From SAR116 cluster bacterium AG-447-A06 (GTDB taxonomy: Bacteria > Pseudomonadota > Alphaproteobacteria > Puniceispirillales > Puniceispirillaceae), in the NCBI GenBank assembly GCA_003212345.1, contig QCPZ01000001.1:156501-220500 (forward strand): a stretch of DNA of 64,000 bases. The letters are read 5' to 3'. The notes below the pieces were generated by a model. It was not told where the DNA came from. It saw nothing but the letters and a program-made list of their open reading frames with translations, and searched no databases. Below are positions 1 to 64,000 of this stretch, piece by piece. Positions within the stretch are counted from its first letter, which is position 1. Every line of letters starts with the position of its first letter. The position numbers were made by a program, and so were the translations under genes.

Positions 1-1105
1 TACCATCGACGGTTTCCACTCCCATGAATGAGCCCGGTAACGCTCGTACCGCCTGTTCCGCCATCAACCTTTTTACAAACTGCACATCATCATCAACCTT
101 CAACCACAGGAAAAAGCCACCTTGTGGCGGGCTGATTCCAAGATGCCGTTCAACAAGGGCAAAATTCGCATGATAATATGCGCGAATGTTGGCAACATGC
201 GCTTCATCCTTATAAAGATCAGCTGCTACCGACAAAAGAGGTGTTGGCACCAAGGAACCTCCGTTGCTGACAAGTTTTAGATATTGGGTGATTACCTCCT
301 TGTCACCCACCATAAATCCAGCCCTTAGCCCGGCCGCTCCAGACCTTTTCGACAAGGAATTCAACACCACCATGTTGGCAAGCGGGTCACGGCTGAAATC
401 AGTACCATCGCGCTTCGCCAGAACTGCGGCTGCTTGCATCATACCAGTTGGCGGGCTATCCCACCAGATATCGGCATAACACTCATCCATTACCAATAAA
501 AAATCATGTGCGCGAGCAAGTCGAAGCGCTGCCAAGAGATAATCCAGATCCATAACAGTGCCTTGCGGGTTGGTTGGGCTGCACAGAAACAAAATGCTTG
601 TCCGGTCCAACGTTGCTGGTTCCACCGCCTGAAGGTCAGGCAAAAAATTATGGTTAGCCCCACTATTTAAATAAATGATTTCGCCACCGCTGGCCATAGC
701 ACCCGCCCGCCAAGCGTGATAAAATGGGTTCGTAACAAGAGCAACGGCATTTGCTTTACTGCCACTAACGAGATGCCCCAGTAGATGAAGCGGTTCACGC
801 GTTCCGGGAACCGGGATAATTTGACTTTGATCGGTAAGGCCGGCAGCGTCAGGCCATCGCCGTGCGATGTAGGTTTCTACCGCCTCGGCAAAGTGCAGAC
901 TTCCCGTTGCCTTGGGATAGAATTGCCATTGCTCATTATAGCGCAATACGCTGTCGGTTAATAATTTTGCAGGGGGCTGTTGCGGTTCACCAATCGACAT
1001 GTCAAGAACTGGTAAGTCAGCTGGAGGCGTTATCGGGTCAAGCAATGCCCCAAGCTGGACAAACATATTTCCATCAAAAATAGCGTGTGCGGGGTTAAAC
1101 TTCAT
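1..1105 (-). CDS. PLP-dependent aminotransferase, DapC-like (succinyldiaminopimelate transaminase type); C-terminus beyond window edge
   Basis: Manual minus-strand translation from ATG at 1105: MKFNPAHAIFDGNMFVQLGALLDPITPP...NSLSKRSGAAGLRAGFMVGD; class I/II aminotransferase motifs including the SLSKRSG Lys region. Confidence 0.85.
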   Translation of the reverse strand, partial: MKFNPAHAIFDGNMFVQLGALLDPITPPADLPVLDMSIGEPQQPPAKLLTDSVLRYNEQWQFYPKATGSLHFAEAVETYIARRWPDAAGLTDQSQIIPVPGTREPLHLLGHLVSGSKANAVALVTNPFYHAWRAGAMASGGEIIYLNSGANHNFLPDLQAVEPATLDRTSILFLCSPTNPQGTVMDLDYLLAALRLARAHDFLLVMDECYADIWWDSPPTGMMQAAAVLAKRDGTDFSRDPLANMVVLNSLSKRSGAAGLRAGFMVGDKEVITQYLKLVSNGGSLVPTPLLSVAADLYKDEAHVANIRAYYHANFALVERHLGISPPQGGFFLWLKVDDDVQFVKRLMAEQAVRALPGSFMGVETVDG

Positions 1106-1313
1106 GAATTTTCACCGGCAGTAGAAAAAAAGGAAATTACGCCTCCATTGGTAGCGCATGCACTGCTATGGGGCAATGGCTGCAATGATGTTACTTACTA
1201 GCAAAATTTGCTAATATCAGTAAACTGGAGAGCAAGTCAGACATTTATCGGGTGGGGCGGCTTCACCGGAAACGCCACATCTTAAGCGCCCCATCGTAGA
1301 GGACCCCGCCTCA

Positions 1314-1853
1314 ATGTTGCAAAAGCCTGCCATATTTCTTGACCGGGACAACACGTTAATTCACGATGGTGGCTATATTTTCGAAATCGAAAAATTTGCT
1401 TGGATTAATGGCGCTGCCGCTGCATTAAAGCGGTTTCACGAAGCCAATATTCCAGTTTTCGTCGTGACCAATCAGGGCGGTATTGGACGCGGCATCTTCA
1501 GCGAAGATCAAATGAATCATTTTAACAATCATATGATTGCCGCTGCCAGCAAGGCTGGTGGTTGCATTACCGATATCGCTTTTTGCCCGCATCATCCCTT
1601 ATCGCCAAATCCAGCAATGGCGATAGCTTGCGGTTGTCGCAAACCAGAGCCAGGCATGTTATTTAACCTTGCCCGAAAATGGAAGATTGACCTAAGTGAA
1701 TCGGTTATGATCGGTGACCGTGATAGCGATGTGGAAGCCGGATACAGAGCTGGTGCGCACGGCTATCTTTTCAACCAAAATAATCTTGATGACCTTGCCA
1801 AGCACGTTATATCTACCCATTTCTCCCTAAAGACAGGGAATGCAAATGTGTGA
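1314..1853 (+). CDS. gmhB: D-glycero-D-manno-heptose 1,7-bisphosphate phosphatase (HAD-IIIA family)
   Basis: FLDRDNTLIHDGGY, VVTNQGGIGRG, CGCRKPEPGML and MIGDRDSDVEAG motifs with zinc-binding Cys/His. Confidence 0.85.
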   Translation: MLQKPAIFLDRDNTLIHDGGYIFEIEKFAWINGAAAALKRFHEANIPVFVVTNQGGIGRGIFSEDQMNHFNNHMIAAASKAGGCITDIAFCPHHPLSPNPAMAIACGCRKPEPGMLFNLARKWKIDLSESVMIGDRDSDVEAGYRAGAHGYLFNQNNLDDLAKHVISTHFSLKTGNANV

Positions 1854-3105
1854 TCACCAAATCCAACAAATTGCCGTGGTTGGGGCAGGCCTCACAGGCG
1901 TGATGACTGCGCTTGCCTTGTCACATTGTGGTTATGGTTCGCCATCAGCACCGGCGATTACCTTAATAGACCGAGACAATCAAATAGACGCAAAAGCCGA
2001 AACCGCTAAGCGTGACCAACGCACAACAACAGTTCATGCAGCGGGCAAGGCAATGCTTGATGCGCTGGGTGTTTGGCCTTCGATTGACAAAAACGCAACA
2101 CCAATCTCCTGTATCAAAGTTGCGAATGGCCAACCACATCGTGATAGGCTCAACCCGCGACAACGATCCGAATTCTTGTTGGACTGGCATAGTGATGAAA
2201 CGCCTATGGCCTATGTTGTTAGCAATCAAGACCTTCTCGACGCACTTTATGACAGACTGGCAGAACGACCCGTTATTCAGATTGCCGGGCATGAGGTTAC
2301 CAAATTTGATTCGGGAGATGATTTTGCCCGCCTGCAATTTGAGCGTCGGCCAGATTTGAGTTGCCAACTGGTTGTTGCATGTGATGGTGCAAACAGTAAG
2401 CTACGCGATTATGCGTCTATTCGGACCTTTAGAGAGCCGCATCGGCAAACTGCCATCATCGCAAACTTAATAAGTGAGCAACCCCATGAGAATACAGCAT
2501 TTCAGAGATTTCTGCCGGGCGGGCCTATTGCACTTATGCCCCACGGCGAACGCCGTGTATCACTTGTCTGGAGCCTACCCAAGGATGAGGCATCGCGAGT
2601 CTTAGCCCTTTGTGAAGATGAATTTGCAAGTTTGGTTCTGTTGGCGTTTGGCGAGACACTTGGTGGGTTGAAGCTTGATGGGCCACGCCATAGCTGGCCA
2701 CTAAAACCAACTATTACCCATAAAATGACAAGTCATAATCTGATTCTTGCCGGTGATGCTAGCCATGCAATTCATCCACTTGCCGGACAAGGTTATAATC
2801 TGGCCCTCGGAGATGCCGCCGTGCTTGCTGATTGTCTGGCACAAGCTAATCAACGTGGGCTGAATGCTGGTCACCGGTCTATCCGCAGTGAATATAGGAC
2901 CAGACGACGGCTGGAAGTCACCGCCATGACCGCCATGACAAGTGGACTGAACCAGCTTATGTCATTTCAGCCAGGGATGGCCAAAATCGCAGGGGCGGGC
3001 ATGAGTTTGGTAAATCGTAGCCCGCTAAAAGCGCTGTTCCAGAGAAGCGCGATGGGCGGCCAATTAACGCGGGCAAATTTACTAGAAGGGCGTTTGCCAG
3101 AATAA
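1840..3105 (+). CDS. FAD-dependent monooxygenase, UbiH/UbiF/COQ6 family (ubiquinone biosynthesis hydroxylase)
   Basis: GAGLTGVMTALAL Rossmann motif; LAGDASHAIHPLAGQGYNLALGDAAVLAD signature. Confidence 0.9.
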   Translation: MQMCDHQIQQIAVVGAGLTGVMTALALSHCGYGSPSAPAITLIDRDNQIDAKAETAKRDQRTTTVHAAGKAMLDALGVWPSIDKNATPISCIKVANGQPHRDRLNPRQRSEFLLDWHSDETPMAYVVSNQDLLDALYDRLAERPVIQIAGHEVTKFDSGDDFARLQFERRPDLSCQLVVACDGANSKLRDYASIRTFREPHRQTAIIANLISEQPHENTAFQRFLPGGPIALMPHGERRVSLVWSLPKDEASRVLALCEDEFASLVLLAFGETLGGLKLDGPRHSWPLKPTITHKMTSHNLILAGDASHAIHPLAGQGYNLALGDAAVLADCLAQANQRGLNAGHRSIRSEYRTRRRLEVTAMTAMTSGLNQLMSFQPGMAKIAGAGMSLVNRSPLKALFQRSAMGGQLTRANLLEGRLPE

Positions 3106-3134
3106 TAGGTGGCCACAGTGACGGGCATCGCTCT

Positions 3135-3545
3135 CTAACTGCGTTTGGTTCCATTATTTTTAAGGCGTGAGAGATAATCAGTCATTAATTCATCTTGGCG
3201 AAGACCGTAATCATATAACGTGCTCCAGCTGAAAATACCGGTATCATGACCATCACTGAAACTAATACGGATTGCATAATTACCTACCGGCTCTATACTC
3301 CTGATCAAAATATCCCGTTTGCCAACAGGCGTGGTTTTCTGACCAGGACCGTGTCCTTGCACTTCAGCCGAGGGGGATTCCACCCGCAGTAATTCTGCTG
3401 AAAGCGAGAAGCTTTCGCCATTATCAAACCTCACGTTTAACAGACTCTTTGATTTTGCAAGGCGGATTTCTGCCGGCCAAACATCTATTCCTGATGCTGG
3501 CGGCTTTTTGGTTGGCTCTTTCATCGAAACGCTATCCTTATACAA
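3135..3545 (-). CDS. DUF971 / gamma-butyrobetaine hydroxylase-like N-terminal domain protein
   Basis: WPAEIRLAKSKSLLNVRFDNGESFSLSAELLRVESPSAEVQGHG pattern typical of DUF971. Confidence 0.8.
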   Translation of the reverse strand: MYKDSVSMKEPTKKPPASGIDVWPAEIRLAKSKSLLNVRFDNGESFSLSAELLRVESPSAEVQGHGPGQKTTPVGKRDILIRSIEPVGNYAIRISFSDGHDTGIFSWSTLYDYGLRQDELMTDYLSRLKNNGTKRS

Positions 3546-3568
3546 GCTGCTGGCCAGATTTTAGCAGC

Positions 3569-3775
3569 CTATTCGTTCCCACCCAAATCGCGTGCTTCAT
3601 CAACAAGCATGATTGGCACACCAGCGCGGACCGGGTAAGCTTTGCGGGCCTGATGACTAATCAATTCATTATTGACACGATCATAAACCAACGGTCCTCT
3701 TGTCAACGGACAAACCAACACTTCAAGAAGAAGACGATCAATTTCATGACCAACTCTAGGGTTAGTGTCGGGCAT
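3569..3775 (-). CDS. Trm112/UPF0434 (YcaR-like) small protein
   Basis: [47 protein letters not shown]; start chosen at internal Met (ORF extends to 3793). Confidence 0.85.
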
Positions 3776-4439
3776 CGTTGCCTCCGGTTTCATTATGCAG
3801 CGCCATTTCCATCATTGCAATTAGGAGCTCAGCACGCTTAACCATTGTGTCAGCCTCCAAAAGAGCCTGTTTTTCCGCTATCTCAAACGGGCAAACCATC
3901 GATAACGTTGCCAATAGCTGATCGTTATCGGAATTTTCTATCTGCGTCCAGTCTGTCTCAAAGCCCTTCAGGTCGAAATAACGTCTCATCACCTTCATCA
4001 ATGGACCGCGGTCAAATGCGCTTACATCAATCCGCAAATCATGGGCAAAAGGATGCCAATCAACATCTGCAACCAAAAACCCGTTGGGGTCTAACTGCTG
4101 ATCACGACGGTTAAATCTGCATAGGCCAGTGAGGGCGATCACAAACCGTCCGTTGTCAGTTTCCTGAAAAAATGATAACCGCCCCGCGCATCCAGTTTCG
4201 AACAATAGTGGGTTACCAGCAGCGTCGGTTTGAGTGTTTTCATCAAGCGGTTGGACCATTCCAATCAGTCGTGAAGGCGTTGCCAAGGCATGTGTGACCA
4301 TGGCCAAATATCGGGGTTCAAAAATATTTAACGGCAATTGCCCACCTGGAAGCAACAGCGCACTTGGTAATGGGAAAATTGGAATGCGTGCCGGAAGCTC
4401 ATCAAATTGTGGGTCAAATATTCGGCCTACCATAATCAC
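3762..4439 (-). CDS. LON-substrate-binding (LAN) domain protein
   Basis: [34 protein letters not shown] typical of peptidase S16 Lon N-terminal domain proteins. Confidence 0.9.
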
Positions 4440-4545
4440 TCCCTATCTTTTTCACGAACATAGTATGGCTGTATTTATAAATTCACTCAGAAACGAGATC
4501 ATAGTATTTACAGACTGCTTATGTACACAATTGTTCACCCCGTTT

Positions 4546-5487
4546 TTATGCAAACAGCAATGTGGATAATTTACGGCGCGCGGCTATAACATTAGGATTG
4601 GCTGGTCCTAGTGTTTTAAAAAATTCGAGCAACTGGGTGCGGGCCAACCCATCATTCCAGTCACGATCAATGCGAATTGATTCGAGCAATTGATCCATTG
4701 AGCTTTCTTGTTGACCAGTTGCAAAAAGCGCCATTGCCAAGTCCTGACGCGCCGTCAAATTACTTGGGTCAGCATCAACTGCAGCTTGGGCTACGTCTAA
4801 ACTGTCAGCAGATTTTGACGCTTTTTCAGATAGCAGCAGCACATCAATTGCAGCCGCCATTGAGGGGGTTTTCCGAAATTCCTCATCAAGCTGATCAACA
4901 ATCTCACGAGCCCCATCAAGGTCATTCATGCCGACCAAACAGCGAACCATACCAGCAAGACCATCAGGCGATTCAGGATCAGCTGCCATTATTTCATGAA
5001 ATTGTGACAACGCCCCTGCATAGTCTTGCAAGTCAAGCAGGCGATTTGCCGCCTCAACGATCGCCGCAATATCGGGGCCATTGTTAGCCATTGCTGCCAG
5101 CTTTTCAATAAATTGTTTAACTGTAGACTCAGGTTGTGCGCCAGCAAACGCATCAACTGGTTGGCCATTATAAAAGCCATAAACCGTAGGCACTGACTGA
5201 ACCCTCAGCTGCTGAGCAATCTGTTGATTATTATCAATATTTACCCGCACCATCCGCACCTTGCCCTTCGCGGCAAAAACAGTCTTTTCCAGCACTGGGC
5301 CAAGCTGTTTGCAGGGTCCGCACCATGGTGCCCAAAATTGAACCACAACGGGAGTGGTTGATGACCTTTCAACCACCTCGGTCATGAAATTAGTCATATC
5401 AACATCGATAGGGTCGTTGGATGCCCCTGCAGCAATTAGCTGTTCCATTCTTTTCACCAAGCTCCTGTAACGCCGAATTTTCGGCAA
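4546..5487 (-). CDS. Thioredoxin-domain protein with TPR-like C-terminus (YbbN/CnoX-like)
   Basis: VVVQFWAPWCGPCKQLGPVLEK CxxC motif plus helical repeats; real start probably at the internal Met about 5448. Confidence 0.88.
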   Translation of the reverse strand: MPKIRRYRSLVKRMEQLIAAGASNDPIDVDMTNFMTEVVERSSTTPVVVQFWAPWCGPCKQLGPVLEKTVFAAKGKVRMVRVNIDNNQQIAQQLRVQSVPTVYGFYNGQPVDAFAGAQPESTVKQFIEKLAAMANNGPDIAAIVEAANRLLDLQDYAGALSQFHEIMAADPESPDGLAGMVRCLVGMNDLDGAREIVDQLDEEFRKTPSMAAAIDVLLLSEKASKSADSLDVAQAAVDADPSNLTARQDLAMALFATGQQESSMDQLLESIRIDRDWNDGLARTQLLEFFKTLGPANPNVIAARRKLSTLLFA

Positions 5488-5616
5488 TAATGTGTCAGCC
5501 AGACAATGTTCAAAAGCAAACGCCTTTGGTGACCATATTTATGTGGGCATTCGCCCTCTTGAAACAAGAGCTATTGGAAAGAGTTTACTCTTCAGCGAGC
5601 CCTGCGACGCCATTGT

Positions 5617-6135
5617 TTAAAGATCCAGCCATTGGACCTTATGGCCCGTGTAAGCAAAAAATTGTTGTAAATGTGATCCCTCAATGCCAAGCGTCATATC
5701 ATTGACAAGGGGGTGTGCATAAATCGTCTCATTGGTCTGGAGGGCGATGTCTAGCGCCAAATGAACCTTTTGATTAGGATCATTAACTAAGGTTAATGGG
5801 CTGACCGCACCGGGCCGCACTCCCAACATTTCAAACAGTCGTTCTGCACTGCCAAAAGACAGCCGTTCACAACCAATTTTTTGATTGAGGCTTTTCATAT
5901 CAATCTGCCGGTCTTCTTGAACCACAAGAAGAAAATTCTGTTTTTTCCGATCGCGAAGATAGAGGTTCTTTATGTGTAACCCTGGCATGTTGTCACGATG
6001 CGCTTTTGAGTCTTCAACTGTACGCAATGGAGGGTGCCGGTGCATCACGTAGGCAATGTGCAACCTGTCCAAAAGCATTAGCAATGTCTCCGGCGTGGTT
6101 GGCAATGTATCTTTGAATTTTGATGTTGCATCCAT
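5617..6135 (-). CDS. YbaK/ProX-type aminoacyl-tRNA deacylase (prolyl-tRNA editing)
   Basis: HPPLRTVEDSKAHRDNMPGLHIKNLYLRDRKKQNFLLVVQEDRQIDMKSL...RPGAVSPLTLVND. Confidence 0.85.
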   Translation of the reverse strand: MDATSKFKDTLPTTPETLLMLLDRLHIAYVMHRHPPLRTVEDSKAHRDNMPGLHIKNLYLRDRKKQNFLLVVQEDRQIDMKSLNQKIGCERLSFGSAERLFEMLGVRPGAVSPLTLVNDPNQKVHLALDIALQTNETIYAHPLVNDMTLGIEGSHLQQFFAYTGHKVQWLDL

Positions 6136-6446
6136 TTTAAGATCCTTGAAGTAATGCGGTTATCAAGCAGCAAATCAGCGAAAAATTGTATATAGACTCA
6201 CGTTTCCTTTGAAGAGAAGATAATCCCTCACATTATTACCAGCAAGGCTTAACATAATGCTCGAAGCAACATGTGAAACAAGGCTGGCAGCAGAATGCGC
6301 TCCCCTTCATACCACTTTTCGCGTTATCCCATACTCCCCCCGAAAATGTAACAAAATGCAACAATTGACGCGAATCCTGCGTCGTATTAAGACACATTAA
6401 AGGTGCGTTTCGTAGTTCTGCAGTATTAGTGTGCGAAAGTTGTGTG

Positions 6447-7427
6447 ATGGCAAAAATTGGTCTGATTGGGTGTGGCGTTTGGGGGAACAATTTGGCCCGC
6501 AATCTTGTCCATCTTGACGCATTGGTTGCTGTTGCAGATCGAAATGCCAAAGCCGCCGATGAGTTTTCGTCAGCCTTCAATGTCACGGCAATGTCAGTGG
6601 ATAAACTGATTGAAAACAAAAATATTGATGGCATTGTTATCGCCACAGGAGCTGCCAGTCATGATGAGCTTGCCCTTGCGGGACTTATGGCTACCAAACA
6701 TATATATATTGAAAAACCCCTGTCGCTGTCACTCGCCGGTGCGCTGGCAATCCGAGCTGCAGCAAAATCTGCACAACGACAAGTTATGGTTGGACATTTA
6801 ATCCGATATCATGCGGCTTTTATCGAATTACAAAAACAGCTTGCCGCAGGTGCGATTGGCAGCCTGTGCCATGTGCAAGCAAACCGCTTGGCAATGGGGC
6901 GCATTCGGACAACTGAGTCTGTGCTATTTGATTTATGCCCACATGATTTATCGCTCATTCTCGCGCTCGTTGGTGATCTGCCAACCAAAATCCATTGTGT
7001 TGGCGCTAGCCATATGACACCCGGAATAGTGGATTTTTTGACGAGCTTTCTTGGTTTTGATGGCGGTATTTCAGCTGGTATGCAGACCAGTTGGTTGAGC
7101 CCTTTCAAAGAGCAACGATTGACTGTCACCGGGAGCGCTGGAGCAATGGTGTTTGATGACACCAAAGCTTGGCATGAAAAGTTGACATTATTCCAAGACC
7201 AGATGCAATTGGATGGCGAACATTTTCTTATTGAACGAGCAAGCCCAATCACTCTGCCACTTACCGAAGCCGAACCGTTAAAGGCTGAAATGCGTGCGTT
7301 TATTCAAAGCTGTGACAATGACAGCCCAACCCCAACAGATATCAACGAAGCTGTTTCCGTCCAGCAGGTGCTTGAAATGCTGCAGGATAATCTAATAGAC
7401 ACATCAATCAAATATAAGATCCGATAG
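6447..7427 (+). CDS. Gfo/Idh/MocA family NAD(P)-dependent sugar oxidoreductase (WlbA-like)
   Basis: MAKIGLIGCGVWGNNLARNLV, ATGAASHDELALAGL, IYIEKPLSLS; start chosen at ATG 6447 (ORF opens at 6429). Confidence 0.85.
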   Translation: MAKIGLIGCGVWGNNLARNLVHLDALVAVADRNAKAADEFSSAFNVTAMSVDKLIENKNIDGIVIATGAASHDELALAGLMATKHIYIEKPLSLSLAGALAIRAAAKSAQRQVMVGHLIRYHAAFIELQKQLAAGAIGSLCHVQANRLAMGRIRTTESVLFDLCPHDLSLILALVGDLPTKIHCVGASHMTPGIVDFLTSFLGFDGGISAGMQTSWLSPFKEQRLTVTGSAGAMVFDDTKAWHEKLTLFQDQMQLDGEHFLIERASPITLPLTEAEPLKAEMRAFIQSCDNDSPTPTDINEAVSVQQVLEMLQDNLIDTSIKYKIR

Positions 7428-7443
7428 CGAGCAAAAATATACC

Positions 7444-8571
7444 ATGAGCATTGCCTTTATTGACTTAAAAGCCCAACAAGCGCGAATTCGTGACAAAATT
7501 GAAACTGGTTTGAGGGTAGTCCTTGATCATGGGGCCTATATTATGGGACCAGAAATCACCGCTTTAGAAACTCGGCTCGGTGATTGGACAGGTGCCACGA
7601 ACAACATAACCTGTTCATCAGGAACCGACGCACTCCTCCTGACACTAATGGGGCTCGAATTAAAAGCGGGGCAGGGCGTGATAGTGCCATCCTTCACCTT
7701 TGCCGCGAGCGCAGAGGTAATGCCTTGTATGGGTGCAATTCCAGTTTTTGCCGAAATTGAAGACAATAGTTTCAACTTGAACCCAGAGAAATTATCTGCT
7801 GCGCTTGCCGCTGGAAAGGAATCCGGAATTGATGTTGTCGGAATCATTGGTGTTGGCCTTTTTGGCCAACCTGCCAACTATGCAGTTATAAAAAATTTTG
7901 CCGATGATCATGGACTTTGGCTGGTTGATGATGCCGCGCAAAGCTTCGGAGCAACACTTAATGGCCACCCTGTTGGCCAGCTTGCCGATGTGACGTGTAC
8001 CAGCTTTTTTCCTGCAAAGCCACTTGGAGCATACGGTGATGGCGGGGCAGTTTTTACAGACGATGCCAAAATCGCCGAAATTATCCGGTCCTGCCGGGTT
8101 CATGGGATGGGACATAATAAATATGAAAACGTCCGAATTGGGATGACTGGTCGGCTGGATAGCATGCAAGCGGTTGTTCTAGATGCCAAGCTAGATATTT
8201 TTGCTGATGAACTTGCCCTCCGCCAACAGGCCGCTGATCGTTATGAAGCGCTTTTGGAGCACTTGGTAGGTGTACCTGTCCTCTCCCAAGGTGCCACCTC
8301 AAGCTGGGCGCAATATGTCATTAAATTACCACGAGGAACAGATAGGGCCGCCATCATTCAGAAAATGAAGACAGCAGGGGTACCAACTGCAATCTATTAC
8401 CCAATTCCAATGCATCAACAGTCACCCTACACGCAATACCCGGTAAGCGGGTGCAATTTGCCCGTGACGATGGACCTTTGCGACCGGGTCCTTGCACTGC
8501 CGATGCATCCCTATCTTGAGGCCGCTCAGCAAGAACATATCGCATCAAGCCTCAAGCACGCGTTAGCATAG
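7444..8571 (+). CDS. DegT/DnrJ/EryC1/StrS PLP-dependent sugar aminotransferase (WlbE/ArnB-like)
   Basis: MSIAFIDLKAQQARIRDKIE, SGTDALLLTLMGL, LVDDAAQSFGATLNG, SFFPAKPLGAYGDGGAVFTDD. Confidence 0.92.
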   Translation: MSIAFIDLKAQQARIRDKIETGLRVVLDHGAYIMGPEITALETRLGDWTGATNNITCSSGTDALLLTLMGLELKAGQGVIVPSFTFAASAEVMPCMGAIPVFAEIEDNSFNLNPEKLSAALAAGKESGIDVVGIIGVGLFGQPANYAVIKNFADDHGLWLVDDAAQSFGATLNGHPVGQLADVTCTSFFPAKPLGAYGDGGAVFTDDAKIAEIIRSCRVHGMGHNKYENVRIGMTGRLDSMQAVVLDAKLDIFADELALRQQAADRYEALLEHLVGVPVLSQGATSSWAQYVIKLPRGTDRAAIIQKMKTAGVPTAIYYPIPMHQQSPYTQYPVSGCNLPVTMDLCDRVLALPMHPYLEAAQQEHIASSLKHALA

Positions 8572-8788
8572 ATAACGTGGGTAGGAATATTTGACGAGTT
8601 TGTCGAAGGCTTAGCCTGTGACCCTGCAAAAAACAAGAAGCATGAATAATTAATCACGTAATTTGTCTCTTGCACGTGAATGTAGCTTCGATTATACACG
8701 CTCATAGCGGACCGCGTTTTGTGTATTTGATTGAAACCCTTCTAGGTCTCAACATCTTGAAACTTTGTTTCAAAAATTCATGTGTAGC

Positions 8789-8863
8789 GCGGGTGTAGCT
8801 CAGTGGTAGAGCACAACCTTGCCAAGGTTGGGGTCGAGGGTTCGAATCCCTTCACCCGCTCCA
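8789..8863 (+). tRNA. tRNA-Gly(GCC)
   Basis: gcgggtgtagctcagtggtagagcacaaccttgccaaggttggggtcgagggttcgaatcccttcacccgctcca; cloverleaf with anticodon GCC and encoded CCA. Confidence 0.97.
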
Positions 8864-8869
8864 ATTCTC
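8854..8869 (+). repeat. attL-like 16-bp direct repeat overlapping tRNA-Gly 3' end (acccgctccaattctc)
   Basis: Exact match to 9941..9956. Confidence 0.8.
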
Positions 8870-8931
8870 CTTTAAACGGACATGCATCTCATTGATTTGT
8901 AGACATATTGATTGTTTACAGGTGGGTAGTG

Positions 8932-9042
8932 ATGTCCAAAGTGATGTACAAATCTGATGCGAGTTACGTGTCTTGTCGGGCTGGTTTATATTACTATACA
9001 AGACGTGTCCCATATGATGTGAGTCAATGGGTACATGGGTAG
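8932..9042 (+). pseudogene. Degenerate tyrosine-recombinase (phage integrase) N-terminal remnant
   Basis: MSKVMYKSDASYVSCRAGLYYYTRRVPYDVSQWVHG* resembles the YLxxRxGxYYYRRRVPxDV N-terminus of alphaproteobacterial phage-type integrases; stop after 36 codons; lies beside the tRNA 3' end. Confidence 0.6.
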
Positions 9043-9129
9043 GTGTTAAGGAGTCTGTGCGGGTCACCTGGAGTGGTCAGGTTATGTGTGGTGGGGTTAT
9101 GACTTGATAATTGATTATCTGAGGGGGAT

Positions 9130-9648
9130 TCATTTAAGCTTGGAAATATGCAAGTCCAACGCCTTTGTAGATAGAGATGTTTCCAAGCAAAAGCACAGCA
9201 TACTAAAAATTAAAGAAATAATGGTAAGCCCCATAAAATTAGGGGCTATTTCTTGATGGCCATAATAGGAAGCAAACAAAGCGCACAAGTTCAGGATAAA
9301 AGACATACCAGCGAGGAAAAGTGAGTATTTTACCATCACCATTCTTTTGCGCATAACAATCAACTCTTGATTTAAAATATTCTGCCTAGACTGATTGACT
9401 TCGGGCATTTCTATCTGTGAGGAGATGTTCCGCATCAACCCAGCAAGACTAGTGTATCTAAAGTTTAGAGCCACGATAGCCAGCGGAATAGCTGGGAACA
9501 ATGTCCCTACCGTAGCAATTGTCATCCCAGTCTCCAAAAAATATTTCCATACAGAATTTATCAGCCTTATGCGGTTCGTAGCGACAGCCCCCTCTGACGG
9601 GGGAAACGCCAGAGGGGTTGCTCTATCAACGGAGAAACAAGATATCAA
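9130..9648 (-). CDS. Hypothetical membrane protein inside the tRNA-Gly mini-island
   Basis: 172-aa ORF with hydrophobic segments (TIATVGTLFPAIPLAIVALNF; YSLFLAGMSFILNLCALFASYY; NFMGLTIISLIFSMLCFCL); the first ~25 residues may be non-coding, so the true start may be downstream. Confidence 0.55.
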   Translation of the reverse strand: MISCFSVDRATPLAFPPSEGAVATNRIRLINSVWKYFLETGMTIATVGTLFPAIPLAIVALNFRYTSLAGLMRNISSQIEMPEVNQSRQNILNQELIVMRKRMVMVKYSLFLAGMSFILNLCALFASYYGHQEIAPNFMGLTIISLIFSMLCFCLETSLSTKALDLHISKLK

Positions 9649-9940
9649 TCTAGGAGGAAACTATCTTGTTTTGAAAGCATGCCCAAAAAAGATGGTGCAT
9701 CATAGAGTTATAAATTGCTATCAGCTGTGCAAAACTTGCACTACGATTCTAAGATAGTGAACCAAGTCTAAAAATAGATGTGAGGGTAAAGTGTAGGTTG
9801 GGTAGTGGGTATGTTATGTGTTTGTGGTGGTGAGGATTGCTGGGGAAGTTGGCCCAGATTTGCCCCAAGAACACTTGTAGCCAGCCATACGCTTACTTGG
9901 TTAAATGCTCTGTAATCTTTCCAAAGTCAGAGAACAAGTT

Positions 9941-9956
9941 ACCCGCTCCAATTCTC
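9941..9956 (+). repeat. attR-like 16-bp direct repeat of tRNA-Gly 3' end
   Basis: acccgctccaattctc identical to 8854..8869. Confidence 0.8.
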
Positions 9957-10155
9957 AACATAAAAGGTCCTTGGACCAGTGGCCAAGTAACTGTTTCTAA
10001 ACGTTTAACGTTCTGGAGCAGGAGTTTAACGTCCTATGATATGGGTAAGGTCTCCTGTATGCTTTTACAAAAGAAAAAAAACTTTTTACTTCTCTGAGGC
10101 TGTACTCTCAGACCTTCAGCATTGTTTCAAAAATTGCAGAAACAATCAAACCGGA

Positions 10156-10815
10156 TTAGCTTTTAAGGTTGGCCTCATAGAGTATAAAATCGCCAAGTGC
10201 CGCAACACCGTCGTTCTTTTGCATTGACCCAAAGATAAATGGTCTGCCATCACGGGCGGTTGCTGTATCTGCCGCCATGATCTCAAGATCTACGCCAACA
10301 TGTGGGGCAAGCTCGACCTTATTAACAACCAGCATATCGGATTTCGTCAGAGCTGGGCCTTTCTTGCGTGGAATATCGCCGCCCATGCAAACATCAATCA
10401 CATAGATTGTCAGATCAGCCAGCTCTGGGCTGAAGGTTGCCGCCAGATTATCACCTCCAGACTCAATCAGGATGATATCAAGATCAGGAATAGCTGCACG
10501 AAGATCAACCACCGCCGCAAGGTTTACCGATGCATCCTCACGGATCGCTGTATGCGGACAGCCGCCAGTTTCAACGCCCCTAATCCGTTCGGCTGGCAAT
10601 GCTTGAACCCTTATCAAATATTCAGCATCCTCACGGGTATAAATGTCATTGGTGATCACCGCCATCGAAATACGGGGTGCTAGATAGCGGCAAAGCGCCT
10701 CGGTTAAACTTGTTTTGCCCGCCCCAACTGGCCCGCCAATGCCAACACGCAAGGGACCATTGCGACTGGTGATCTTCGTCTGCGTGTCGGCAGACCCTTG
10801 CTCACGGTCGGTCAT
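10156..10815 (-). CDS. ureG: Urease accessory GTPase UreG
   Basis: [22 protein letters not shown]-loop; [35 protein letters not shown]. Confidence 0.97.
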
Positions 10816-11525
10816 GTTCGATAAATCCTTGTTTCGAGAGTTTCATGTAAAATCGAAGCATGGTCGGCAAGGATCGCATAGCCACCAACATCATCAAGCG
10901 TTGTGGTTGCTGCCTCTTCAGCAAGCGCTGCCATAGCCGGCATTAGTTGGGCATGAATAATCTGCCCATCAGACTGTCCAAGTGGCACCGCCCGTGTCGC
11001 TACCGAAATTAAATTAACAATGAAGCTTTGTAAAAAAAAGCTGAGGCTAAGCCGCAATTCGCACCCGAGATACCGCGCCGCAAGTCCAGCCGCAACAGGA
11101 TAGGCAAGCGGTGGGGATAGCCCAATATCAAGGTCATAGACCTGTTCGATAATACGCGTAAAATTTATTCCTAGTTCGCGACTTTCCTGCGCACGCTCAG
11201 CGCCCGGCGATAATGCAAAGGCCAGCTCATTTATTACCTCGATCTCGGCATTTCTACCGCCGGCCAAATCTGTGCCTTTGATGGCATGCAGGTTCCCAGC
11301 TTTATATGCATTTGCCATTAAAATCGCATCATTACGACCACTGCCCCCGCGAAGAATTGTTTCAATCCAGTCATACGCAGTTGATGCGTCAGCAACATCA
11401 CCCGAGGCAATCGCCATTTCCACTCCATGCGAATAGGAAAAAGCACCAATGGGGAAAGCTGGCGAAAACAATGCTGTCAGAACCTGTGCTTGATGAATAT
11501 TGTCTGTTGATTCTGCCATGATCAA
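10812..11525 (-). CDS. ureF: Urease accessory protein UreF
   Basis: [21 protein letters not shown]...; position between ureE and ureG. Confidence 0.93.
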
Positions 11526-11989
11526 TGCGCATGGCCATGCGTGCGACCAACACCATAGGCACCACCTTCGGGATTAAAGGGCGCCTCAGTTCCTGCGAGT
11601 ACAGCACCAAGCCGTATTAACAGATCTTCTAAAACATGATCGCGACGAATCACAAGACAATCCTGCCTAATTTCGCATGGGGTGTGCCGATTCCCGATAT
11701 GCCAGGCAATTTTTGCAAGATCTTTGTGGCGTATTTCTACCACCGGCTCGGCCGCAGCTTGAATAATAATCTGGCGCCCATCATCTAACAGGAAGGCATC
11801 ACCCGCATCAAGCGAAACCGTCTCAGCCAGATCCACCATAAACGCCATTCCGCAATCAGTGATCATCCGTTTGCGACGCAAAAACCGCGCTTCAAATTCC
11901 AGGGTGATCGTAAAATCACCATCGCGACGGGTTACATCGCGGTGGATATGACCAGCATATGATTGTGCCTGTGATTTCGTCTGATCCAT
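11522..11989 (-). CDS. ureE: Urease accessory nickel chaperone UreE
   Basis: KIAWHIGNRHTPCEI motif; His-containing C-terminus; operon context. Confidence 0.93.
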   Translation of the reverse strand: MDQTKSQAQSYAGHIHRDVTRRDGDFTITLEFEARFLRRKRMITDCGMAFMVDLAETVSLDAGDAFLLDDGRQIIIQAAAEPVVEIRHKDLAKIAWHIGNRHTPCEIRQDCLVIRRDHVLEDLLIRLGAVLAGTEAPFNPEGGAYGVGRTHGHAH

Positions 11990-12003
11990 CGTTTCAACCT
12001 GCC

Positions 12004-13713
12004 CTAAAAGAGGAAATAGCGCTGCGCCATCGGCAACTCATGTGCTGGCTCGCACGTTAATAAAACACCATCAGCGCGCACTTCATAGGTTTCCGGATTT
12101 ACCTCAATATCAGGGCAATGGCTATTATGCTCCATGTCGGCCTTTGAGATATCGCGTGTATGGCTAACCGGCAGGGTTGTCTTTGCAAGGCCCAACTGGG
12201 ATTTGATTCCCATTGCCTGCGCGGCATCACTGACAAATGTAACTGCCGAATGCTCAACAGAACGGCCAAGGCTGGCAAACATCGGGCGCGTATAAACAGG
12301 CTGAGGTGTTGGGATAGATGCATTCGGGTCGCCCATTTGTGCCACCGCGATACTTCCACCTAACAACACCATTTCTGGCTTCACCCCAAAGAAGGCAGGC
12401 TTCCACAAAACAAGATCTGCCCGCTTGCCAACGGCAAGTGAGCCAATGTGGTTTGAGATGCCATGAGCTATTGCCGGATTGATTGTATATTTGGCGATAT
12501 ACCGCTTCACACGCATATTATCATTTTCACCAGTTTCCTCGGGCAAGCGTCCGCGCTGTACTTTCATCTTATGTGCGGTTTGCCATGTCCGGATAATAAC
12601 CTCGCCAACACGTCCCATTGCCTGACTATCCGATGCAATGATCGAAAATGCGCCCATATCATGCAAAATATCCTCAGCTGCAATCGTCTCGCGCCGGATA
12701 CGACTCTCGGCAAAGGCCACATCCTCAGGAATCGATTTATCCAGATGGTGACAGACCATCAACATATCGAGATGTTCTTCCAACGTGTTGACGGTATAGG
12801 GACGCGTTGGGTTGGTTGATGACGGAATCACATATTGCTCGCCACAAATTTTGATTATGTCAGGCGCATGACCACCGCCTGCCCCTTCGGTATGGAACGC
12901 ATGAATAACTCGTTGTTTCATCGCTTTGACAGTATTCTCAACAAAGCCGCTCTCGTTAAGTGTGTCAGTATGGATCATTACCTGAACATCCATTGCATCA
13001 GCAACCGACAAACAAGTGTCAATCGCCGCGGGTGTGGTGCCCCAATCTTCATGCAATTTCAACGCGCAGGCCCCGCCAATAACCTGTTCTTCAAGTGCTG
13101 CTGGCAATGATGCGTTTCCCTTGCCAGCAAAGGCGAGGTTCATTGGAAGGGCATCGGCCGCTTGCAGCATCCGGCCAATATGCCAGCTGCCTGGTGTGCA
13201 AGTGGTCGCCAAAGTGCCATGCGCTGGACCGGTTCCACCACCAAGCATCGTGGTGAGACCCGAATGCAGCGCATCATCTATTTGTTGCGGGCAAATGAAA
13301 TGAATGTGACTGTCAAACCCGCCAGCCGTCAAAATATGTCCCTCAGCTGCAATAGCCTCAGTTCCGGGGCCAACAATGATATCGATACCTGGTTGGGTAT
13401 CAGGGTTACCAGCCTTGCCGATGGCGCAAATCCGTCCATCTTTTAGCCCGATATCTGCTTTATAAATACCTGCCACATCAATAACCAGCGCGTTGGTAAT
13501 CACGGTATCAACCGCACCACCTTTGCGGGTTACCTGCGACTGACCCATGCCATCACGGATAACCTTGCCACCGCCAAATTTCACCTCTTCGCCATAATGC
13601 GTCAAATCGCGTTCAACCTCGATGATCAAGTCAGTATCAGCCAAACGCACCCGATCACCGATGGTTGGCCCATACATATCAGCGTAAATATTACGGGAAA
13701 TTGTTGTTGTCAT
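12004..13713 (-). CDS. ureC: Urease subunit alpha
   Basis: [78 protein letters not shown]. Confidence 0.99.
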
Positions 13714-14037
13714 TTATAGATCTCCCATTATCTGTGCATTGAAACCAAAGACCTTTCGCGCACCAGCCATTGCGATGAGTTGAACCTCCCTTGTTTGTCC
13801 TGGCTCGAACCGAACAGCGGTTCCAGCCGCAATATCAAGTCGCATTCCACGAGCAATCTTGCGGTCAAAATCAAGCGCCGTATTGGCCTCGGCAAAATGA
13901 TAATGGCTGCCGACTTGTACCGGCCTATCACCAGTATTGGCCACCGTCAGGGTTATGGCTTCGCGCCCTTCGTTCAGGATGATATCACCAGCGGCAACAA
14001 TAATTTCTCCGGGGTTCATGGGATGTCCTTTTGTCAT
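13714..14037 (-). CDS. ureB: Urease subunit beta
   Basis: [46 protein letters not shown]; start probably internal Met about 14019. Confidence 0.97.
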
Positions 14038-14046
14038 GGTTTCATT

Positions 14047-14355
14047 TCAGCGAATTGGGTGATGCACGGTTACTAGCTTGGTACCGTCGGGGAAGGTTGC
14101 TTCAACCTGAACGTCATGGATCATCTCGGCAATGCCGGGCATGCAATCAGCCTTGCCCAACACATGCCCGCCGGCTTCCATTAAATCCGCAACGCTACGG
14201 CCATCACGCGCACCTTCAACAACAAAATCGGTAATCAGCGCAATCGCTTCAGGATAGTTCAATTTGACCCCACGTTGCAGCCGCCCTCTGGCAACCATAG
14301 CGGCCACACTAACCAACAATTTATCTTTTTCACGGGGGGTTAATTTCATTAGCAA
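14047..14355 (-). CDS. ureA: Urease subunit gamma
   Basis: [50 protein letters not shown]. Confidence 0.98.
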
Positions 14356-14406
14356 AATCTCCTTGTGACCGAAATGCGCAGTCTTATCAAAATAAATAGG
14401 GGCCGA

Positions 14407-15228
14407 TTAATTCCAAACACGCGGGTTGGCAATTTGGCGAAACTGTTCGATAAATTGTGCCAACAGTTTTTTCAGCCTTGCCGTATTAGTGCAAAGGCTG
14501 CGGATAACAAGCTTGCCTTGCCATGCAGACACTGCGGTTTGCACATCAGCAAAGCGATCAAAAAATCCACGCACCGCCTCAACTTTAGCTTCAGCATCAC
14601 AGCTGATATATATTGTTGTGGCAAAGCAGACATTGCCAGCCGCACTTGCCTTATGATGGAGTTTTTGAACAATCTCGCCATCAAGACGAAATGCTTCAGC
14701 ATGGATTAACCTACCGTCGCGCCATATCCGCCATTGATCTCTTAAGTGACCATGTCGCACGGTTTCTTGCATTGCCGTCCGGCCAAACACCATCATTTCG
14801 CTGGCAAGAAAGTTGGCACCTTCATCCATCTGAACATCCAAATGACGCGAGAATCCAACCCCATCAAACAAAATTGTTTCCTGCGGTAGCCAATGGAGAG
14901 TGGCTGCACCAGTAACAATCATATTGACACGAATTTCTGCATTTTTCGGGCCCAATGCGCGATAAACCCGTTCAGCGGTTTGCGTTGAAACAGTAAGATG
15001 CGTAGCACCGTCAGCACCAACCCTGACCTCAAATTCATCTCCACCAGTTAACCCGCCAGCGGTATTTACAAGAACAACCTCAGTAGTCTGAGTGTAAGTT
15101 TTCGGCATAAATATCTTGGCTGAGCCAGACTGATAAAACCGCTCTAACTTGCCATCTGTCAACACGAGATCAATGGTGCCACGAGCTCGTTGTAAATCCG
15201 TCTGTTCAGTTTTTGTGATTGCTTGCAC
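14407..15228 (-). CDS. ureD: Urease accessory protein UreD/UreH
   Basis: VVLVNTAGGLTGGDEFEVRV, TQTAERVYR, WLPQETILFDGVGFSRHLDVQM. Confidence 0.94.
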   Translation of the reverse strand: MQAITKTEQTDLQRARGTIDLVLTDGKLERFYQSGSAKIFMPKTYTQTTEVVLVNTAGGLTGGDEFEVRVGADGATHLTVSTQTAERVYRALGPKNAEIRVNMIVTGAATLHWLPQETILFDGVGFSRHLDVQMDEGANFLASEMMVFGRTAMQETVRHGHLRDQWRIWRDGRLIHAEAFRLDGEIVQKLHHKASAAGNVCFATTIYISCDAEAKVEAVRGFFDRFADVQTAVSAWQGKLVIRSLCTNTARLKKLLAQFIEQFRQIANPRVWN

Positions 15229-15476
15229 CCTTAAACACCTACTGACGCCCGTAATTTGACCTATCTATAGTAAACTTTTCGATTAGATATACAACCTCGT
15301 CACACTTGACTGCATAAAATTGATTCACAAGTTCAAGCCTGACAGAGAAACGCCCTCAATAACCCCCGCGTGAGGTCGCCGATCCATGGTCCTTAGTTCA
15401 CGTAAGGTTGCGGGCAAAGTTTTAATAGCTGACCATTTTTCATACTCTTCTAAGCTACTGTTATAGCTAGACTCAG

Positions 15477-15596
15477 TTACGGATCGGCGTTTGTATCTGA
15501 CTCACCGGTATTCCAATTTTTGGCGCAAGCACCATCAGCGCCAACCCAAGCTAACACAAAAAACCCCATCAATAATATGCCAAAGACCTTGTTCAT
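15477..15596 (-). CDS. Very small putative secreted/membrane peptide (39 aa)
   Basis: Manual translation MNKVFGILLMGFFVLAWVGADGACAKNWNTGESDTNADP*; signal-peptide-like N-terminus; not in ORF track because short. Confidence 0.35.
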   Translation of the reverse strand: MNKVFGILLMGFFVLAWVGADGACAKNWNTGESDTNADP

Positions 15597-15684
15597 AACA
15601 ATGAGGCTATCAGGAGATGTGTGGGTTGAGTAGCGGGTGAATTATTCAAAGCCTATTGCAAAATCAATTCATCTCTTAATAGCA

Positions 15685-16260
15685 TTACGCAGGGCCCATG
15701 TGGTCTTTTGCTTCCATATAAATTTTTTCCCAATGCTCCTTTTGGCTTGGAGTAATTAAATTGTGCGTGTTGTTAGCACGGATAATTGCTCCAGCCAGTC
15801 CTTTTTCGTTGGATGCTTTATTTACCGCAGTGAGTTTCACCAACACCTGCGTTTTGTTTAATTCGGAGAAGTGGTCTTGCACACTTATGTTGCCAATTGC
15901 GCCTATAGTTTGCACACCGTTAACAATTTGTAGTCTTTTAATAATTAGTTCTCTGTTATCCTTATTTAACTTAAAATTGTCGCAAAGTGCTGATATTCCG
16001 TTGTTCAAATAATAAAATGTCTCTGGTGAATTAACTATTGTTTCGGTCATTCTTTTGTTGATACTGCTTCCATGTTTCAGAAATTTGCGAATATTCCAAT
16101 TAAAGAGGCTATTTTGGTGATGGGTGAAAATCTGATTAAGTTGTATTCCTTGAATGACAAACGTCATGTGATTCTCCAAACCCTCTACATCGAGAAATCT
16201 ATTTGTGCCCAATTTGATTCTAACTTCGTCAGGATACTTTTCCTCTAAATTTTTGGTCAT
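15685..16260 (-). pseudogene. Truncated AIPR-family (abortive phage infection) protein fragment
   Basis: LFNWNIRKFLKHGSSINKRMTETIVNSPETFYYLNNGISALCDNF...LQIVNGVQTIGAI...AGAIIRANNTHNLITP matches the core AIPR pattern; only 191 aa, lacking the N-terminal part and everything after the RANNTHNLITP segment. Confidence 0.6.
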
Positions 16261-16645
16261 AACAAAGTTCTCCTAAAAGTGTTGGTTTGGTGTTTAAATT
16301 AACGAGCAAAACGAGAGAGTGCTTTTTAAATGGCTATCAAAACGACAGCCAAAATGCGATACAAGTTTAAGATATAAACTCTATTGACACGTAAAATGAC
16401 ACACAAGAATTGATGTCTATGCAGGTGTAGAAACAGCCAACAACAGTCCGCAGCCAGAGCTTGTGATTGGCTCAATTATGCCAGGTGATGTTGGTACATC
16501 TGCCTCAGGAACCCTGGTCCGTGGTCCACGGTCCTTGACCGTGAACCAAACTGTTTCCGGGTTTCTGTGTTTTAACTTTGACCTGATTCTACAAAGGCAT
16601 TGATTAGATTAAAGGTCCGTAACTAGTTAGGGTGTGGATAAGGCG

Positions 16646-16667
16646 TCGAATCTCCCTTCAGCCGCTC
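16646..16667 (+). repeat. Degenerate tRNA-Gly 3'-end-like sequence (third att-like copy)
   Basis: tcgaatctcccttcagccgctc versus tRNA-Gly tcgaatcccttcacccgctc: one substitution plus a 2-nt insertion. Confidence 0.45.
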
Positions 16668-16745
16668 AAAAACGCCGGCAATACGAGGTTCATTGTCCAA
16701 GGCTTGCTTGCAAAAGCTTTGCCTGGCTGTTTTATGGAGGTAAAC

Positions 16746-17507
16746 TTATTGCCCAGCATAAGGCACCCTTTTCATGCCATGTTTAATCCAACCTTTGATC
16801 CCGTTGCGTAGGTGACTCAGATTTGAATATCCGAGTTGATGGACAAGCGCATTCCCTAGCTTATTCGTTCTATTACCGGTACGGCAATATAGCACTATTG
16901 GGGTCTTTAAAGATGAGGCCAGAGATGAAAATTTCTGCTGAAAATCATGATGTAAACGCCCAGCTTTTGTGAAAGCAGTTATTGTTTTTGCGCCGTTAAT
17001 AATTCCTGTTTTTTGCCATTCATCTTCTCTACGAATGTCAATAATCACAGCACCTTGAGCTTGAGCCGCTAATAATTCATCTGGGTTCATCAGTCCCAGT
17101 GTCAGAGGTTTGCTGGCGGCCAATAACTCAACTTCAAAAATCAAAGTGGCGTTTGGTGGGATCACCCCTCCCGCCCCTGTGGCTCCATAGCCCAGTTCAG
17201 GTGGGATTGTCAGACGACGAATTTCGCCGATGGACATACCCTCAAGGCCCAAATCCCAGCCTTTTATCACCTCGCCTTTTCCAAGTGTGAAGCTAAATGG
17301 CCACCCACGTGGACGCGAGGCATCAAAAACTGTTCCGTCGGTTAATTTGCCTTCATAATGGACAAAGATTTGTTGATTAGCTGTGGCGCGATCACCTTTT
17401 CCCTTTTGCAGTGTCTCAACAACAAACCCCTCGTTTGCCAGGGCTGGTGAAAATTTGAAAACCAATAGTGTAAATATTACTGCAATAAATCTTTTGATCA
17501 TGATCAT
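16746..17507 (-). CDS. Exported FKBP-type peptidyl-prolyl isomerase fused to a C-terminal rhodanese domain
   Basis: Signal peptide MIKRFIAVIFTLLVFKFSPALA; FKBP motifs VHYEGKLTDGTVFDAS and GWDLGLEGMSIGEIRRLTIPPELGYG; rhodanese VIIDIRREDEWQ and VLYCRTGNRTNKLG. Confidence 0.9.
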   Translation of the reverse strand: MIMIKRFIAVIFTLLVFKFSPALANEGFVVETLQKGKGDRATANQQIFVHYEGKLTDGTVFDASRPRGWPFSFTLGKGEVIKGWDLGLEGMSIGEIRRLTIPPELGYGATGAGGVIPPNATLIFEVELLAASKPLTLGLMNPDELLAAQAQGAVIIDIRREDEWQKTGIINGAKTITAFTKAGRLHHDFQQKFSSLASSLKTPIVLYCRTGNRTNKLGNALVHQLGYSNLSHLRNGIKGWIKHGMKRVPYAGQ

Positions 17508-17686
17508 TTCCAGTTCTGGTGAAAGCTGCTAAGGAAATCATTTTAACAAATGCTTTTTCTGTCAAATATTTAGGAGCTATTTTGGATCACAGTTTAGCAC
17601 ACAAGTTTTTGTTGTTCAGCCCTGTTGACAGTGACTCATCAATACGTAACCTTTTAAGGGCAAAAACTATCGGAAGAGGTCTCGTC

Positions 17687-18886
17687 ATGAAATTCGCTCC
17701 GCGCATGAGTCGTTTTAAAGCCTCGCCGAGCCAAATTGCCTCAGCACGCGTTCGTGATATGGTCGCGAACGGCCATGATATTGTCAAGCTCACCGCGGGC
17801 GAACCAGACTTTCCAACACCGGACAATGCCAAGGCGGCCGCCATAGCCTGCATGGACGCGAACGAAATCCGCTACACACCGATTAATGGTTTGCCAGAAA
17901 TGCGCCACGCCGCACAATTTAAATTCAAGCGAGACAACGGTCTTGAATACGCATTGGATCAAATAGCAGTTGGGTCCGGCACAAAACAAATTCTTTTCAA
18001 TTGCCTCATGGCAACCGTCTCCAAAGGAGACGAAATCATTATTCCAGCACCCTACTGGGCTTCTTACCCAGATATGGTGCAATTGGCAGGGGGGACACCT
18101 ACAATTGTCAATTGCAGCCAGAATAACCAATTCAAGATGCGTCCGGAGCAGCTTGCAGAAGCAATTACTGCTAACACGAAATGGCTGATGTTTAGCTCAC
18201 CGAGCAACCCAACGGGCGCAACATACTCACTGGATGAATTGAAGGCACTTGCCGAAGTTTTAGCGGCGCACCCACATGTATACATCCTGACAGATGATGT
18301 TTACGAGCATCTAATATACGACGATCGTACGTTTCATACTTTAGCAGAGGTAGAGCCTGCCCTTTACGACCGAACGGTTACGTGTAATGGCGTCTCAAAA
18401 GGTTATTCAATGACTGGGTGGCGTGTTGGTTTCGCGGGTGGACCCAAAGATATTATCGCCAACATGTCAAAAATGCAGTCGCAAAGCACATCAGGCTCTT
18501 CTGCTGTTAGCCAAGCAGCAGCCGTTGCTGCGTTAACGGGCCCGCAAGAATTCGTGGTGGAGCGAACTGCAAACTTGCAGCTACGCCGTGACATTCTTTT
18601 CGACAAGTTGAATAAATCGAAGGGTCTTAAATGTGACCTGCCTGGAGGTGCAATGTATATTTTTTGCTCGTGTGCCGGGAATATCGGCAAGAAGGCTCCA
18701 AATGGCAAATTAATCGAGACGGACGAAGATTTTACTATGTATCTTCTCAATTCGGTCGGTGTTGCTGTAGTGCAGGGCAACGCATATGGATTATCACCCT
18801 TTTTCCGGGCTAGCTTCGTTGCGCCAGAAGCTGACCTGATTCGTGGCGGTGATAAAATTCAAGAAGCCTGCGCTGCGCTCAGCTAG
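17687..18886 (+). CDS. Class I PLP-dependent aminotransferase (aspartate/aromatic type)
   Basis: MKFAPRMSRFKASPSQIASARVRDMVANGHDIVKLTAGEPDFPTPDN; SPSNPTGATYS; VTCNGVSKGYSMTGWRVGFAGG; start chosen at ATG 17687. Confidence 0.92.
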   Translation: MKFAPRMSRFKASPSQIASARVRDMVANGHDIVKLTAGEPDFPTPDNAKAAAIACMDANEIRYTPINGLPEMRHAAQFKFKRDNGLEYALDQIAVGSGTKQILFNCLMATVSKGDEIIIPAPYWASYPDMVQLAGGTPTIVNCSQNNQFKMRPEQLAEAITANTKWLMFSSPSNPTGATYSLDELKALAEVLAAHPHVYILTDDVYEHLIYDDRTFHTLAEVEPALYDRTVTCNGVSKGYSMTGWRVGFAGGPKDIIANMSKMQSQSTSGSSAVSQAAAVAALTGPQEFVVERTANLQLRRDILFDKLNKSKGLKCDLPGGAMYIFCSCAGNIGKKAPNGKLIETDEDFTMYLLNSVGVAVVQGNAYGLSPFFRASFVAPEADLIRGGDKIQEACAALS

Positions 18887-19003
18887 AAGCGATTTATTCT
18901 TAAAGTACCTTGTCACTGAAAGTGTACAGAATTTCTGAAAAATCACTCTTATGTTTTCGCATTAGGGTCCCGCGTATGAAGCCATAGTTAGGAGCGTGCT
19001 TGA

Positions 19004-20590
19004 ATGAACTCAATTTCGCCAAAAAATTTGAAGCCGATGCTCACGGCGGACGCAGAAATTGCGTTTCTCGACGTGCGCGAGCACGGGCAATACGGCGAAG
19101 GACACCCATTCTTTTCTGTACATGTCGGTTACAGCACCATTGAAGTCGAGGTGCCGCTTCTTGTGCCAAGAAAAGATGTGACTGTTGTCGTGATGGACGA
19201 CGGCGATGGCATTAGTAAGAGAGCCGCGCATGCACTAAACAGACTTGGGTATAGTGATGTCATGGTTCTAGAAGGAGGCGCGCCCGGTTGGGCTGCGGCC
19301 GGATACACACTATTCAAGGGCGTCAATGTTCCGTCAAAGACGTTTGGTGAACTGGTAGAACATCAGTGCTTGACCCCGTCACTCTCCGCAGAAGAGTTAA
19401 AGCTTAGGTTGGAGCGAAATGAGCCTACGATAGTGTTGGATGGACGCCCAAAAGATGAATATTTTAAGATGTCAATTCCATCAGCACGATCCTGCCCCAA
19501 CGCAGAATTAGCATATCGAATTCCCACTCTCGCAATAGATCCAGAAACGACATTAGTCATTAATTGTGCAGGGCGCACCCGTTCAATCATAGGTGCTGAA
19601 ACATTACGCCAATGTGGGTTTTCAAATCCAATTCTAGCGCTTCGTAACGGGACACAGGGGTGGGCCTTGAGCGGTTTTAATTTAGACCATGAAATACACT
19701 CAGATCCTCTGCCGACAGTCGATCCTGAAGCCCGTGCTCAAGCAGTTAGAACCGCCAATAATCTGATTAAGAGATTAGCACTACCACAAATTTCTTCAGA
19801 ATTGCTCCGGACATGGGAGAAAGAATCCAAGCGAACGACTTACATTTTCGATGTGCGAACGGAAGAGGAATTCTCTATTGGTCATTGGCCAGACGCCCGC
19901 CACGCCCCGGGGGGACAATTAGTGCAAGCAACAGATCAGTATTTGGCTGTTCGCAACGCCCGAATTGTTTTATGTGATGATACAGGATTGCGCGCCGCTA
20001 CAACAGCCATGTGGCTCCGCAGCATGGGCCATGATGTCACCATCCTTGAAGAAGACGTGTCTCAGACAATTACATCAAAAGTCAAGCGCACAGTTGCTAA
20101 TGTCGTCATCGATGCGACATTGGTTTCTCCTGAGGGTGCGTTTGAAAGAGTTGCTGCCGGAGCAATTTTATTCGATGCTTCCCGTAGTCAAAATTATCGC
20201 CGCGGGCATGCACGCGGATCAATCTGGATAACCCGGTCACAAGTAACAAGCTTGGATTGCCGCCCCAAAGATACAATCATTGTTACCGGTCAGGAAAAAT
20301 CACTGATCCTTGGTGTTGTGCGCGATTTCTTAGAACTAGGGTTTACCGATATATTTTGGTTTGAGGGTTCGCCTGAGGTTTGGAGCGGGGCTGGGTTTGA
20401 AATCGAACAAACACCGGACTGTCCAACAGATCAGGAGTGCATAGATTTTCTTTTCTTTGTTCATGATCGCCATGACGGCAATATGGATGCGGCCCGGCGC
20501 TACCTTGAATGGGAAACCGGTTTGTTGGCTCAACTAGACGATCAAGAACGTGGCATTTTAAAGCCGCCGCAGTCAAATTCGACCCTGTAG
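19004..20590 (+). CDS. Multidomain rhodanese-like protein (four rhodanese modules)
   Basis: Repeated rhodanese units: AFLDVREHGQYGEGH; IVLDGRPKDEYFKMS/INCAGRTRSI; YIFDVRTEEEFSIGHWPDA; ILFDASRSQNYRRGHARGS. Confidence 0.85.
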   Translation: MNSISPKNLKPMLTADAEIAFLDVREHGQYGEGHPFFSVHVGYSTIEVEVPLLVPRKDVTVVVMDDGDGISKRAAHALNRLGYSDVMVLEGGAPGWAAAGYTLFKGVNVPSKTFGELVEHQCLTPSLSAEELKLRLERNEPTIVLDGRPKDEYFKMSIPSARSCPNAELAYRIPTLAIDPETTLVINCAGRTRSIIGAETLRQCGFSNPILALRNGTQGWALSGFNLDHEIHSDPLPTVDPEARAQAVRTANNLIKRLALPQISSELLRTWEKESKRTTYIFDVRTEEEFSIGHWPDARHAPGGQLVQATDQYLAVRNARIVLCDDTGLRAATTAMWLRSMGHDVTILEEDVSQTITSKVKRTVANVVIDATLVSPEGAFERVAAGAILFDASRSQNYRRGHARGSIWITRSQVTSLDCRPKDTIIVTGQEKSLILGVVRDFLELGFTDIFWFEGSPEVWSGAGFEIEQTPDCPTDQECIDFLFFVHDRHDGNMDAARRYLEWETGLLAQLDDQERGILKPPQSNSTL

Positions 20591-20736
20591 AACAGAAATT
20601 TCAGAGTTTTGACAAATACAAAAAGAACCTATACCAAGAATGGGGACAGTTGATAAAAGCCCCAAAAATCAGGGTATCCAATAGTGAATATCACCCGCTG
20701 AAAAATCAGCATTTTTACATATGGAAGGAGACTTCA

Positions 20737-21750
20737 ATGAAATCGAAAAAAACACTTCTTGCTGCAGCTCTCGGAGCGGCGTTCTTAACTGCTGGTTCCC
20801 CAGTATTGGCGCAAGATATGACGTTTTTCCGCATCGCATCAGGCAGTGCGGGTGGAACTTATTACCCTATGGCTGGACTTTTGGCTCAAGTGATTTCGAA
20901 CCCACCAGGCGCACGAACATGTGCCAAAGGCGGTAACTGTGGCATGGAAGGTTTAGTCGCCATTGCGCAATCAGCGCATGGTTCCGTGGCTAATGTTAAT
21001 TCAATCAAATCAGACCAGGTTGAGTCGGGATTCGCGCAGTCAGACGTCACTTACTGGGCCTATACAGGCACTGGTCCGTTCAAAGGAAAAGAGCCGATAA
21101 AAAAGCTTTGCGTACTTGCCAGCTTGTATCCAGAACATGTTCACGTAATTGCTGGTAAAGGCCGGAATATCAAGTCCGTAGGTGATCTAAAGGGTAAGAG
21201 TGTTGCTATGGGGCTTCCGGGATCGGGAGCATTGGTTGGCGCACGTCTTGTCGTTGATGCCTATGGTCTAGATGAGAAGAAGGATTTTAAGGCTGAGTAT
21301 GTAAAATCAAAAACTGGTGCCGACATGATCCGAGACAATCACCTAGACGCCTTCATTACTGTCACTGGTTACCCGAATGCTTCAATCGTAGAGATGGCCT
21401 CGACCCAAGGTGCTGAAGTCGTGACAGTAGCTGGTGCAGCGCGCGATGCACTTATCAAAAAAGCGCCGTTCTACTCCAAGGCGGTAATTCCAGGTGGTAC
21501 ATACAAAGGTAACGATAGTGATGTTGAGACAGTTGCAGTAGGTGCACTGTGGGTGTCACGCAACAACATTCCTGAAGATGTACAATACGGTGTGGTGAAG
21601 GGGCTTTTTGGCAATAAGAAAGCTGCCAAGGTCCTTGCAAATGGCCATGCCAAAGGAAAATCTATGACCCTAGAAACAGCTTTTGATGGTGTGCCAATCC
21701 CACTTTGTAAGGGTGCAGAGCGATTCTACAAGGAAGTTGGCGCAAGATAA
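20737..21750 (+). CDS. TAXI-family TRAP transporter solute-binding protein
   Basis: Signal peptide MKSKKTLLAAALGAAFLTAGSPVLA then FFRIASGSAGGTYYPMAGLLAQVIS; start chosen at ATG 20737 after aaggag. Confidence 0.93.
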   Translation: MKSKKTLLAAALGAAFLTAGSPVLAQDMTFFRIASGSAGGTYYPMAGLLAQVISNPPGARTCAKGGNCGMEGLVAIAQSAHGSVANVNSIKSDQVESGFAQSDVTYWAYTGTGPFKGKEPIKKLCVLASLYPEHVHVIAGKGRNIKSVGDLKGKSVAMGLPGSGALVGARLVVDAYGLDEKKDFKAEYVKSKTGADMIRDNHLDAFITVTGYPNASIVEMASTQGAEVVTVAGAARDALIKKAPFYSKAVIPGGTYKGNDSDVETVAVGALWVSRNNIPEDVQYGVVKGLFGNKKAAKVLANGHAKGKSMTLETAFDGVPIPLCKGAERFYKEVGAR

Positions 21751-21770
21751 TCACTAAATAAACAAACATG

Positions 21771-21799
21771 CTGGAGACGTAAAAGCGTCTCCAGTTTTT
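21771..21799 (+). terminator. Rho-independent-type hairpin between TAXI SBP and permease
   Basis: CTGGAGACG-taaaag-CGTCTCCAG followed by TTTTT. Confidence 0.85.
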
Positions 21800-21852
21800 A
21801 ATTTACAATTTTTTAATTATGATTATGTGTGCCACAAGGAAGGCGATCGGTT

Positions 21853-24507
21853 ATGGCAGATTCTGCTATTGATTATAAAAAAGCCGAGGAGCTTGAAGAA
21901 CGTTACGATCCGGAAATGCAATTTCGCAGCACTTACGCCTTAGCTAAGTGGATGGTCGTAGGTTTGCTGTTTTTACTTTCATTATTTCATTATTACACTG
22001 CCGGTTTTGGGGTGTTGACGCACCACTGGCATGTTGGCTTTCACCTGGCGTTTGTGCTGGGGCTGATTTATCTAGTGTACACGCCGCATCGTGGCGTTGA
22101 TGGTATTGGCCAAATCGCGCCAACCGCAGGGCTTTCAATTCGTTGGCCGGATCTCGTCAAAATTGGGGTTCCAACGCTTTTTGTATACGGTATGATGGGC
22201 ACCTTTCCAGCAATAGTGCTCTTCAGCTACTTTATTTTCGTAGTACATTTCTCACGTCGTTTTTGCGCGTCGCATGACATCCCTGAAAGAGCTACCACTG
22301 ATCATGTGCTTGTCGCCATGCTAGCATTGTTTGCCTTACATATGGCCGGTGTTGTCACTGGTCTTATCGACGAAAATCTGTGGGGTAAAAACGGTGCGCC
22401 GCCTGCAATACGGGTTGGTGCGGCGGTGATGATGTTGGCTATGGCCATCGAAGCGCGGCGGCGTATGGCCGTTGTAACCATTATTTTCCTGGCCGTCGGT
22501 TACTACTTCGGTGGCGGCATCGGTGATTTCACCTGGGGGATCGATAACAACGGCCTTAAACTGATCACGGCGGTCAGCTTTTTATCACTTCTAATTTCGG
22601 TGGAGCCGTTAATCCGCGGAGTTGTCTACCGAACAAGCGCTGAGGCCAAAGCCCACGATGCGTCACGCCATGGTGGTGTTCCTTTTTATGATTGGTTTTT
22701 GTTTGTGCTGATCGGCATTTCGTCCTTATACGTGGCTGTGACATACGAGGGAATGGGAGATATCCTATTTGAGCTCAACTTCCGGATTGGTGATCCACAC
22801 TTCATTGATATCATGATGGGTACAGCACTGGTGCTAATTGTTGTTGAAGCGGCAAGACGAACCTCGGGAATATCATTGCCAATTATCACCAACTTGTTCG
22901 TCATGTACGCGCTATTTGGCATTTATTTTCAATACCCATTGGTTAATCCAGGTACAAGTTGGCCAGCACTAATGGACCACCTGTATTTGAAAGGAGAGGG
23001 GATAAACGGTCGCCCCGTTTTCGTGGTCGCTACATATGTATTCCATTTTGTTCTGTTTGGCATGGTTGCGATCCGGGTTGGATTGGGACAGCTTTTCATC
23101 GATATTGCGCATTGTGTAGCGGGTCGTTTTGCGGGGGGGCCGGCGAAGGTTAGTGTTCTGGCATCGGGTATGATGGGTATGATTTCCGGGTCTTCAATTG
23201 CAAATACTGTGATGACTGGTTCACTGACCATCCCGACCATGAAGCGTATTGGTTACAAACCGCATTTTGCTGGCGCAGTGGAGGCTGCCGCATCAACTGG
23301 TGGGCAGATTACACCACCAATTATGGGTTCAGCCGCGTTCTTGATGGTTGAATTCCTGGAAATCCCCCTTAAGAACGTCATTCTGGCGGCAATCATTCCG
23401 GCAACCATGCATTTCCTCGGTGTCTTGACTATGGTCCATTTTGAGGCCAAGCGGCTTGGGCTTCGTGGTCTTCGAGATGAAGAAATTCCGAAGCTTAGGC
23501 AAGCGCTTTCCCGGCGTTGGCTGACCATCATCCCGTTTCTGAGCATAATTTATATGATTTTCTCCGGATCCACACCCTACTGGGCGGCATTCTGGGCAAT
23601 CAGTGCTGCCCTGGTAATGGGCTTTGCCAAGTCATTTGTTGGGTGGGTCGCGCGCACCCAATTGAACATAAATGAAGAGAAAGTAACAAAATATATTGGG
23701 TGCGATGCTATCAACTTACGCGGTTTCATTGACGCTTTTCAAATGGGTGGTAAATATGCGCTTTCGGTGGGAGCGGCCGCCGCAACCGTCGGAATCATTA
23801 TTGGTGTGCTGACTGTCACGGGTACACCGTTTAATATTGCAGCCATGGTCAATGCCTTCGCATTAGACTTTGGTACCTTGTTGAGTGCAGTCGACCCGAC
23901 CGGCCTGCTTACAGTGCAATCTGCGACTTTATTCATGACATTGGTGCTGGTTGCTGTTTCTTGTATTGTAATGGGGGCAGGACTACCAACCACGGCGACC
24001 TATCTCGTTTTGGCTACCATGGCAACGCCGGCACTGGCCGTGCTCGGTGTTGACGCTATGCAAACGCACTTTTTTGTTTTTTATTATGGCGTGTTGGCAG
24101 ATATTACGCCACCAGTGGCGCTAGCGGCGTACGCTGGCGCCACAATCGCGCAGGCGAATCTGATGCAGACCGGAAATACTGCTTTCAGGCTTGGTGCGGC
24201 TAAAGCTCTCGTGCCGTTCGTGTTCATGTATGCGCCGTCAATGCTGCTGGTATTGGATGGTTTCACTTGGGAAGAGTTCTTCATCGCCACTGGCGGTTGC
24301 GCTTTGGGCGTTATTATGTTGGGTGCGGCGCTTACCGGCTATTTTGTTGCAGAAATGCGGTCATGGCATCGCTGGCTACTTGGATTGGCGTCAATCCTGG
24401 TCGTTGCACCCGGCATGGAATCAGGCGCGATCGGCATGGTTTTAGCGCTGCCAGTAATTTTGTTACAATTAAGAGCTTGGCAGCGCAACCGGTCGATATT
24501 GACATAG
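21853..24507 (+). CDS. TRAP transporter fused 4TM/12TM permease
   Basis: Long polytopic protein with DctM-type motifs GMMGMISGSSIANTVMTGSLTIPTMKRIGYKPHFAGAVEAAASTGGQITPPIMGSAAFLM and MGAGLPTTATYLVLA. Confidence 0.95.
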   Translation: MADSAIDYKKAEELEERYDPEMQFRSTYALAKWMVVGLLFLLSLFHYYTAGFGVLTHHWHVGFHLAFVLGLIYLVYTPHRGVDGIGQIAPTAGLSIRWPDLVKIGVPTLFVYGMMGTFPAIVLFSYFIFVVHFSRRFCASHDIPERATTDHVLVAMLALFALHMAGVVTGLIDENLWGKNGAPPAIRVGAAVMMLAMAIEARRRMAVVTIIFLAVGYYFGGGIGDFTWGIDNNGLKLITAVSFLSLLISVEPLIRGVVYRTSAEAKAHDASRHGGVPFYDWFLFVLIGISSLYVAVTYEGMGDILFELNFRIGDPHFIDIMMGTALVLIVVEAARRTSGISLPIITNLFVMYALFGIYFQYPLVNPGTSWPALMDHLYLKGEGINGRPVFVVATYVFHFVLFGMVAIRVGLGQLFIDIAHCVAGRFAGGPAKVSVLASGMMGMISGSSIANTVMTGSLTIPTMKRIGYKPHFAGAVEAAASTGGQITPPIMGSAAFLMVEFLEIPLKNVILAAIIPATMHFLGVLTMVHFEAKRLGLRGLRDEEIPKLRQALSRRWLTIIPFLSIIYMIFSGSTPYWAAFWAISAALVMGFAKSFVGWVARTQLNINEEKVTKYIGCDAINLRGFIDAFQMGGKYALSVGAAAATVGIIIGVLTVTGTPFNIAAMVNAFALDFGTLLSAVDPTGLLTVQSATLFMTLVLVAVSCIVMGAGLPTTATYLVLATMATPALAVLGVDAMQTHFFVFYYGVLADITPPVALAAYAGATIAQANLMQTGNTAFRLGAAKALVPFVFMYAPSMLLVLDGFTWEEFFIATGGCALGVIMLGAALTGYFVAEMRSWHRWLLGLASILVVAPGMESGAIGMVLALPVILLQLRAWQRNRSILT

Positions 24508-24553
24508 AAACATTGGCTGTCCGCTCCCAAATTGCACTTTGGAGTCAATTGGC

Positions 24554-25798
24554 ATGGCATATCTTGACCGACAGCGCGCCTCAAAACTAATGGCCCAAGC
24601 GCATCTAGAGGGTTTAATTTTCTTCTCACCAGAGAACTTCCTATACGCGACCGGTGTCTCATCTGGTGTGGCAACGATGTGGCGCAAAGCTGGGGCTGTC
24701 GCTGTTTTTGTGCCTGCTGATCCAAATACCGCAGAAACCGCTGTTGTTAGCGATTTGTTTGTTCAAAGCTTCAAGGATTCGAGTCACATAAAAGACGTTC
24801 GGGAAAGCCCAATTTGGGTAGAAAGCAACAATCTTGATGGATACGATCCAATTGAAGACCCACAAGTATTAATTCGTTCATTAAAGCAAAATGCAGAACG
24901 CAACGTGGCGTTTACTCGTCCGACTACATTTGACCCGAGAATCTGCTTTAAGCATTTGGCCGACGCAATCAGTGAGTCCGGACTTAATAAAGCAAATATA
25001 GGTTTTGAGGCATCAGCAGTCTCTATAAGAGAGTTCTCTGAGCTGAAAACAAACCTTAGTAATGTGAATTTGATTGATGGGACTGATGTCATTGACAGAC
25101 TTAAAATGGTCAAATCTGCTGCCGAGGTAAAAAATTTGCGGTTAGCTGTAGAAATTGCAGAAAGTGGCCTTTGCGCAGTGCGAGAAGCAATCAGTCCCGA
25201 AATAACGAGAGATGCACTTGCCGCTGTATGGACTAATGCGATCAATCGGCACCCCAAATCAAACAACTTGTCTGGAGCATGGGAGTATATTTCTGTTGGC
25301 CCCAACCCCTGGGTTGGTGGGCGACCTGCAAAATCTGGTGATTTAATCAAGGTTGATGTTGGGTGCCGAGTCAATGGATATACATCTGACAGTGCAAGAA
25401 CGTTTGTTCTTGGACAACCTAACAAATTGCAAGAACAAATTTTTGAAGCACTGTTGACAGGTTTTAATGCTGGGACAAAGATGCTCAGCCCGGGTGTGCC
25501 TCTGTCGGAGGTTCATCATGTGACCCAGAATGCAATCCGTAATGCTGGGTTCCCGCATTACACACGTGGACATTTTGGGCATGGTTTAGGAGCTGGCTTG
25601 GGCAGCGAAGAGTGGCCTTTTATTGCCGCTGATGCCACATCAGGTTTTGAGCCAGGAATGGTCGTCGCATTTGAATGCCCTTGGTATATCAATGGAGTCG
25701 GCGGCCTGATCATTGAAAATCAAGTCCTAATTACAGAATCTGGCCACGAAATGATGAACGCCCTACCATTGGGCCTTGTCAGTGTAGCGGTTAGCTGA
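24554..25798 (+). CDS. M24-family metallopeptidase (Xaa-Pro peptidase/creatinase-like)
   Basis: LIKVDVGCRVNGYTSDSARTFVLG; YTRGHFGHGLGAGLGSEEWPFI; FECPWYINGVGGLIIENQVLIT. Confidence 0.9.
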   Translation: MAYLDRQRASKLMAQAHLEGLIFFSPENFLYATGVSSGVATMWRKAGAVAVFVPADPNTAETAVVSDLFVQSFKDSSHIKDVRESPIWVESNNLDGYDPIEDPQVLIRSLKQNAERNVAFTRPTTFDPRICFKHLADAISESGLNKANIGFEASAVSIREFSELKTNLSNVNLIDGTDVIDRLKMVKSAAEVKNLRLAVEIAESGLCAVREAISPEITRDALAAVWTNAINRHPKSNNLSGAWEYISVGPNPWVGGRPAKSGDLIKVDVGCRVNGYTSDSARTFVLGQPNKLQEQIFEALLTGFNAGTKMLSPGVPLSEVHHVTQNAIRNAGFPHYTRGHFGHGLGAGLGSEEWPFIAADATSGFEPGMVVAFECPWYINGVGGLIIENQVLITESGHEMMNALPLGLVSVAVS

Positions 25799-25803
25799 AT
25801 ATG

Positions 25804-27099
25804 TTACATGATTGCCTCTGGCAGAAATAACGCTATTTCCGGTGCCATTGTCAAAACCACTATTCCAACCAAAAGAATTAACCAGTATGGCAGCGCCGCC
25901 GACGCAACCTCGCCGAGCGTCACCTTCTCTTTCGTAACAGAAACAAGCACAGAAAGATTTAAACCTACTGGCGGTGTAACCTGGCCAATCTCAATTAAAA
26001 TTGTTATGATTACTCCCAGCCAAATTACATCATAACCAATACCAACGAGCAGGGGTACAACGATTGGCAAAGTCATAATCATCAATGATAAACCATCAAA
26101 AAAACAACCTAAAACGAGGTAAATTAGTACCACCAAGGCAAGTACAGTAATGGCCCCAAAATCTGCATTGCGAACAATCTCCAAAATTGATTGGGGAACA
26201 CCAAGAAGACTAACCGATTGTGCTAGAACCGTGGCGCCGATGACCACAAACGCAATTGATCCATACAGTAAAATCCCTGCAAATAAACTCTCTTTAAGTT
26301 TTTTTAAAGTTAATGAGCCCCATAATTTACCAACTAATACCGTAGCGATAACGCCTACACCAGCCGCCTCTGTTGGGGTGGCTATCCCAAAAACAATGCT
26401 TCCCATGATAGCAAAAATAAGCGTGAAAAAAGGCCACAATGATAATAGCTTTAGAACAACAATAGTTACATTTGTGGAGGTGACTACTTTTGGCACAAAC
26501 GCTGTATTTGACCTGCATCGAAAAAATATATATCCCATAAACATGATAGCGAAAAGCAGCCCTGGAAGAAGGCCAGCCAAGAAAAGTCGGCCGATTGAAG
26601 TTTCGGTTAAGGCACCATAAATCAATAGTGAAAGACTTGGTGGAATCAACAGTCCAAGTGTGCCGCCTCCAGCAAGCGAACCAACCACCATTTTACTATC
26701 ATAACCGCGACTCGTCATTTCCGGGTAAGCCACTGATCCAACTGCAGCTGCCGTCGATAAGCTGGACCCACTCACTGCCCCAAATAATGTACAAACAGTA
26801 ATATTTGTGTGCAGAAGACCACCCGGAACGCGTTCAAAAACCGGCGACAAAGCTATATAAATTTTTTCACTTATTCCGCTACGCAACATAATTTCACCCA
26901 ATATTATAAACAGGGGAATTGCGCTCAATGTAAAAGAGTTCAAAACATTCCAGACTGCGTCAATAGCAACAAAAGTTGCGCCATTGGCTATGAATTCCAA
27001 AATCAAGAAACCAGTCAACCCAAGTGCTGCGCCAAGCGCCATTCCAGAACTTGCTAGAGTTAACAAGCTCCCTATCAAGGTGCCCCAAAATGTTCCCAT
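25804..27099 (-). CDS. TRAP transporter large permease (DctM)
   Basis: AVSGSSLSTAAAVGSVAYPEMTSRGYDSKMVVGSLAGGGTLGLLIPPSLSLLIYG; GCFFDGLSLMIMTLPIVVPLL. Confidence 0.95.
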   Translation of the reverse strand: MGTFWGTLIGSLLTLASSGMALGAALGLTGFLILEFIANGATFVAIDAVWNVLNSFTLSAIPLFIILGEIMLRSGISEKIYIALSPVFERVPGGLLHTNITVCTLFGAVSGSSLSTAAAVGSVAYPEMTSRGYDSKMVVGSLAGGGTLGLLIPPSLSLLIYGALTETSIGRLFLAGLLPGLLFAIMFMGYIFFRCRSNTAFVPKVVTSTNVTIVVLKLLSLWPFFTLIFAIMGSIVFGIATPTEAAGVGVIATVLVGKLWGSLTLKKLKESLFAGILLYGSIAFVVIGATVLAQSVSLLGVPQSILEIVRNADFGAITVLALVVLIYLVLGCFFDGLSLMIMTLPIVVPLLVGIGYDVIWLGVIITILIEIGQVTPPVGLNLSVLVSVTKEKVTLGEVASAALPYWLILLVGIVVLTMAPEIALFLPEAIM

Positions 27100-27590
27100 C
27101 AGGCTGCCGTTTTATAAACAGAAAAGCCGCGCAAGAAAAAGGCAAGCCCTGTTAATAGGAATGATAATGGCATCAACACCATCCATGGATACATCAAAAT
27201 TCGTCCTACCTCAGTCTTTATCTTGCGATCGATAGCAAACTCAACCCATGGCAGGCATAAAAGGAAAAACCACGTGCAAAATACCAGCCCTAGGACTCCG
27301 GCTAGAATGTTAAAAAGTCGTTTTTGGGGTTCTGGCAAGTACGTTAAAACCATCAGTACGCGCACATGCTTCGACCTCAATGTTACCAGCGGAAGAACAA
27401 GAGAAAACGCTGCTGTCATTAGAAGGCCTACAAGTTCCTCGGTATACCGGAGCGGAGCATATGCGAGGTAACGCATGCCAACACTTGCACCGATCAATCC
27501 AATAATTGAGACTCCACAGGCTGTTCCCGCAACAGCTAGAGTGAGGAAAAGTGACTCAAGCCACTTTTCACACTTTTTTATCCCCAACAT
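27099..27590 (-). CDS. TRAP transporter small permease (DctQ)
   Basis: YTEELVGLLMTAAFSLVLPLVTLRSKHVRVLMV; adjacent to DctM. Confidence 0.9.
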   Translation of the reverse strand: MLGIKKCEKWLESLFLTLAVAGTACGVSIIGLIGASVGMRYLAYAPLRYTEELVGLLMTAAFSLVLPLVTLRSKHVRVLMVLTYLPEPQKRLFNILAGVLGLVFCTWFFLLCLPWVEFAIDRKIKTEVGRILMYPWMVLMPLSFLLTGLAFFLRGFSVYKTAA

Positions 27591-27621
27591 TTTTTTCTCT
27601 TTGGCTCTTTGTTAGCCAAGT

Positions 27622-28632
27622 TCATCTCCCAAGGACTTTTAAAATCCGCTGACGATACTCAGGCGCTTTACCACCAGCTTCATTTGCCATTTTTTGCCAA
27701 GTTTCTGATGCTGCATTCAAAAATGCCAAGCGGTCCTGTTCCGAGAAAGCATCTAAAAATTCGATTCCTTGTGCAGTTAATTTAGCTCTAGCAGCCTGCT
27801 CTTTTTCTTCTGCCTTAGAGTATTCATTTGTGCGTGCCCAGACATTTGCTGCTGCTGTACTTATGGATGCACGCTCCTTATCCGAAAGAGTGTTCCATGC
27901 ACTTTCAGAAGCGCCTAATACGTATGGCACACCGGCAACAGGGTATAAGTAAGAAGCGTATTTTGTAACTTCTTGGAGTGAAATAGTGTGAGCAAACAAA
28001 GCTGGATAAACAGCACAATCAACCACACCAGTCTGAAGTGCCACATATAGATCATTTTGGCCAACGATCTGAGCTGAAACCCCTAACTTTGTGAAGGTTT
28101 CTACTTGATCGTTACTCCATACGCGAAGTTTTCTTGTTCTCAAATCATCAAGAGTCCGAACTGGCTTTTCACGACAAAAAATCGAAGCTTTAAGTATTGG
28201 CAGCGCCATAAAACCTGTGGGGACAATTTTCCACTCTGCCAGAACCTCTTTGTATATTTTTTGGATTTCCGGGAGCGCTGTTATAAGCTCTTTTGGACTA
28301 CCAACGGAACCCTGAATCATCACTGCGTTCAACGCGGGAACGTCACGACCTAAATAGTTCGCCCAAACCAAGCCCATTTCCGCAGCTCCACGCGGCAACC
28401 ACCGCGCTACATCATTGTCTTTCAAGTTTAATGAGCCACCATGAAAGACCTTTATGTTGAGACTCCCATCCGACAAATCAGAAACTTCTGCTGCGAACTT
28501 TTCAAGCTGTTTAGACTCACCTCTTCCTTCAGGCAAACCATTGTTAAATTTCCAATTTGCTGCATGTGCCGTTCCAATCGACAAGCAAACACCACATGCA
28601 ATTGGCAGTAAAAGACTTAAAAATTTACGCAT
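27622..28632 (-). CDS. TRAP transporter periplasmic solute-binding protein (DctP family)
   Basis: Signal peptide; [47 protein letters not shown]. Confidence 0.93.
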
Positions 28633-28793
28633 AACATTTTCCTCCTAATTCCTCTGTTCCCCCAGTTTAGCATAGCCACAAGCATGCAGGTTGATTTAAA
28701 AAATAAACTTGTCTCAATATAAACAAAACTAACAACGTGTTGCATTTTTGAGAAAAATTAAACTACCATATTTTTCTTAAGGGAAAAATATCG

Positions 28794-28997
28794 ATGCTGA
28801 ACAAAAGATTCCTAGATCATCCAAGACGAGTCAATGAAACATACTTCCAACACGGACGATTTGCCCTCAGCTTTGCTTCGAAGCTGATTTTGGCGTCCAG
28901 GGCAGCAATAGTTCATGCTTTTGTGCCATCACTATTTGAGAGAACTGAAAGAATAATATTCGCACAACTGCATCAAAAAAGATACAATCGAGACTAG
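28794..28997 (+). CDS. Small DUF6356-like protein
   Basis: 67 aa: FLDHPRRVNETYFQHGRFALSFASKLILASRAAIVHAFVPSLFERT; matches the HPxSVxETYxxHxxFAxxF...HAxxPxLF pattern. Confidence 0.75.
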   Translation: MLNKRFLDHPRRVNETYFQHGRFALSFASKLILASRAAIVHAFVPSLFERTERIIFAQLHQKRYNRD

Positions 28998-29173
28998 TTT
29001 TATTTTTTGTTAAACCAAGGTACCGTTCGGTTTAGAAAAGCCTATTGCCCCGGTCATGACAATTTCACTCCCTATAAACAAGGGTCAATGCGACATTGGT
29101 CAGTGGTCCCCGCCAGTTGAGTGTTGATAGAGATAGGTTCGATATTGATCACAAAAACATCGCAGGTAAAAGA

Positions 29174-30268
29174 ATGTTCAGCAGACGTAATTTCTTAGTC
29201 AAATCCATTTCATCACTGTTATATTTGCCTTTCTCAGGCTGTGCAAAAGCTGTTGGCCTATCATCAATAAATCACGAACAAAGGGTAAATAAGTTGTCTG
29301 ACTCGCCAAATTTTAACAAATCAACGAAGCGATTTCAGCACCCTTCTGGTGACTTGCATGACAAGAGCTTTAGCAACCTTTTTGATTTTTTTGCGGAATA
29401 TTTCAGGCGGCCACGTGATAAATGGGAAAGCATCGGTTTCCCAGTCCGGAAAAGCAGAAAAAGTGAACTAGAGAACTTTAACAAAAACGTTGTGTGGGTT
29501 GGTCATGCAAGCATAATGATCAATCATTCGAATTTGACTATTTTAACCGATCCACATTTCTTTGGCTATGCATCACCATTTTCATTTATGGGGCCAAAAC
29601 GCATCACAACAGTACCATTTACAATACCTGAATTACCTCCGCTTGATGTTGTTATTATCAGCCATAACCATTTTGATCATCTAGACGAACAAAGCATCAG
29701 GCAAATAGCCGTACATCAACCGCAAGTTAAATTTTTAGTTCCTCTAGGGCTAAAAAAACTATTGTTGGAGTGGGGCGCAAATGACGTCATAGAACTTGAT
29801 TGGTGGCAATCCATTAAAATCAAAGGTGCTACCTTTCAACCGACACCAGTACAACATTGGTCCAAGCGTTCCGCTTTTGATCGAAACAAAACTTTGTGGG
29901 CCGGTTGGATGACACAATGGCAAGATTTCTCATTTTATTTTGCTGGTGACAGTGGATACTCTAATGATTTCAAAGAGGTCTCCGAACGACTTGGAAATCC
30001 AGACTTGGCCGCAATTCCGATTGGGGCCTATGAGCCACGAGAATTTATGAAATCTGCACACATTAATCCTGAGGAAGCAGTTATGGTTTTTAACGATTTA
30101 GGAGCCAAACGCGCGATTGCCATTCACTGGGGAACGTTCAAGTTAACTCTCGAAAAAATGGATGAGCCACCCCATCGTTTGAAGAGTGCGCTGGAGAGTG
30201 CGGGGATCTCAAAAGATCGATTTAGAGTTCTACAACATGGTGAGTTTTGGCCAGAGTCCCTTAGTTAA
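29174..30268 (+). CDS. Metallo-beta-lactamase-fold hydrolase (NAPE-PLD/UlaG-like), exported
   Basis: VWVGHASIMINHSNLTILTDPHF; VVIISHNHFDHLDEQSI; FYFAGDSGYSNDF; AIAIHWGTFKL; N-terminal MFSRRNFLVKS is Tat/Sec-like. Confidence 0.9.
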   Translation: MFSRRNFLVKSISSLLYLPFSGCAKAVGLSSINHEQRVNKLSDSPNFNKSTKRFQHPSGDLHDKSFSNLFDFFAEYFRRPRDKWESIGFPVRKSRKSELENFNKNVVWVGHASIMINHSNLTILTDPHFFGYASPFSFMGPKRITTVPFTIPELPPLDVVIISHNHFDHLDEQSIRQIAVHQPQVKFLVPLGLKKLLLEWGANDVIELDWWQSIKIKGATFQPTPVQHWSKRSAFDRNKTLWAGWMTQWQDFSFYFAGDSGYSNDFKEVSERLGNPDLAAIPIGAYEPREFMKSAHINPEEAVMVFNDLGAKRAIAIHWGTFKLTLEKMDEPPHRLKSALESAGISKDRFRVLQHGEFWPESLS

Positions 30269-30495
30269 CCGAGCAAGATTTAATGCAGAAAAAGCATGTC
30301 TTTACATTCATGGATATTATTGTTTAACCATGCCTTATTCTGGAGTGCTTTCCTCTATTGTATCGAGATTGGATTGTATAAATAGCTCCCTGTTGATTGG
30401 CGCGTATCAGGCGTTTATTGGTTATCCCAGAGAAGATTTATAACAAGATTGTGAAATGGACTTTCCTCCCAATGTAGAGTTAAAATAGTGGAAGA

Positions 30496-31086
30496 TTAGC
30501 GTATAATTGACCAAATAGAGAGGCTAACCACAGCTAACAAACAAACAGCCATTAGAAGGTTTATGACCCTTTGGGTTTGCTCGGGGAGCTCCAATCGATT
30601 AACCATAACACCCGCATAAAGCCAAAAAAAGTGGAGTAAAATCCAAATCACGTTCGCTATCAAAAGTTTCAGCGTCACCTCAACAAAAAAGTTGCTGGGG
30701 TGGAAAGCAAAGCCACTAAAAAGTGTTATATGAACCGCGTAAGCTTTTGGATTTATCAGCTGAAGTGTCGCGCCTGCTAACAACCCAGGCTTAGAGACCT
30801 GAATGAACGCAATTTTAGCGCCTGCAAAAGCAATTCTAAAAGCAAGGTATCCAAGATAAGCTGCAGACATAATCAACAGCAATAAACGAATTACAGGGTT
30901 TGCCAACATTACAGTTGCAAGACCGGAAATCACTGCAAAACAAACCAGATTATTACCTATAAAAAGACCCGAGAGATAGCCAATGCCTGCACGAAATCCA
31001 AATGCAGCACCAACACTTGCCAATGATAAAACACCTGGCCCTGGCGTAACAAGTAGCAGAAAAACAGCCATTCCAAATGCAATCAT
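30496..31086 (-). CDS. LysE/RhtB family amino-acid exporter
   Basis: VTPGPGVLSLASVGAAFGFRAGIGYLSGLFIGNNLVCF and LINPKAY motifs. Confidence 0.9.
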   Translation of the reverse strand: MIAFGMAVFLLLVTPGPGVLSLASVGAAFGFRAGIGYLSGLFIGNNLVCFAVISGLATVMLANPVIRLLLLIMSAAYLGYLAFRIAFAGAKIAFIQVSKPGLLAGATLQLINPKAYAVHITLFSGFAFHPSNFFVEVTLKLLIANVIWILLHFFWLYAGVMVNRLELPEQTQRVINLLMAVCLLAVVSLSIWSIIR

Positions 31087-31185
31087 GTAGGAAAACTCAT
31101 CTCTTTCACTTAAAAGGCTAAAAATCAGGAATTGGTCACGTTGTAATCAATCTTATAAGCTGTGGTCAAAAAAGGAGAAGAGTTG

Positions 31186-31860
31186 ATGACACAGACAATC
31201 ATAGACCACCTCGTTATTGGCGCAGCTGAATTAGATAAAGCCACGAAACAAATTCAAAGTTTTATAAAAGCTGAATTTTTAGCAGGTGGAAAGCATCCAT
31301 TGATGGCAACCCATAACCGTCTGATAAAACTACAGAAATCAATATATATGGAAATTATAGCTGCGGACCCCAGCGCTTCCTTACCGAGAAGTCCTATAAG
31401 AAAAAACCGCTGGTTTTCACTTGACTCTCGTGCGACACAAAAGAGACTGTCACATGCGCCACAGCCTCTTTGTTGGGTTGTTGCTGTCAATAACATTGAA
31501 CAAACTTCGATGCATTGTGGATACAATCCTGGCAACGTCATTGAAATGACGCGGGGTAATTTGAAATGGAAAATAACTGTCTCAGAAAACGGCGACTTGC
31601 CAGAGAGCGGAGTTCTTCCCATCTTAATCGAATGGCCAAAGGGAAAACATCCAACGAAAACGATGCCTGAAAGTAATATATTTTTGGAAAAGCTTAATCT
31701 ATTTCATCCACACCCTAGCGGTATCAAACACATACTATCCAAGCTCAACATCAACGGGCCAATAAGAGTTAATTTCGGTGAACCAAAGCTACAATTTTTA
31801 TTAAAAACACCAGATAATATTAGTGTTACGTTTAGTGAAAACTGTCTTGTAGAACCCTGA
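31186..31860 (+). CDS. Glyoxalase-like/VOC-type domain protein
   Basis: TIIDHLVIGAAELDKATKQIQSFIKAEFLAGGKHPLMATHNRLIKLQKSIYMEIIAADP; start at ATG 31186 preceded by aaaggagaa. Confidence 0.75.
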   Translation: MTQTIIDHLVIGAAELDKATKQIQSFIKAEFLAGGKHPLMATHNRLIKLQKSIYMEIIAADPSASLPRSPIRKNRWFSLDSRATQKRLSHAPQPLCWVVAVNNIEQTSMHCGYNPGNVIEMTRGNLKWKITVSENGDLPESGVLPILIEWPKGKHPTKTMPESNIFLEKLNLFHPHPSGIKHILSKLNINGPIRVNFGEPKLQFLLKTPDNISVTFSENCLVEP

Positions 31861-31918
31861 ATCGCTCTTTAAAATGTAAGCATTCATCTCATCAGCGTCT
31901 TGTGATGCCAGATCGTTT

Positions 31919-32515
31919 TTACATGCTGTAATCTCGGCTAATTGCAAACAAATCAATTTTACAAGTCAGATCTGATATTATTTTCGATGCAATCGTTTTT
32001 GCACAAAATAAATCATTGGGCCTAATCAACGTAACAAACTGATTTGAATCCGATAGTTCGCAATAGACGCTCTCAAAAAAACCTAATTTAGCAAACAAAT
32101 CCTGTGAAATAGGGGCCTCGCTTTGCACGCACAACAATAGCGAGCTCGACTTTGCTATTGATCCATTGTCCAATTTGCTTGTTTCGCCTTGTGGCCAGAA
32201 AGAAACCCTCTCTCCGACCCGAATCCGATAATCTTTAAAATGAACTTTAATTCCGGCCTTTTGCGCTAAGCGGTGCATCTTATTGTTACGCCATTTTTCA
32301 ATAGATTTCTCATTTTTCCATAATTGATAGGATAAAATACTACAATCGTCAGACAAGGTCTGGTATCGATTTAGCGAGACAAGCCCAGAATGTTTTGCCA
32401 ACTCAGGTTGCAGCTTTTCAACATAAGAAAAATAATGTTTTAAGTGACCCAGATGAGGAGTCACTTCAAAAAACAAACCTATTAGCGGATCACCATCTAC
32501 TGACATTTGCCTCAC
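31919..32515 (-). CDS. Putative antibiotic-biosynthesis-monooxygenase-like (dimeric alpha/beta barrel) protein
   Basis: FFEVTPHLGHLKHYFSYVEKLQPELAKHSGLVSLNRYQTLSDDCSILSYQLWKNEKSIEKWRNNKMHRLAQKAG. Confidence 0.65.
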   Translation of the reverse strand: MRQMSVDGDPLIGLFFEVTPHLGHLKHYFSYVEKLQPELAKHSGLVSLNRYQTLSDDCSILSYQLWKNEKSIEKWRNNKMHRLAQKAGIKVHFKDYRIRVGERVSFWPQGETSKLDNGSIAKSSSLLLCVQSEAPISQDLFAKLGFFESVYCELSDSNQFVTLIRPNDLFCAKTIASKIISDLTCKIDLFAISRDYSM

Positions 32516-32736
32516 CTTTTTACACCCAAGGCCCTCATCGGGGTAACTGCAAATTAACTGTTAGATTCAATAGAAACACGCTGTAAAGGTCTGTATTAAC
32601 TGAGGGGACCTGTTATTTTGAGCATTCAAGTGTGATTCTATTTGTTTGCGAGCTTTAAAGTTTCTGCTAGTACTAAGAAAAGTTGCATAAGCAACCCATA
32701 AAATTAGTTGAAGTTATAAGCGGAGGAAACCGTATC

Positions 32737-33828
32737 ATGAAAAGAAGAGATTTTATTTCGAAGGCCGGTTTGGCTGGAGCCGGCGTTGCAGCTACATCAG
32801 CATTAGCCACGCCAGCAATCGCGGCGGATCGTGTTGAGATAGCGATGGTTTCAACATGGCCTCGTGATTTTCCAGGTTTGGGAACCGGGGCACAAAGATT
32901 TGCAGAAAAATTAGGTGAGGTCAGCGATGGCAGAATTCAGGTCACCTATTACGCTGCAGGCGAGCGTGTTGGTGCTTTTGACTCATTTGATGAGGTCGCC
33001 TCAGGAAATGCGCAAGCATATCATGCGGCTGATTATTATTGGAAAGGCAAACATCCAGGATGGGCTTATTTTACCGCGGTACCTTTTGGTCTAACTTATG
33101 GTGAAATGAAATCTTGGCTACATTGGATGGGTGGTCAGGAATTACATGATGAACTTGCTGGAGAGTTCGGCCTTAAATGTGTTCCAATGGGCAACACAGG
33201 CGTTCAATGGGGAGGATGGTTCAATAAGGAAATCAACTCTGGTGATGACCTCAAAGGACTTAAAATGCGTATACCAGGCCTTGGCGGTGACGTTATGGCA
33301 AAACTTGGCGCCTCGCCAGTGTCTCTACCTGGTGGCCAGATTTATGAAAACCTTGTTTCAGGTGCCATCGACGCCACAGAATGGGTCGGTCCGTGGAATG
33401 ACGAGGCCATGAAGTTCTATGAGGCAGCAAAATACTACTATTATCCTGGAATGCACGAGCCTGCATCACAGTTACATACGGGTTTTAATGCTTCATTCTG
33501 GAGTAAGCTAAGCGCGTCTGACAAAGCTCTTATTTATTCGGTTGCGGTTGGAGAAGATAGTAACTTTATGGCGGAATATAATGCCAAAAATGGCGCTGCA
33601 TTGGAAAGGCTTGTTAATGATCAAGGTGTCGTTGTTAGAGAATTTAACGACGATGTTTACGCTGCATTTAAGCGTGGATCAGATGAAGTTTACGCTGAAG
33701 TAGTTGAACATTCCGCTTTGGCCAAGAAAATCCACGAGTCTGCAATGAATGCTCGAAAAGTAGTTGGCGATTATGTTCAGCTTAACGACGTTGCTTATGT
33801 GAATAAGCGGAATGCGGCACTCCGCTAA
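32737..33828 (+). CDS. TRAP transporter solute-binding protein (DctP family), Tat-exported
   Basis: MKRRDFISKAGLAGAGVAATSALATPAIA twin-Arg signal; VTYYAAGERVGAFDSFDEVASGNAQAYHAADYYWKGKHPGWAYFTAVPFG. Confidence 0.95.
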   Translation: MKRRDFISKAGLAGAGVAATSALATPAIAADRVEIAMVSTWPRDFPGLGTGAQRFAEKLGEVSDGRIQVTYYAAGERVGAFDSFDEVASGNAQAYHAADYYWKGKHPGWAYFTAVPFGLTYGEMKSWLHWMGGQELHDELAGEFGLKCVPMGNTGVQWGGWFNKEINSGDDLKGLKMRIPGLGGDVMAKLGASPVSLPGGQIYENLVSGAIDATEWVGPWNDEAMKFYEAAKYYYYPGMHEPASQLHTGFNASFWSKLSASDKALIYSVAVGEDSNFMAEYNAKNGAALERLVNDQGVVVREFNDDVYAAFKRGSDEVYAEVVEHSALAKKIHESAMNARKVVGDYVQLNDVAYVNKRNAALR

Positions 33829-33840
33829 TCTAATCTTCGA

Positions 33841-33867
33841 GGGGCCCGCGAAAAACGGGCCCCTTTT
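33841..33867 (+). terminator. Strong hairpin plus T-tract between dctP and dctQ
   Basis: GGGGCCCG-cgaaaaa-CGGGCCCC then TTTT. Confidence 0.85.
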
Positions 33868-33899
33868 CTCATTTATTATATTTTAATGCCGGAGACATT

Positions 33900-34898
33900 T
33901 TGCGAATGTTCGCCTTTATTCACTTTTTTGGATTAAGCAGCGCGTTTCTGGCGTTTTTGTTTTTGATAAACAATTTTTTGATTTTTGTTGTGGATGCCCC
34001 TGGCGTTATTAATCTATTGGGGCTAAATGATCTATTAGGAACAAAAGCTCCTAAAGACGGATACTCAGCAGGTCTTTTCGCCCTGGGTATTCTTCAGCTC
34101 AGTGCTGTTGTTGGCGCAATTGTTTTTGCCGCATGGCGTGTTATGAAGTCTGATAGCATGCGCGAAGACGCTGTGATGTTAGATAAAGCCTCTTCTTATT
34201 TCGTAAGGTTTGCCTTTTGGGCTGTTTTTATGATTGGTATTTTTGATGCCTTTTTGTCATTTTTACGCGTAGAAGGACTACACGACAATTTGTTTGGAAC
34301 AGATATAGCTTCATTAATAGCCTTGCCATCAGGGCGGGGAGTTTATTTCCATTTACCATTGTTTTTTCTTGCGGCTTTAATCGCTCTCAGGGATAGAACT
34401 GTGTCTCTAATATGGCTCTCACTTCTCGTGGTAATGGCAGAGTTTCTCATTGTTATCCTGCGATTTATTTATGGATATGAACAGACCTTCATGGGCGATC
34501 TTGTCAGATTCTGGTATGCGGCTCTGTTCCTTTTTGCTTCAGCCTACACATTAAAGGAAGATGCTCATGTCAGGGTTGATGTGATTTATGCAGGATTAAG
34601 GCATAAAACCAAGTGTATTCTCAATAGCACTGGATGCTTTTTCTTTGGTATCCCTCTTTGCTGGCTTATTATAGTTAGAGGTTTGTGGGGTAAATCTAGC
34701 CTGATAAATAGTCCTATGCTAAATTTTGAGACTTCCATGAGTGGGTTTGGTATGTATATCAAATACTTGATGGCAGCCTTCTTATTGGTTTTTGCTTTAA
34801 GTATGCTACTGCAGTTTACCTCTTACCTATTTAACTCTCTGGCGGATCTAACTGAAGCTTCATCTGAAGAAGGCAGCCCGAAAGAGGTGGCAGCATAA
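33900..34898 (+). CDS. TRAP transporter small permease (DctQ) with extended N-terminal membrane region
   Basis: GDLVRFWYAALFLFASAYTLKEDAHVRVDVIY DctQ core; several additional N-terminal hydrophobic segments. Confidence 0.88.
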   Translation: MRMFAFIHFFGLSSAFLAFLFLINNFLIFVVDAPGVINLLGLNDLLGTKAPKDGYSAGLFALGILQLSAVVGAIVFAAWRVMKSDSMREDAVMLDKASSYFVRFAFWAVFMIGIFDAFLSFLRVEGLHDNLFGTDIASLIALPSGRGVYFHLPLFFLAALIALRDRTVSLIWLSLLVVMAEFLIVILRFIYGYEQTFMGDLVRFWYAALFLFASAYTLKEDAHVRVDVIYAGLRHKTKCILNSTGCFFFGIPLCWLIIVRGLWGKSSLINSPMLNFETSMSGFGMYIKYLMAAFLLVFALSMLLQFTSYLFNSLADLTEASSEEGSPKEVAA

Positions 34899-37549
34899 TG
34901 GAACTGTTTTTTCTCGCAATTTTATTTATTTTGATGATGTATGCGCTTGGTTCTGGTTTTCCGGTAGCTTTTGCGCTCCCAGGCTCTGCAATTGTTACAA
35001 TTGTATTGGCAGGATTATCGGGTGCGATTTTTGAAGGTGATAGTGGAGCATATTTCATTCAAGATGGTCCGGTAGAGTGGCTGACTGCGGGGGTAATGAA
35101 TTTTCGCGGCATTTATTGGGAAGTTGAACGAGACACCCTGATCGCTATCCCTTTGTTCATATTCATGGGAATAATGCTTCAACGATCCAAGATCGCCGAG
35201 GATCTTCTGGTGACAATGGCGCAATTGTTTGGACCCATACCCGGAGGACTAGGCATTTCCGTTGTTTTTGTTGGGGGACTGCTGGCAGCAACAACGGGTA
35301 TCGTTGGCGCCACCGTCGTCGCGATGGGTTTAATTTCTTTGCCAGCTATGCTTAGAAACAATTATTCGAAACCACTTGCAACCGGTACAATCTGTGCCTC
35401 TGGAACTTTGGGCCAAATTATTCCGCCCTCCATTGTACTAATCATACTGGCAGACCAACTAGCAAGTGCGGCGGATCAAGCAGCTACTGCCAGAAAAGAG
35501 CTTTATAAACAGGCAACTGGCCAATTCAGCATGCCATCAGAGTTTAGCATTATTTCAACGAGTGCTGGGGATATGTTTCTTGGGGCTTTTCTTCCTGGAC
35601 TGGTTTTAGTTGGCCTATATATGGCCTACATATTGATTGCAGCACTCCTCAAGCCTAACATCGCACCAGCCGTCCGTTACGATGGCAAGCTATTAACTCA
35701 AGAGTTCATGTTTAAAGTGGGCTTAGCCCTAATTCCTCCATTGTTGCTGATTTTTTTGGTTCTCGGCTCCATTATCGCGGGCATAGCAACCGTTAATCAA
35801 GCCGGTGCAATTGGTGCAATTGGCGCAATGGTTATGGCCGGATACAAATTGCGGGAAGGAACAAAAACAGCGTTTTATCCAGCTATTTTAGCCGTTCTAT
35901 CAATTTTGTTAATTTGGTTAATTTCTGCAAACTTTAATCTCAGCATTAAAACAATAACCGAAACGAGAGATTGGGTCGGTATTGGTGTCTGTACATTAGC
36001 TGTTTTTGGCCTTTGTTCTGGTATTGCCTGGAGTGGCTGGCGAGCATTTAAAACAGAAAATACGCTTCGAGATGTTATGGCAGAGACAGCTAAAACAACT
36101 TCGCTTGTCTTCATTATTTTGCTGGGTGCAGCAATGCTAACGGCAGCATTTAGAGCCTTTGGTGGTGAAGAGGTAGTTAAACACTTCCTGTCAAGTTTAC
36201 CGGGAGGATTCTGGTCACAGTTCATCGTGGTTATGCTCGTAATATTCCTCTTAGGTTTTTTTCTTGATTTTATTGAGATAGCCGTAGTTGTTGTTCCAAT
36301 TGTTGCTCCAATCCTACTGGCGGATCCCTCTGCGAATATTACAGCGGTATGGCTTGGTGTTATGATTGGTCTGAATATTCAAACCTCATTTTTAACACCT
36401 CCTTTTGGTTTTGCGTTGTTCTACCTAAGGGGAGTTGCAACGAAAGCTGTTAAAACGATCGAAATGTACAAGGGCGTGATACCGTTTATAGCTCTGCAAT
36501 TAGTGGGCTTAGCCATTGTTGGAGTTAATCCCAGTCTAGTAAATTATTTGCCAACAAAAACTTTTTTATCGAGTGAAACAGCACCTCCGCCAAAAAATCC
36601 CCGGCTTCAACTATGCCTTGAAGACTATTTATTCGATTTTTACAACTCTAATGAAAATAACTTTTTAGAACAGGTTGTTTTGCTTAGAGAAGTTGACTAC
36701 TCGTCATTGCCGAAGTCACAAGAAAAAAAGCTGCAGCAGAGTCTTAATAATGCTGAACAAATTTACGAAAAAATTGACGCTGTTGAGGCGGCAAAAAAAG
36801 CGATCGCTTCGGCAGCACCCGAATATGCACCTGTATTATCACAAGTTCGAATGCTTGAACGACTCATCAAACAAAAGCAAAAGCAAAACAAAAATTTAAC
36901 CCTGGAGTTGCGTGGTGTTGATGAGCAAGAAGAAAAAGAAAAAATCAAAAACAAAATAAAGCAGATAAACGATGAAGTTGCAGATTTGAAAAATCAAATT
37001 CCAGAAACCTGGAATAAAACAAACAAAGAATTTAAGAAACTTACAGGGCAGTTAAATCGTGCCCGTATGCAATTTCGCAGAAGTTCCGACAGATCATACG
37101 CTGATATCCGTGACTTATCCATCATGATTGAGTCTGCACCAGAATTATCAGCTATTCTTCTTACTCTGCAAGACGTTGAAAAAAATATAGATATAATCGA
37201 CGGAGGCCAATTGAGTAGCAAACTTGGTACCATTTACACAGCACTCAACACGATACCTGGGACGAATAAGATTGCGAAGAAGCTCTCAGACGCAAAACGA
37301 GCTGCCAAGAATAAAGAACAAAAAATTGACAGGATCCAAAAAAATATTTCTGAGGCAACAGCCGCTATAATCAAAGAAATTGATTGGCGAAAAAAAGCTA
37401 AAACAACCGTCTACAAAGCGCTAGTCAATTTTGAGACTTATACAAGGAACAACCTTGGACTGCGCGAACAAAAACGCCTCGCCGATGAGCAGGTTGATGC
37501 GATTACGCCTTGTTTAGCTAAGCACCGAAACCTCTCTTTGCAATTCTAG
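34898..37549 (+). CDS. TRAP transporter large permease (DctM) with long coiled-coil C-terminal extension
   Basis: DctM core GLLAATTGIVGATVVAMGLISLPAMLRNNYSKPLATGTICASGTLGQIIPPSIVLI; C-terminal ~325 aa charged/helical (EQEEKEKIKNKIKQINDEVADLKNQIPETWNKTNKEFKKL). Confidence 0.93.
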   Translation: MELFFLAILFILMMYALGSGFPVAFALPGSAIVTIVLAGLSGAIFEGDSGAYFIQDGPVEWLTAGVMNFRGIYWEVERDTLIAIPLFIFMGIMLQRSKIAEDLLVTMAQLFGPIPGGLGISVVFVGGLLAATTGIVGATVVAMGLISLPAMLRNNYSKPLATGTICASGTLGQIIPPSIVLIILADQLASAADQAATARKELYKQATGQFSMPSEFSIISTSAGDMFLGAFLPGLVLVGLYMAYILIAALLKPNIAPAVRYDGKLLTQEFMFKVGLALIPPLLLIFLVLGSIIAGIATVNQAGAIGAIGAMVMAGYKLREGTKTAFYPAILAVLSILLIWLISANFNLSIKTITETRDWVGIGVCTLAVFGLCSGIAWSGWRAFKTENTLRDVMAETAKTTSLVFIILLGAAMLTAAFRAFGGEEVVKHFLSSLPGGFWSQFIVVMLVIFLLGFFLDFIEIAVVVVPIVAPILLADPSANITAVWLGVMIGLNIQTSFLTPPFGFALFYLRGVATKAVKTIEMYKGVIPFIALQLVGLAIVGVNPSLVNYLPTKTFLSSETAPPPKNPRLQLCLEDYLFDFYNSNENNFLEQVVLLREVDYSSLPKSQEKKLQQSLNNAEQIYEKIDAVEAAKKAIASAAPEYAPVLSQVRMLERLIKQKQKQNKNLTLELRGVDEQEEKEKIKNKIKQINDEVADLKNQIPETWNKTNKEFKKLTGQLNRARMQFRRSSDRSYADIRDLSIMIESAPELSAILLTLQDVEKNIDIIDGGQLSSKLGTIYTALNTIPGTNKIAKKLSDAKRAAKNKEQKIDRIQKNISEATAAIIKEIDWRKKAKTTVYKALVNFETYTRNNLGLREQKRLADEQVDAITPCLAKHRNLSLQF

Positions 37550-37576
37550 AATGCCAATATTAAACTTAGGAAATCC

Positions 37577-38704
37577 GTGAAAACTCGCATAAACACTCAA
37601 GCAACCCTTTCAATGAGAGGCGCTGGTTATTACTCAGAACGGACAGCTGGGGCTCGTGACGTCATAAATAACGCTGGACCTATGATACAGGCAGCCATTG
37701 AGGAAATCCCCAAAGACAAAATCTTGCGCATAGCAGATTTTGGAGCTGCTGACGGTGGCACCAGCAATCAAATGTGGGACAATGTAATTTCCAAACGCCG
37801 AAAGGCTGGTGACTGTAGACAAATAGAAATGCTCTACACTGACCTACCTAGCAATGATTTCTCTAGTTTATTTCGAATGATGCAAGGCATGCAGGGAAAC
37901 AGCAATTTTGCGCTTCAAAAAAACCACGACAATGTGTTCGTGCATGGATGTGGCACAGGGTTCCATCAACAACTTCTCTCTAATTCTTCTCTCCATCTAG
38001 GGTTTAGCGCGACAGCGATGCATTATGTTTCGTCAAAACCAGTCGAAATTCCAAACCATGTTCACGCCGCATGTGCGGATATTAACTCAAAGACCGCATT
38101 TGCCAAACAAGCAGCCGTTGATTGGCAAAATATTTTGCTAGCACGAGCTGCGGAGCTGGTTCCGGGTGGGCGTTTTATCTGCCTTAATTTCGGTATTGAT
38201 GCTGAGGGTCGTTACCTTGGTAATACAGGTGGAAAACATATGTTTGACCACTTTCACAAATTTTGGAGAGCACTTTATGAAAAAGGAAGCATCACAAAAA
38301 GCGAATATGAAGGTGCAACTTTTGTTCAGTATTACCGAACAATGGAAGAGTTTTGTGCCCCCTTTTCAGACCCCAATAGCGATGTGAGTCGGGCTGGATT
38401 GGTACTCAAATCGAGTTCCACTAAACTAACAAAGTGCCCATATGAAGCGGCATTCCACGATGCTGGTGAAGGGATGTCAAACAGAGAATATGCTGAAAGT
38501 CTTATCCCAACCATGCGATCGTGGTCAGAGACTGTTTTCAAAACCGCCCTCAAAGGGCGAGACAGTTCCGAAATCAACAAAATTGTCGATGACTTTTATC
38601 AGGCATACTCGGATGAAGTGGCGGCGGATCCAAAAGGGCATGCAATGGATTACGTACACATTATCCTAGATATCGAAAAAACAGCTGCCTCAATGTCAAG
38701 CTAA
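37577..38704 (+). CDS. SAM-dependent carboxyl methyltransferase, SABATH-like (Methyltransf_7)
   Basis: MRGAGYYSERT...LRIADFGAADGGTSNQMWDNVI, LYTDLPSNDFSSLFRMM, NSSLHLGFSATAMHYVSSKPVEIPNHVH, ELVPGGRFICLNFG; GTG start. Confidence 0.82.
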   Translation: MKTRINTQATLSMRGAGYYSERTAGARDVINNAGPMIQAAIEEIPKDKILRIADFGAADGGTSNQMWDNVISKRRKAGDCRQIEMLYTDLPSNDFSSLFRMMQGMQGNSNFALQKNHDNVFVHGCGTGFHQQLLSNSSLHLGFSATAMHYVSSKPVEIPNHVHAACADINSKTAFAKQAAVDWQNILLARAAELVPGGRFICLNFGIDAEGRYLGNTGGKHMFDHFHKFWRALYEKGSITKSEYEGATFVQYYRTMEEFCAPFSDPNSDVSRAGLVLKSSSTKLTKCPYEAAFHDAGEGMSNREYAESLIPTMRSWSETVFKTALKGRDSSEINKIVDDFYQAYSDEVAADPKGHAMDYVHIILDIEKTAASMSS

Positions 38705-38709
38705 CAAAA

Positions 38710-40305
38710 TCAGTAGCCAATTGCACATCCGTCTTTTCGTGGATCAGATCCAGCAATTAGCAAGCCTGTTTCCCAATCAATAAATATTGCCTGTGAACCA
38801 CCAATAGGTTTTGAGGCGGGTTGAATATTATGCCCAAGGGCTCGCAAACCATCACGTAATTCATTACTGATTGGCTCTTCAACTTCAACAAGATCACTGA
38901 AAGGATCGGGCATGAACCGTGGCGTGTCTTGGGCCTCCTGTATATCCATGCCATAGTCGAATAGGCGGGTTAAAAACTGCATATGACCAAAAGCCTGATA
39001 TTCACCGCCCATTACCCCAAATGACATAACAGTTTTACCATCTTTTGTCGCCATGCCCGGGATAATCGTATGAAGCGGGCGCTTGCCTGGTTGAATACAG
39101 TTCGGATGACCCGGCTCAACAACAAATCCCTGACCACGGTTTTGCAAAATAACGCCAGATTCAGGCGCAAGAATACCGGCACCAAAATTATGAAATACCG
39201 TGTTTATAAAACTGCAAGCGTTACGATCCTTATCAACAACACTAATATAAACCGTGCTTTTATGCTTTGGCAGGGTGCTCTCAGGAAGTGTATCGAGGGC
39301 CTTATTTGGATTAATCTGCTCCCGAATAAAATCAGCGTGTTCTGAACTCAGCATAGCCGTAACCGGTACATCAGAGAATTCAGGATCAGCTAGATATAGA
39401 TTTCGATCACGATATGCGAGACGACCTGCTTCAATCTCATGATGAATACGTTCTAAAGAAATAGGATGATCACCAAACTTATCCATACCAGAGACAATAT
39501 TTAGTAACATCAACGCAATGACACCCTGTCCATTTGGAGGACATTCCCAAATATCATAGCCCCGAAAATTAGTCTTGATTGGTGTAACATAATTTGCCAC
39601 CGCTGCATCAAAATCGTCTTGCGTGTGTACACCACCAAGTGCATTGAGCTTCCTCAGAATATCATCAGCTACCCAGCCCTCATAAAATCCAGCGCGGCCA
39701 TGTTCCGCAATTGCCTCCATTGTCGTAGCAAGGTTTTCATTAATAAATCGGTCACCCATCTTGTAGTCATCACCGTTTTTCAGATACAGAGAGCTTAAAT
39801 CGGTGTCTCCAAGGATTAACTCGCGGCTTGCAGCAAAATCTGCCTCAACACGCTGACCAATCGGGAAACCATCTCGTGCATATCCAATTGCTGGTTGCAA
39901 AAGATCACCCAGTGGTTTTTTTCCATGGTCACGGTTCAATTGTACCCATGCATCAATTGCTGTTGGCACTGTTACAGCATGAGGCGACTGTTGTGGAATC
40001 TCAGAAATTCCCTGCTTAAGCAACCACTCGGCAGTAAGCCCCATTGGCGCACGACCCGAACCATTTAACGCGATAACCTTGTCACTGCCAGCTTTGGAAT
40101 AAAGACAAAAGCAATCGCCACCAATGCCAGTGGACTCCGGCTCAACAACTGCTTGAACTGCACTCGCTGCTATAGCAGCGTCCATCGCATTGCCACCGTT
40201 TTGAAGCACTGTAACTGCGGCTTGAGTTGATAAAGGATTGGATGTGCTGGCCATTCCGTGTGGAGCCAAAACTGGTGACCGCCCTGGCCGTTGTAAACTC
40301 CGCAT
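38710..40305 (-). CDS. Gamma-glutamyltransferase family protein (no obvious signal peptide)
   Basis: HGMASTSNPLSTQAAVTVLQNGGNAMDAAIAASAVQAVVEPESTGIGGDCFCLY; KHKSTVYISVVDKDRNACSFINTVFHNFGAGI. Confidence 0.93.
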   Translation of the reverse strand: MRSLQRPGRSPVLAPHGMASTSNPLSTQAAVTVLQNGGNAMDAAIAASAVQAVVEPESTGIGGDCFCLYSKAGSDKVIALNGSGRAPMGLTAEWLLKQGISEIPQQSPHAVTVPTAIDAWVQLNRDHGKKPLGDLLQPAIGYARDGFPIGQRVEADFAASRELILGDTDLSSLYLKNGDDYKMGDRFINENLATTMEAIAEHGRAGFYEGWVADDILRKLNALGGVHTQDDFDAAVANYVTPIKTNFRGYDIWECPPNGQGVIALMLLNIVSGMDKFGDHPISLERIHHEIEAGRLAYRDRNLYLADPEFSDVPVTAMLSSEHADFIREQINPNKALDTLPESTLPKHKSTVYISVVDKDRNACSFINTVFHNFGAGILAPESGVILQNRGQGFVVEPGHPNCIQPGKRPLHTIIPGMATKDGKTVMSFGVMGGEYQAFGHMQFLTRLFDYGMDIQEAQDTPRFMPDPFSDLVEVEEPISNELRDGLRALGHNIQPASKPIGGSQAIFIDWETGLLIAGSDPRKDGCAIGY

Positions 40306-40431
40306 TTTAATTCCTTTTGCTATAAACCCACGAAATTACTTGAGCAAAAAGCCATACCGCACATAGTCTAGTGGTAGCAACAGAATATCATTATTCAGAC
40401 TCTTGTCAGAGTTCGCGATCGGGAGAAAAAA

Positions 40432-41325
40432 ATGAAAATTGGGTTCATTGGACTTGGCAATATGGGCGCGCCAATGGCGCAAAGACTTGTGGAAGCAGGA
40501 CATATAGTCACCGGCTATGATTTAATGGAGAGCGCCATCGCTGCCATGCCAAAAGACATGATTACAATTGCCAATGACGCTCCTGATGCAGCTAGAGATC
40601 AAGATATTGTCATAACAATGCTACCCGACGGCGAATCGCTAGCATCAGTTGCCGCAGCAATCATTCCAGTTATGCGGCAAAGATCTTGTCTAATTGATTG
40701 TTCAACAGTGGATGTAAATACTGCAAGAGTCGTGGCTGAACAGTGCAAAGAAGCCAATATCCTTGGGCTTGATGCACCAGTATCAGGTGGCGTTGTTGGT
40801 GCTGTTTCTGGAACACTCACATTTATGGTTGGTGGAAGCGTAGCTAGTTTTGCGATTGGCAGCCAGCTTTTTGAAATCATGGGTCAACGCGCAATACATT
40901 GTGGTGAAGCAGGCGCTGGGCAGGCAGCTAAAATTTGTAATAACATGATTCTTGGCGTTAGCATGATTGCAACCTGTGAAGCGTTCGCCCTAGCTGATGA
41001 TTTAGCGCTTGACCGACAAAAACTATTTGACGTTGTCAGCACTTCATCAGGAAATAGTTGGTCCATGAGCACCTATTGTCCGGCTCCCGGAGTTGGCCCT
41101 AAAAGCCCGTCTGATAATCATTATGCACCAGGTTTTTCAGCCGCCTTGATGCTCAAGGATTTACATCTGGCGCAACAGGCTGCTGATCTTAATGGCACCC
41201 CAACCAGAGCCGGAAAACTTGCTTTAGACATCTACAGGGACTTTGTTGAGTCAAAAGATGGCGCATCATTAGATTTTTCGGCAATCCTTAACGAACTAAC
41301 GGCAGGTCAGAAAATCGAGGGCTAA
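40432..41325 (+). CDS. 3-hydroxyisobutyrate dehydrogenase family protein
   Basis: MKIGFIGLGNMGAPMAQRLVEAGH; DAPVSGGVVGAVSGTLTFMVGG; GAGQAAKICNNMILG. Confidence 0.92.
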   Translation: MKIGFIGLGNMGAPMAQRLVEAGHIVTGYDLMESAIAAMPKDMITIANDAPDAARDQDIVITMLPDGESLASVAAAIIPVMRQRSCLIDCSTVDVNTARVVAEQCKEANILGLDAPVSGGVVGAVSGTLTFMVGGSVASFAIGSQLFEIMGQRAIHCGEAGAGQAAKICNNMILGVSMIATCEAFALADDLALDRQKLFDVVSTSSGNSWSMSTYCPAPGVGPKSPSDNHYAPGFSAALMLKDLHLAQQAADLNGTPTRAGKLALDIYRDFVESKDGASLDFSAILNELTAGQKIEG

Positions 41326-41348
41326 CCAAAACAAGAATAACAAAAACC

Positions 41349-42968
41349 TTAAAGCGGCGGCTTACCAAGAATCATATCAGCGCCTTTTTCTGCAATCATC
41401 ATAACTGCAGCATTTAAATTTGCTGATGGCATAGATGGCATTATAGACGCATCAATTACCCGTATATTTTGTAAGCCATGAATGCACAACTGATCATCAA
41501 CAACCGCTGTTGGATCAGTCTTTGTTGCCATTCGGCAGGTGCCCATCAAATGATAAAGTGTGGTGCTGCGCTGACGCGCGACGTCAAGCAATTCATCATC
41601 TTTCTGCACATGCGCTCCCGGATAACCCTCATAGTCAAAATAGGGGGCCAAAGCTTCAGTATTCATTAAACGCCGACTTATTTTTATGCCAGCAAGAAGT
41701 ACACGCCGGTCTTCTTCGTGAGAGAGATAATTTGGCTGAATCTGTGGTTTTTCAAAAGGATTTTTATTTCTTGCTCTAACATATCCAAGGCTCTCTGGAC
41801 GCTGCTGCCAGGCAGCTAAGGAAAAACCGGGCTCTCTGTCAAGCTTGGCTTGCTTGCCTTCATCATAACTCGCGGGAGTGAAGCTAATCTGAAGATCTGC
41901 ATTACGAATCATTTCGTCGGAGTGCCAAAAGCAGTAAACAAGGGTCGGTCCTAACTCAAGAATTGAACGTCTCCCGAGAAAATATTTGACAATCTCTCCA
42001 ACTAATTTGGGCCCGTGCGCTAACTCATTTATGGTATCGACATTTTTAGCACGCGCAGTGAGACGGGCTCCGTAGTGATCACGCAAATTTTCGCCAACAC
42101 CAGGCAAATTATGCAAAACCTCAACGCCAAGATTGTTGAGCAGATTAGTTGGGCCAATGCCAGATAATTGCAGTAATTGTGGCGAATTGATCGTGCCACC
42201 AGATATAATCACTTCACGGGACGCGCGAACTTCACCCGAACGACCTGAAACACCACCACGTTTATAAGCAACGCCAGTTGCTCGCTTCCCATCAAGCAAA
42301 ATCTTTGTTGCATGCGCATTAGTAATCACACGAAGGTTTCGCCGTTTTCGAGCTGGCTTTAAAAAAGCTCGCGCTGCACTCATCCGCAGTTTTCCAGTTG
42401 ACGTGCGCTGAACATAAGAAGTTCCCTCCTGATATGCACCATTATAATCGGGGTTTCTTGGAATACCGATACTCTCTGCTCCTCTAATAAATGCCTCACA
42501 AAGAGGATCACGCCATTTAAGGTCAGTGATAGTCATTTCACCACTTTGACCCCTAAAATTGCTGTCTTCACTACTTTCATGCGACTCGTAACGGCAAAAA
42601 TAAGGAAGCACATCATCGTAGGACCAGCCTCGATTACCCTTCTGCGCCCAAACATCAAAATCCATTTTTTGACCACGGCTAAAAATCAAACCATTTATCG
42701 AACTGGAACCTCCAATAACCTTACCTCGCGGCATTGGGATTGTACGCCCATTTGTGCCGGGACATGGCTCACTCTGATACAACCAATTAACTGACGGGTT
42801 TGCTATCGTTTTCATAAAACCAGCTGGAATATGGATCATTGGGTTCCAGTCTGAGGGGCCCGCCTCCAAAAGACAGACAGTATATTTACCACACGCAGTT
42901 AACCGGTTCGCCAAAACGCAACCTGCGGTACCCGCGCCCACAATCACATAGTCATACTGTTCTGCCAT
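41349..42968 (-). CDS. GMC-family oxidoreductase (choline/alcohol dehydrogenase-like)
   Basis: YDYVIVGAGTAGCVLANRL; GKVIGGSSSINGLIFSRG; SREVIISGGTINSPQLLQLSGIG; YHLMGTCRM. Confidence 0.95.
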   Translation of the reverse strand: MAEQYDYVIVGAGTAGCVLANRLTACGKYTVCLLEAGPSDWNPMIHIPAGFMKTIANPSVNWLYQSEPCPGTNGRTIPMPRGKVIGGSSSINGLIFSRGQKMDFDVWAQKGNRGWSYDDVLPYFCRYESHESSEDSNFRGQSGEMTITDLKWRDPLCEAFIRGAESIGIPRNPDYNGAYQEGTSYVQRTSTGKLRMSAARAFLKPARKRRNLRVITNAHATKILLDGKRATGVAYKRGGVSGRSGEVRASREVIISGGTINSPQLLQLSGIGPTNLLNNLGVEVLHNLPGVGENLRDHYGARLTARAKNVDTINELAHGPKLVGEIVKYFLGRRSILELGPTLVYCFWHSDEMIRNADLQISFTPASYDEGKQAKLDREPGFSLAAWQQRPESLGYVRARNKNPFEKPQIQPNYLSHEEDRRVLLAGIKISRRLMNTEALAPYFDYEGYPGAHVQKDDELLDVARQRSTTLYHLMGTCRMATKTDPTAVVDDQLCIHGLQNIRVIDASIMPSMPSANLNAAVMMIAEKGADMILGKPPL

Positions 42969-43348
42969 TTATTTGTTTTCACACTTTTAAAATAATCAAG
43001 CCCGCAAAATAATATTGGCCAATCATTTAGAAACTGACAAGCCTCATATAATCAGCTTTTGCAATTGTTAATTGCGGCGCAAAGTGTCACCATAAAAAAT
43101 ACCGTTTAGGCAAATTTGCACTGACGCTGTTGTTCACCCTGCAAGTTCACCAAAATTGCTACAAAAATAACACCGGCGCCAATAAATATCAGTAAGTTAG
43201 AAGTCTAAACATAGGCTCAGAAACCAATTTCGCTGATTAATGGGAGCTGCATAAAGCCTAGTAGAGAAATAACAATAGGTTGAGCAATTCGATTTAGATC
43301 TAATATCCACTTTATAATCAAACAGGGTTTATGGTTAAATGGTGTCTG

Positions 43349-46300
43349 ATGGGTGAAATAACTTTACTTGATTGTTATGAAAAAAATCACGGTCTGGCCT
43401 ACATAACCGGAATGCAGGCACTAGTGCGGCTGCTTATTGAGCAGGCAAGGCTTGATCGTGAAGGCGGTATTAACAGCCGCGGCCTTGTCAGTGGTTATCC
43501 CGGCTCGCCACTTGGTGGGCTTGATCTCGAGCTTGCCCGCAATAGCAAGCTCCTCAAAACAGAAGGCATAATATTTCAGCCAGCCATTAATGAGGAGCTT
43601 GCGGCAACTGCGGTCTGGGGTAGCCAACATATCCACCTTTATGACGAGCCAGAAATTGACGGGGTATTTGGACTTTGGTACGGCAAAGGACCAGGCCTTG
43701 ATCGGGCGCTTGACGCTGTCCGCCACGCTAACATGGGCGGGGTATCAAAACAGGGCGGCATGGTGCTAGCTGTTGGCGATGATGCTACCGGCAAATCATC
43801 AACAATTGCTTATCAGTCTGAACAAACATTCATTGCAGCTGGTGTACCATTCTTTTACCCACGCTCGACGCATGACATCATTTCCATGGGGTTACAGGCC
43901 TTTGCATTGTCACGCATGGCGGGATGTTGTGTTGGGATGAAAATTGTTGTTGATACCGCAGACACAAGCAGTGTGATTGATCTTGATACCATTCGACCAC
44001 CATATCTCAGTGACGGCCATAACCTCACCAAAGAGGGTATTGGCCCTGTTCATGTTGGCCGCCATGACCCCGCATTAATACGTGAAGACCGGCTATATAA
44101 TTTGCGCCTTCCCGCAGTTCGTAAATTTCAACAAACACAGAATATAAACACACCACTTCACCCTAAACCATCCAAAGCAAAACTTGGCATCATGGCAGTC
44201 GGGAAAACGCTTTATGAGGTAAAAGACGCATTACTAAGTCTTGGCATTAATGATCCAGCAAAATCTGGTATTGGGCTTTTCTCAATTGTCATGCCATGGC
44301 CGATTGATCCAAAATCACTCTGCGATTTTGCCTCTGATTATGATGAAATATTGGTGGTTGAAGAAAAGCGTCCCGTTGTTGAAGACCAGATTGCACGCGC
44401 TGTGGTTAATATGACTGACCGTGGGGTCATCACTGGTAAATTTTCCCCAGATGGTAAGCCACTTTTGCCTGAAACAGGTGAGTTGACCCACGCAATTTTA
44501 ATGACCTCTATTCACAGCCGTGCCAACGCTCATGGCATTACAACTGATTTGCCACACATGGTAGATGCAGGCGCACCTGTTCTTCCCTCGATTGCGACGA
44601 GAACACCATGGTATTGTGCAGGCTGTCCTCATAACTCCAGTACTAAACTGCCCGATGGTGAAGTTGTGGGCATGGGGATTGGCTGTCATTCGATTAGCGG
44701 GTTTTTAACGCCTGACGAAATTACCAATTTCACCCAGATGGGTGGCGAGGGTGCCTTCTGGATTGGTCGTTCACCTTTTTCGAGCCATAACCATAGTTTT
44801 CAAAATATTGGTGATGGTACCTATGCACATTCCGGCTACCTTGGGATCCGTGCCGCGGTCGCTTCTGGGGTGAATCTGACTTTTAAGATTTTGTACAACG
44901 GTGCGGTTGCCATGACCGGTGGACAAGCGGTTGAGGGTGGACAAGCGCCCTGGATTATGTCTCAACAACTGGCTGCCGAAGGTGTCGTAAAAATTGCCAT
45001 CGTCACTGATACACTGAATGATCTGTCAAACGATGCTAAATGGGCTAGCAATAGCCAAATTTATCATCGTCGTGACATTATAAAGGTTCAGCGAGAGCTG
45101 AAATTAATCCCAGGCGTTACCGCGATTATCTATATACAAAACTGTGCAACTGAACTGCGGCGCAAGCGCAAACGTGGCATCATCGCCGACAAGATTGAAA
45201 CCATCGTAATTAATGAAAAAATTTGCGAGGGCTGCGGAGATTGTGCGGCCCAGTCTAATTGTGTTGCGGTAAAGCCAATCATGCGCCCAGAGGGTGAAAA
45301 ACGTCAGATTGATCAAAATCTTTGCAATAAGGACATGTCTTGCCTGACCGGATTTTGCCCCAGCTTTGTTACTGTTCACAGCAAGGCTGATACTAGTACT
45401 CAAATTCTAAATCAACGCCCGGCCTTTCCTAAAAATCTCAAGTTGCCAACACCTCCTGCTAAGCATTATGAAATTTGCAATATCTTTATTGCCGGAATTG
45501 GCGGTACTGGCGTTTCCACCCTATCTGGCATTCTGGTTATGGCGGCTCGCATCGATGGAATTGCCGGTACCGCGGTCAATCAAACCGGCCTCTCGCAGAA
45601 AAATGGCGGTGTTACCAGTCAGGTAAGACTAAAGCGAAATGGATCACTCACCAATCACATGGTGCGGCTTCCTACCTATGAAGCTAATTTGCTGATGGGT
45701 TGTGATGCAGTGGTAGCGGCCAATGATATGGTACTTAATCTTATGAATAAGATGACTAGCCGTGCAATTATCAATGATAATATTGATCCAGTTGGTGTTG
45801 CCGGTGTTGGCATTGGCAGTATTGTTGATATGCCAGTTGTGATGTCCCGCCTTGGCGCTGTGATGGATCCAGCACGAATCACACGATTTACCATTTCATC
45901 ACTTGCCAATGATCTTCTTGGTAGCACTACATCTAGTGCCATAATCATGCTTGGCTGGGCCTTGCAGAAGGGGCTAATCCCGCTTGGCATTGATGCGGTA
46001 GAGAAAGCTCTTCAGCTGAATGGAACAGCAATTAATGATAATCTTGCTGCCCTAAAATGGGGCCGATTATTAGCGCATGACCCAACCCTGCTATACGCCT
46101 GCATTGAGACATATGAGGATGGCGAACAAGATGCTTCTGTTATGAAAAATTCTGAAGATGCAATTGCCTATTTCGCCAAGCAATTAAACATTTATCAAAA
46201 CACTGCCTATGCGACGCGTTTCAAAACAATCATTAACAAATTTCTTACCCAGATTGATCATCATAAGATTGATAGAAATACGATTGGCGTAAAGGCAGCG

Positions 46301-46810
46301 CGCGCCTTGTATCGAGCCATGGCTATTAAAGATGAGTATGAAGTAGCGCGCCTGTTAACGGAGGCAGCATTCACCGCAAAACTGGACTCAATTGGTGGAG
46401 ATAAGCCAAAGATTTATTACCACCTTGCTCCTCCCATTCTTTCTTGGCTTAAGGATAACAATGGGGCGCCACGTAAAATCCGCATTGGCCAGTGGATAAC
46501 ACCGGTGTTGCGGGGACTGGCAAGGCTGTCTTGGCTTCGTGAAAGTTGGATTGACCCGTTTGGTTTCAGCGGCGATAAACAAGCCGAACGGGCACAGCGT
46601 GATACCATTATCAACTGGATCACAACCCTTGGCAGCATGGCGTCACCTGGCCAGCAGACAGATATTGAGGAGGTGCTCGATCTTATACTGCAGCTGCGCG
46701 GCTATGGCCATATCAAAGCGAACAACTATGCTAAGCTCGAACCGCAAATAGTTGCGTTGCTGGACCAACTATCCAAACAGCCACCACCACTGGATTTAGC
46801 AGCAGAATAG
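43349..46810 (+). CDS. Indolepyruvate ferredoxin oxidoreductase, fused alpha/beta
   Basis: SRGLVSGYPGSPLGGLDLEL; CEGCGDCAAQSNC Fe-S motif; IAGIGGTGVSTLSGILVMAARIDG; single 1150+ aa ORF; start chosen at internal Met. Confidence 0.95.
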   Translation: MGEITLLDCYEKNHGLAYITGMQALVRLLIEQARLDREGGINSRGLVSGYPGSPLGGLDLELARNSKLLKTEGIIFQPAINEELAATAVWGSQHIHLYDEPEIDGVFGLWYGKGPGLDRALDAVRHANMGGVSKQGGMVLAVGDDATGKSSTIAYQSEQTFIAAGVPFFYPRSTHDIISMGLQAFALSRMAGCCVGMKIVVDTADTSSVIDLDTIRPPYLSDGHNLTKEGIGPVHVGRHDPALIREDRLYNLRLPAVRKFQQTQNINTPLHPKPSKAKLGIMAVGKTLYEVKDALLSLGINDPAKSGIGLFSIVMPWPIDPKSLCDFASDYDEILVVEEKRPVVEDQIARAVVNMTDRGVITGKFSPDGKPLLPETGELTHAILMTSIHSRANAHGITTDLPHMVDAGAPVLPSIATRTPWYCAGCPHNSSTKLPDGEVVGMGIGCHSISGFLTPDEITNFTQMGGEGAFWIGRSPFSSHNHSFQNIGDGTYAHSGYLGIRAAVASGVNLTFKILYNGAVAMTGGQAVEGGQAPWIMSQQLAAEGVVKIAIVTDTLNDLSNDAKWASNSQIYHRRDIIKVQRELKLIPGVTAIIYIQNCATELRRKRKRGIIADKIETIVINEKICEGCGDCAAQSNCVAVKPIMRPEGEKRQIDQNLCNKDMSCLTGFCPSFVTVHSKADTSTQILNQRPAFPKNLKLPTPPAKHYEICNIFIAGIGGTGVSTLSGILVMAARIDGIAGTAVNQTGLSQKNGGVTSQVRLKRNGSLTNHMVRLPTYEANLLMGCDAVVAANDMVLNLMNKMTSRAIINDNIDPVGVAGVGIGSIVDMPVVMSRLGAVMDPARITRFTISSLANDLLGSTTSSAIIMLGWALQKGLIPLGIDAVEKALQLNGTAINDNLAALKWGRLLAHDPTLLYACIETYEDGEQDASVMKNSEDAIAYFAKQLNIYQNTAYATRFKTIINKFLTQIDHHKIDRNTIGVKAARALYRAMAIKDEYEVARLLTEAAFTAKLDSIGGDKPKIYYHLAPPILSWLKDNNGAPRKIRIGQWITPVLRGLARLSWLRESWIDPFGFSGDKQAERAQRDTIINWITTLGSMASPGQQTDIEEVLDLILQLRGYGHIKANNYAKLEPQIVALLDQLSKQPPPLDLAAE

Positions 46811-46822
46811 TCACTTTAACGG

Positions 46823-47263
46823 CTAAATATAATTTGAGATCTCGATCAGATTGCCGTCCGGATCACGTATATAGATCGATAAAAGCGGTCCATTGGCGCC
46901 GGTCTTAAGAACTGGACCATCCTCAATCACTATTCCAAAATTGGAAAAATGCTGCTGCCAGTCGCCAAGAGGTTGTTGAGTAATGAAACATAAATCAACA
47001 CTACCCGCAGCTGGGTTTTTGGCATGTGGCCGAAAAGGTGATCTAGCATCATGTAAATTGATCTTCTGCGCCCCAAAATGAAGAGACTGGCGCACTGGCC
47101 CTCCCGTTGGTGGTTGAAATTCACTATGCGTCATACCAAGAATTTCAGTGTAGAACTTAATCGTTTCCGGCACATCTACTGCCTGCATAACAATATGGTC
47201 AATCGACTGAATATCTAGCTTCTGCAATTGATTTAGCCCCCATCGTATCAAGTCATTGCACAC
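46823..47263 (-). CDS. VOC-family (glyoxalase/dioxygenase) protein
   Basis: SIDHIVMQAVDVPETIKFYTEILGM...LLSIYIRDPDGNLIEISNYI. Confidence 0.9.
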   Translation of the reverse strand: MCNDLIRWGLNQLQKLDIQSIDHIVMQAVDVPETIKFYTEILGMTHSEFQPPTGGPVRQSLHFGAQKINLHDARSPFRPHAKNPAAGSVDLCFITQQPLGDWQQHFSNFGIVIEDGPVLKTGANGPLLSIYIRDPDGNLIEISNYI

Positions 47264-47278
47264 ATGTTGACCTAAGCA

Positions 47279-48601
47279 TTACCGGCCAATTGATACATAC
47301 TGGAATCCGGCCTCCTGCATGACTGAAGGCTCGTAGACATTACGTAAATCAACAAGCACATTACCGGTCATTTCTGTTGCGAATTGTGCCGGGGTAAGTG
47401 CCCGAAATTCATTCCATTCAGTAACCACCACTGCAGCCTCTGCACCTTTTAAACACTCTATAGCGCTGTCACAAAATATAACTCCGTGTGGCAATAATGG
47501 CTTTGCTTCTTCCATCGCCTTTGGATCATATACGCGCAGTTTCGCGCCCATCGCCGTCAAGGCGCTAACGATATCCAGTGACGGGCTTTCGCGCATATCA
47601 TCAGTTTCCGGCTTGAAAGCGAGCCCCAATATCGCGATTGAGATATCTGCGATTGAGCCCCCAATTGCTGCGATCACACGGTCTGCCATTTTACTCTTTC
47701 GGTCCTGATTAAACCCGATCACCGCATCAACAATACTGACATCGCTGCCGTGCATTTCAGCGGTTTTGACCAGCGCCAAGGTATCTTTTGGAAAACACGA
47801 ACCACCATAACCCGGGCCCGGATGTAGAAACTTGTTTCCAATACGCTTGTCAAGGCCCATGCCCTTGGCCACATCATGTACATTAGCCCCGACCACTTCA
47901 CAAAGATCAGCCATCTGATTGATATAGGAAATTTTGACCGCAAGGAACGCGTTACTGGCATATTTGATCAGTTCAGATGTTTCCAGATTAGTAAACAATA
48001 TTGGTGTTTCGATCAAAAACAAGGGACGATACAAAGCCCGCATGACATTACGCGCCATCTCTGTTTCTGCGCCAACAACCACACGGTCAGGACGCATGAA
48101 ATCTGAAATGGCAGCCCCTTCGCGTAAAAATTCGGGGTTTGATACTATATCGAAATCAGCATCAGGATTTGCTTTTTCAACAATACCAGCAACTTCACGA
48201 CCAGTGCCAACCGGCACTGTTGATTTTGTGACAATCACCGTATAGCCGGATAAATGCGCCGCCAATTCCTCGGCAGCCGCATAAACAAATGAGAGATCAG
48301 CATGACCATCGCCGCGTCTGGTAGGGGTGCCAACCGCAATAAAAACCGCATCAGCATGCGCGACTGCCGGGCTTAAATCATTGCTGAAACGCAGACGGTC
48401 AGCGTTAATATTTCGGGCCACCAATTCAGCAAGTCCGGGCTCATAAATTGGCATCACCCCGTGATTAATTGTCTCAATCTTAGCTACGTCTTTGTCGATG
48501 CAAGTCACATCAAAGCCAAATTCAGAAAAGCAAGCACCTGATACAAGCCCAACGTATCCCGTTCCGATAACTACGATTTTCACAATTCTGTCCTCGCTCA
48601 C
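47279..48601 (-). CDS. UDP-glucose 6-dehydrogenase
   Basis: KIVVIGTGYVGLVSGACFSEFGFDVTCIDKD; GSCFPKDTLALVKTA; ILGLAFKPETDDMRESPSL; likely GTG start near 48583. Confidence 0.95.
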   Translation of the reverse strand: MSEDRIVKIVVIGTGYVGLVSGACFSEFGFDVTCIDKDVAKIETINHGVMPIYEPGLAELVARNINADRLRFSNDLSPAVAHADAVFIAVGTPTRRGDGHADLSFVYAAAEELAAHLSGYTVIVTKSTVPVGTGREVAGIVEKANPDADFDIVSNPEFLREGAAISDFMRPDRVVVGAETEMARNVMRALYRPLFLIETPILFTNLETSELIKYASNAFLAVKISYINQMADLCEVVGANVHDVAKGMGLDKRIGNKFLHPGPGYGGSCFPKDTLALVKTAEMHGSDVSIVDAVIGFNQDRKSKMADRVIAAIGGSIADISIAILGLAFKPETDDMRESPSLDIVSALTAMGAKLRVYDPKAMEEAKPLLPHGVIFCDSAIECLKGAEAAVVVTEWNEFRALTPAQFATEMTGNVLVDLRNVYEPSVMQEAGFQYVSIGR

Positions 48602-48839
48602 CCCTCATCGGCGTACCATCGTTAAATAACAGGCAGGCTAAATTTGTTCAATCACGGAGTTTCGAACCATGCCCTCTGCCCCAAGAAAACTCTTACCACG
48701 CTAAGTCCTTTATTCCGAATTAGAATTTTCATCAATTTTATGGCAGTGTGGCTTTTCCAATGCCATATTGGCTGAACAAAACTAGCTCGACTGTTTGGTA
48801 AACCAACCAATATTCCGGAATGTCTTGGGGGACAAATGG

Positions 48840-49700
48840 ATGATTAAAAAAGCAATTTTTCCAGTTGGCGGCCTTGGCACACGGTTTTTGCCTGCTACCA
48901 AAGCCATGCCCAAAGAAATGCTACCCGTTGTTGATAAACCGTTAATTCAATATGCGGTTGAAGAGGCAGCAGCGGCCGGAATTGAAGAATTTATCTTTGT
49001 GACAGGCCGAAATAAATCGGCCATTGAAAATCACTTTGATCATTCCTTTGAATTGGAAGAAGCGCTTTGTGCCAAAGGCAAAGACACGGCACTCAAAACC
49101 GTTCGTGATATGATACACCAACCTGGGACAGTTTTTTATGTACGCCAGCAGGAGCCTGCGGGTCTCGGCCATGCTGTTTGGTGCGCCCGTCATTTGATCA
49201 ATGATGAGCCTGTTGCAGTTCTTCTTGCTGATGATCTAATTTTTGGCTCAACCTGTATGGCGGAAATGGTTGCTGCCTACAAGGGTGGAAATATGGTTGC
49301 GGTAATGGATGTTCCAAAGTCAGACACAGGATCTTATGGCATTGTTACTCCTGGGAGCGATGACGGCCAAATTGTCGATGTATCAGGGCTGGTTGAAAAG
49401 CCAGAGCCAGCTAATGCCCAATCAACTATTGGTGTTGTCGGTCGCTACATCATCGAACCAGGCGTCTTCACCCACCTTGCCAATCAGGATCGTGGGGCAA
49501 GCAATGAAGTGCAATTGACCGATGCGCTGGCCCGTCAAATTGGAAAAGCGCCTTTCAAAGGGCTTCGGTTTTCCGGTGAACGATTTGACTGTGGAACAAA
49601 AATTGGATTTTTGCAGGCGAGTATTGCCTTTGCCATGTCCCGTGATGAATTAGCAGGCCCACTGCACCACTGGCTTGCCAATCGATTTCCAAATTCTTAG
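48840..49700 (+). CDS. galU: UTP-glucose-1-phosphate uridylyltransferase
   Basis: MIKKAIFPVGGLGTRFLPATKAMPKEMLPVVDKPLIQYAVEEAAAAGIEEFIFVTGRNKSAIENHFD. Confidence 0.97.
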   Translation: MIKKAIFPVGGLGTRFLPATKAMPKEMLPVVDKPLIQYAVEEAAAAGIEEFIFVTGRNKSAIENHFDHSFELEEALCAKGKDTALKTVRDMIHQPGTVFYVRQQEPAGLGHAVWCARHLINDEPVAVLLADDLIFGSTCMAEMVAAYKGGNMVAVMDVPKSDTGSYGIVTPGSDDGQIVDVSGLVEKPEPANAQSTIGVVGRYIIEPGVFTHLANQDRGASNEVQLTDALARQIGKAPFKGLRFSGERFDCGTKIGFLQASIAFAMSRDELAGPLHHWLANRFPNS

Positions 49701-49768
49701 GTATCAGGTATAGCCAGCATCTTGAACTCGCAAGGCCTACATCTAATTTTTATTTAACAGAAAGCGTC

Positions 49769-51199
49769 ATGGCAAATCACATTTTTCACCCAAGTATTCT
49801 GAGAGCCTATGATATTCGCGGCATTGTTGATGAGACGCTCAGCCTTGCCGATGCATGGTCAATTGGGCTTAGTTTTGCTACCTGTCTTGATAAGCGCGGG
49901 CATGGAAATCATGTTGTGGTGGGACGTGATGGGCGGCTTTCATCAATGGCCTTGGCCACTGCACTTTGTAACGGACTTGTTGCGGGCGGAGCAAGGGTCA
50001 GCAATATCGGCTGCGGGCCCACACCGATGCTTTACTATGCCAGCATATCGTTGAAAGCTGATGGGGCTATTCAGGTCACCGGATCACATAACCCCCCAAC
50101 GCATAATGGGTTCAAAATGTTAATGAATGGTAATGTTTTCTTTGGCAAAGATATTCAGGACCTTGGCACCATCAGCGCAAAAGGACCGAAGGAAAAATCT
50201 GGTGGCAGCCTGAAAATGACGCCCATTTTCAAATCCTATATCAACCGCCTTGTTGCTGGGGTGGATACGGGCAATTACAGGGTAATCTGGGATTGTGGAA
50301 ATGGAGCTTCAGGACCAGCAACAATAGCCGCAACTAATGAAATCAGTGGTGCACACACTGTTTTATTCGGTGACATCGATGGCCATTTTCCAAACCATCA
50401 CCCTAACCCGGTTGACCCCGAAACATTGCTCATATTGCGCCAATCTGTTGCCAAAGCAAAAGCCGATTTAGGCATTGGATTTGATGGCGATGGTGATCGG
50501 ATTGGCATTGTTGATGCAAAAGGCCGTCAGGTGTCCGGTGATCTCCTAACCGCCTTTTTGGCGCAGGATATTGTTCAACGTCATCCGGGAACACCAATTA
50601 TCCTTGACGTAAAATCATCGGATATGGCAATGGATTTGATTAGAACTATGGGAGGCAATGCCCAGATGTGGAAAACCGGCCATAGTCATATGAAGACGCA
50701 CATGAAAGCTATCAATGCTCAGTTAGCTGGCGAAATGTCTGGACATATTTTTATCAAGGACGGATTTTATGGTTTTGACGATGCGCTTTATGTAGGAATT
50801 CGCGTTTTATGCCAAATGGCCAAAACCGGACAAAGTATTACTGATTTTATTGACAGCCTGCCACCACAATATGCCACACCAGAACTACGTATTGATTGTC
50901 CTGATGATGCAAAATTTGGCGTCATGGAGCAAATAGCTGAGCATGTTAGCATGAACACTGCATCTACCGATGTAACGCTAATTGATGGTGTAAGGGTGCG
51001 AATTGATAATGGGTGGTGGCTTTTGCGTGCCTCAAACACCGAACCTGCCCTTGTAGCCCGCGCTGAAGGTAAAACACAAGTAATCCTTGCGGAGCTTGTA
51101 AAAGATATTGAAGTTGCACTTGCAACGGCCGGACTTAAATGGACCGGTCCGAAATGGAGCCAAAACAAAGCGCATGGTAATAACCATGACAATGAATAG
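49769..51199 (+). CDS. Phosphomannomutase/phosphoglucomutase
   Basis: ILRAYDIRGIVDETLS; IQVTGSHNPPTHNGFK; GIGFDGDGDRIGIVD; WWLLRASNTEPALVARAEG. Confidence 0.95.
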   Translation: MANHIFHPSILRAYDIRGIVDETLSLADAWSIGLSFATCLDKRGHGNHVVVGRDGRLSSMALATALCNGLVAGGARVSNIGCGPTPMLYYASISLKADGAIQVTGSHNPPTHNGFKMLMNGNVFFGKDIQDLGTISAKGPKEKSGGSLKMTPIFKSYINRLVAGVDTGNYRVIWDCGNGASGPATIAATNEISGAHTVLFGDIDGHFPNHHPNPVDPETLLILRQSVAKAKADLGIGFDGDGDRIGIVDAKGRQVSGDLLTAFLAQDIVQRHPGTPIILDVKSSDMAMDLIRTMGGNAQMWKTGHSHMKTHMKAINAQLAGEMSGHIFIKDGFYGFDDALYVGIRVLCQMAKTGQSITDFIDSLPPQYATPELRIDCPDDAKFGVMEQIAEHVSMNTASTDVTLIDGVRVRIDNGWWLLRASNTEPALVARAEGKTQVILAELVKDIEVALATAGLKWTGPKWSQNKAHGNNHDNE

Positions 51200-51392
51200 G
51201 TTATATATAACGACCCTAAATAAAATCAAACCGAAAAAAGACCGCGCCAGAATCGAAAAATAGCCTTTATCGGCCATAATGCCACCTTAGCAGCTTGAAA
51301 CGGATATCAGCATCAGTTAAAAATGTACAGTTTTCAACCATGCCTCCCTGCCCCATCATTTTTACGGGCTGCCTGCCAAAGCGGAGCACACA

Positions 51393-53561
51393 ATGACGAA
51401 TGTAATCACCCATGGCGGTTTGACCGTTTCTAAAGACCTTTATGACTTAGTTAATGATGAAATTCTTGCGAATAGTGCCATCTCTGCCGGTCAATTTTGG
51501 TCTGGCCTTGATAAGGCAGTGCATCAATTAGCGCCAAAGAACTTAGACCTTTTGCGGAACCGGACCAAATTGCAAAAACAGATTGATGAATGGTTGCGAG
51601 CTAATAGTGCCGGGGGCATCGACGCCACCGCCTATGAAGCATTTTTAAGTGACATTGGCTACCTGCATGATGATGCGGGCGATTTCAACATCGAAACGAG
51701 CAATGTTGATCCAGAAATTGCAACTATCGCTGGCCCGCAGCTTGTTGTGCCAATCACTAACGCGCGTTATGCGTTAAACGCAGCCAATGCGCGTTGGGGT
51801 AGCCTCTATGATGCGCTTTACGGCACTGATGTTATAAGTGATGAAGGTGGGGCTGGCAGAACATCCGACTATAATTCAGTGCGTGGTGCCAAGGTTATTG
51901 CCTACACGCGTGAACTGCTGGACCAGTCAATGCCCTTGGCGGCAGCAAGTTGGACAGAGGTAAGCGGGTTTGCAATTACCAATGGCGCCCTGGAAGTTAA
52001 AACTAGCAGCACCACCACCAGCCTTCTAGATGCTAGCCAATTTATTGGCCACACAGGCCCGGCCGATTTGCCAAACAGCATAATCATGAGAAAAAATGGT
52101 CTGCATTTGGAAGTCATCATTGATGCGAATGGTACAATTGGCAGTGGTGATACCGCCCATATCAATGATGTGATATTGGAGTCTGCTTTAACCAGCATTA
52201 TTGATTTAGAAGATTCGATTGCCGCTGTTGACGCCGAAGACAAGGTGCTGGCTTACCGAAATTGGCACCAAATCATGTGCGGCACTTTAACTGCAAAGTT
52301 CAATAAAAATGGTAAAACAATTACTCGCAAATTAAATTCTGACAAACATTATATCGCAGCGGATGGTAGCAAAAGTATTCTGCGCGGACGTGCACTTATG
52401 CTGGTTCGTAATGTTGGTCATCTAATGACAAATCCGGCTATCCTTCTGTCCGATGGCAGCGAAATACCTGAGGGCATTTTGGATGCTTTTGTTTCGGTTG
52501 CTGCAGCTTTGCCAGACATGTCTAGCAAAATGAATTCAACAGCTAGCTCTATCTATGTGGTCAAACCAAAGATGCATGGGCCAGAAGAGGTTGCATTTAC
52601 TGTTGAAATTTTTGACATGGTTGAACAGCTTTTGAACCTTCCTGCCAACACCATCAAAATCGGCATCATGGACGAAGAGCGGCGCACAACCGTTAATCTA
52701 AAAGAATGTATTCGGGCGGCCAAATCGCGCGTTGCCTTTATCAATACAGGTTTTCTTGACAGAACCGGTGATGAAATTCACACATCAATGTATGCGGGGG
52801 CCATGATCCGCAAAGGCGACATGAAAGCTGCAACTTGGATCTCAGCTTACGAAGATTGGAATGTCGATGTTGGGCTTGCTTGTGGATTTTCTGGAAAAGC
52901 ACAAATTGGTAAGGGCATGTGGGCCATGCCAGATATGATGTCCGATATGATGTCTCAAAAAATTGCGCATCCAAAAGCCGGTGCGAATTGCGCATGGGTT
53001 CCATCACCAACAGCCGCAACTTTACACGCCTTGCATTATCACAAAATCGATGTTGCCGAGCGGCAGGCTGAACTCGCCGGTCAAGCCCGCGCTAACCGGT
53101 CGGACATTCTTTCAATCCCGGTTACCAGCCGACCAAATTGGTCAGCGCAAGACATCCGTGCTGAATTACGGAATAATGCACAAGGCATTCTTGGCTATGT
53201 CGTACGCTGGATTGATCAGGGCGTTGGCTGTTCGAAAGTCCCGGATATTCACAATGTTGGGCTGATGGAAGATCGTGCAACCTTGCGCATTTCGTCACAG
53301 CATATTGCCAATTGGTTGCATCATAACATCTGTGACGCTGAAATTGTCATGGATGTGATGAAGGAAATGGCCGCAGTTGTTGATAAACAGAATGCTGATG
53401 ATCCAGTCTATTCCCCGATGGCTGATAATTTTGATAACTCAGTGGCCTTTCAGGCGGCATGTGACCTTGTGTTCAAGGGCGTCGAGCAGCCATCTGGCTA
53501 TACAGAACCCGTGTTACATGCGCGGCGGTTAGAAAAAAAGCGTAAAGACCGCGCTGCCTAA
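51393..53561 (+). CDS. glcB: Malate synthase G
   Basis: [72 protein letters not shown]. Confidence 0.98.
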
Positions 53562-53672
53562 CCTATCAATTCACTGCACATAATCATGAAAAGCTAAAGC
53601 GCTATTTTGTGGTAGGGACGGTTTCAACTACTGGCAAATCCAGAATATACCCCAGAGCGTAATCAAGCCCAG

Positions 53673-54829
<1,157 letters not shown>

Positions 54830-55029
54830 ACTATAAGTCAATAGCTTGTGAGCTATTGTTAATGTGATATCAACATATAGTAGTCTGGTTCTGGTTTGAT
54901 ACGCTTATCTTGTGATCGTTTATTTAACCACAAACAACTAATTAGCGTATTTCTCATTCAGGCAAAAATACGATAGCTGTGTCGCAGCCCATTTACACCC
55001 TTAAAAAAGGTAGATAAAAATATAGGGGA

Positions 55030-55674
55030 TCAATCTGAGCCACTCAAATATCTGCGAATTGGTTTGAAGCTTTTGCGATGATGTGGAGTGATGCCGAACC
55101 GATCTAGACCTGCCTGATGCAATTTTGTGCCATAGCCCATATTGCTAGCCCAACCATAGCCGGGATGAAGGGCATCAAGGTCACACATCATTTGATCGCG
55201 AACCGTTTTGGCGATAATGGAAGCCGCGGCGATGGATAGAGATCGACTATCACCTTTAACAAGAGCCGTTGCTGGTAGGGGCATATCAGGGGGTAATAAA
55301 TTGCCATCAACAAGCGCATGCGCAGGGCTAGGCATTTGGGCAGCAGCAAATTGATCGCAAAGGCCGTTAGCTGCCGCTACCATTGCTGCGAATGTCGCTT
55401 GCAAAATACCCATTTGATCAATTTTTTTCGCATTGATTGATACCGTACAGTAAAGATTTGGGAGAGCCATTAAATCAGTGGCGAGGCTAGCACGACGCAC
55501 TGACTTTATTTTTTTGGAGTCATCAACATCGGTTGGCAAATCATCATAGGAAAGGGGACAAAGCCAGATCGCCGTCACAGTCACTGGGCCAGCCCATGGG
55601 CCCCGACCTGCCTCATCAATCCCAATGACCGGCCCATCAAAATTCTGTTCATGGAAAAGATCAGGCATTACCAC
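55030..55674 (-). CDS. rnhB: Ribonuclease HII
   Basis: VIGIDEAGRGPWAGPVTVTAIWL; DDSKKIKSVRRASL; VKGDSRSLSIAAASIIAKTVRD. Confidence 0.96.
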   Translation of the reverse strand: MVMPDLFHEQNFDGPVIGIDEAGRGPWAGPVTVTAIWLCPLSYDDLPTDVDDSKKIKSVRRASLATDLMALPNLYCTVSINAKKIDQMGILQATFAAMVAAANGLCDQFAAAQMPSPAHALVDGNLLPPDMPLPATALVKGDSRSLSIAAASIIAKTVRDQMMCDLDALHPGYGWASNMGYGTKLHQAGLDRFGITPHHRKSFKPIRRYLSGSD

Positions 55675-56227
55675 CGCGGCGTTGGGTTGGAGATTCTGCC
55701 AGACGCGGCATTATTTCAACAAAATTGCAGGGCCGATGGCGAATGTCTAACTGGTAGCGTAATATCTCATCCCATCCATCGCGACACGCCGATGGTGATC
55801 CAGGAAGCGAAAATAGATAGGTCCCACCAGCAACACCTGCAACGGCACGGGATTGTATCGTAGATGTTCCAATTTTGGCGAATGAGATATAACGGAATAA
55901 TTCGCCAAACCCCTCAATTTCCTTTTCAAAGATCGCCCGAAATGCCTCAGGGCTGCCATCTCGGCCCGTAAGTCCAGTGCCGCCAGTAGAAACAATTACA
56001 TCAACCCCTTTATCTTCAACCCATTGCCGCACCTGACCGGTGATCGCATCAAAATCATCAGTTACGATAGCCCTTCCAGCCAAATGGTGCCCATCCTCCT
56101 TAATACGTCCAGCCAGCAAATCACCCGAACGGTCTTCACCGGCTTTGCGCGAGTCTGAAACCGTTAAAATTGCAATATTAACCGCGACAAATTCAACCGA
56201 CTTATCAATCCTTTTATCATGATCCAT
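55661..56227 (-). CDS. moaB: Molybdenum cofactor biosynthesis protein B
   Basis: VNIAILTVSDSRKAGEDRSGDLLAGRIKEDGHHL; VIVSTGGTGLTGRDGSPEAF; LFSLPGSPSACRDGWDEIL. Confidence 0.93.
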   Translation of the reverse strand: MDHDKRIDKSVEFVAVNIAILTVSDSRKAGEDRSGDLLAGRIKEDGHHLAGRAIVTDDFDAITGQVRQWVEDKGVDVIVSTGGTGLTGRDGSPEAFRAIFEKEIEGFGELFRYISFAKIGTSTIQSRAVAGVAGGTYLFSLPGSPSACRDGWDEILRYQLDIRHRPCNFVEIMPRLAESPTQRRGGNA

Positions 56228-56298
56228 TACATTTGCCTTCCATCATGTAACCAGTGAAGCCCGTCCAATATCTTAATAACCCAAAAAATCAAATAAAT

Positions 56299-58119
56299 TT
56301 AATCGATTGGGGTTTTATCGACTGCCTCGCTTGGGACAAAACGGCCACCATTACCTGCGGCCAGCCCCACCAACGCGGGAGCAGTCTGACCAAAGCGATT
56401 ACGATACATACCGAGGTTAGAGACAACATTTTTCACATAATATCGCGTTTCACGAGCCGGGATTGACTCCACCAGTAAAAAGGGATCATCTTGATGATCA
56501 ACCTTACCAAGCCACCTCCGCAAATTACCAGGCCCACCGTTATAGGCTATTAACAACCTTATCAGCGAGCTTTCAACATGCTGTTCAGCCAGCAAGTGCA
56601 GGATATATGTTTGCCCAAGCTTCAAATTCAATGCTGGCTCAAATAATTGGTGACGTTTGCGCCCACGATAACCACGATCACGCGCAATAAAGGACGCGGT
56701 GGCTGGCATAAGCTGCATTAATCCTGCCGCTTTTGCACGGCTTTTGGCACGCGGATTAAACCCAGATTCCTGCCGCGAAATCGACCAGACCAGCGCTTCA
56801 TCAATAGTATATTCAGTCTTGAATTGTGGACGCGGATACAAGGCGCCATACCAACTAACTCCAGTGTCTTTACGAATAATCTCCGCTACTCGGAATGAAA
56901 GGCCAGCCATGCCCTGCTCAGCGGCAAACCGCATCACCCCAGGTCGATATTCTTCGGGCATTTCCATCCACAAATATCGCAATTCACGTTCGGCCGCATG
57001 CGTCTCACCTAGCTGCAACAACGCGAACATCCTTTTACCACCAGGCCGCTTAGCCAGCCACGCAAAAAAAGAATCATGGATTTTAGGTAAATCAAAGGAA
57101 ATATTAATCTGCTGACCAAGCGCGTAGCGGGAGACGACACCGTAAAAACTATCAATTTCACGAGCTGACAACTCTAAATACCGAAGCGACTCAACTGGCC
57201 TCCCTTGCCGAAGCTCAACCCGATGCGCCCAAAAGGCCGCCGCACTACGTTGGCCAGGGTTAGCTTCAGGCAAATCAGCAAGCGTACGAAAGAACTGGCC
57301 AGCGAGGTCAATTTGGCCACTGCGCCAAGCTGCCAAGCCGCCCGCCCAATAGGCAAGCTGGGCATGTCCCCGCCCAATAGCAATTGCATAGCGTGCCTGA
57401 CGAATAGCTTTTGAATCGACGCCAAAAATAAAATAAGCGTGCGCAATTTCACCACGAAGCTGACCTTCCTCAGCGGCGGTCAAGTAGCGTTTGTTTCTTG
57501 GATCGTTCACAATATCCAGCGCGCCAGATGGCCAGCCTCGGCGAATCGCCCTACGGATGCTGCGTGCAGCAGAAGCGGTTCGAGTTGGCGACGCACGGCC
57601 TACATTGCTTTTTGGAATCCTTGGGCGATATCCATAAGCACCAGCTTGTCCAAAACCATTAAGATAGCCCGGTTTTGGGACTTTTGGCGCGCGCACCTTT
57701 GCAGGCTGCCGGCGCTTGGCAAGCCAGTAGATACGGCTTGCATCTGGATGGTCATTATACGCAGAAAGCCAGCTGGATAATTCTTTATAGCTAGATCGCC
57801 ACGCTGTTGGGTGAAGATAACGCTGAGCCAGAACATGCCCCTTTAGCATCGGATTTTTGACTCGTCCCATCTCGCGAATTGCTTTTTTCATATTGCCAAC
57901 CTTCTGCAATTCTAGGAGGCGCTTATAATTAGCAACATCAAAACTGCTCAATGGCTGCGGTGCCGATGCAGCATGAGCAGCCTCTGGTGAGAGCATAATT
58001 ACCAGATAAATCACAATGCTGATTCGCAGTATATAAATACCAGAAAATCGGGCAAAGATGCCCGCAAGCACTTTTAAAATTGAGCACTTTAGGGGTTTGA
58101 AGAAAGGGCTAAAAATCAT
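56299..58119 (-). CDS. Soluble lytic murein transglycosylase
   Basis: LVWSISRQESGFNPRAKSRAKAAGLMQLMPATA and LIAYNGGPGNLRRWL SLT motifs after a long helical superhelix. Confidence 0.92.
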   Translation of the reverse strand: MIFSPFFKPLKCSILKVLAGIFARFSGIYILRISIVIYLVIMLSPEAAHAASAPQPLSSFDVANYKRLLELQKVGNMKKAIREMGRVKNPMLKGHVLAQRYLHPTAWRSSYKELSSWLSAYNDHPDASRIYWLAKRRQPAKVRAPKVPKPGYLNGFGQAGAYGYRPRIPKSNVGRASPTRTASAARSIRRAIRRGWPSGALDIVNDPRNKRYLTAAEEGQLRGEIAHAYFIFGVDSKAIRQARYAIAIGRGHAQLAYWAGGLAAWRSGQIDLAGQFFRTLADLPEANPGQRSAAAFWAHRVELRQGRPVESLRYLELSAREIDSFYGVVSRYALGQQINISFDLPKIHDSFFAWLAKRPGGKRMFALLQLGETHAAERELRYLWMEMPEEYRPGVMRFAAEQGMAGLSFRVAEIIRKDTGVSWYGALYPRPQFKTEYTIDEALVWSISRQESGFNPRAKSRAKAAGLMQLMPATASFIARDRGYRGRKRHQLFEPALNLKLGQTYILHLLAEQHVESSLIRLLIAYNGGPGNLRRWLGKVDHQDDPFLLVESIPARETRYYVKNVVSNLGMYRNRFGQTAPALVGLAAGNGGRFVPSEAVDKTPID

Positions 58120-58218
58120 TTCATTGCCTTTTTCCGGATGTGTTTAGACAGAGATTCATTCTCACCAAACCTCAATAGTCATCCATTACGTCGTAGGTAC
58201 CTTGTCGTCGTTCACGGA

Positions 58219-59124
58219 TCAACCAGATTTATTGTCCGCGACAAGCAAATTAAGGTGGCGGGCCAGCAATAACAAGTCATCAAAAGCAAGCCGTTTTTGA
58301 GCTGGTGAACGCAATAGATAAGCCGGATGCAAACTTGCCAGCGTTGGTCGCATCACTCCGTCACCGAAATCCGTATCATACCATTTGCCGCGCAGCTTCA
58401 AAATACCATCCTGACTGCCAAGGACAAGTTTCGCTGCCGCTCCACCCAGGAGCAAAATGACATCAGGATTGGCTAACTGAACATGCCGGAACAGCCATGG
58501 TGTTAGCATTGCAATTTCTTCATCTGTTGGGGTGCGGTTGCCTGGCGGCCGCCACGGCAACATATTGGTCAAATAAGCTGACTCGCGATCAAGGCTTATG
58601 CTTGCCAGCATTTTATCCAACAATTGGCCAGCAAAGCCGACAAAAGGAACGCCCATCCGATCTTCATCGCGACCTGGCACTTCACCAATAATCATAACGC
58701 GCGCTCCCGGATTGCCATCAGCGAAACAAAGGTTGCTTGCCGTATGTTTCAATGGACAAACATCAAGGGCGGCAAGAGAAGCCCGCAAATCGGCCAAGCT
58801 GGCAATCTTGGAAAGATCATTGATGTTGTGGGAGGATGGGCGCGCCGCCAAAGTCGGTGAAGCTGCTCTACGTCCATTTTGTGAAGGCGCCACTTTTGTT
58901 GCCTTTTCCAACATGGACCCAATAATTGGACCAGCAGGTATTTTTGCCGGTAAATCTCCTGTCATATTTTTTGTGGCCAACAACTCACTTAGCTCTACCG
59001 GCGATGCTAACGGGTCGGGAAAATCCAATAACGCTTCATCAATGCCTATTTCAAATTGATAGCGAAGCATCGCAATTAGATCACTTCGATCATAAATCTG
59101 TGTTGGCATATCAAAACCCACCAA
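58219..59124 (-). CDS. Uracil-DNA glycosylase family 4
   Basis: VMIIGEVPGRDEDRMGVPFVGFAGQLLDKML; YLTNMLPWRPPGNRTPTDEEI; MRPTLASLHPAYLLRSPAQK. Confidence 0.93.
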   Translation of the reverse strand: MVGFDMPTQIYDRSDLIAMLRYQFEIGIDEALLDFPDPLASPVELSELLATKNMTGDLPAKIPAGPIIGSMLEKATKVAPSQNGRRAASPTLAARPSSHNINDLSKIASLADLRASLAALDVCPLKHTASNLCFADGNPGARVMIIGEVPGRDEDRMGVPFVGFAGQLLDKMLASISLDRESAYLTNMLPWRPPGNRTPTDEEIAMLTPWLFRHVQLANPDVILLLGGAAAKLVLGSQDGILKLRGKWYDTDFGDGVMRPTLASLHPAYLLRSPAQKRLAFDDLLLLARHLNLLVADNKSG

Positions 59125-59287
59125 ATTTTGGTTGTTTCATTGACACAAAAGTGCGCAATATCCATTTTACATGGACACCTAATTTTATCAATTAGCTTGA
59201 AGGCTGTTTTTGGGTTTCTTTTGCCAATGGTGGCCAGCGTAATTTTGACAGGCACAAATTGAAACGATGACCAATTAGATAGGAACA

Positions 59288-60925
59288 ATGATGGAACGCG
59301 AAGTCATGGAATTTGATGTTGTAATTGTTGGCGGTGGACCATCTGGTTTATCTGCGGCAATTCGGCTAAAGCAATTAGCAAATGACGCTGGTAAAGACGT
59401 CGAAGTTTGTCTCATCGAAAAGGGCAGCGAAGTAGGGGCGCATATCTTGTCAGGGGCCGTCTTGGAGCCGCGCAGTCTGAATGAGCTTATACCAGATTGG
59501 CGTGATCGTGGCGCGCCGCTTGATACACCCGTTACCGCGGACAAATTTATGTTTCTGACTGAAACTGGTAGCTTCCGCATGCCAACACCGCCAAGCATGA
59601 ATAACCATGGCAATTATATCATCTCACTTGGCAATTTTTGTCGCTGGCTTGGTGAACAAGCCGAAGCACTTGGTGTTGAAATTTATCCTGGATTTCCTGC
59701 CGCCGAAGTTCTGTATGATGAACTAGGTCGAGTTAAAGGTGTGGCAACCGGTGATATGGGAATTGGAAAAGATGGTAACCCTACTGAAAATTACATGCGC
59801 GGCATGGAACTTCACGCCAAACAGACAATTTTCGCCGAAGGGTGCCGTGGCCACCTTACAAAAACCCTTTTTGAGAGATTTGATCTGCGCGAAGGAAAAG
59901 ATCCGCAAACCTTTGCAATCGGAATAAAAGAATTATGGGACATTAACCCTGAAAAAGCTAAACCGGGTTTGGCTTGGCACTCAGTTGGTTGGCCACTGGC
60001 AAGCGATGTGTATGGTGGGTCATTCCTGTATCATTTAACTGGTAATCAGGTTGCCGTTGGCTATGTTGTGGGGCTTGATTACAGCAATCCCCATTTATCA
60101 CCTTTTGAGGAGTTTCAGCGATTTAAAAACCATCCAGCCGTACGCGATACATTTATCGACGGGCGCCGCGTTTCATATGGTGCGCGCGCCCTCAATGAAG
60201 GTGGATTTCAATCAGTGCCTAAACTGACCTTCCCTGGAGGCTGTCTTGTTGGCTGTACGGCAGGATTTCTTAATGTGCCAAAGATCAAAGGTACCCATAC
60301 GGCAATGAAATCAGGCATGGTAGCTGCTGAAGCAATTTTTGAAGCACTGGATGAAATACAGGTGGGTTATGAACCATCAAGCTATTCAACACGCCTCCAA
60401 GAAAGTTGGCTATGGGCTGAACTTTACAAGGTCCGTAACATCCGGCCCGGTTTTGCTAAGGGTTTGTGGCTAGGACTGGTTCATGCTGCAATCGATACCT
60501 ATGTATTGTTTGGCAAAGCACCATGGACATTGGGACACCGCAATGATCATGAAAATCTAAAGCCTGCTAAAGATGTGCCAGTAATCGAATATCCAAAGCC
60601 GGATGGCATTGTCAGTTTTGACCGGAACTCATCAGTCTTTTTATCGGGCACCAACCATGAAGAAAACCAACCCGCCCACTTAACCTTAAAAAACGCGGAA
60701 ATCCCGATCAGTCATAATTTAGCGATCTATGACTCGCCCGAACAACGCTATTGCCCGGCCGGGGTTTATGAAATTGTCCAAAACGATGAGGACAGTAATC
60801 CACGGTTGCAAATCAATGCACAGAACTGTGTTCATTGCAAAACATGTGATATTAAAGATCCGTCACAAAATATTGTGTGGGTCAGCCCAGAAGGTGGAGG
60901 CGGGCCTAATTACCCAAATATGTGA
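59288..60925 (+). CDS. Electron-transfer flavoprotein-ubiquinone oxidoreductase
   Basis: [23 protein letters not shown]-terminal [36 protein letters not shown]. Confidence 0.98.
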
Positions 60926-62652
60926 AGGTGGCGTTGGACAATTTAAAAATATTAATTACGGCAAACAATTTTTGGACCCGAATGTTTTCATTCCAAGCTC
61001 AAAAGAAATGGCATCATCGATTGCTTTTTGGGGTGATCCTAGCATTTTTCTGCAATGTCATTACGCCATCAAAATCTATTGCATCAAAAAGTCAAGACTT
61101 ACAGATGAGGTCGACCGCAGCAAATTACTTAGCCGCTCGACAAGCACTTTATTTCAAAGATTTTAGAGCATCTGCTTCTTTTTACCTGACTGCGCTGAAT
61201 TCTGATCATAACAACGCAGGCCTTTTGAAGCAGGCTTTTTACGCACAATATCAGCTCGGCAATATTGACGCAGCCGCAACGCTAGCCCGTGAAATGGAAT
61301 TGCTGAATATAGCCAGTAGATTTGCAAGTGAGCCTGCAACAGCACAAGCAATTTTAATGGAAGACTGGGATGCAGTTTTGGTTCTGGCTGATTTGATTGC
61401 TGAAGATATCGATGCACAACCCGTAGCTGCAATTATGAGAGCCTGGGCATTAGTTGCTAAGGGCCAGGGACCCGCCGGATTATCGCATCTCATCCAATCA
61501 AGCAAAACGAATATATCAGGAAACAAATCTGCCCCAACCATTTTCAGAATGCAGGCGGCAAGAATGGCCGACTATCTTGGCGATTCTGACGAGATGTTGA
61601 AATTCGCTGACCAACTCTTAAAACGTAATGACCTCTCATCACAGCTTTTGCTTCAGCTCGCTAGCCTTTATGCGCGACACAACAAAAACATCAAGCTAGG
61701 GCAACTGATCGCGCAGCTTCCAAATGGCTTCAACAAATTAAAGATCCGTGAAGTGCTTTCTCACCAAACAACTTCTCCAAAAATTGCCCACCATATCGCT
61801 GCTGGAATTATTGATGCAAGCCTGATTGCAAATCAGTCAAAAAATGACAACATGCTAAAAGCACGCCTAGGGCTTGCGCTATATCTTAATCCACAGTCAG
61901 ACAGGGCGCGGTTTTTAATTGCGCAGACATTGAGTGAAATAAACCAAAAACAAAGTGCAAAAGAACAGTTGGCTGCTATTGATCCCAACGGGGTATGGAG
62001 TCAACCGCGTCTACTTTTGGAAGTTAACATTGATCGTGCAGATAACATTGGACTTGCAATTAGCCACCTGCAAAGGTCGCTCGATAAAGATCGCAAAAAC
62101 GCGTTTCTGCAAAAAGAGCTTGGAGATCTTTACCGTATATCTGATCAGTTAGATAAGGCTCGGGATGCATATTTGATGGCAATCTCTCTTGGCTTATCAT
62201 CAGCGAACCTTGACCGTAATCTTGCCATCTCCTACGAACAATTAGAGGAAGACCGTCTAGCCGAAGATAGTTTCCAAGCAGCGCTGAAAAAGAACCCGCA
62301 AGACCCTTTTACCCTTAATTATCTTGGTTATTGGTGGGCAGATGAGGGGCGCAATCTTGAAGATGCAATTGGCCTGATTGAACGAGCAGTTCGCCTACGC
62401 CCTCGCAGTGGATATTTTGTTGACTCGCTTGGCTGGGTACATTTCAAACTAGGCAATCTTGATCTCGCTGTTGCGTTTCTTGAGCAGGCTACCATTCTCG
62501 AACCAGTTGACCCAGTGATTTCCGATCATCTTGGTGATGCGTACTGGGCAACAGGTCGATTTGTCGAAGCCCGTTTCAAATGGCAATATGCCCTGTCAAT
62601 TACTGATGATGATGATCTAAAAGCCAACCTTACGGCTAAGCTCGCGCGATGA
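60922..62652 (+). CDS. TPR-repeat protein
   Basis: Tandem TPR-like helices ([61 protein letters not shown]); overlaps the ETF-QO stop and the ispE start. Confidence 0.85.
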
Positions 62653-63527
62653 TAAATGTTATAGCTCCAGCCAAAATCAATCTATTCCTTCGAATTTGTG
62701 GAAAAAATAACGCTGGATATCATTTGCTTGACTCACTTGTTGCGTTTACGGAGTATGGTGATGAATTAACCATTTACCCAGCTGATAAGGATGAGCTTGT
62801 TCTGACTGGGGAATTTGCCAGCACAATCAATACTCACACAAAAAACAACCTAGTGATACGCGCCCTAAATGCTTTTCGCCAAAGTGGAGGACGAATTGGC
62901 CCTTTGCGCATTGTGCTTGAAAAAAAAATTCCAGTCGAAGCCGGGCTCGGGGGAGGTTCAAGCGATGCCGCCGCCTTTCTCCTTGCTATTAATGAACAAA
63001 GCAAAGTGCCGCTCAGTCAGCATAATCTTTATGATATTGGCCTAAAACTTGGAGCTGATGTTCCAGCGTGTCTTGCGAGAGGCTGCCAGCGTGTTAGCAA
63101 TATTGGCGAAATTTTAACACCATATGATTTGCCAAAAATAGGAGCTGTGCTTCTAGTTAATCCGGGTGTAGCCCTATCAACCAAAGACGTCTTTAACAGC
63201 TTTGCGCACCTCAAAAGAAAATCTGGTAGTGGATTTGGCGGCCCACTATTCATGTTAAATACAGCCAATATAGTCGGGCTCGGCAATGATTTGACCGAAA
63301 CAGCAGTCTCACTCGCGCCACAAATCAAACTTTGCCTTGATGAATTAAAGGGATCAAAAGGTGTCGTTGCAGCAGCAATGTCAGGCAGTGGGGCAAGTTG
63401 TTTTGCTTTTTTTAAAAACAGAGATTCTGCAAAAATAACAGCAAAACATCTACAAAATCTGGGCTATTGGACACAAGTTACACGTATTTTTCGACAAAAA
63501 AAACAAACTCATCCACTTCCTTTTTGA
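62649..63527 (+). CDS. ispE: 4-diphosphocytidyl-2-C-methyl-D-erythritol kinase
   Basis: APAKINLFLRICGKNNAGYHLLDSLVAF; IPVEAGLGGGSSDAAAFLLA; AAAMSGSGASCFAFF. Confidence 0.96.
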   Translation: MINVIAPAKINLFLRICGKNNAGYHLLDSLVAFTEYGDELTIYPADKDELVLTGEFASTINTHTKNNLVIRALNAFRQSGGRIGPLRIVLEKKIPVEAGLGGGSSDAAAFLLAINEQSKVPLSQHNLYDIGLKLGADVPACLARGCQRVSNIGEILTPYDLPKIGAVLLVNPGVALSTKDVFNSFAHLKRKSGSGFGGPLFMLNTANIVGLGNDLTETAVSLAPQIKLCLDELKGSKGVVAAAMSGSGASCFAFFKNRDSAKITAKHLQNLGYWTQVTRIFRQKKQTHPLPF

Positions 63528-63623
63528 GCAATCCCTTTGATTGTAGTGTTTTTAACTAGCGTTCAACAAAGAACAGACTTGATTGCTGTAAACTTGACCG
63601 CTAGATTGCACCGTTAACCTAAT

Positions 63624-63698
63624 TGGGGCGTGGCCAAGTGGTAAGGCATCGGTTTTTGGTATCGTGTATCGTAGGTTCGAATCCTACCGCCCCAGCCA
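63624..63698 (+). tRNA. tRNA-Gln(TTG)
   Basis: tggggcgtggccaagtggtaaggcatcggtttttggtatcgtgtatcgtaggttcgaatcctaccgccccagcca. Confidence 0.95.
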
Positions 63699-63753
63699 CC
63701 TCCATTAAGTTCAATTAATACACACTTAAACATACCCAAAAAGGAGCTTTATT

Positions 63754-64000
63754 TTGCGGGCAATTATTATTGGCGCAGGCCGAATGGGCCAAAGGTTCAT
63801 TGATATTTGTGGGCGCTGTGATGTTGAAGTTGTTGGTTTAACAGATATCAATAAAGATGCGTTGATCAGTACAAAAAATTTGTATTCATTAGCTGATGAT
63901 GTTGTTTTCCAAAAATTTGACAGTGTATTTGAGAGTGCGAACGCTCAACTAGCAATCATCGCTACAACCGCGCCGTCACATTTTGATTATGCGCGAAGGG
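63754..64000 (+). CDS. Gfo/Idh/MocA-family oxidoreductase N-terminus, truncated by window end
   Basis: TTG start after aaggagc: LRAIIIGAGRMGQRFIDICGRCDVEVVGLTDINKDAL...LAIIATTAPSHFDYARR. Confidence 0.75.
   Translation, partial: MRAIIIGAGRMGQRFIDICGRCDVEVVGLTDINKDALISTKNLYSLADDVVFQKFDSVFESANAQLAIIATTAPSHFDYARR

Follow-up and report, generated by a model that had tools for sequence, protein, structure and literature searches.

The window, that is, the whole 64,000-nucleotide stretch of the SAR116 cluster bacterium AG-447-A06 that was analysed, encodes a SAM-dependent methyltransferase of the SABATH superfamily directly downstream of the genes for a TRAP transporter. Whilst the superfamily itself is known, the alphaproteobacterial family to which this protein belongs is a distinct one, with an altered carboxylate clamp and a TRAP context. 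The reading that we favour, with a probability of roughly 0.45, is that the protein would act as a cytoplasmic small-molecule methyltransferase alongside a TakP-type TRAP importer, and that it would use SAM to convert the acid brought in, or something closely derived from that acid, to a carboxyl methyl ester. The features of the locus are as follows:

32737..33828, + strand: dctP, TakP-type TRAP solute-binding protein (PF03480; phmmer match to 2hzk, 3.5e-71)
33839..33865, + strand: GC-rich hairpin with a T-rich tail in the dctP-dctQ gap, resembling a terminator or processing site (by pattern match only)
33900..34898, + strand: dctQ, enlarged small permease subunit, 332 aa (PF04290, 32.3 bits)
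34898..37549, + strand: dctM, large permease subunit, 883 aa (PF06808, 213.7 bits)
37568..37571, + strand: AGGA ribosome-binding motif of the methyltransferase gene (read from sequence)
37577..38704, + strand: SABATH-superfamily (PF03492) SAM-dependent methyltransferase, 375 aa, GTG start
38710..40305, - strand: gamma-glutamyltranspeptidase-family hydrolase (GGT; PF01019, 478 bits)
40432..41325, + strand: 3-hydroxyisobutyrate-dehydrogenase-family (HIBADH) enzyme (TIGR01692, above cut-off), a conserved neighbour in SAR116 genus g1

The methyltransferase gene is real. Its start lies 27 bp beyond the end of dctM (37549), as the initial annotation had placed it, and a plus-strand scan of this gap found no terminator-like site. 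The translated open reading frame contains all four of the SABATH-layout motifs that had been quoted for it, namely YYSERT, IADFGAADGGTSNQM, TDLPSNDFSSLF and SSLHLGFSATAMHYVSSKP. Since orthologues that are 60-83% identical are present in 22 other genomes of the order, it is also a maintained gene. Amongst its neighbours, the large permease subunit continues past the DctM domain for ~338 aa in a charged, coiled-coil-like extension at its C-terminus (about 36500-37549), and the GGT-family protein shows homology to the catalytic small subunit from residue 351, its nearest solved relative being the ‘cephalosporin acylase’ 2nlz. The strong hairpin at 33839-33865 possibly raises the level of the binding protein.

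Membership of the SABATH superfamily, which had been claimed from motif layout, is upheld by profile and fold together. The protein matches PF03492 (SABATH/Methyltransf_7) at 118.6 bits against a cut-off of 29.8 (E = 4.4e-34, profile positions 12-332 of 335) and is the sole match to this profile in the SAR116 genome; the same profile found no match in 14 control genomes, and an NCBIfam search with the protein matched no family. An AlphaFold model (pLDDT 85, pTM 0.86) is predicted to adopt the Rossmann core and helical cap that define the SABATH fold. When this model was searched with Foldseek the first 29 matches were all SABATH structures (TM by query 0.64-0.79), headed by the mycobacterial fatty-acid methyltransferase FAMT (5f2k; TM 0.79/0.83), and the next family reached at most 0.45. 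A sequence search of solved structures likewise ranked 5f2k at the top (2.1e-23) with the plant enzymes behind it, and a profile built from 16 relatives reproduced this order. In a 48-row tree, which omits row G394_L066 (as do the residue counts below), the three plant SABATH proteins group together with support (100/96) and away from every bacterial sequence, and the alphaproteobacterial sequences form a group of their own, with FAMT and the divergent protein L061 outside on long branches; these long branches and the small number of references from outside the family make the tree a limited test of plant nesting. Tree, fold and structure searches therefore identify a bacterial-type SABATH-superfamily protein rather than a plant-like import, and a plant origin was rejected on tree and structure. 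The label ‘plant-like’ given in the initial annotation is misleading, because the methyltransferase sits in a separate, mostly marine alphaproteobacterial family, whose members include SAR116, SAR11-like single cells and Amorphaceae, and its nearest solved relative is bacterial.

FAMT of Mycobacterium marinum (5f2k/5f2n/5f2o) shares the bacterial superfamily fold and the SAM-site residues, but it is only 24% identical to the window protein, is encoded in an unlike gene context, and has a clamp Gln and Trp where the window family has Ala and Tyr. The plant enzymes SAMT (1m6e), IAMT (3b5i) and LAMT (6c8r) have the fold, the SAM motif and the DLPxNDF motif in common with it, and a histidine of IAMT and LAMT is matched by H149; however, they are 17-18% identical in structural alignment, fall in their separate clade, and possess the clamp Gln and Trp that the window family is without.

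In SAMT the substrate carboxylate is bound by K10, Q25 and W151 (K21, Q36 and W161 in IAMT), LAMT additionally uses His162 for carboxylate contact, and S22, D57, D98, L99 and F130 are the SAM-site positions of SAMT (PMC13376665); the conserved glutamine binds carboxylic acid substrates across the SABATH family (PMC10420828). The SAM site is retained in the window protein, in which D54, D89, L90 and F129 match D57, D98, L99 and F130 and S22 is replaced by T23. The clamp is lost: in an alignment that is ungapped around these positions Q25 corresponds to A26, an alanine in 89/89 family members, W151 to Y150 (Tyr in 87/89, Trp in 2/89), and K10 to K, R or V, whilst the glutamine is kept in FAMT, SAMT, IAMT, LAMT and L061. 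H149, the counterpart of LAMT His162, is invariant, and T23, G25, R/K27, H161, N204, D208, R254, R314 and W316 are invariant or nearly so. As 80 of the 89 rows were found through the patterns GH[AG]MDY[VI]H and GFSATA[MS]H[YW], the search itself partly fixed how often H149 and Y/W150 were counted; A26 lies outside both patterns. We infer from these residues that the substrate is held in an arrangement that differs from that of the SABATH relatives and is more polar. Judged by its aligned residues, the family fails the defining feature of SABATH carboxyl methyltransferases and this argues against standard carboxyl chemistry. Given the Gln-to-Ala and Trp-to-Tyr replacements, the name ‘carboxyl methyltransferase’ that the gene had received is therefore sound as to superfamily and a guess as to acceptor.

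The link between the methyltransferase and the TRAP transporter is genuine, and is seen in several arrangements. Throughout SAR116 genus g1 the order dctP-dctQ-dctM-methyltransferase is conserved on one strand, followed in nearly all genomes by the GGT and HIBADH genes. In the SAR11-like genomes, a presumptive label based on one record titled Pelagibacterales and on the gene order conserved near parC and rpiB, the methyltransferase gene follows parC and stands tail to tail with an ACAD-dctP-dctQ-dctM operon. In genome G163 the order is methyltransferase-dctP-dctQ-dctM, with a short DctM, and in Acuticoccus mangrovi and Amorphus coralli it is dctM-dctP-methyltransferase, with genes for an M19 dipeptidase, a 567-aa protein and an Ldh_2 dehydrogenase downstream on the same strand. 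In a complete genome of SAR116 family f4 the methyltransferase and TRAP genes are about 12 kb apart, and the interval holds glycine-cleavage, DUF3726, 567-aa, M19 and nicotinamidase-family genes. In several lineages, including the g2 SAR116 genomes and an SDR-linked group, the methyltransferase lies away from any TRAP gene. The GGT gene is tied to the methyltransferase in two SAR116 arrangements, that of g1 and another in which g2 and genera related to it order the genes differently.

A TRAP gene was found within 10 kb of the methyltransferase in 34 of the 52 loci that had at least 4 kb of sequence on both sides, and on a tree in which the Amorphaceae rows were unlabelled at least three changes of adjacency are needed. 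Co-occurrence with the coiled-coil DctM, which had been proposed as a check, was also recovered. Within the order the long DctM is present in all 23 genomes that carry the methyltransferase (in one of them visible only as a contig-edge fragment) and in 57 of 113 non-carriers (p 2e-6); in the class sample a full-length long DctM is found in 9/12 carriers, a count that leaves out the divergent G434, against 22/373 other genomes (Fisher p 8e-9), both p-values being calculated without regard to relatedness. DctM matches at E <= 1e-60 occur in 79/136 genomes of the order, most of them spanning all 883 aa; in the class sample 31/385 genomes have a full-length match. Where no TRAP gene is adjacent, 16 of 20 carriers have a DctM match elsewhere, which includes the C-terminal extension in 14 of those. 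Chance adjacency was rejected on the several arrangements together with the co-occurrence. Import itself needs no methyltransferase, since the long DctM often occurs without one.

The cargo of the importer is suggested by its binding protein. In TakP of Rhodobacter sphaeroides (2hzk/2hzl), pyruvate and a cation are bound by Tyr100, Gln156, Arg177, Glu214, Trp215 and Glu240 (PMC1839085). The DctP of the window (32737-33828) is 39% identical to TakP and has all six residues unchanged; amongst solved structures it is matched best by TakP and further TRAP receptors, one of them ketoacid-binding. The six residues are also present in the linked DctPs of the SAR11-like genomes and G163, and those of the Amorphaceae show conservative changes, to Asp at 214 and Phe at 215. 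The test discriminates, because the other DctP of the window (27622-28632) is without four of the six. The importer therefore probably carries a 2-oxo or 2-hydroxy acid. It differs from the TakP system in its enlarged permease subunits and in its coupling to a methyltransferase gene. The alternative neighbours of the methyltransferase comprise Ldh_2 dehydrogenases, an RraA-like aldolase with an acyl-CoA ligase, and the HIBADH family, whose common theme would appear to be 2-oxo or hydroxy acids. Of the earlier proposal that an imported carboxylate becomes methyl-esterified, the organic-acid importer stands on the six TakP residues; the esterification is weakened by the alanine that replaces the clamp glutamine in 89/89 sequences.

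In the scheme that we infer for substrate class, acceptor atom and physiological purpose, DctP would bind a 2-oxo or 2-hydroxy carboxylic acid together with a cation, as its conserved ligand residues suggest, and DctQM would bring the acid into the cell. This acid or a metabolite derived from it would then reach a pocket without the usual Gln/Trp carboxylate clamp, in which the invariant polar residues are for the most part peculiar to the family (T23, R/K27, H149, Y150, H161, H163, N204, D208 and R254). By analogy with other SABATH enzymes the methyl group would pass directly from SAM without acid-base catalysis. The likeliest product would be a small polar acid methyl-esterified at its carboxyl group, with another acceptor atom nearly as likely, and the ester would serve to mask or detoxify the acid or to mark it for the next step. 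Trans-aconitate methyltransferase (Tam), which belongs to another methyltransferase family, offers a functional analogy only, in that it would likewise methylate a small polar acid. We also put forward, tentatively and with less assurance than the main reading, that this uncharacterized SABATH family methylates a 2-oxo or 2-hydroxy acid by a new chemistry, or else a product of that acid at N, S or enol O, and that together with the TRAP transporter (and in some lineages the M19, 567-aa, DUF3726 and Ldh_2 genes) it could constitute an undescribed dissolved-organic-acid pathway.

Several other explanations must be set against carboxyl methylation of the imported acid. The same enzyme, with the same TRAP link, might methylate the compound that is taken up, or a product of it, on an atom outside the carboxylate (nitrogen, sulfur, or the oxygen of an enol or hydroxyl group), which we regard as somewhat less likely than the ester and as the strongest of the rivals. 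The residues that orient a carboxylate are gone (Q25 to A26, W151 to Y150) in a protein whose SAM site is intact, and several clusters include M19 dipeptidase, DUF3726, GGT or nicotinamidase-family genes, which fit nitrogen-containing substrates. SABATH members of the caffeine type do methylate nitrogen, but these are a recent plant offshoot and we know of no bacterial precedent; moreover, the invariance of H149, the equivalent of the carboxylate-contacting His162 of LAMT (PMC13376665), speaks for a carboxylate. It is less probable again that the methyltransferase does not act on the TRAP substrate at all and serves in metabolite repair, as trans-aconitate methyltransferase does, or makes a volatile or signal ester, its proximity to TRAP genes reflecting co-regulation or history. 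This would accord with the many genomes that have the transporter without the methyltransferase, with those in which the two lie far apart, and with a gene order that varies between lineages; four arrangements with two types of DctM, alongside the strong co-occurrence, are nevertheless not readily accounted for unless the two have a substrate or pathway in common.

The two explanations drawn from the characterized relatives fare far worse. A fatty-acid O-methyltransferase that makes fatty acid methyl esters, as mycobacterial FAMT does, is suggested by 5f2k being the closest solved structure in both sequence and fold, but is very improbable in view of the 24% identity, the Gln and Trp that FAMT has and the window family is without, and a conserved neighbourhood that holds no lipid genes. 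Least probable of all is an enzyme of the salicylate, jasmonate or indole-acetate type acquired from plants. It would share the Pfam family, and a putative fused 2-oxoacid:ferredoxin oxidoreductase at 43331-46810 could handle aryl pyruvates; however, the plant proteins form a separate clade on long branches with bacterial FAMT nearer to the window protein, and the window family, which has lost the carboxylate clamp, is old and widely distributed amongst the Alphaproteobacteria. The candidate oxidoreductase is a 1159-aa open reading frame 5 kb downstream of the methyltransferase, and genes related to it are found near the locus in a few g1 genomes.

Few cells in the sea are as common as SAR116 and SAR11-like bacteria, and a methyltransferase that is retained across them, is tied to an acid importer and has an altered substrate site points to an overlooked methylated marine metabolite. 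It could alter the use of part of the dissolved acid pool, and it spends SAM in cells with streamlined genomes. SABATH enzymes are more than a plant theme, and the family allows one to examine how a substrate is recognized when the SABATH glutamine is absent, the conserved TRAP context making the question of its substrate testable. A literature search turned up neither a paper on a SABATH enzyme of marine or alphaproteobacterial origin nor biochemical data for any member of the family, the only text match in a marine alphaproteobacterium being an isoprenylcysteine enzyme.

Relatives of the methyltransferase were found as 390 stretches in GTDB genome contigs, the best 80 of which belong to SAR116, SAR11-like single-cell genomes, Rhodobacteraceae-labelled single cells, Acuticoccus and Amorphus. 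Orthologues occur in 23/136 genomes of the order, and PF03492 matches in 13/385 genomes of the class sample and 4/399 of the phylum sample; the nearest named relatives are Candidatus Puniceispirillum records. A phage-borne gene was considered and rejected, with no match among 50,697 phage records. The 567-aa protein has no Pfam, NCBIfam or useful PDB match and a poor AlphaFold model (pLDDT 50); it is found in 96/136 genomes of the order, many without the methyltransferase, and is therefore not specific to the methyltransferase/TRAP system. The M19 dipeptidase, a 567-590 aa protein and a protein of ~210-225 aa (DUF3726 where scanned, a name found in no paper in the literature search) form a conserved trio whether the methyltransferase is present or absent (L042 7818-11268; L143 11182-15558; L204 8439-11876). 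In SAR116 family f3 (L182 11448-13040, L183, L189 and L192), which is without the methyltransferase, a different GGT-family gene directly follows dctPQM, and the cluster is located after parC as in the SAR11-like genomes. The locus also occurs, in SAR116-like and SAR11-like form, in two public records, L076 and L115, whose titles, Porticoccaceae (UBA9550) and Euryarchaeota (ARS96), are probably wrong.
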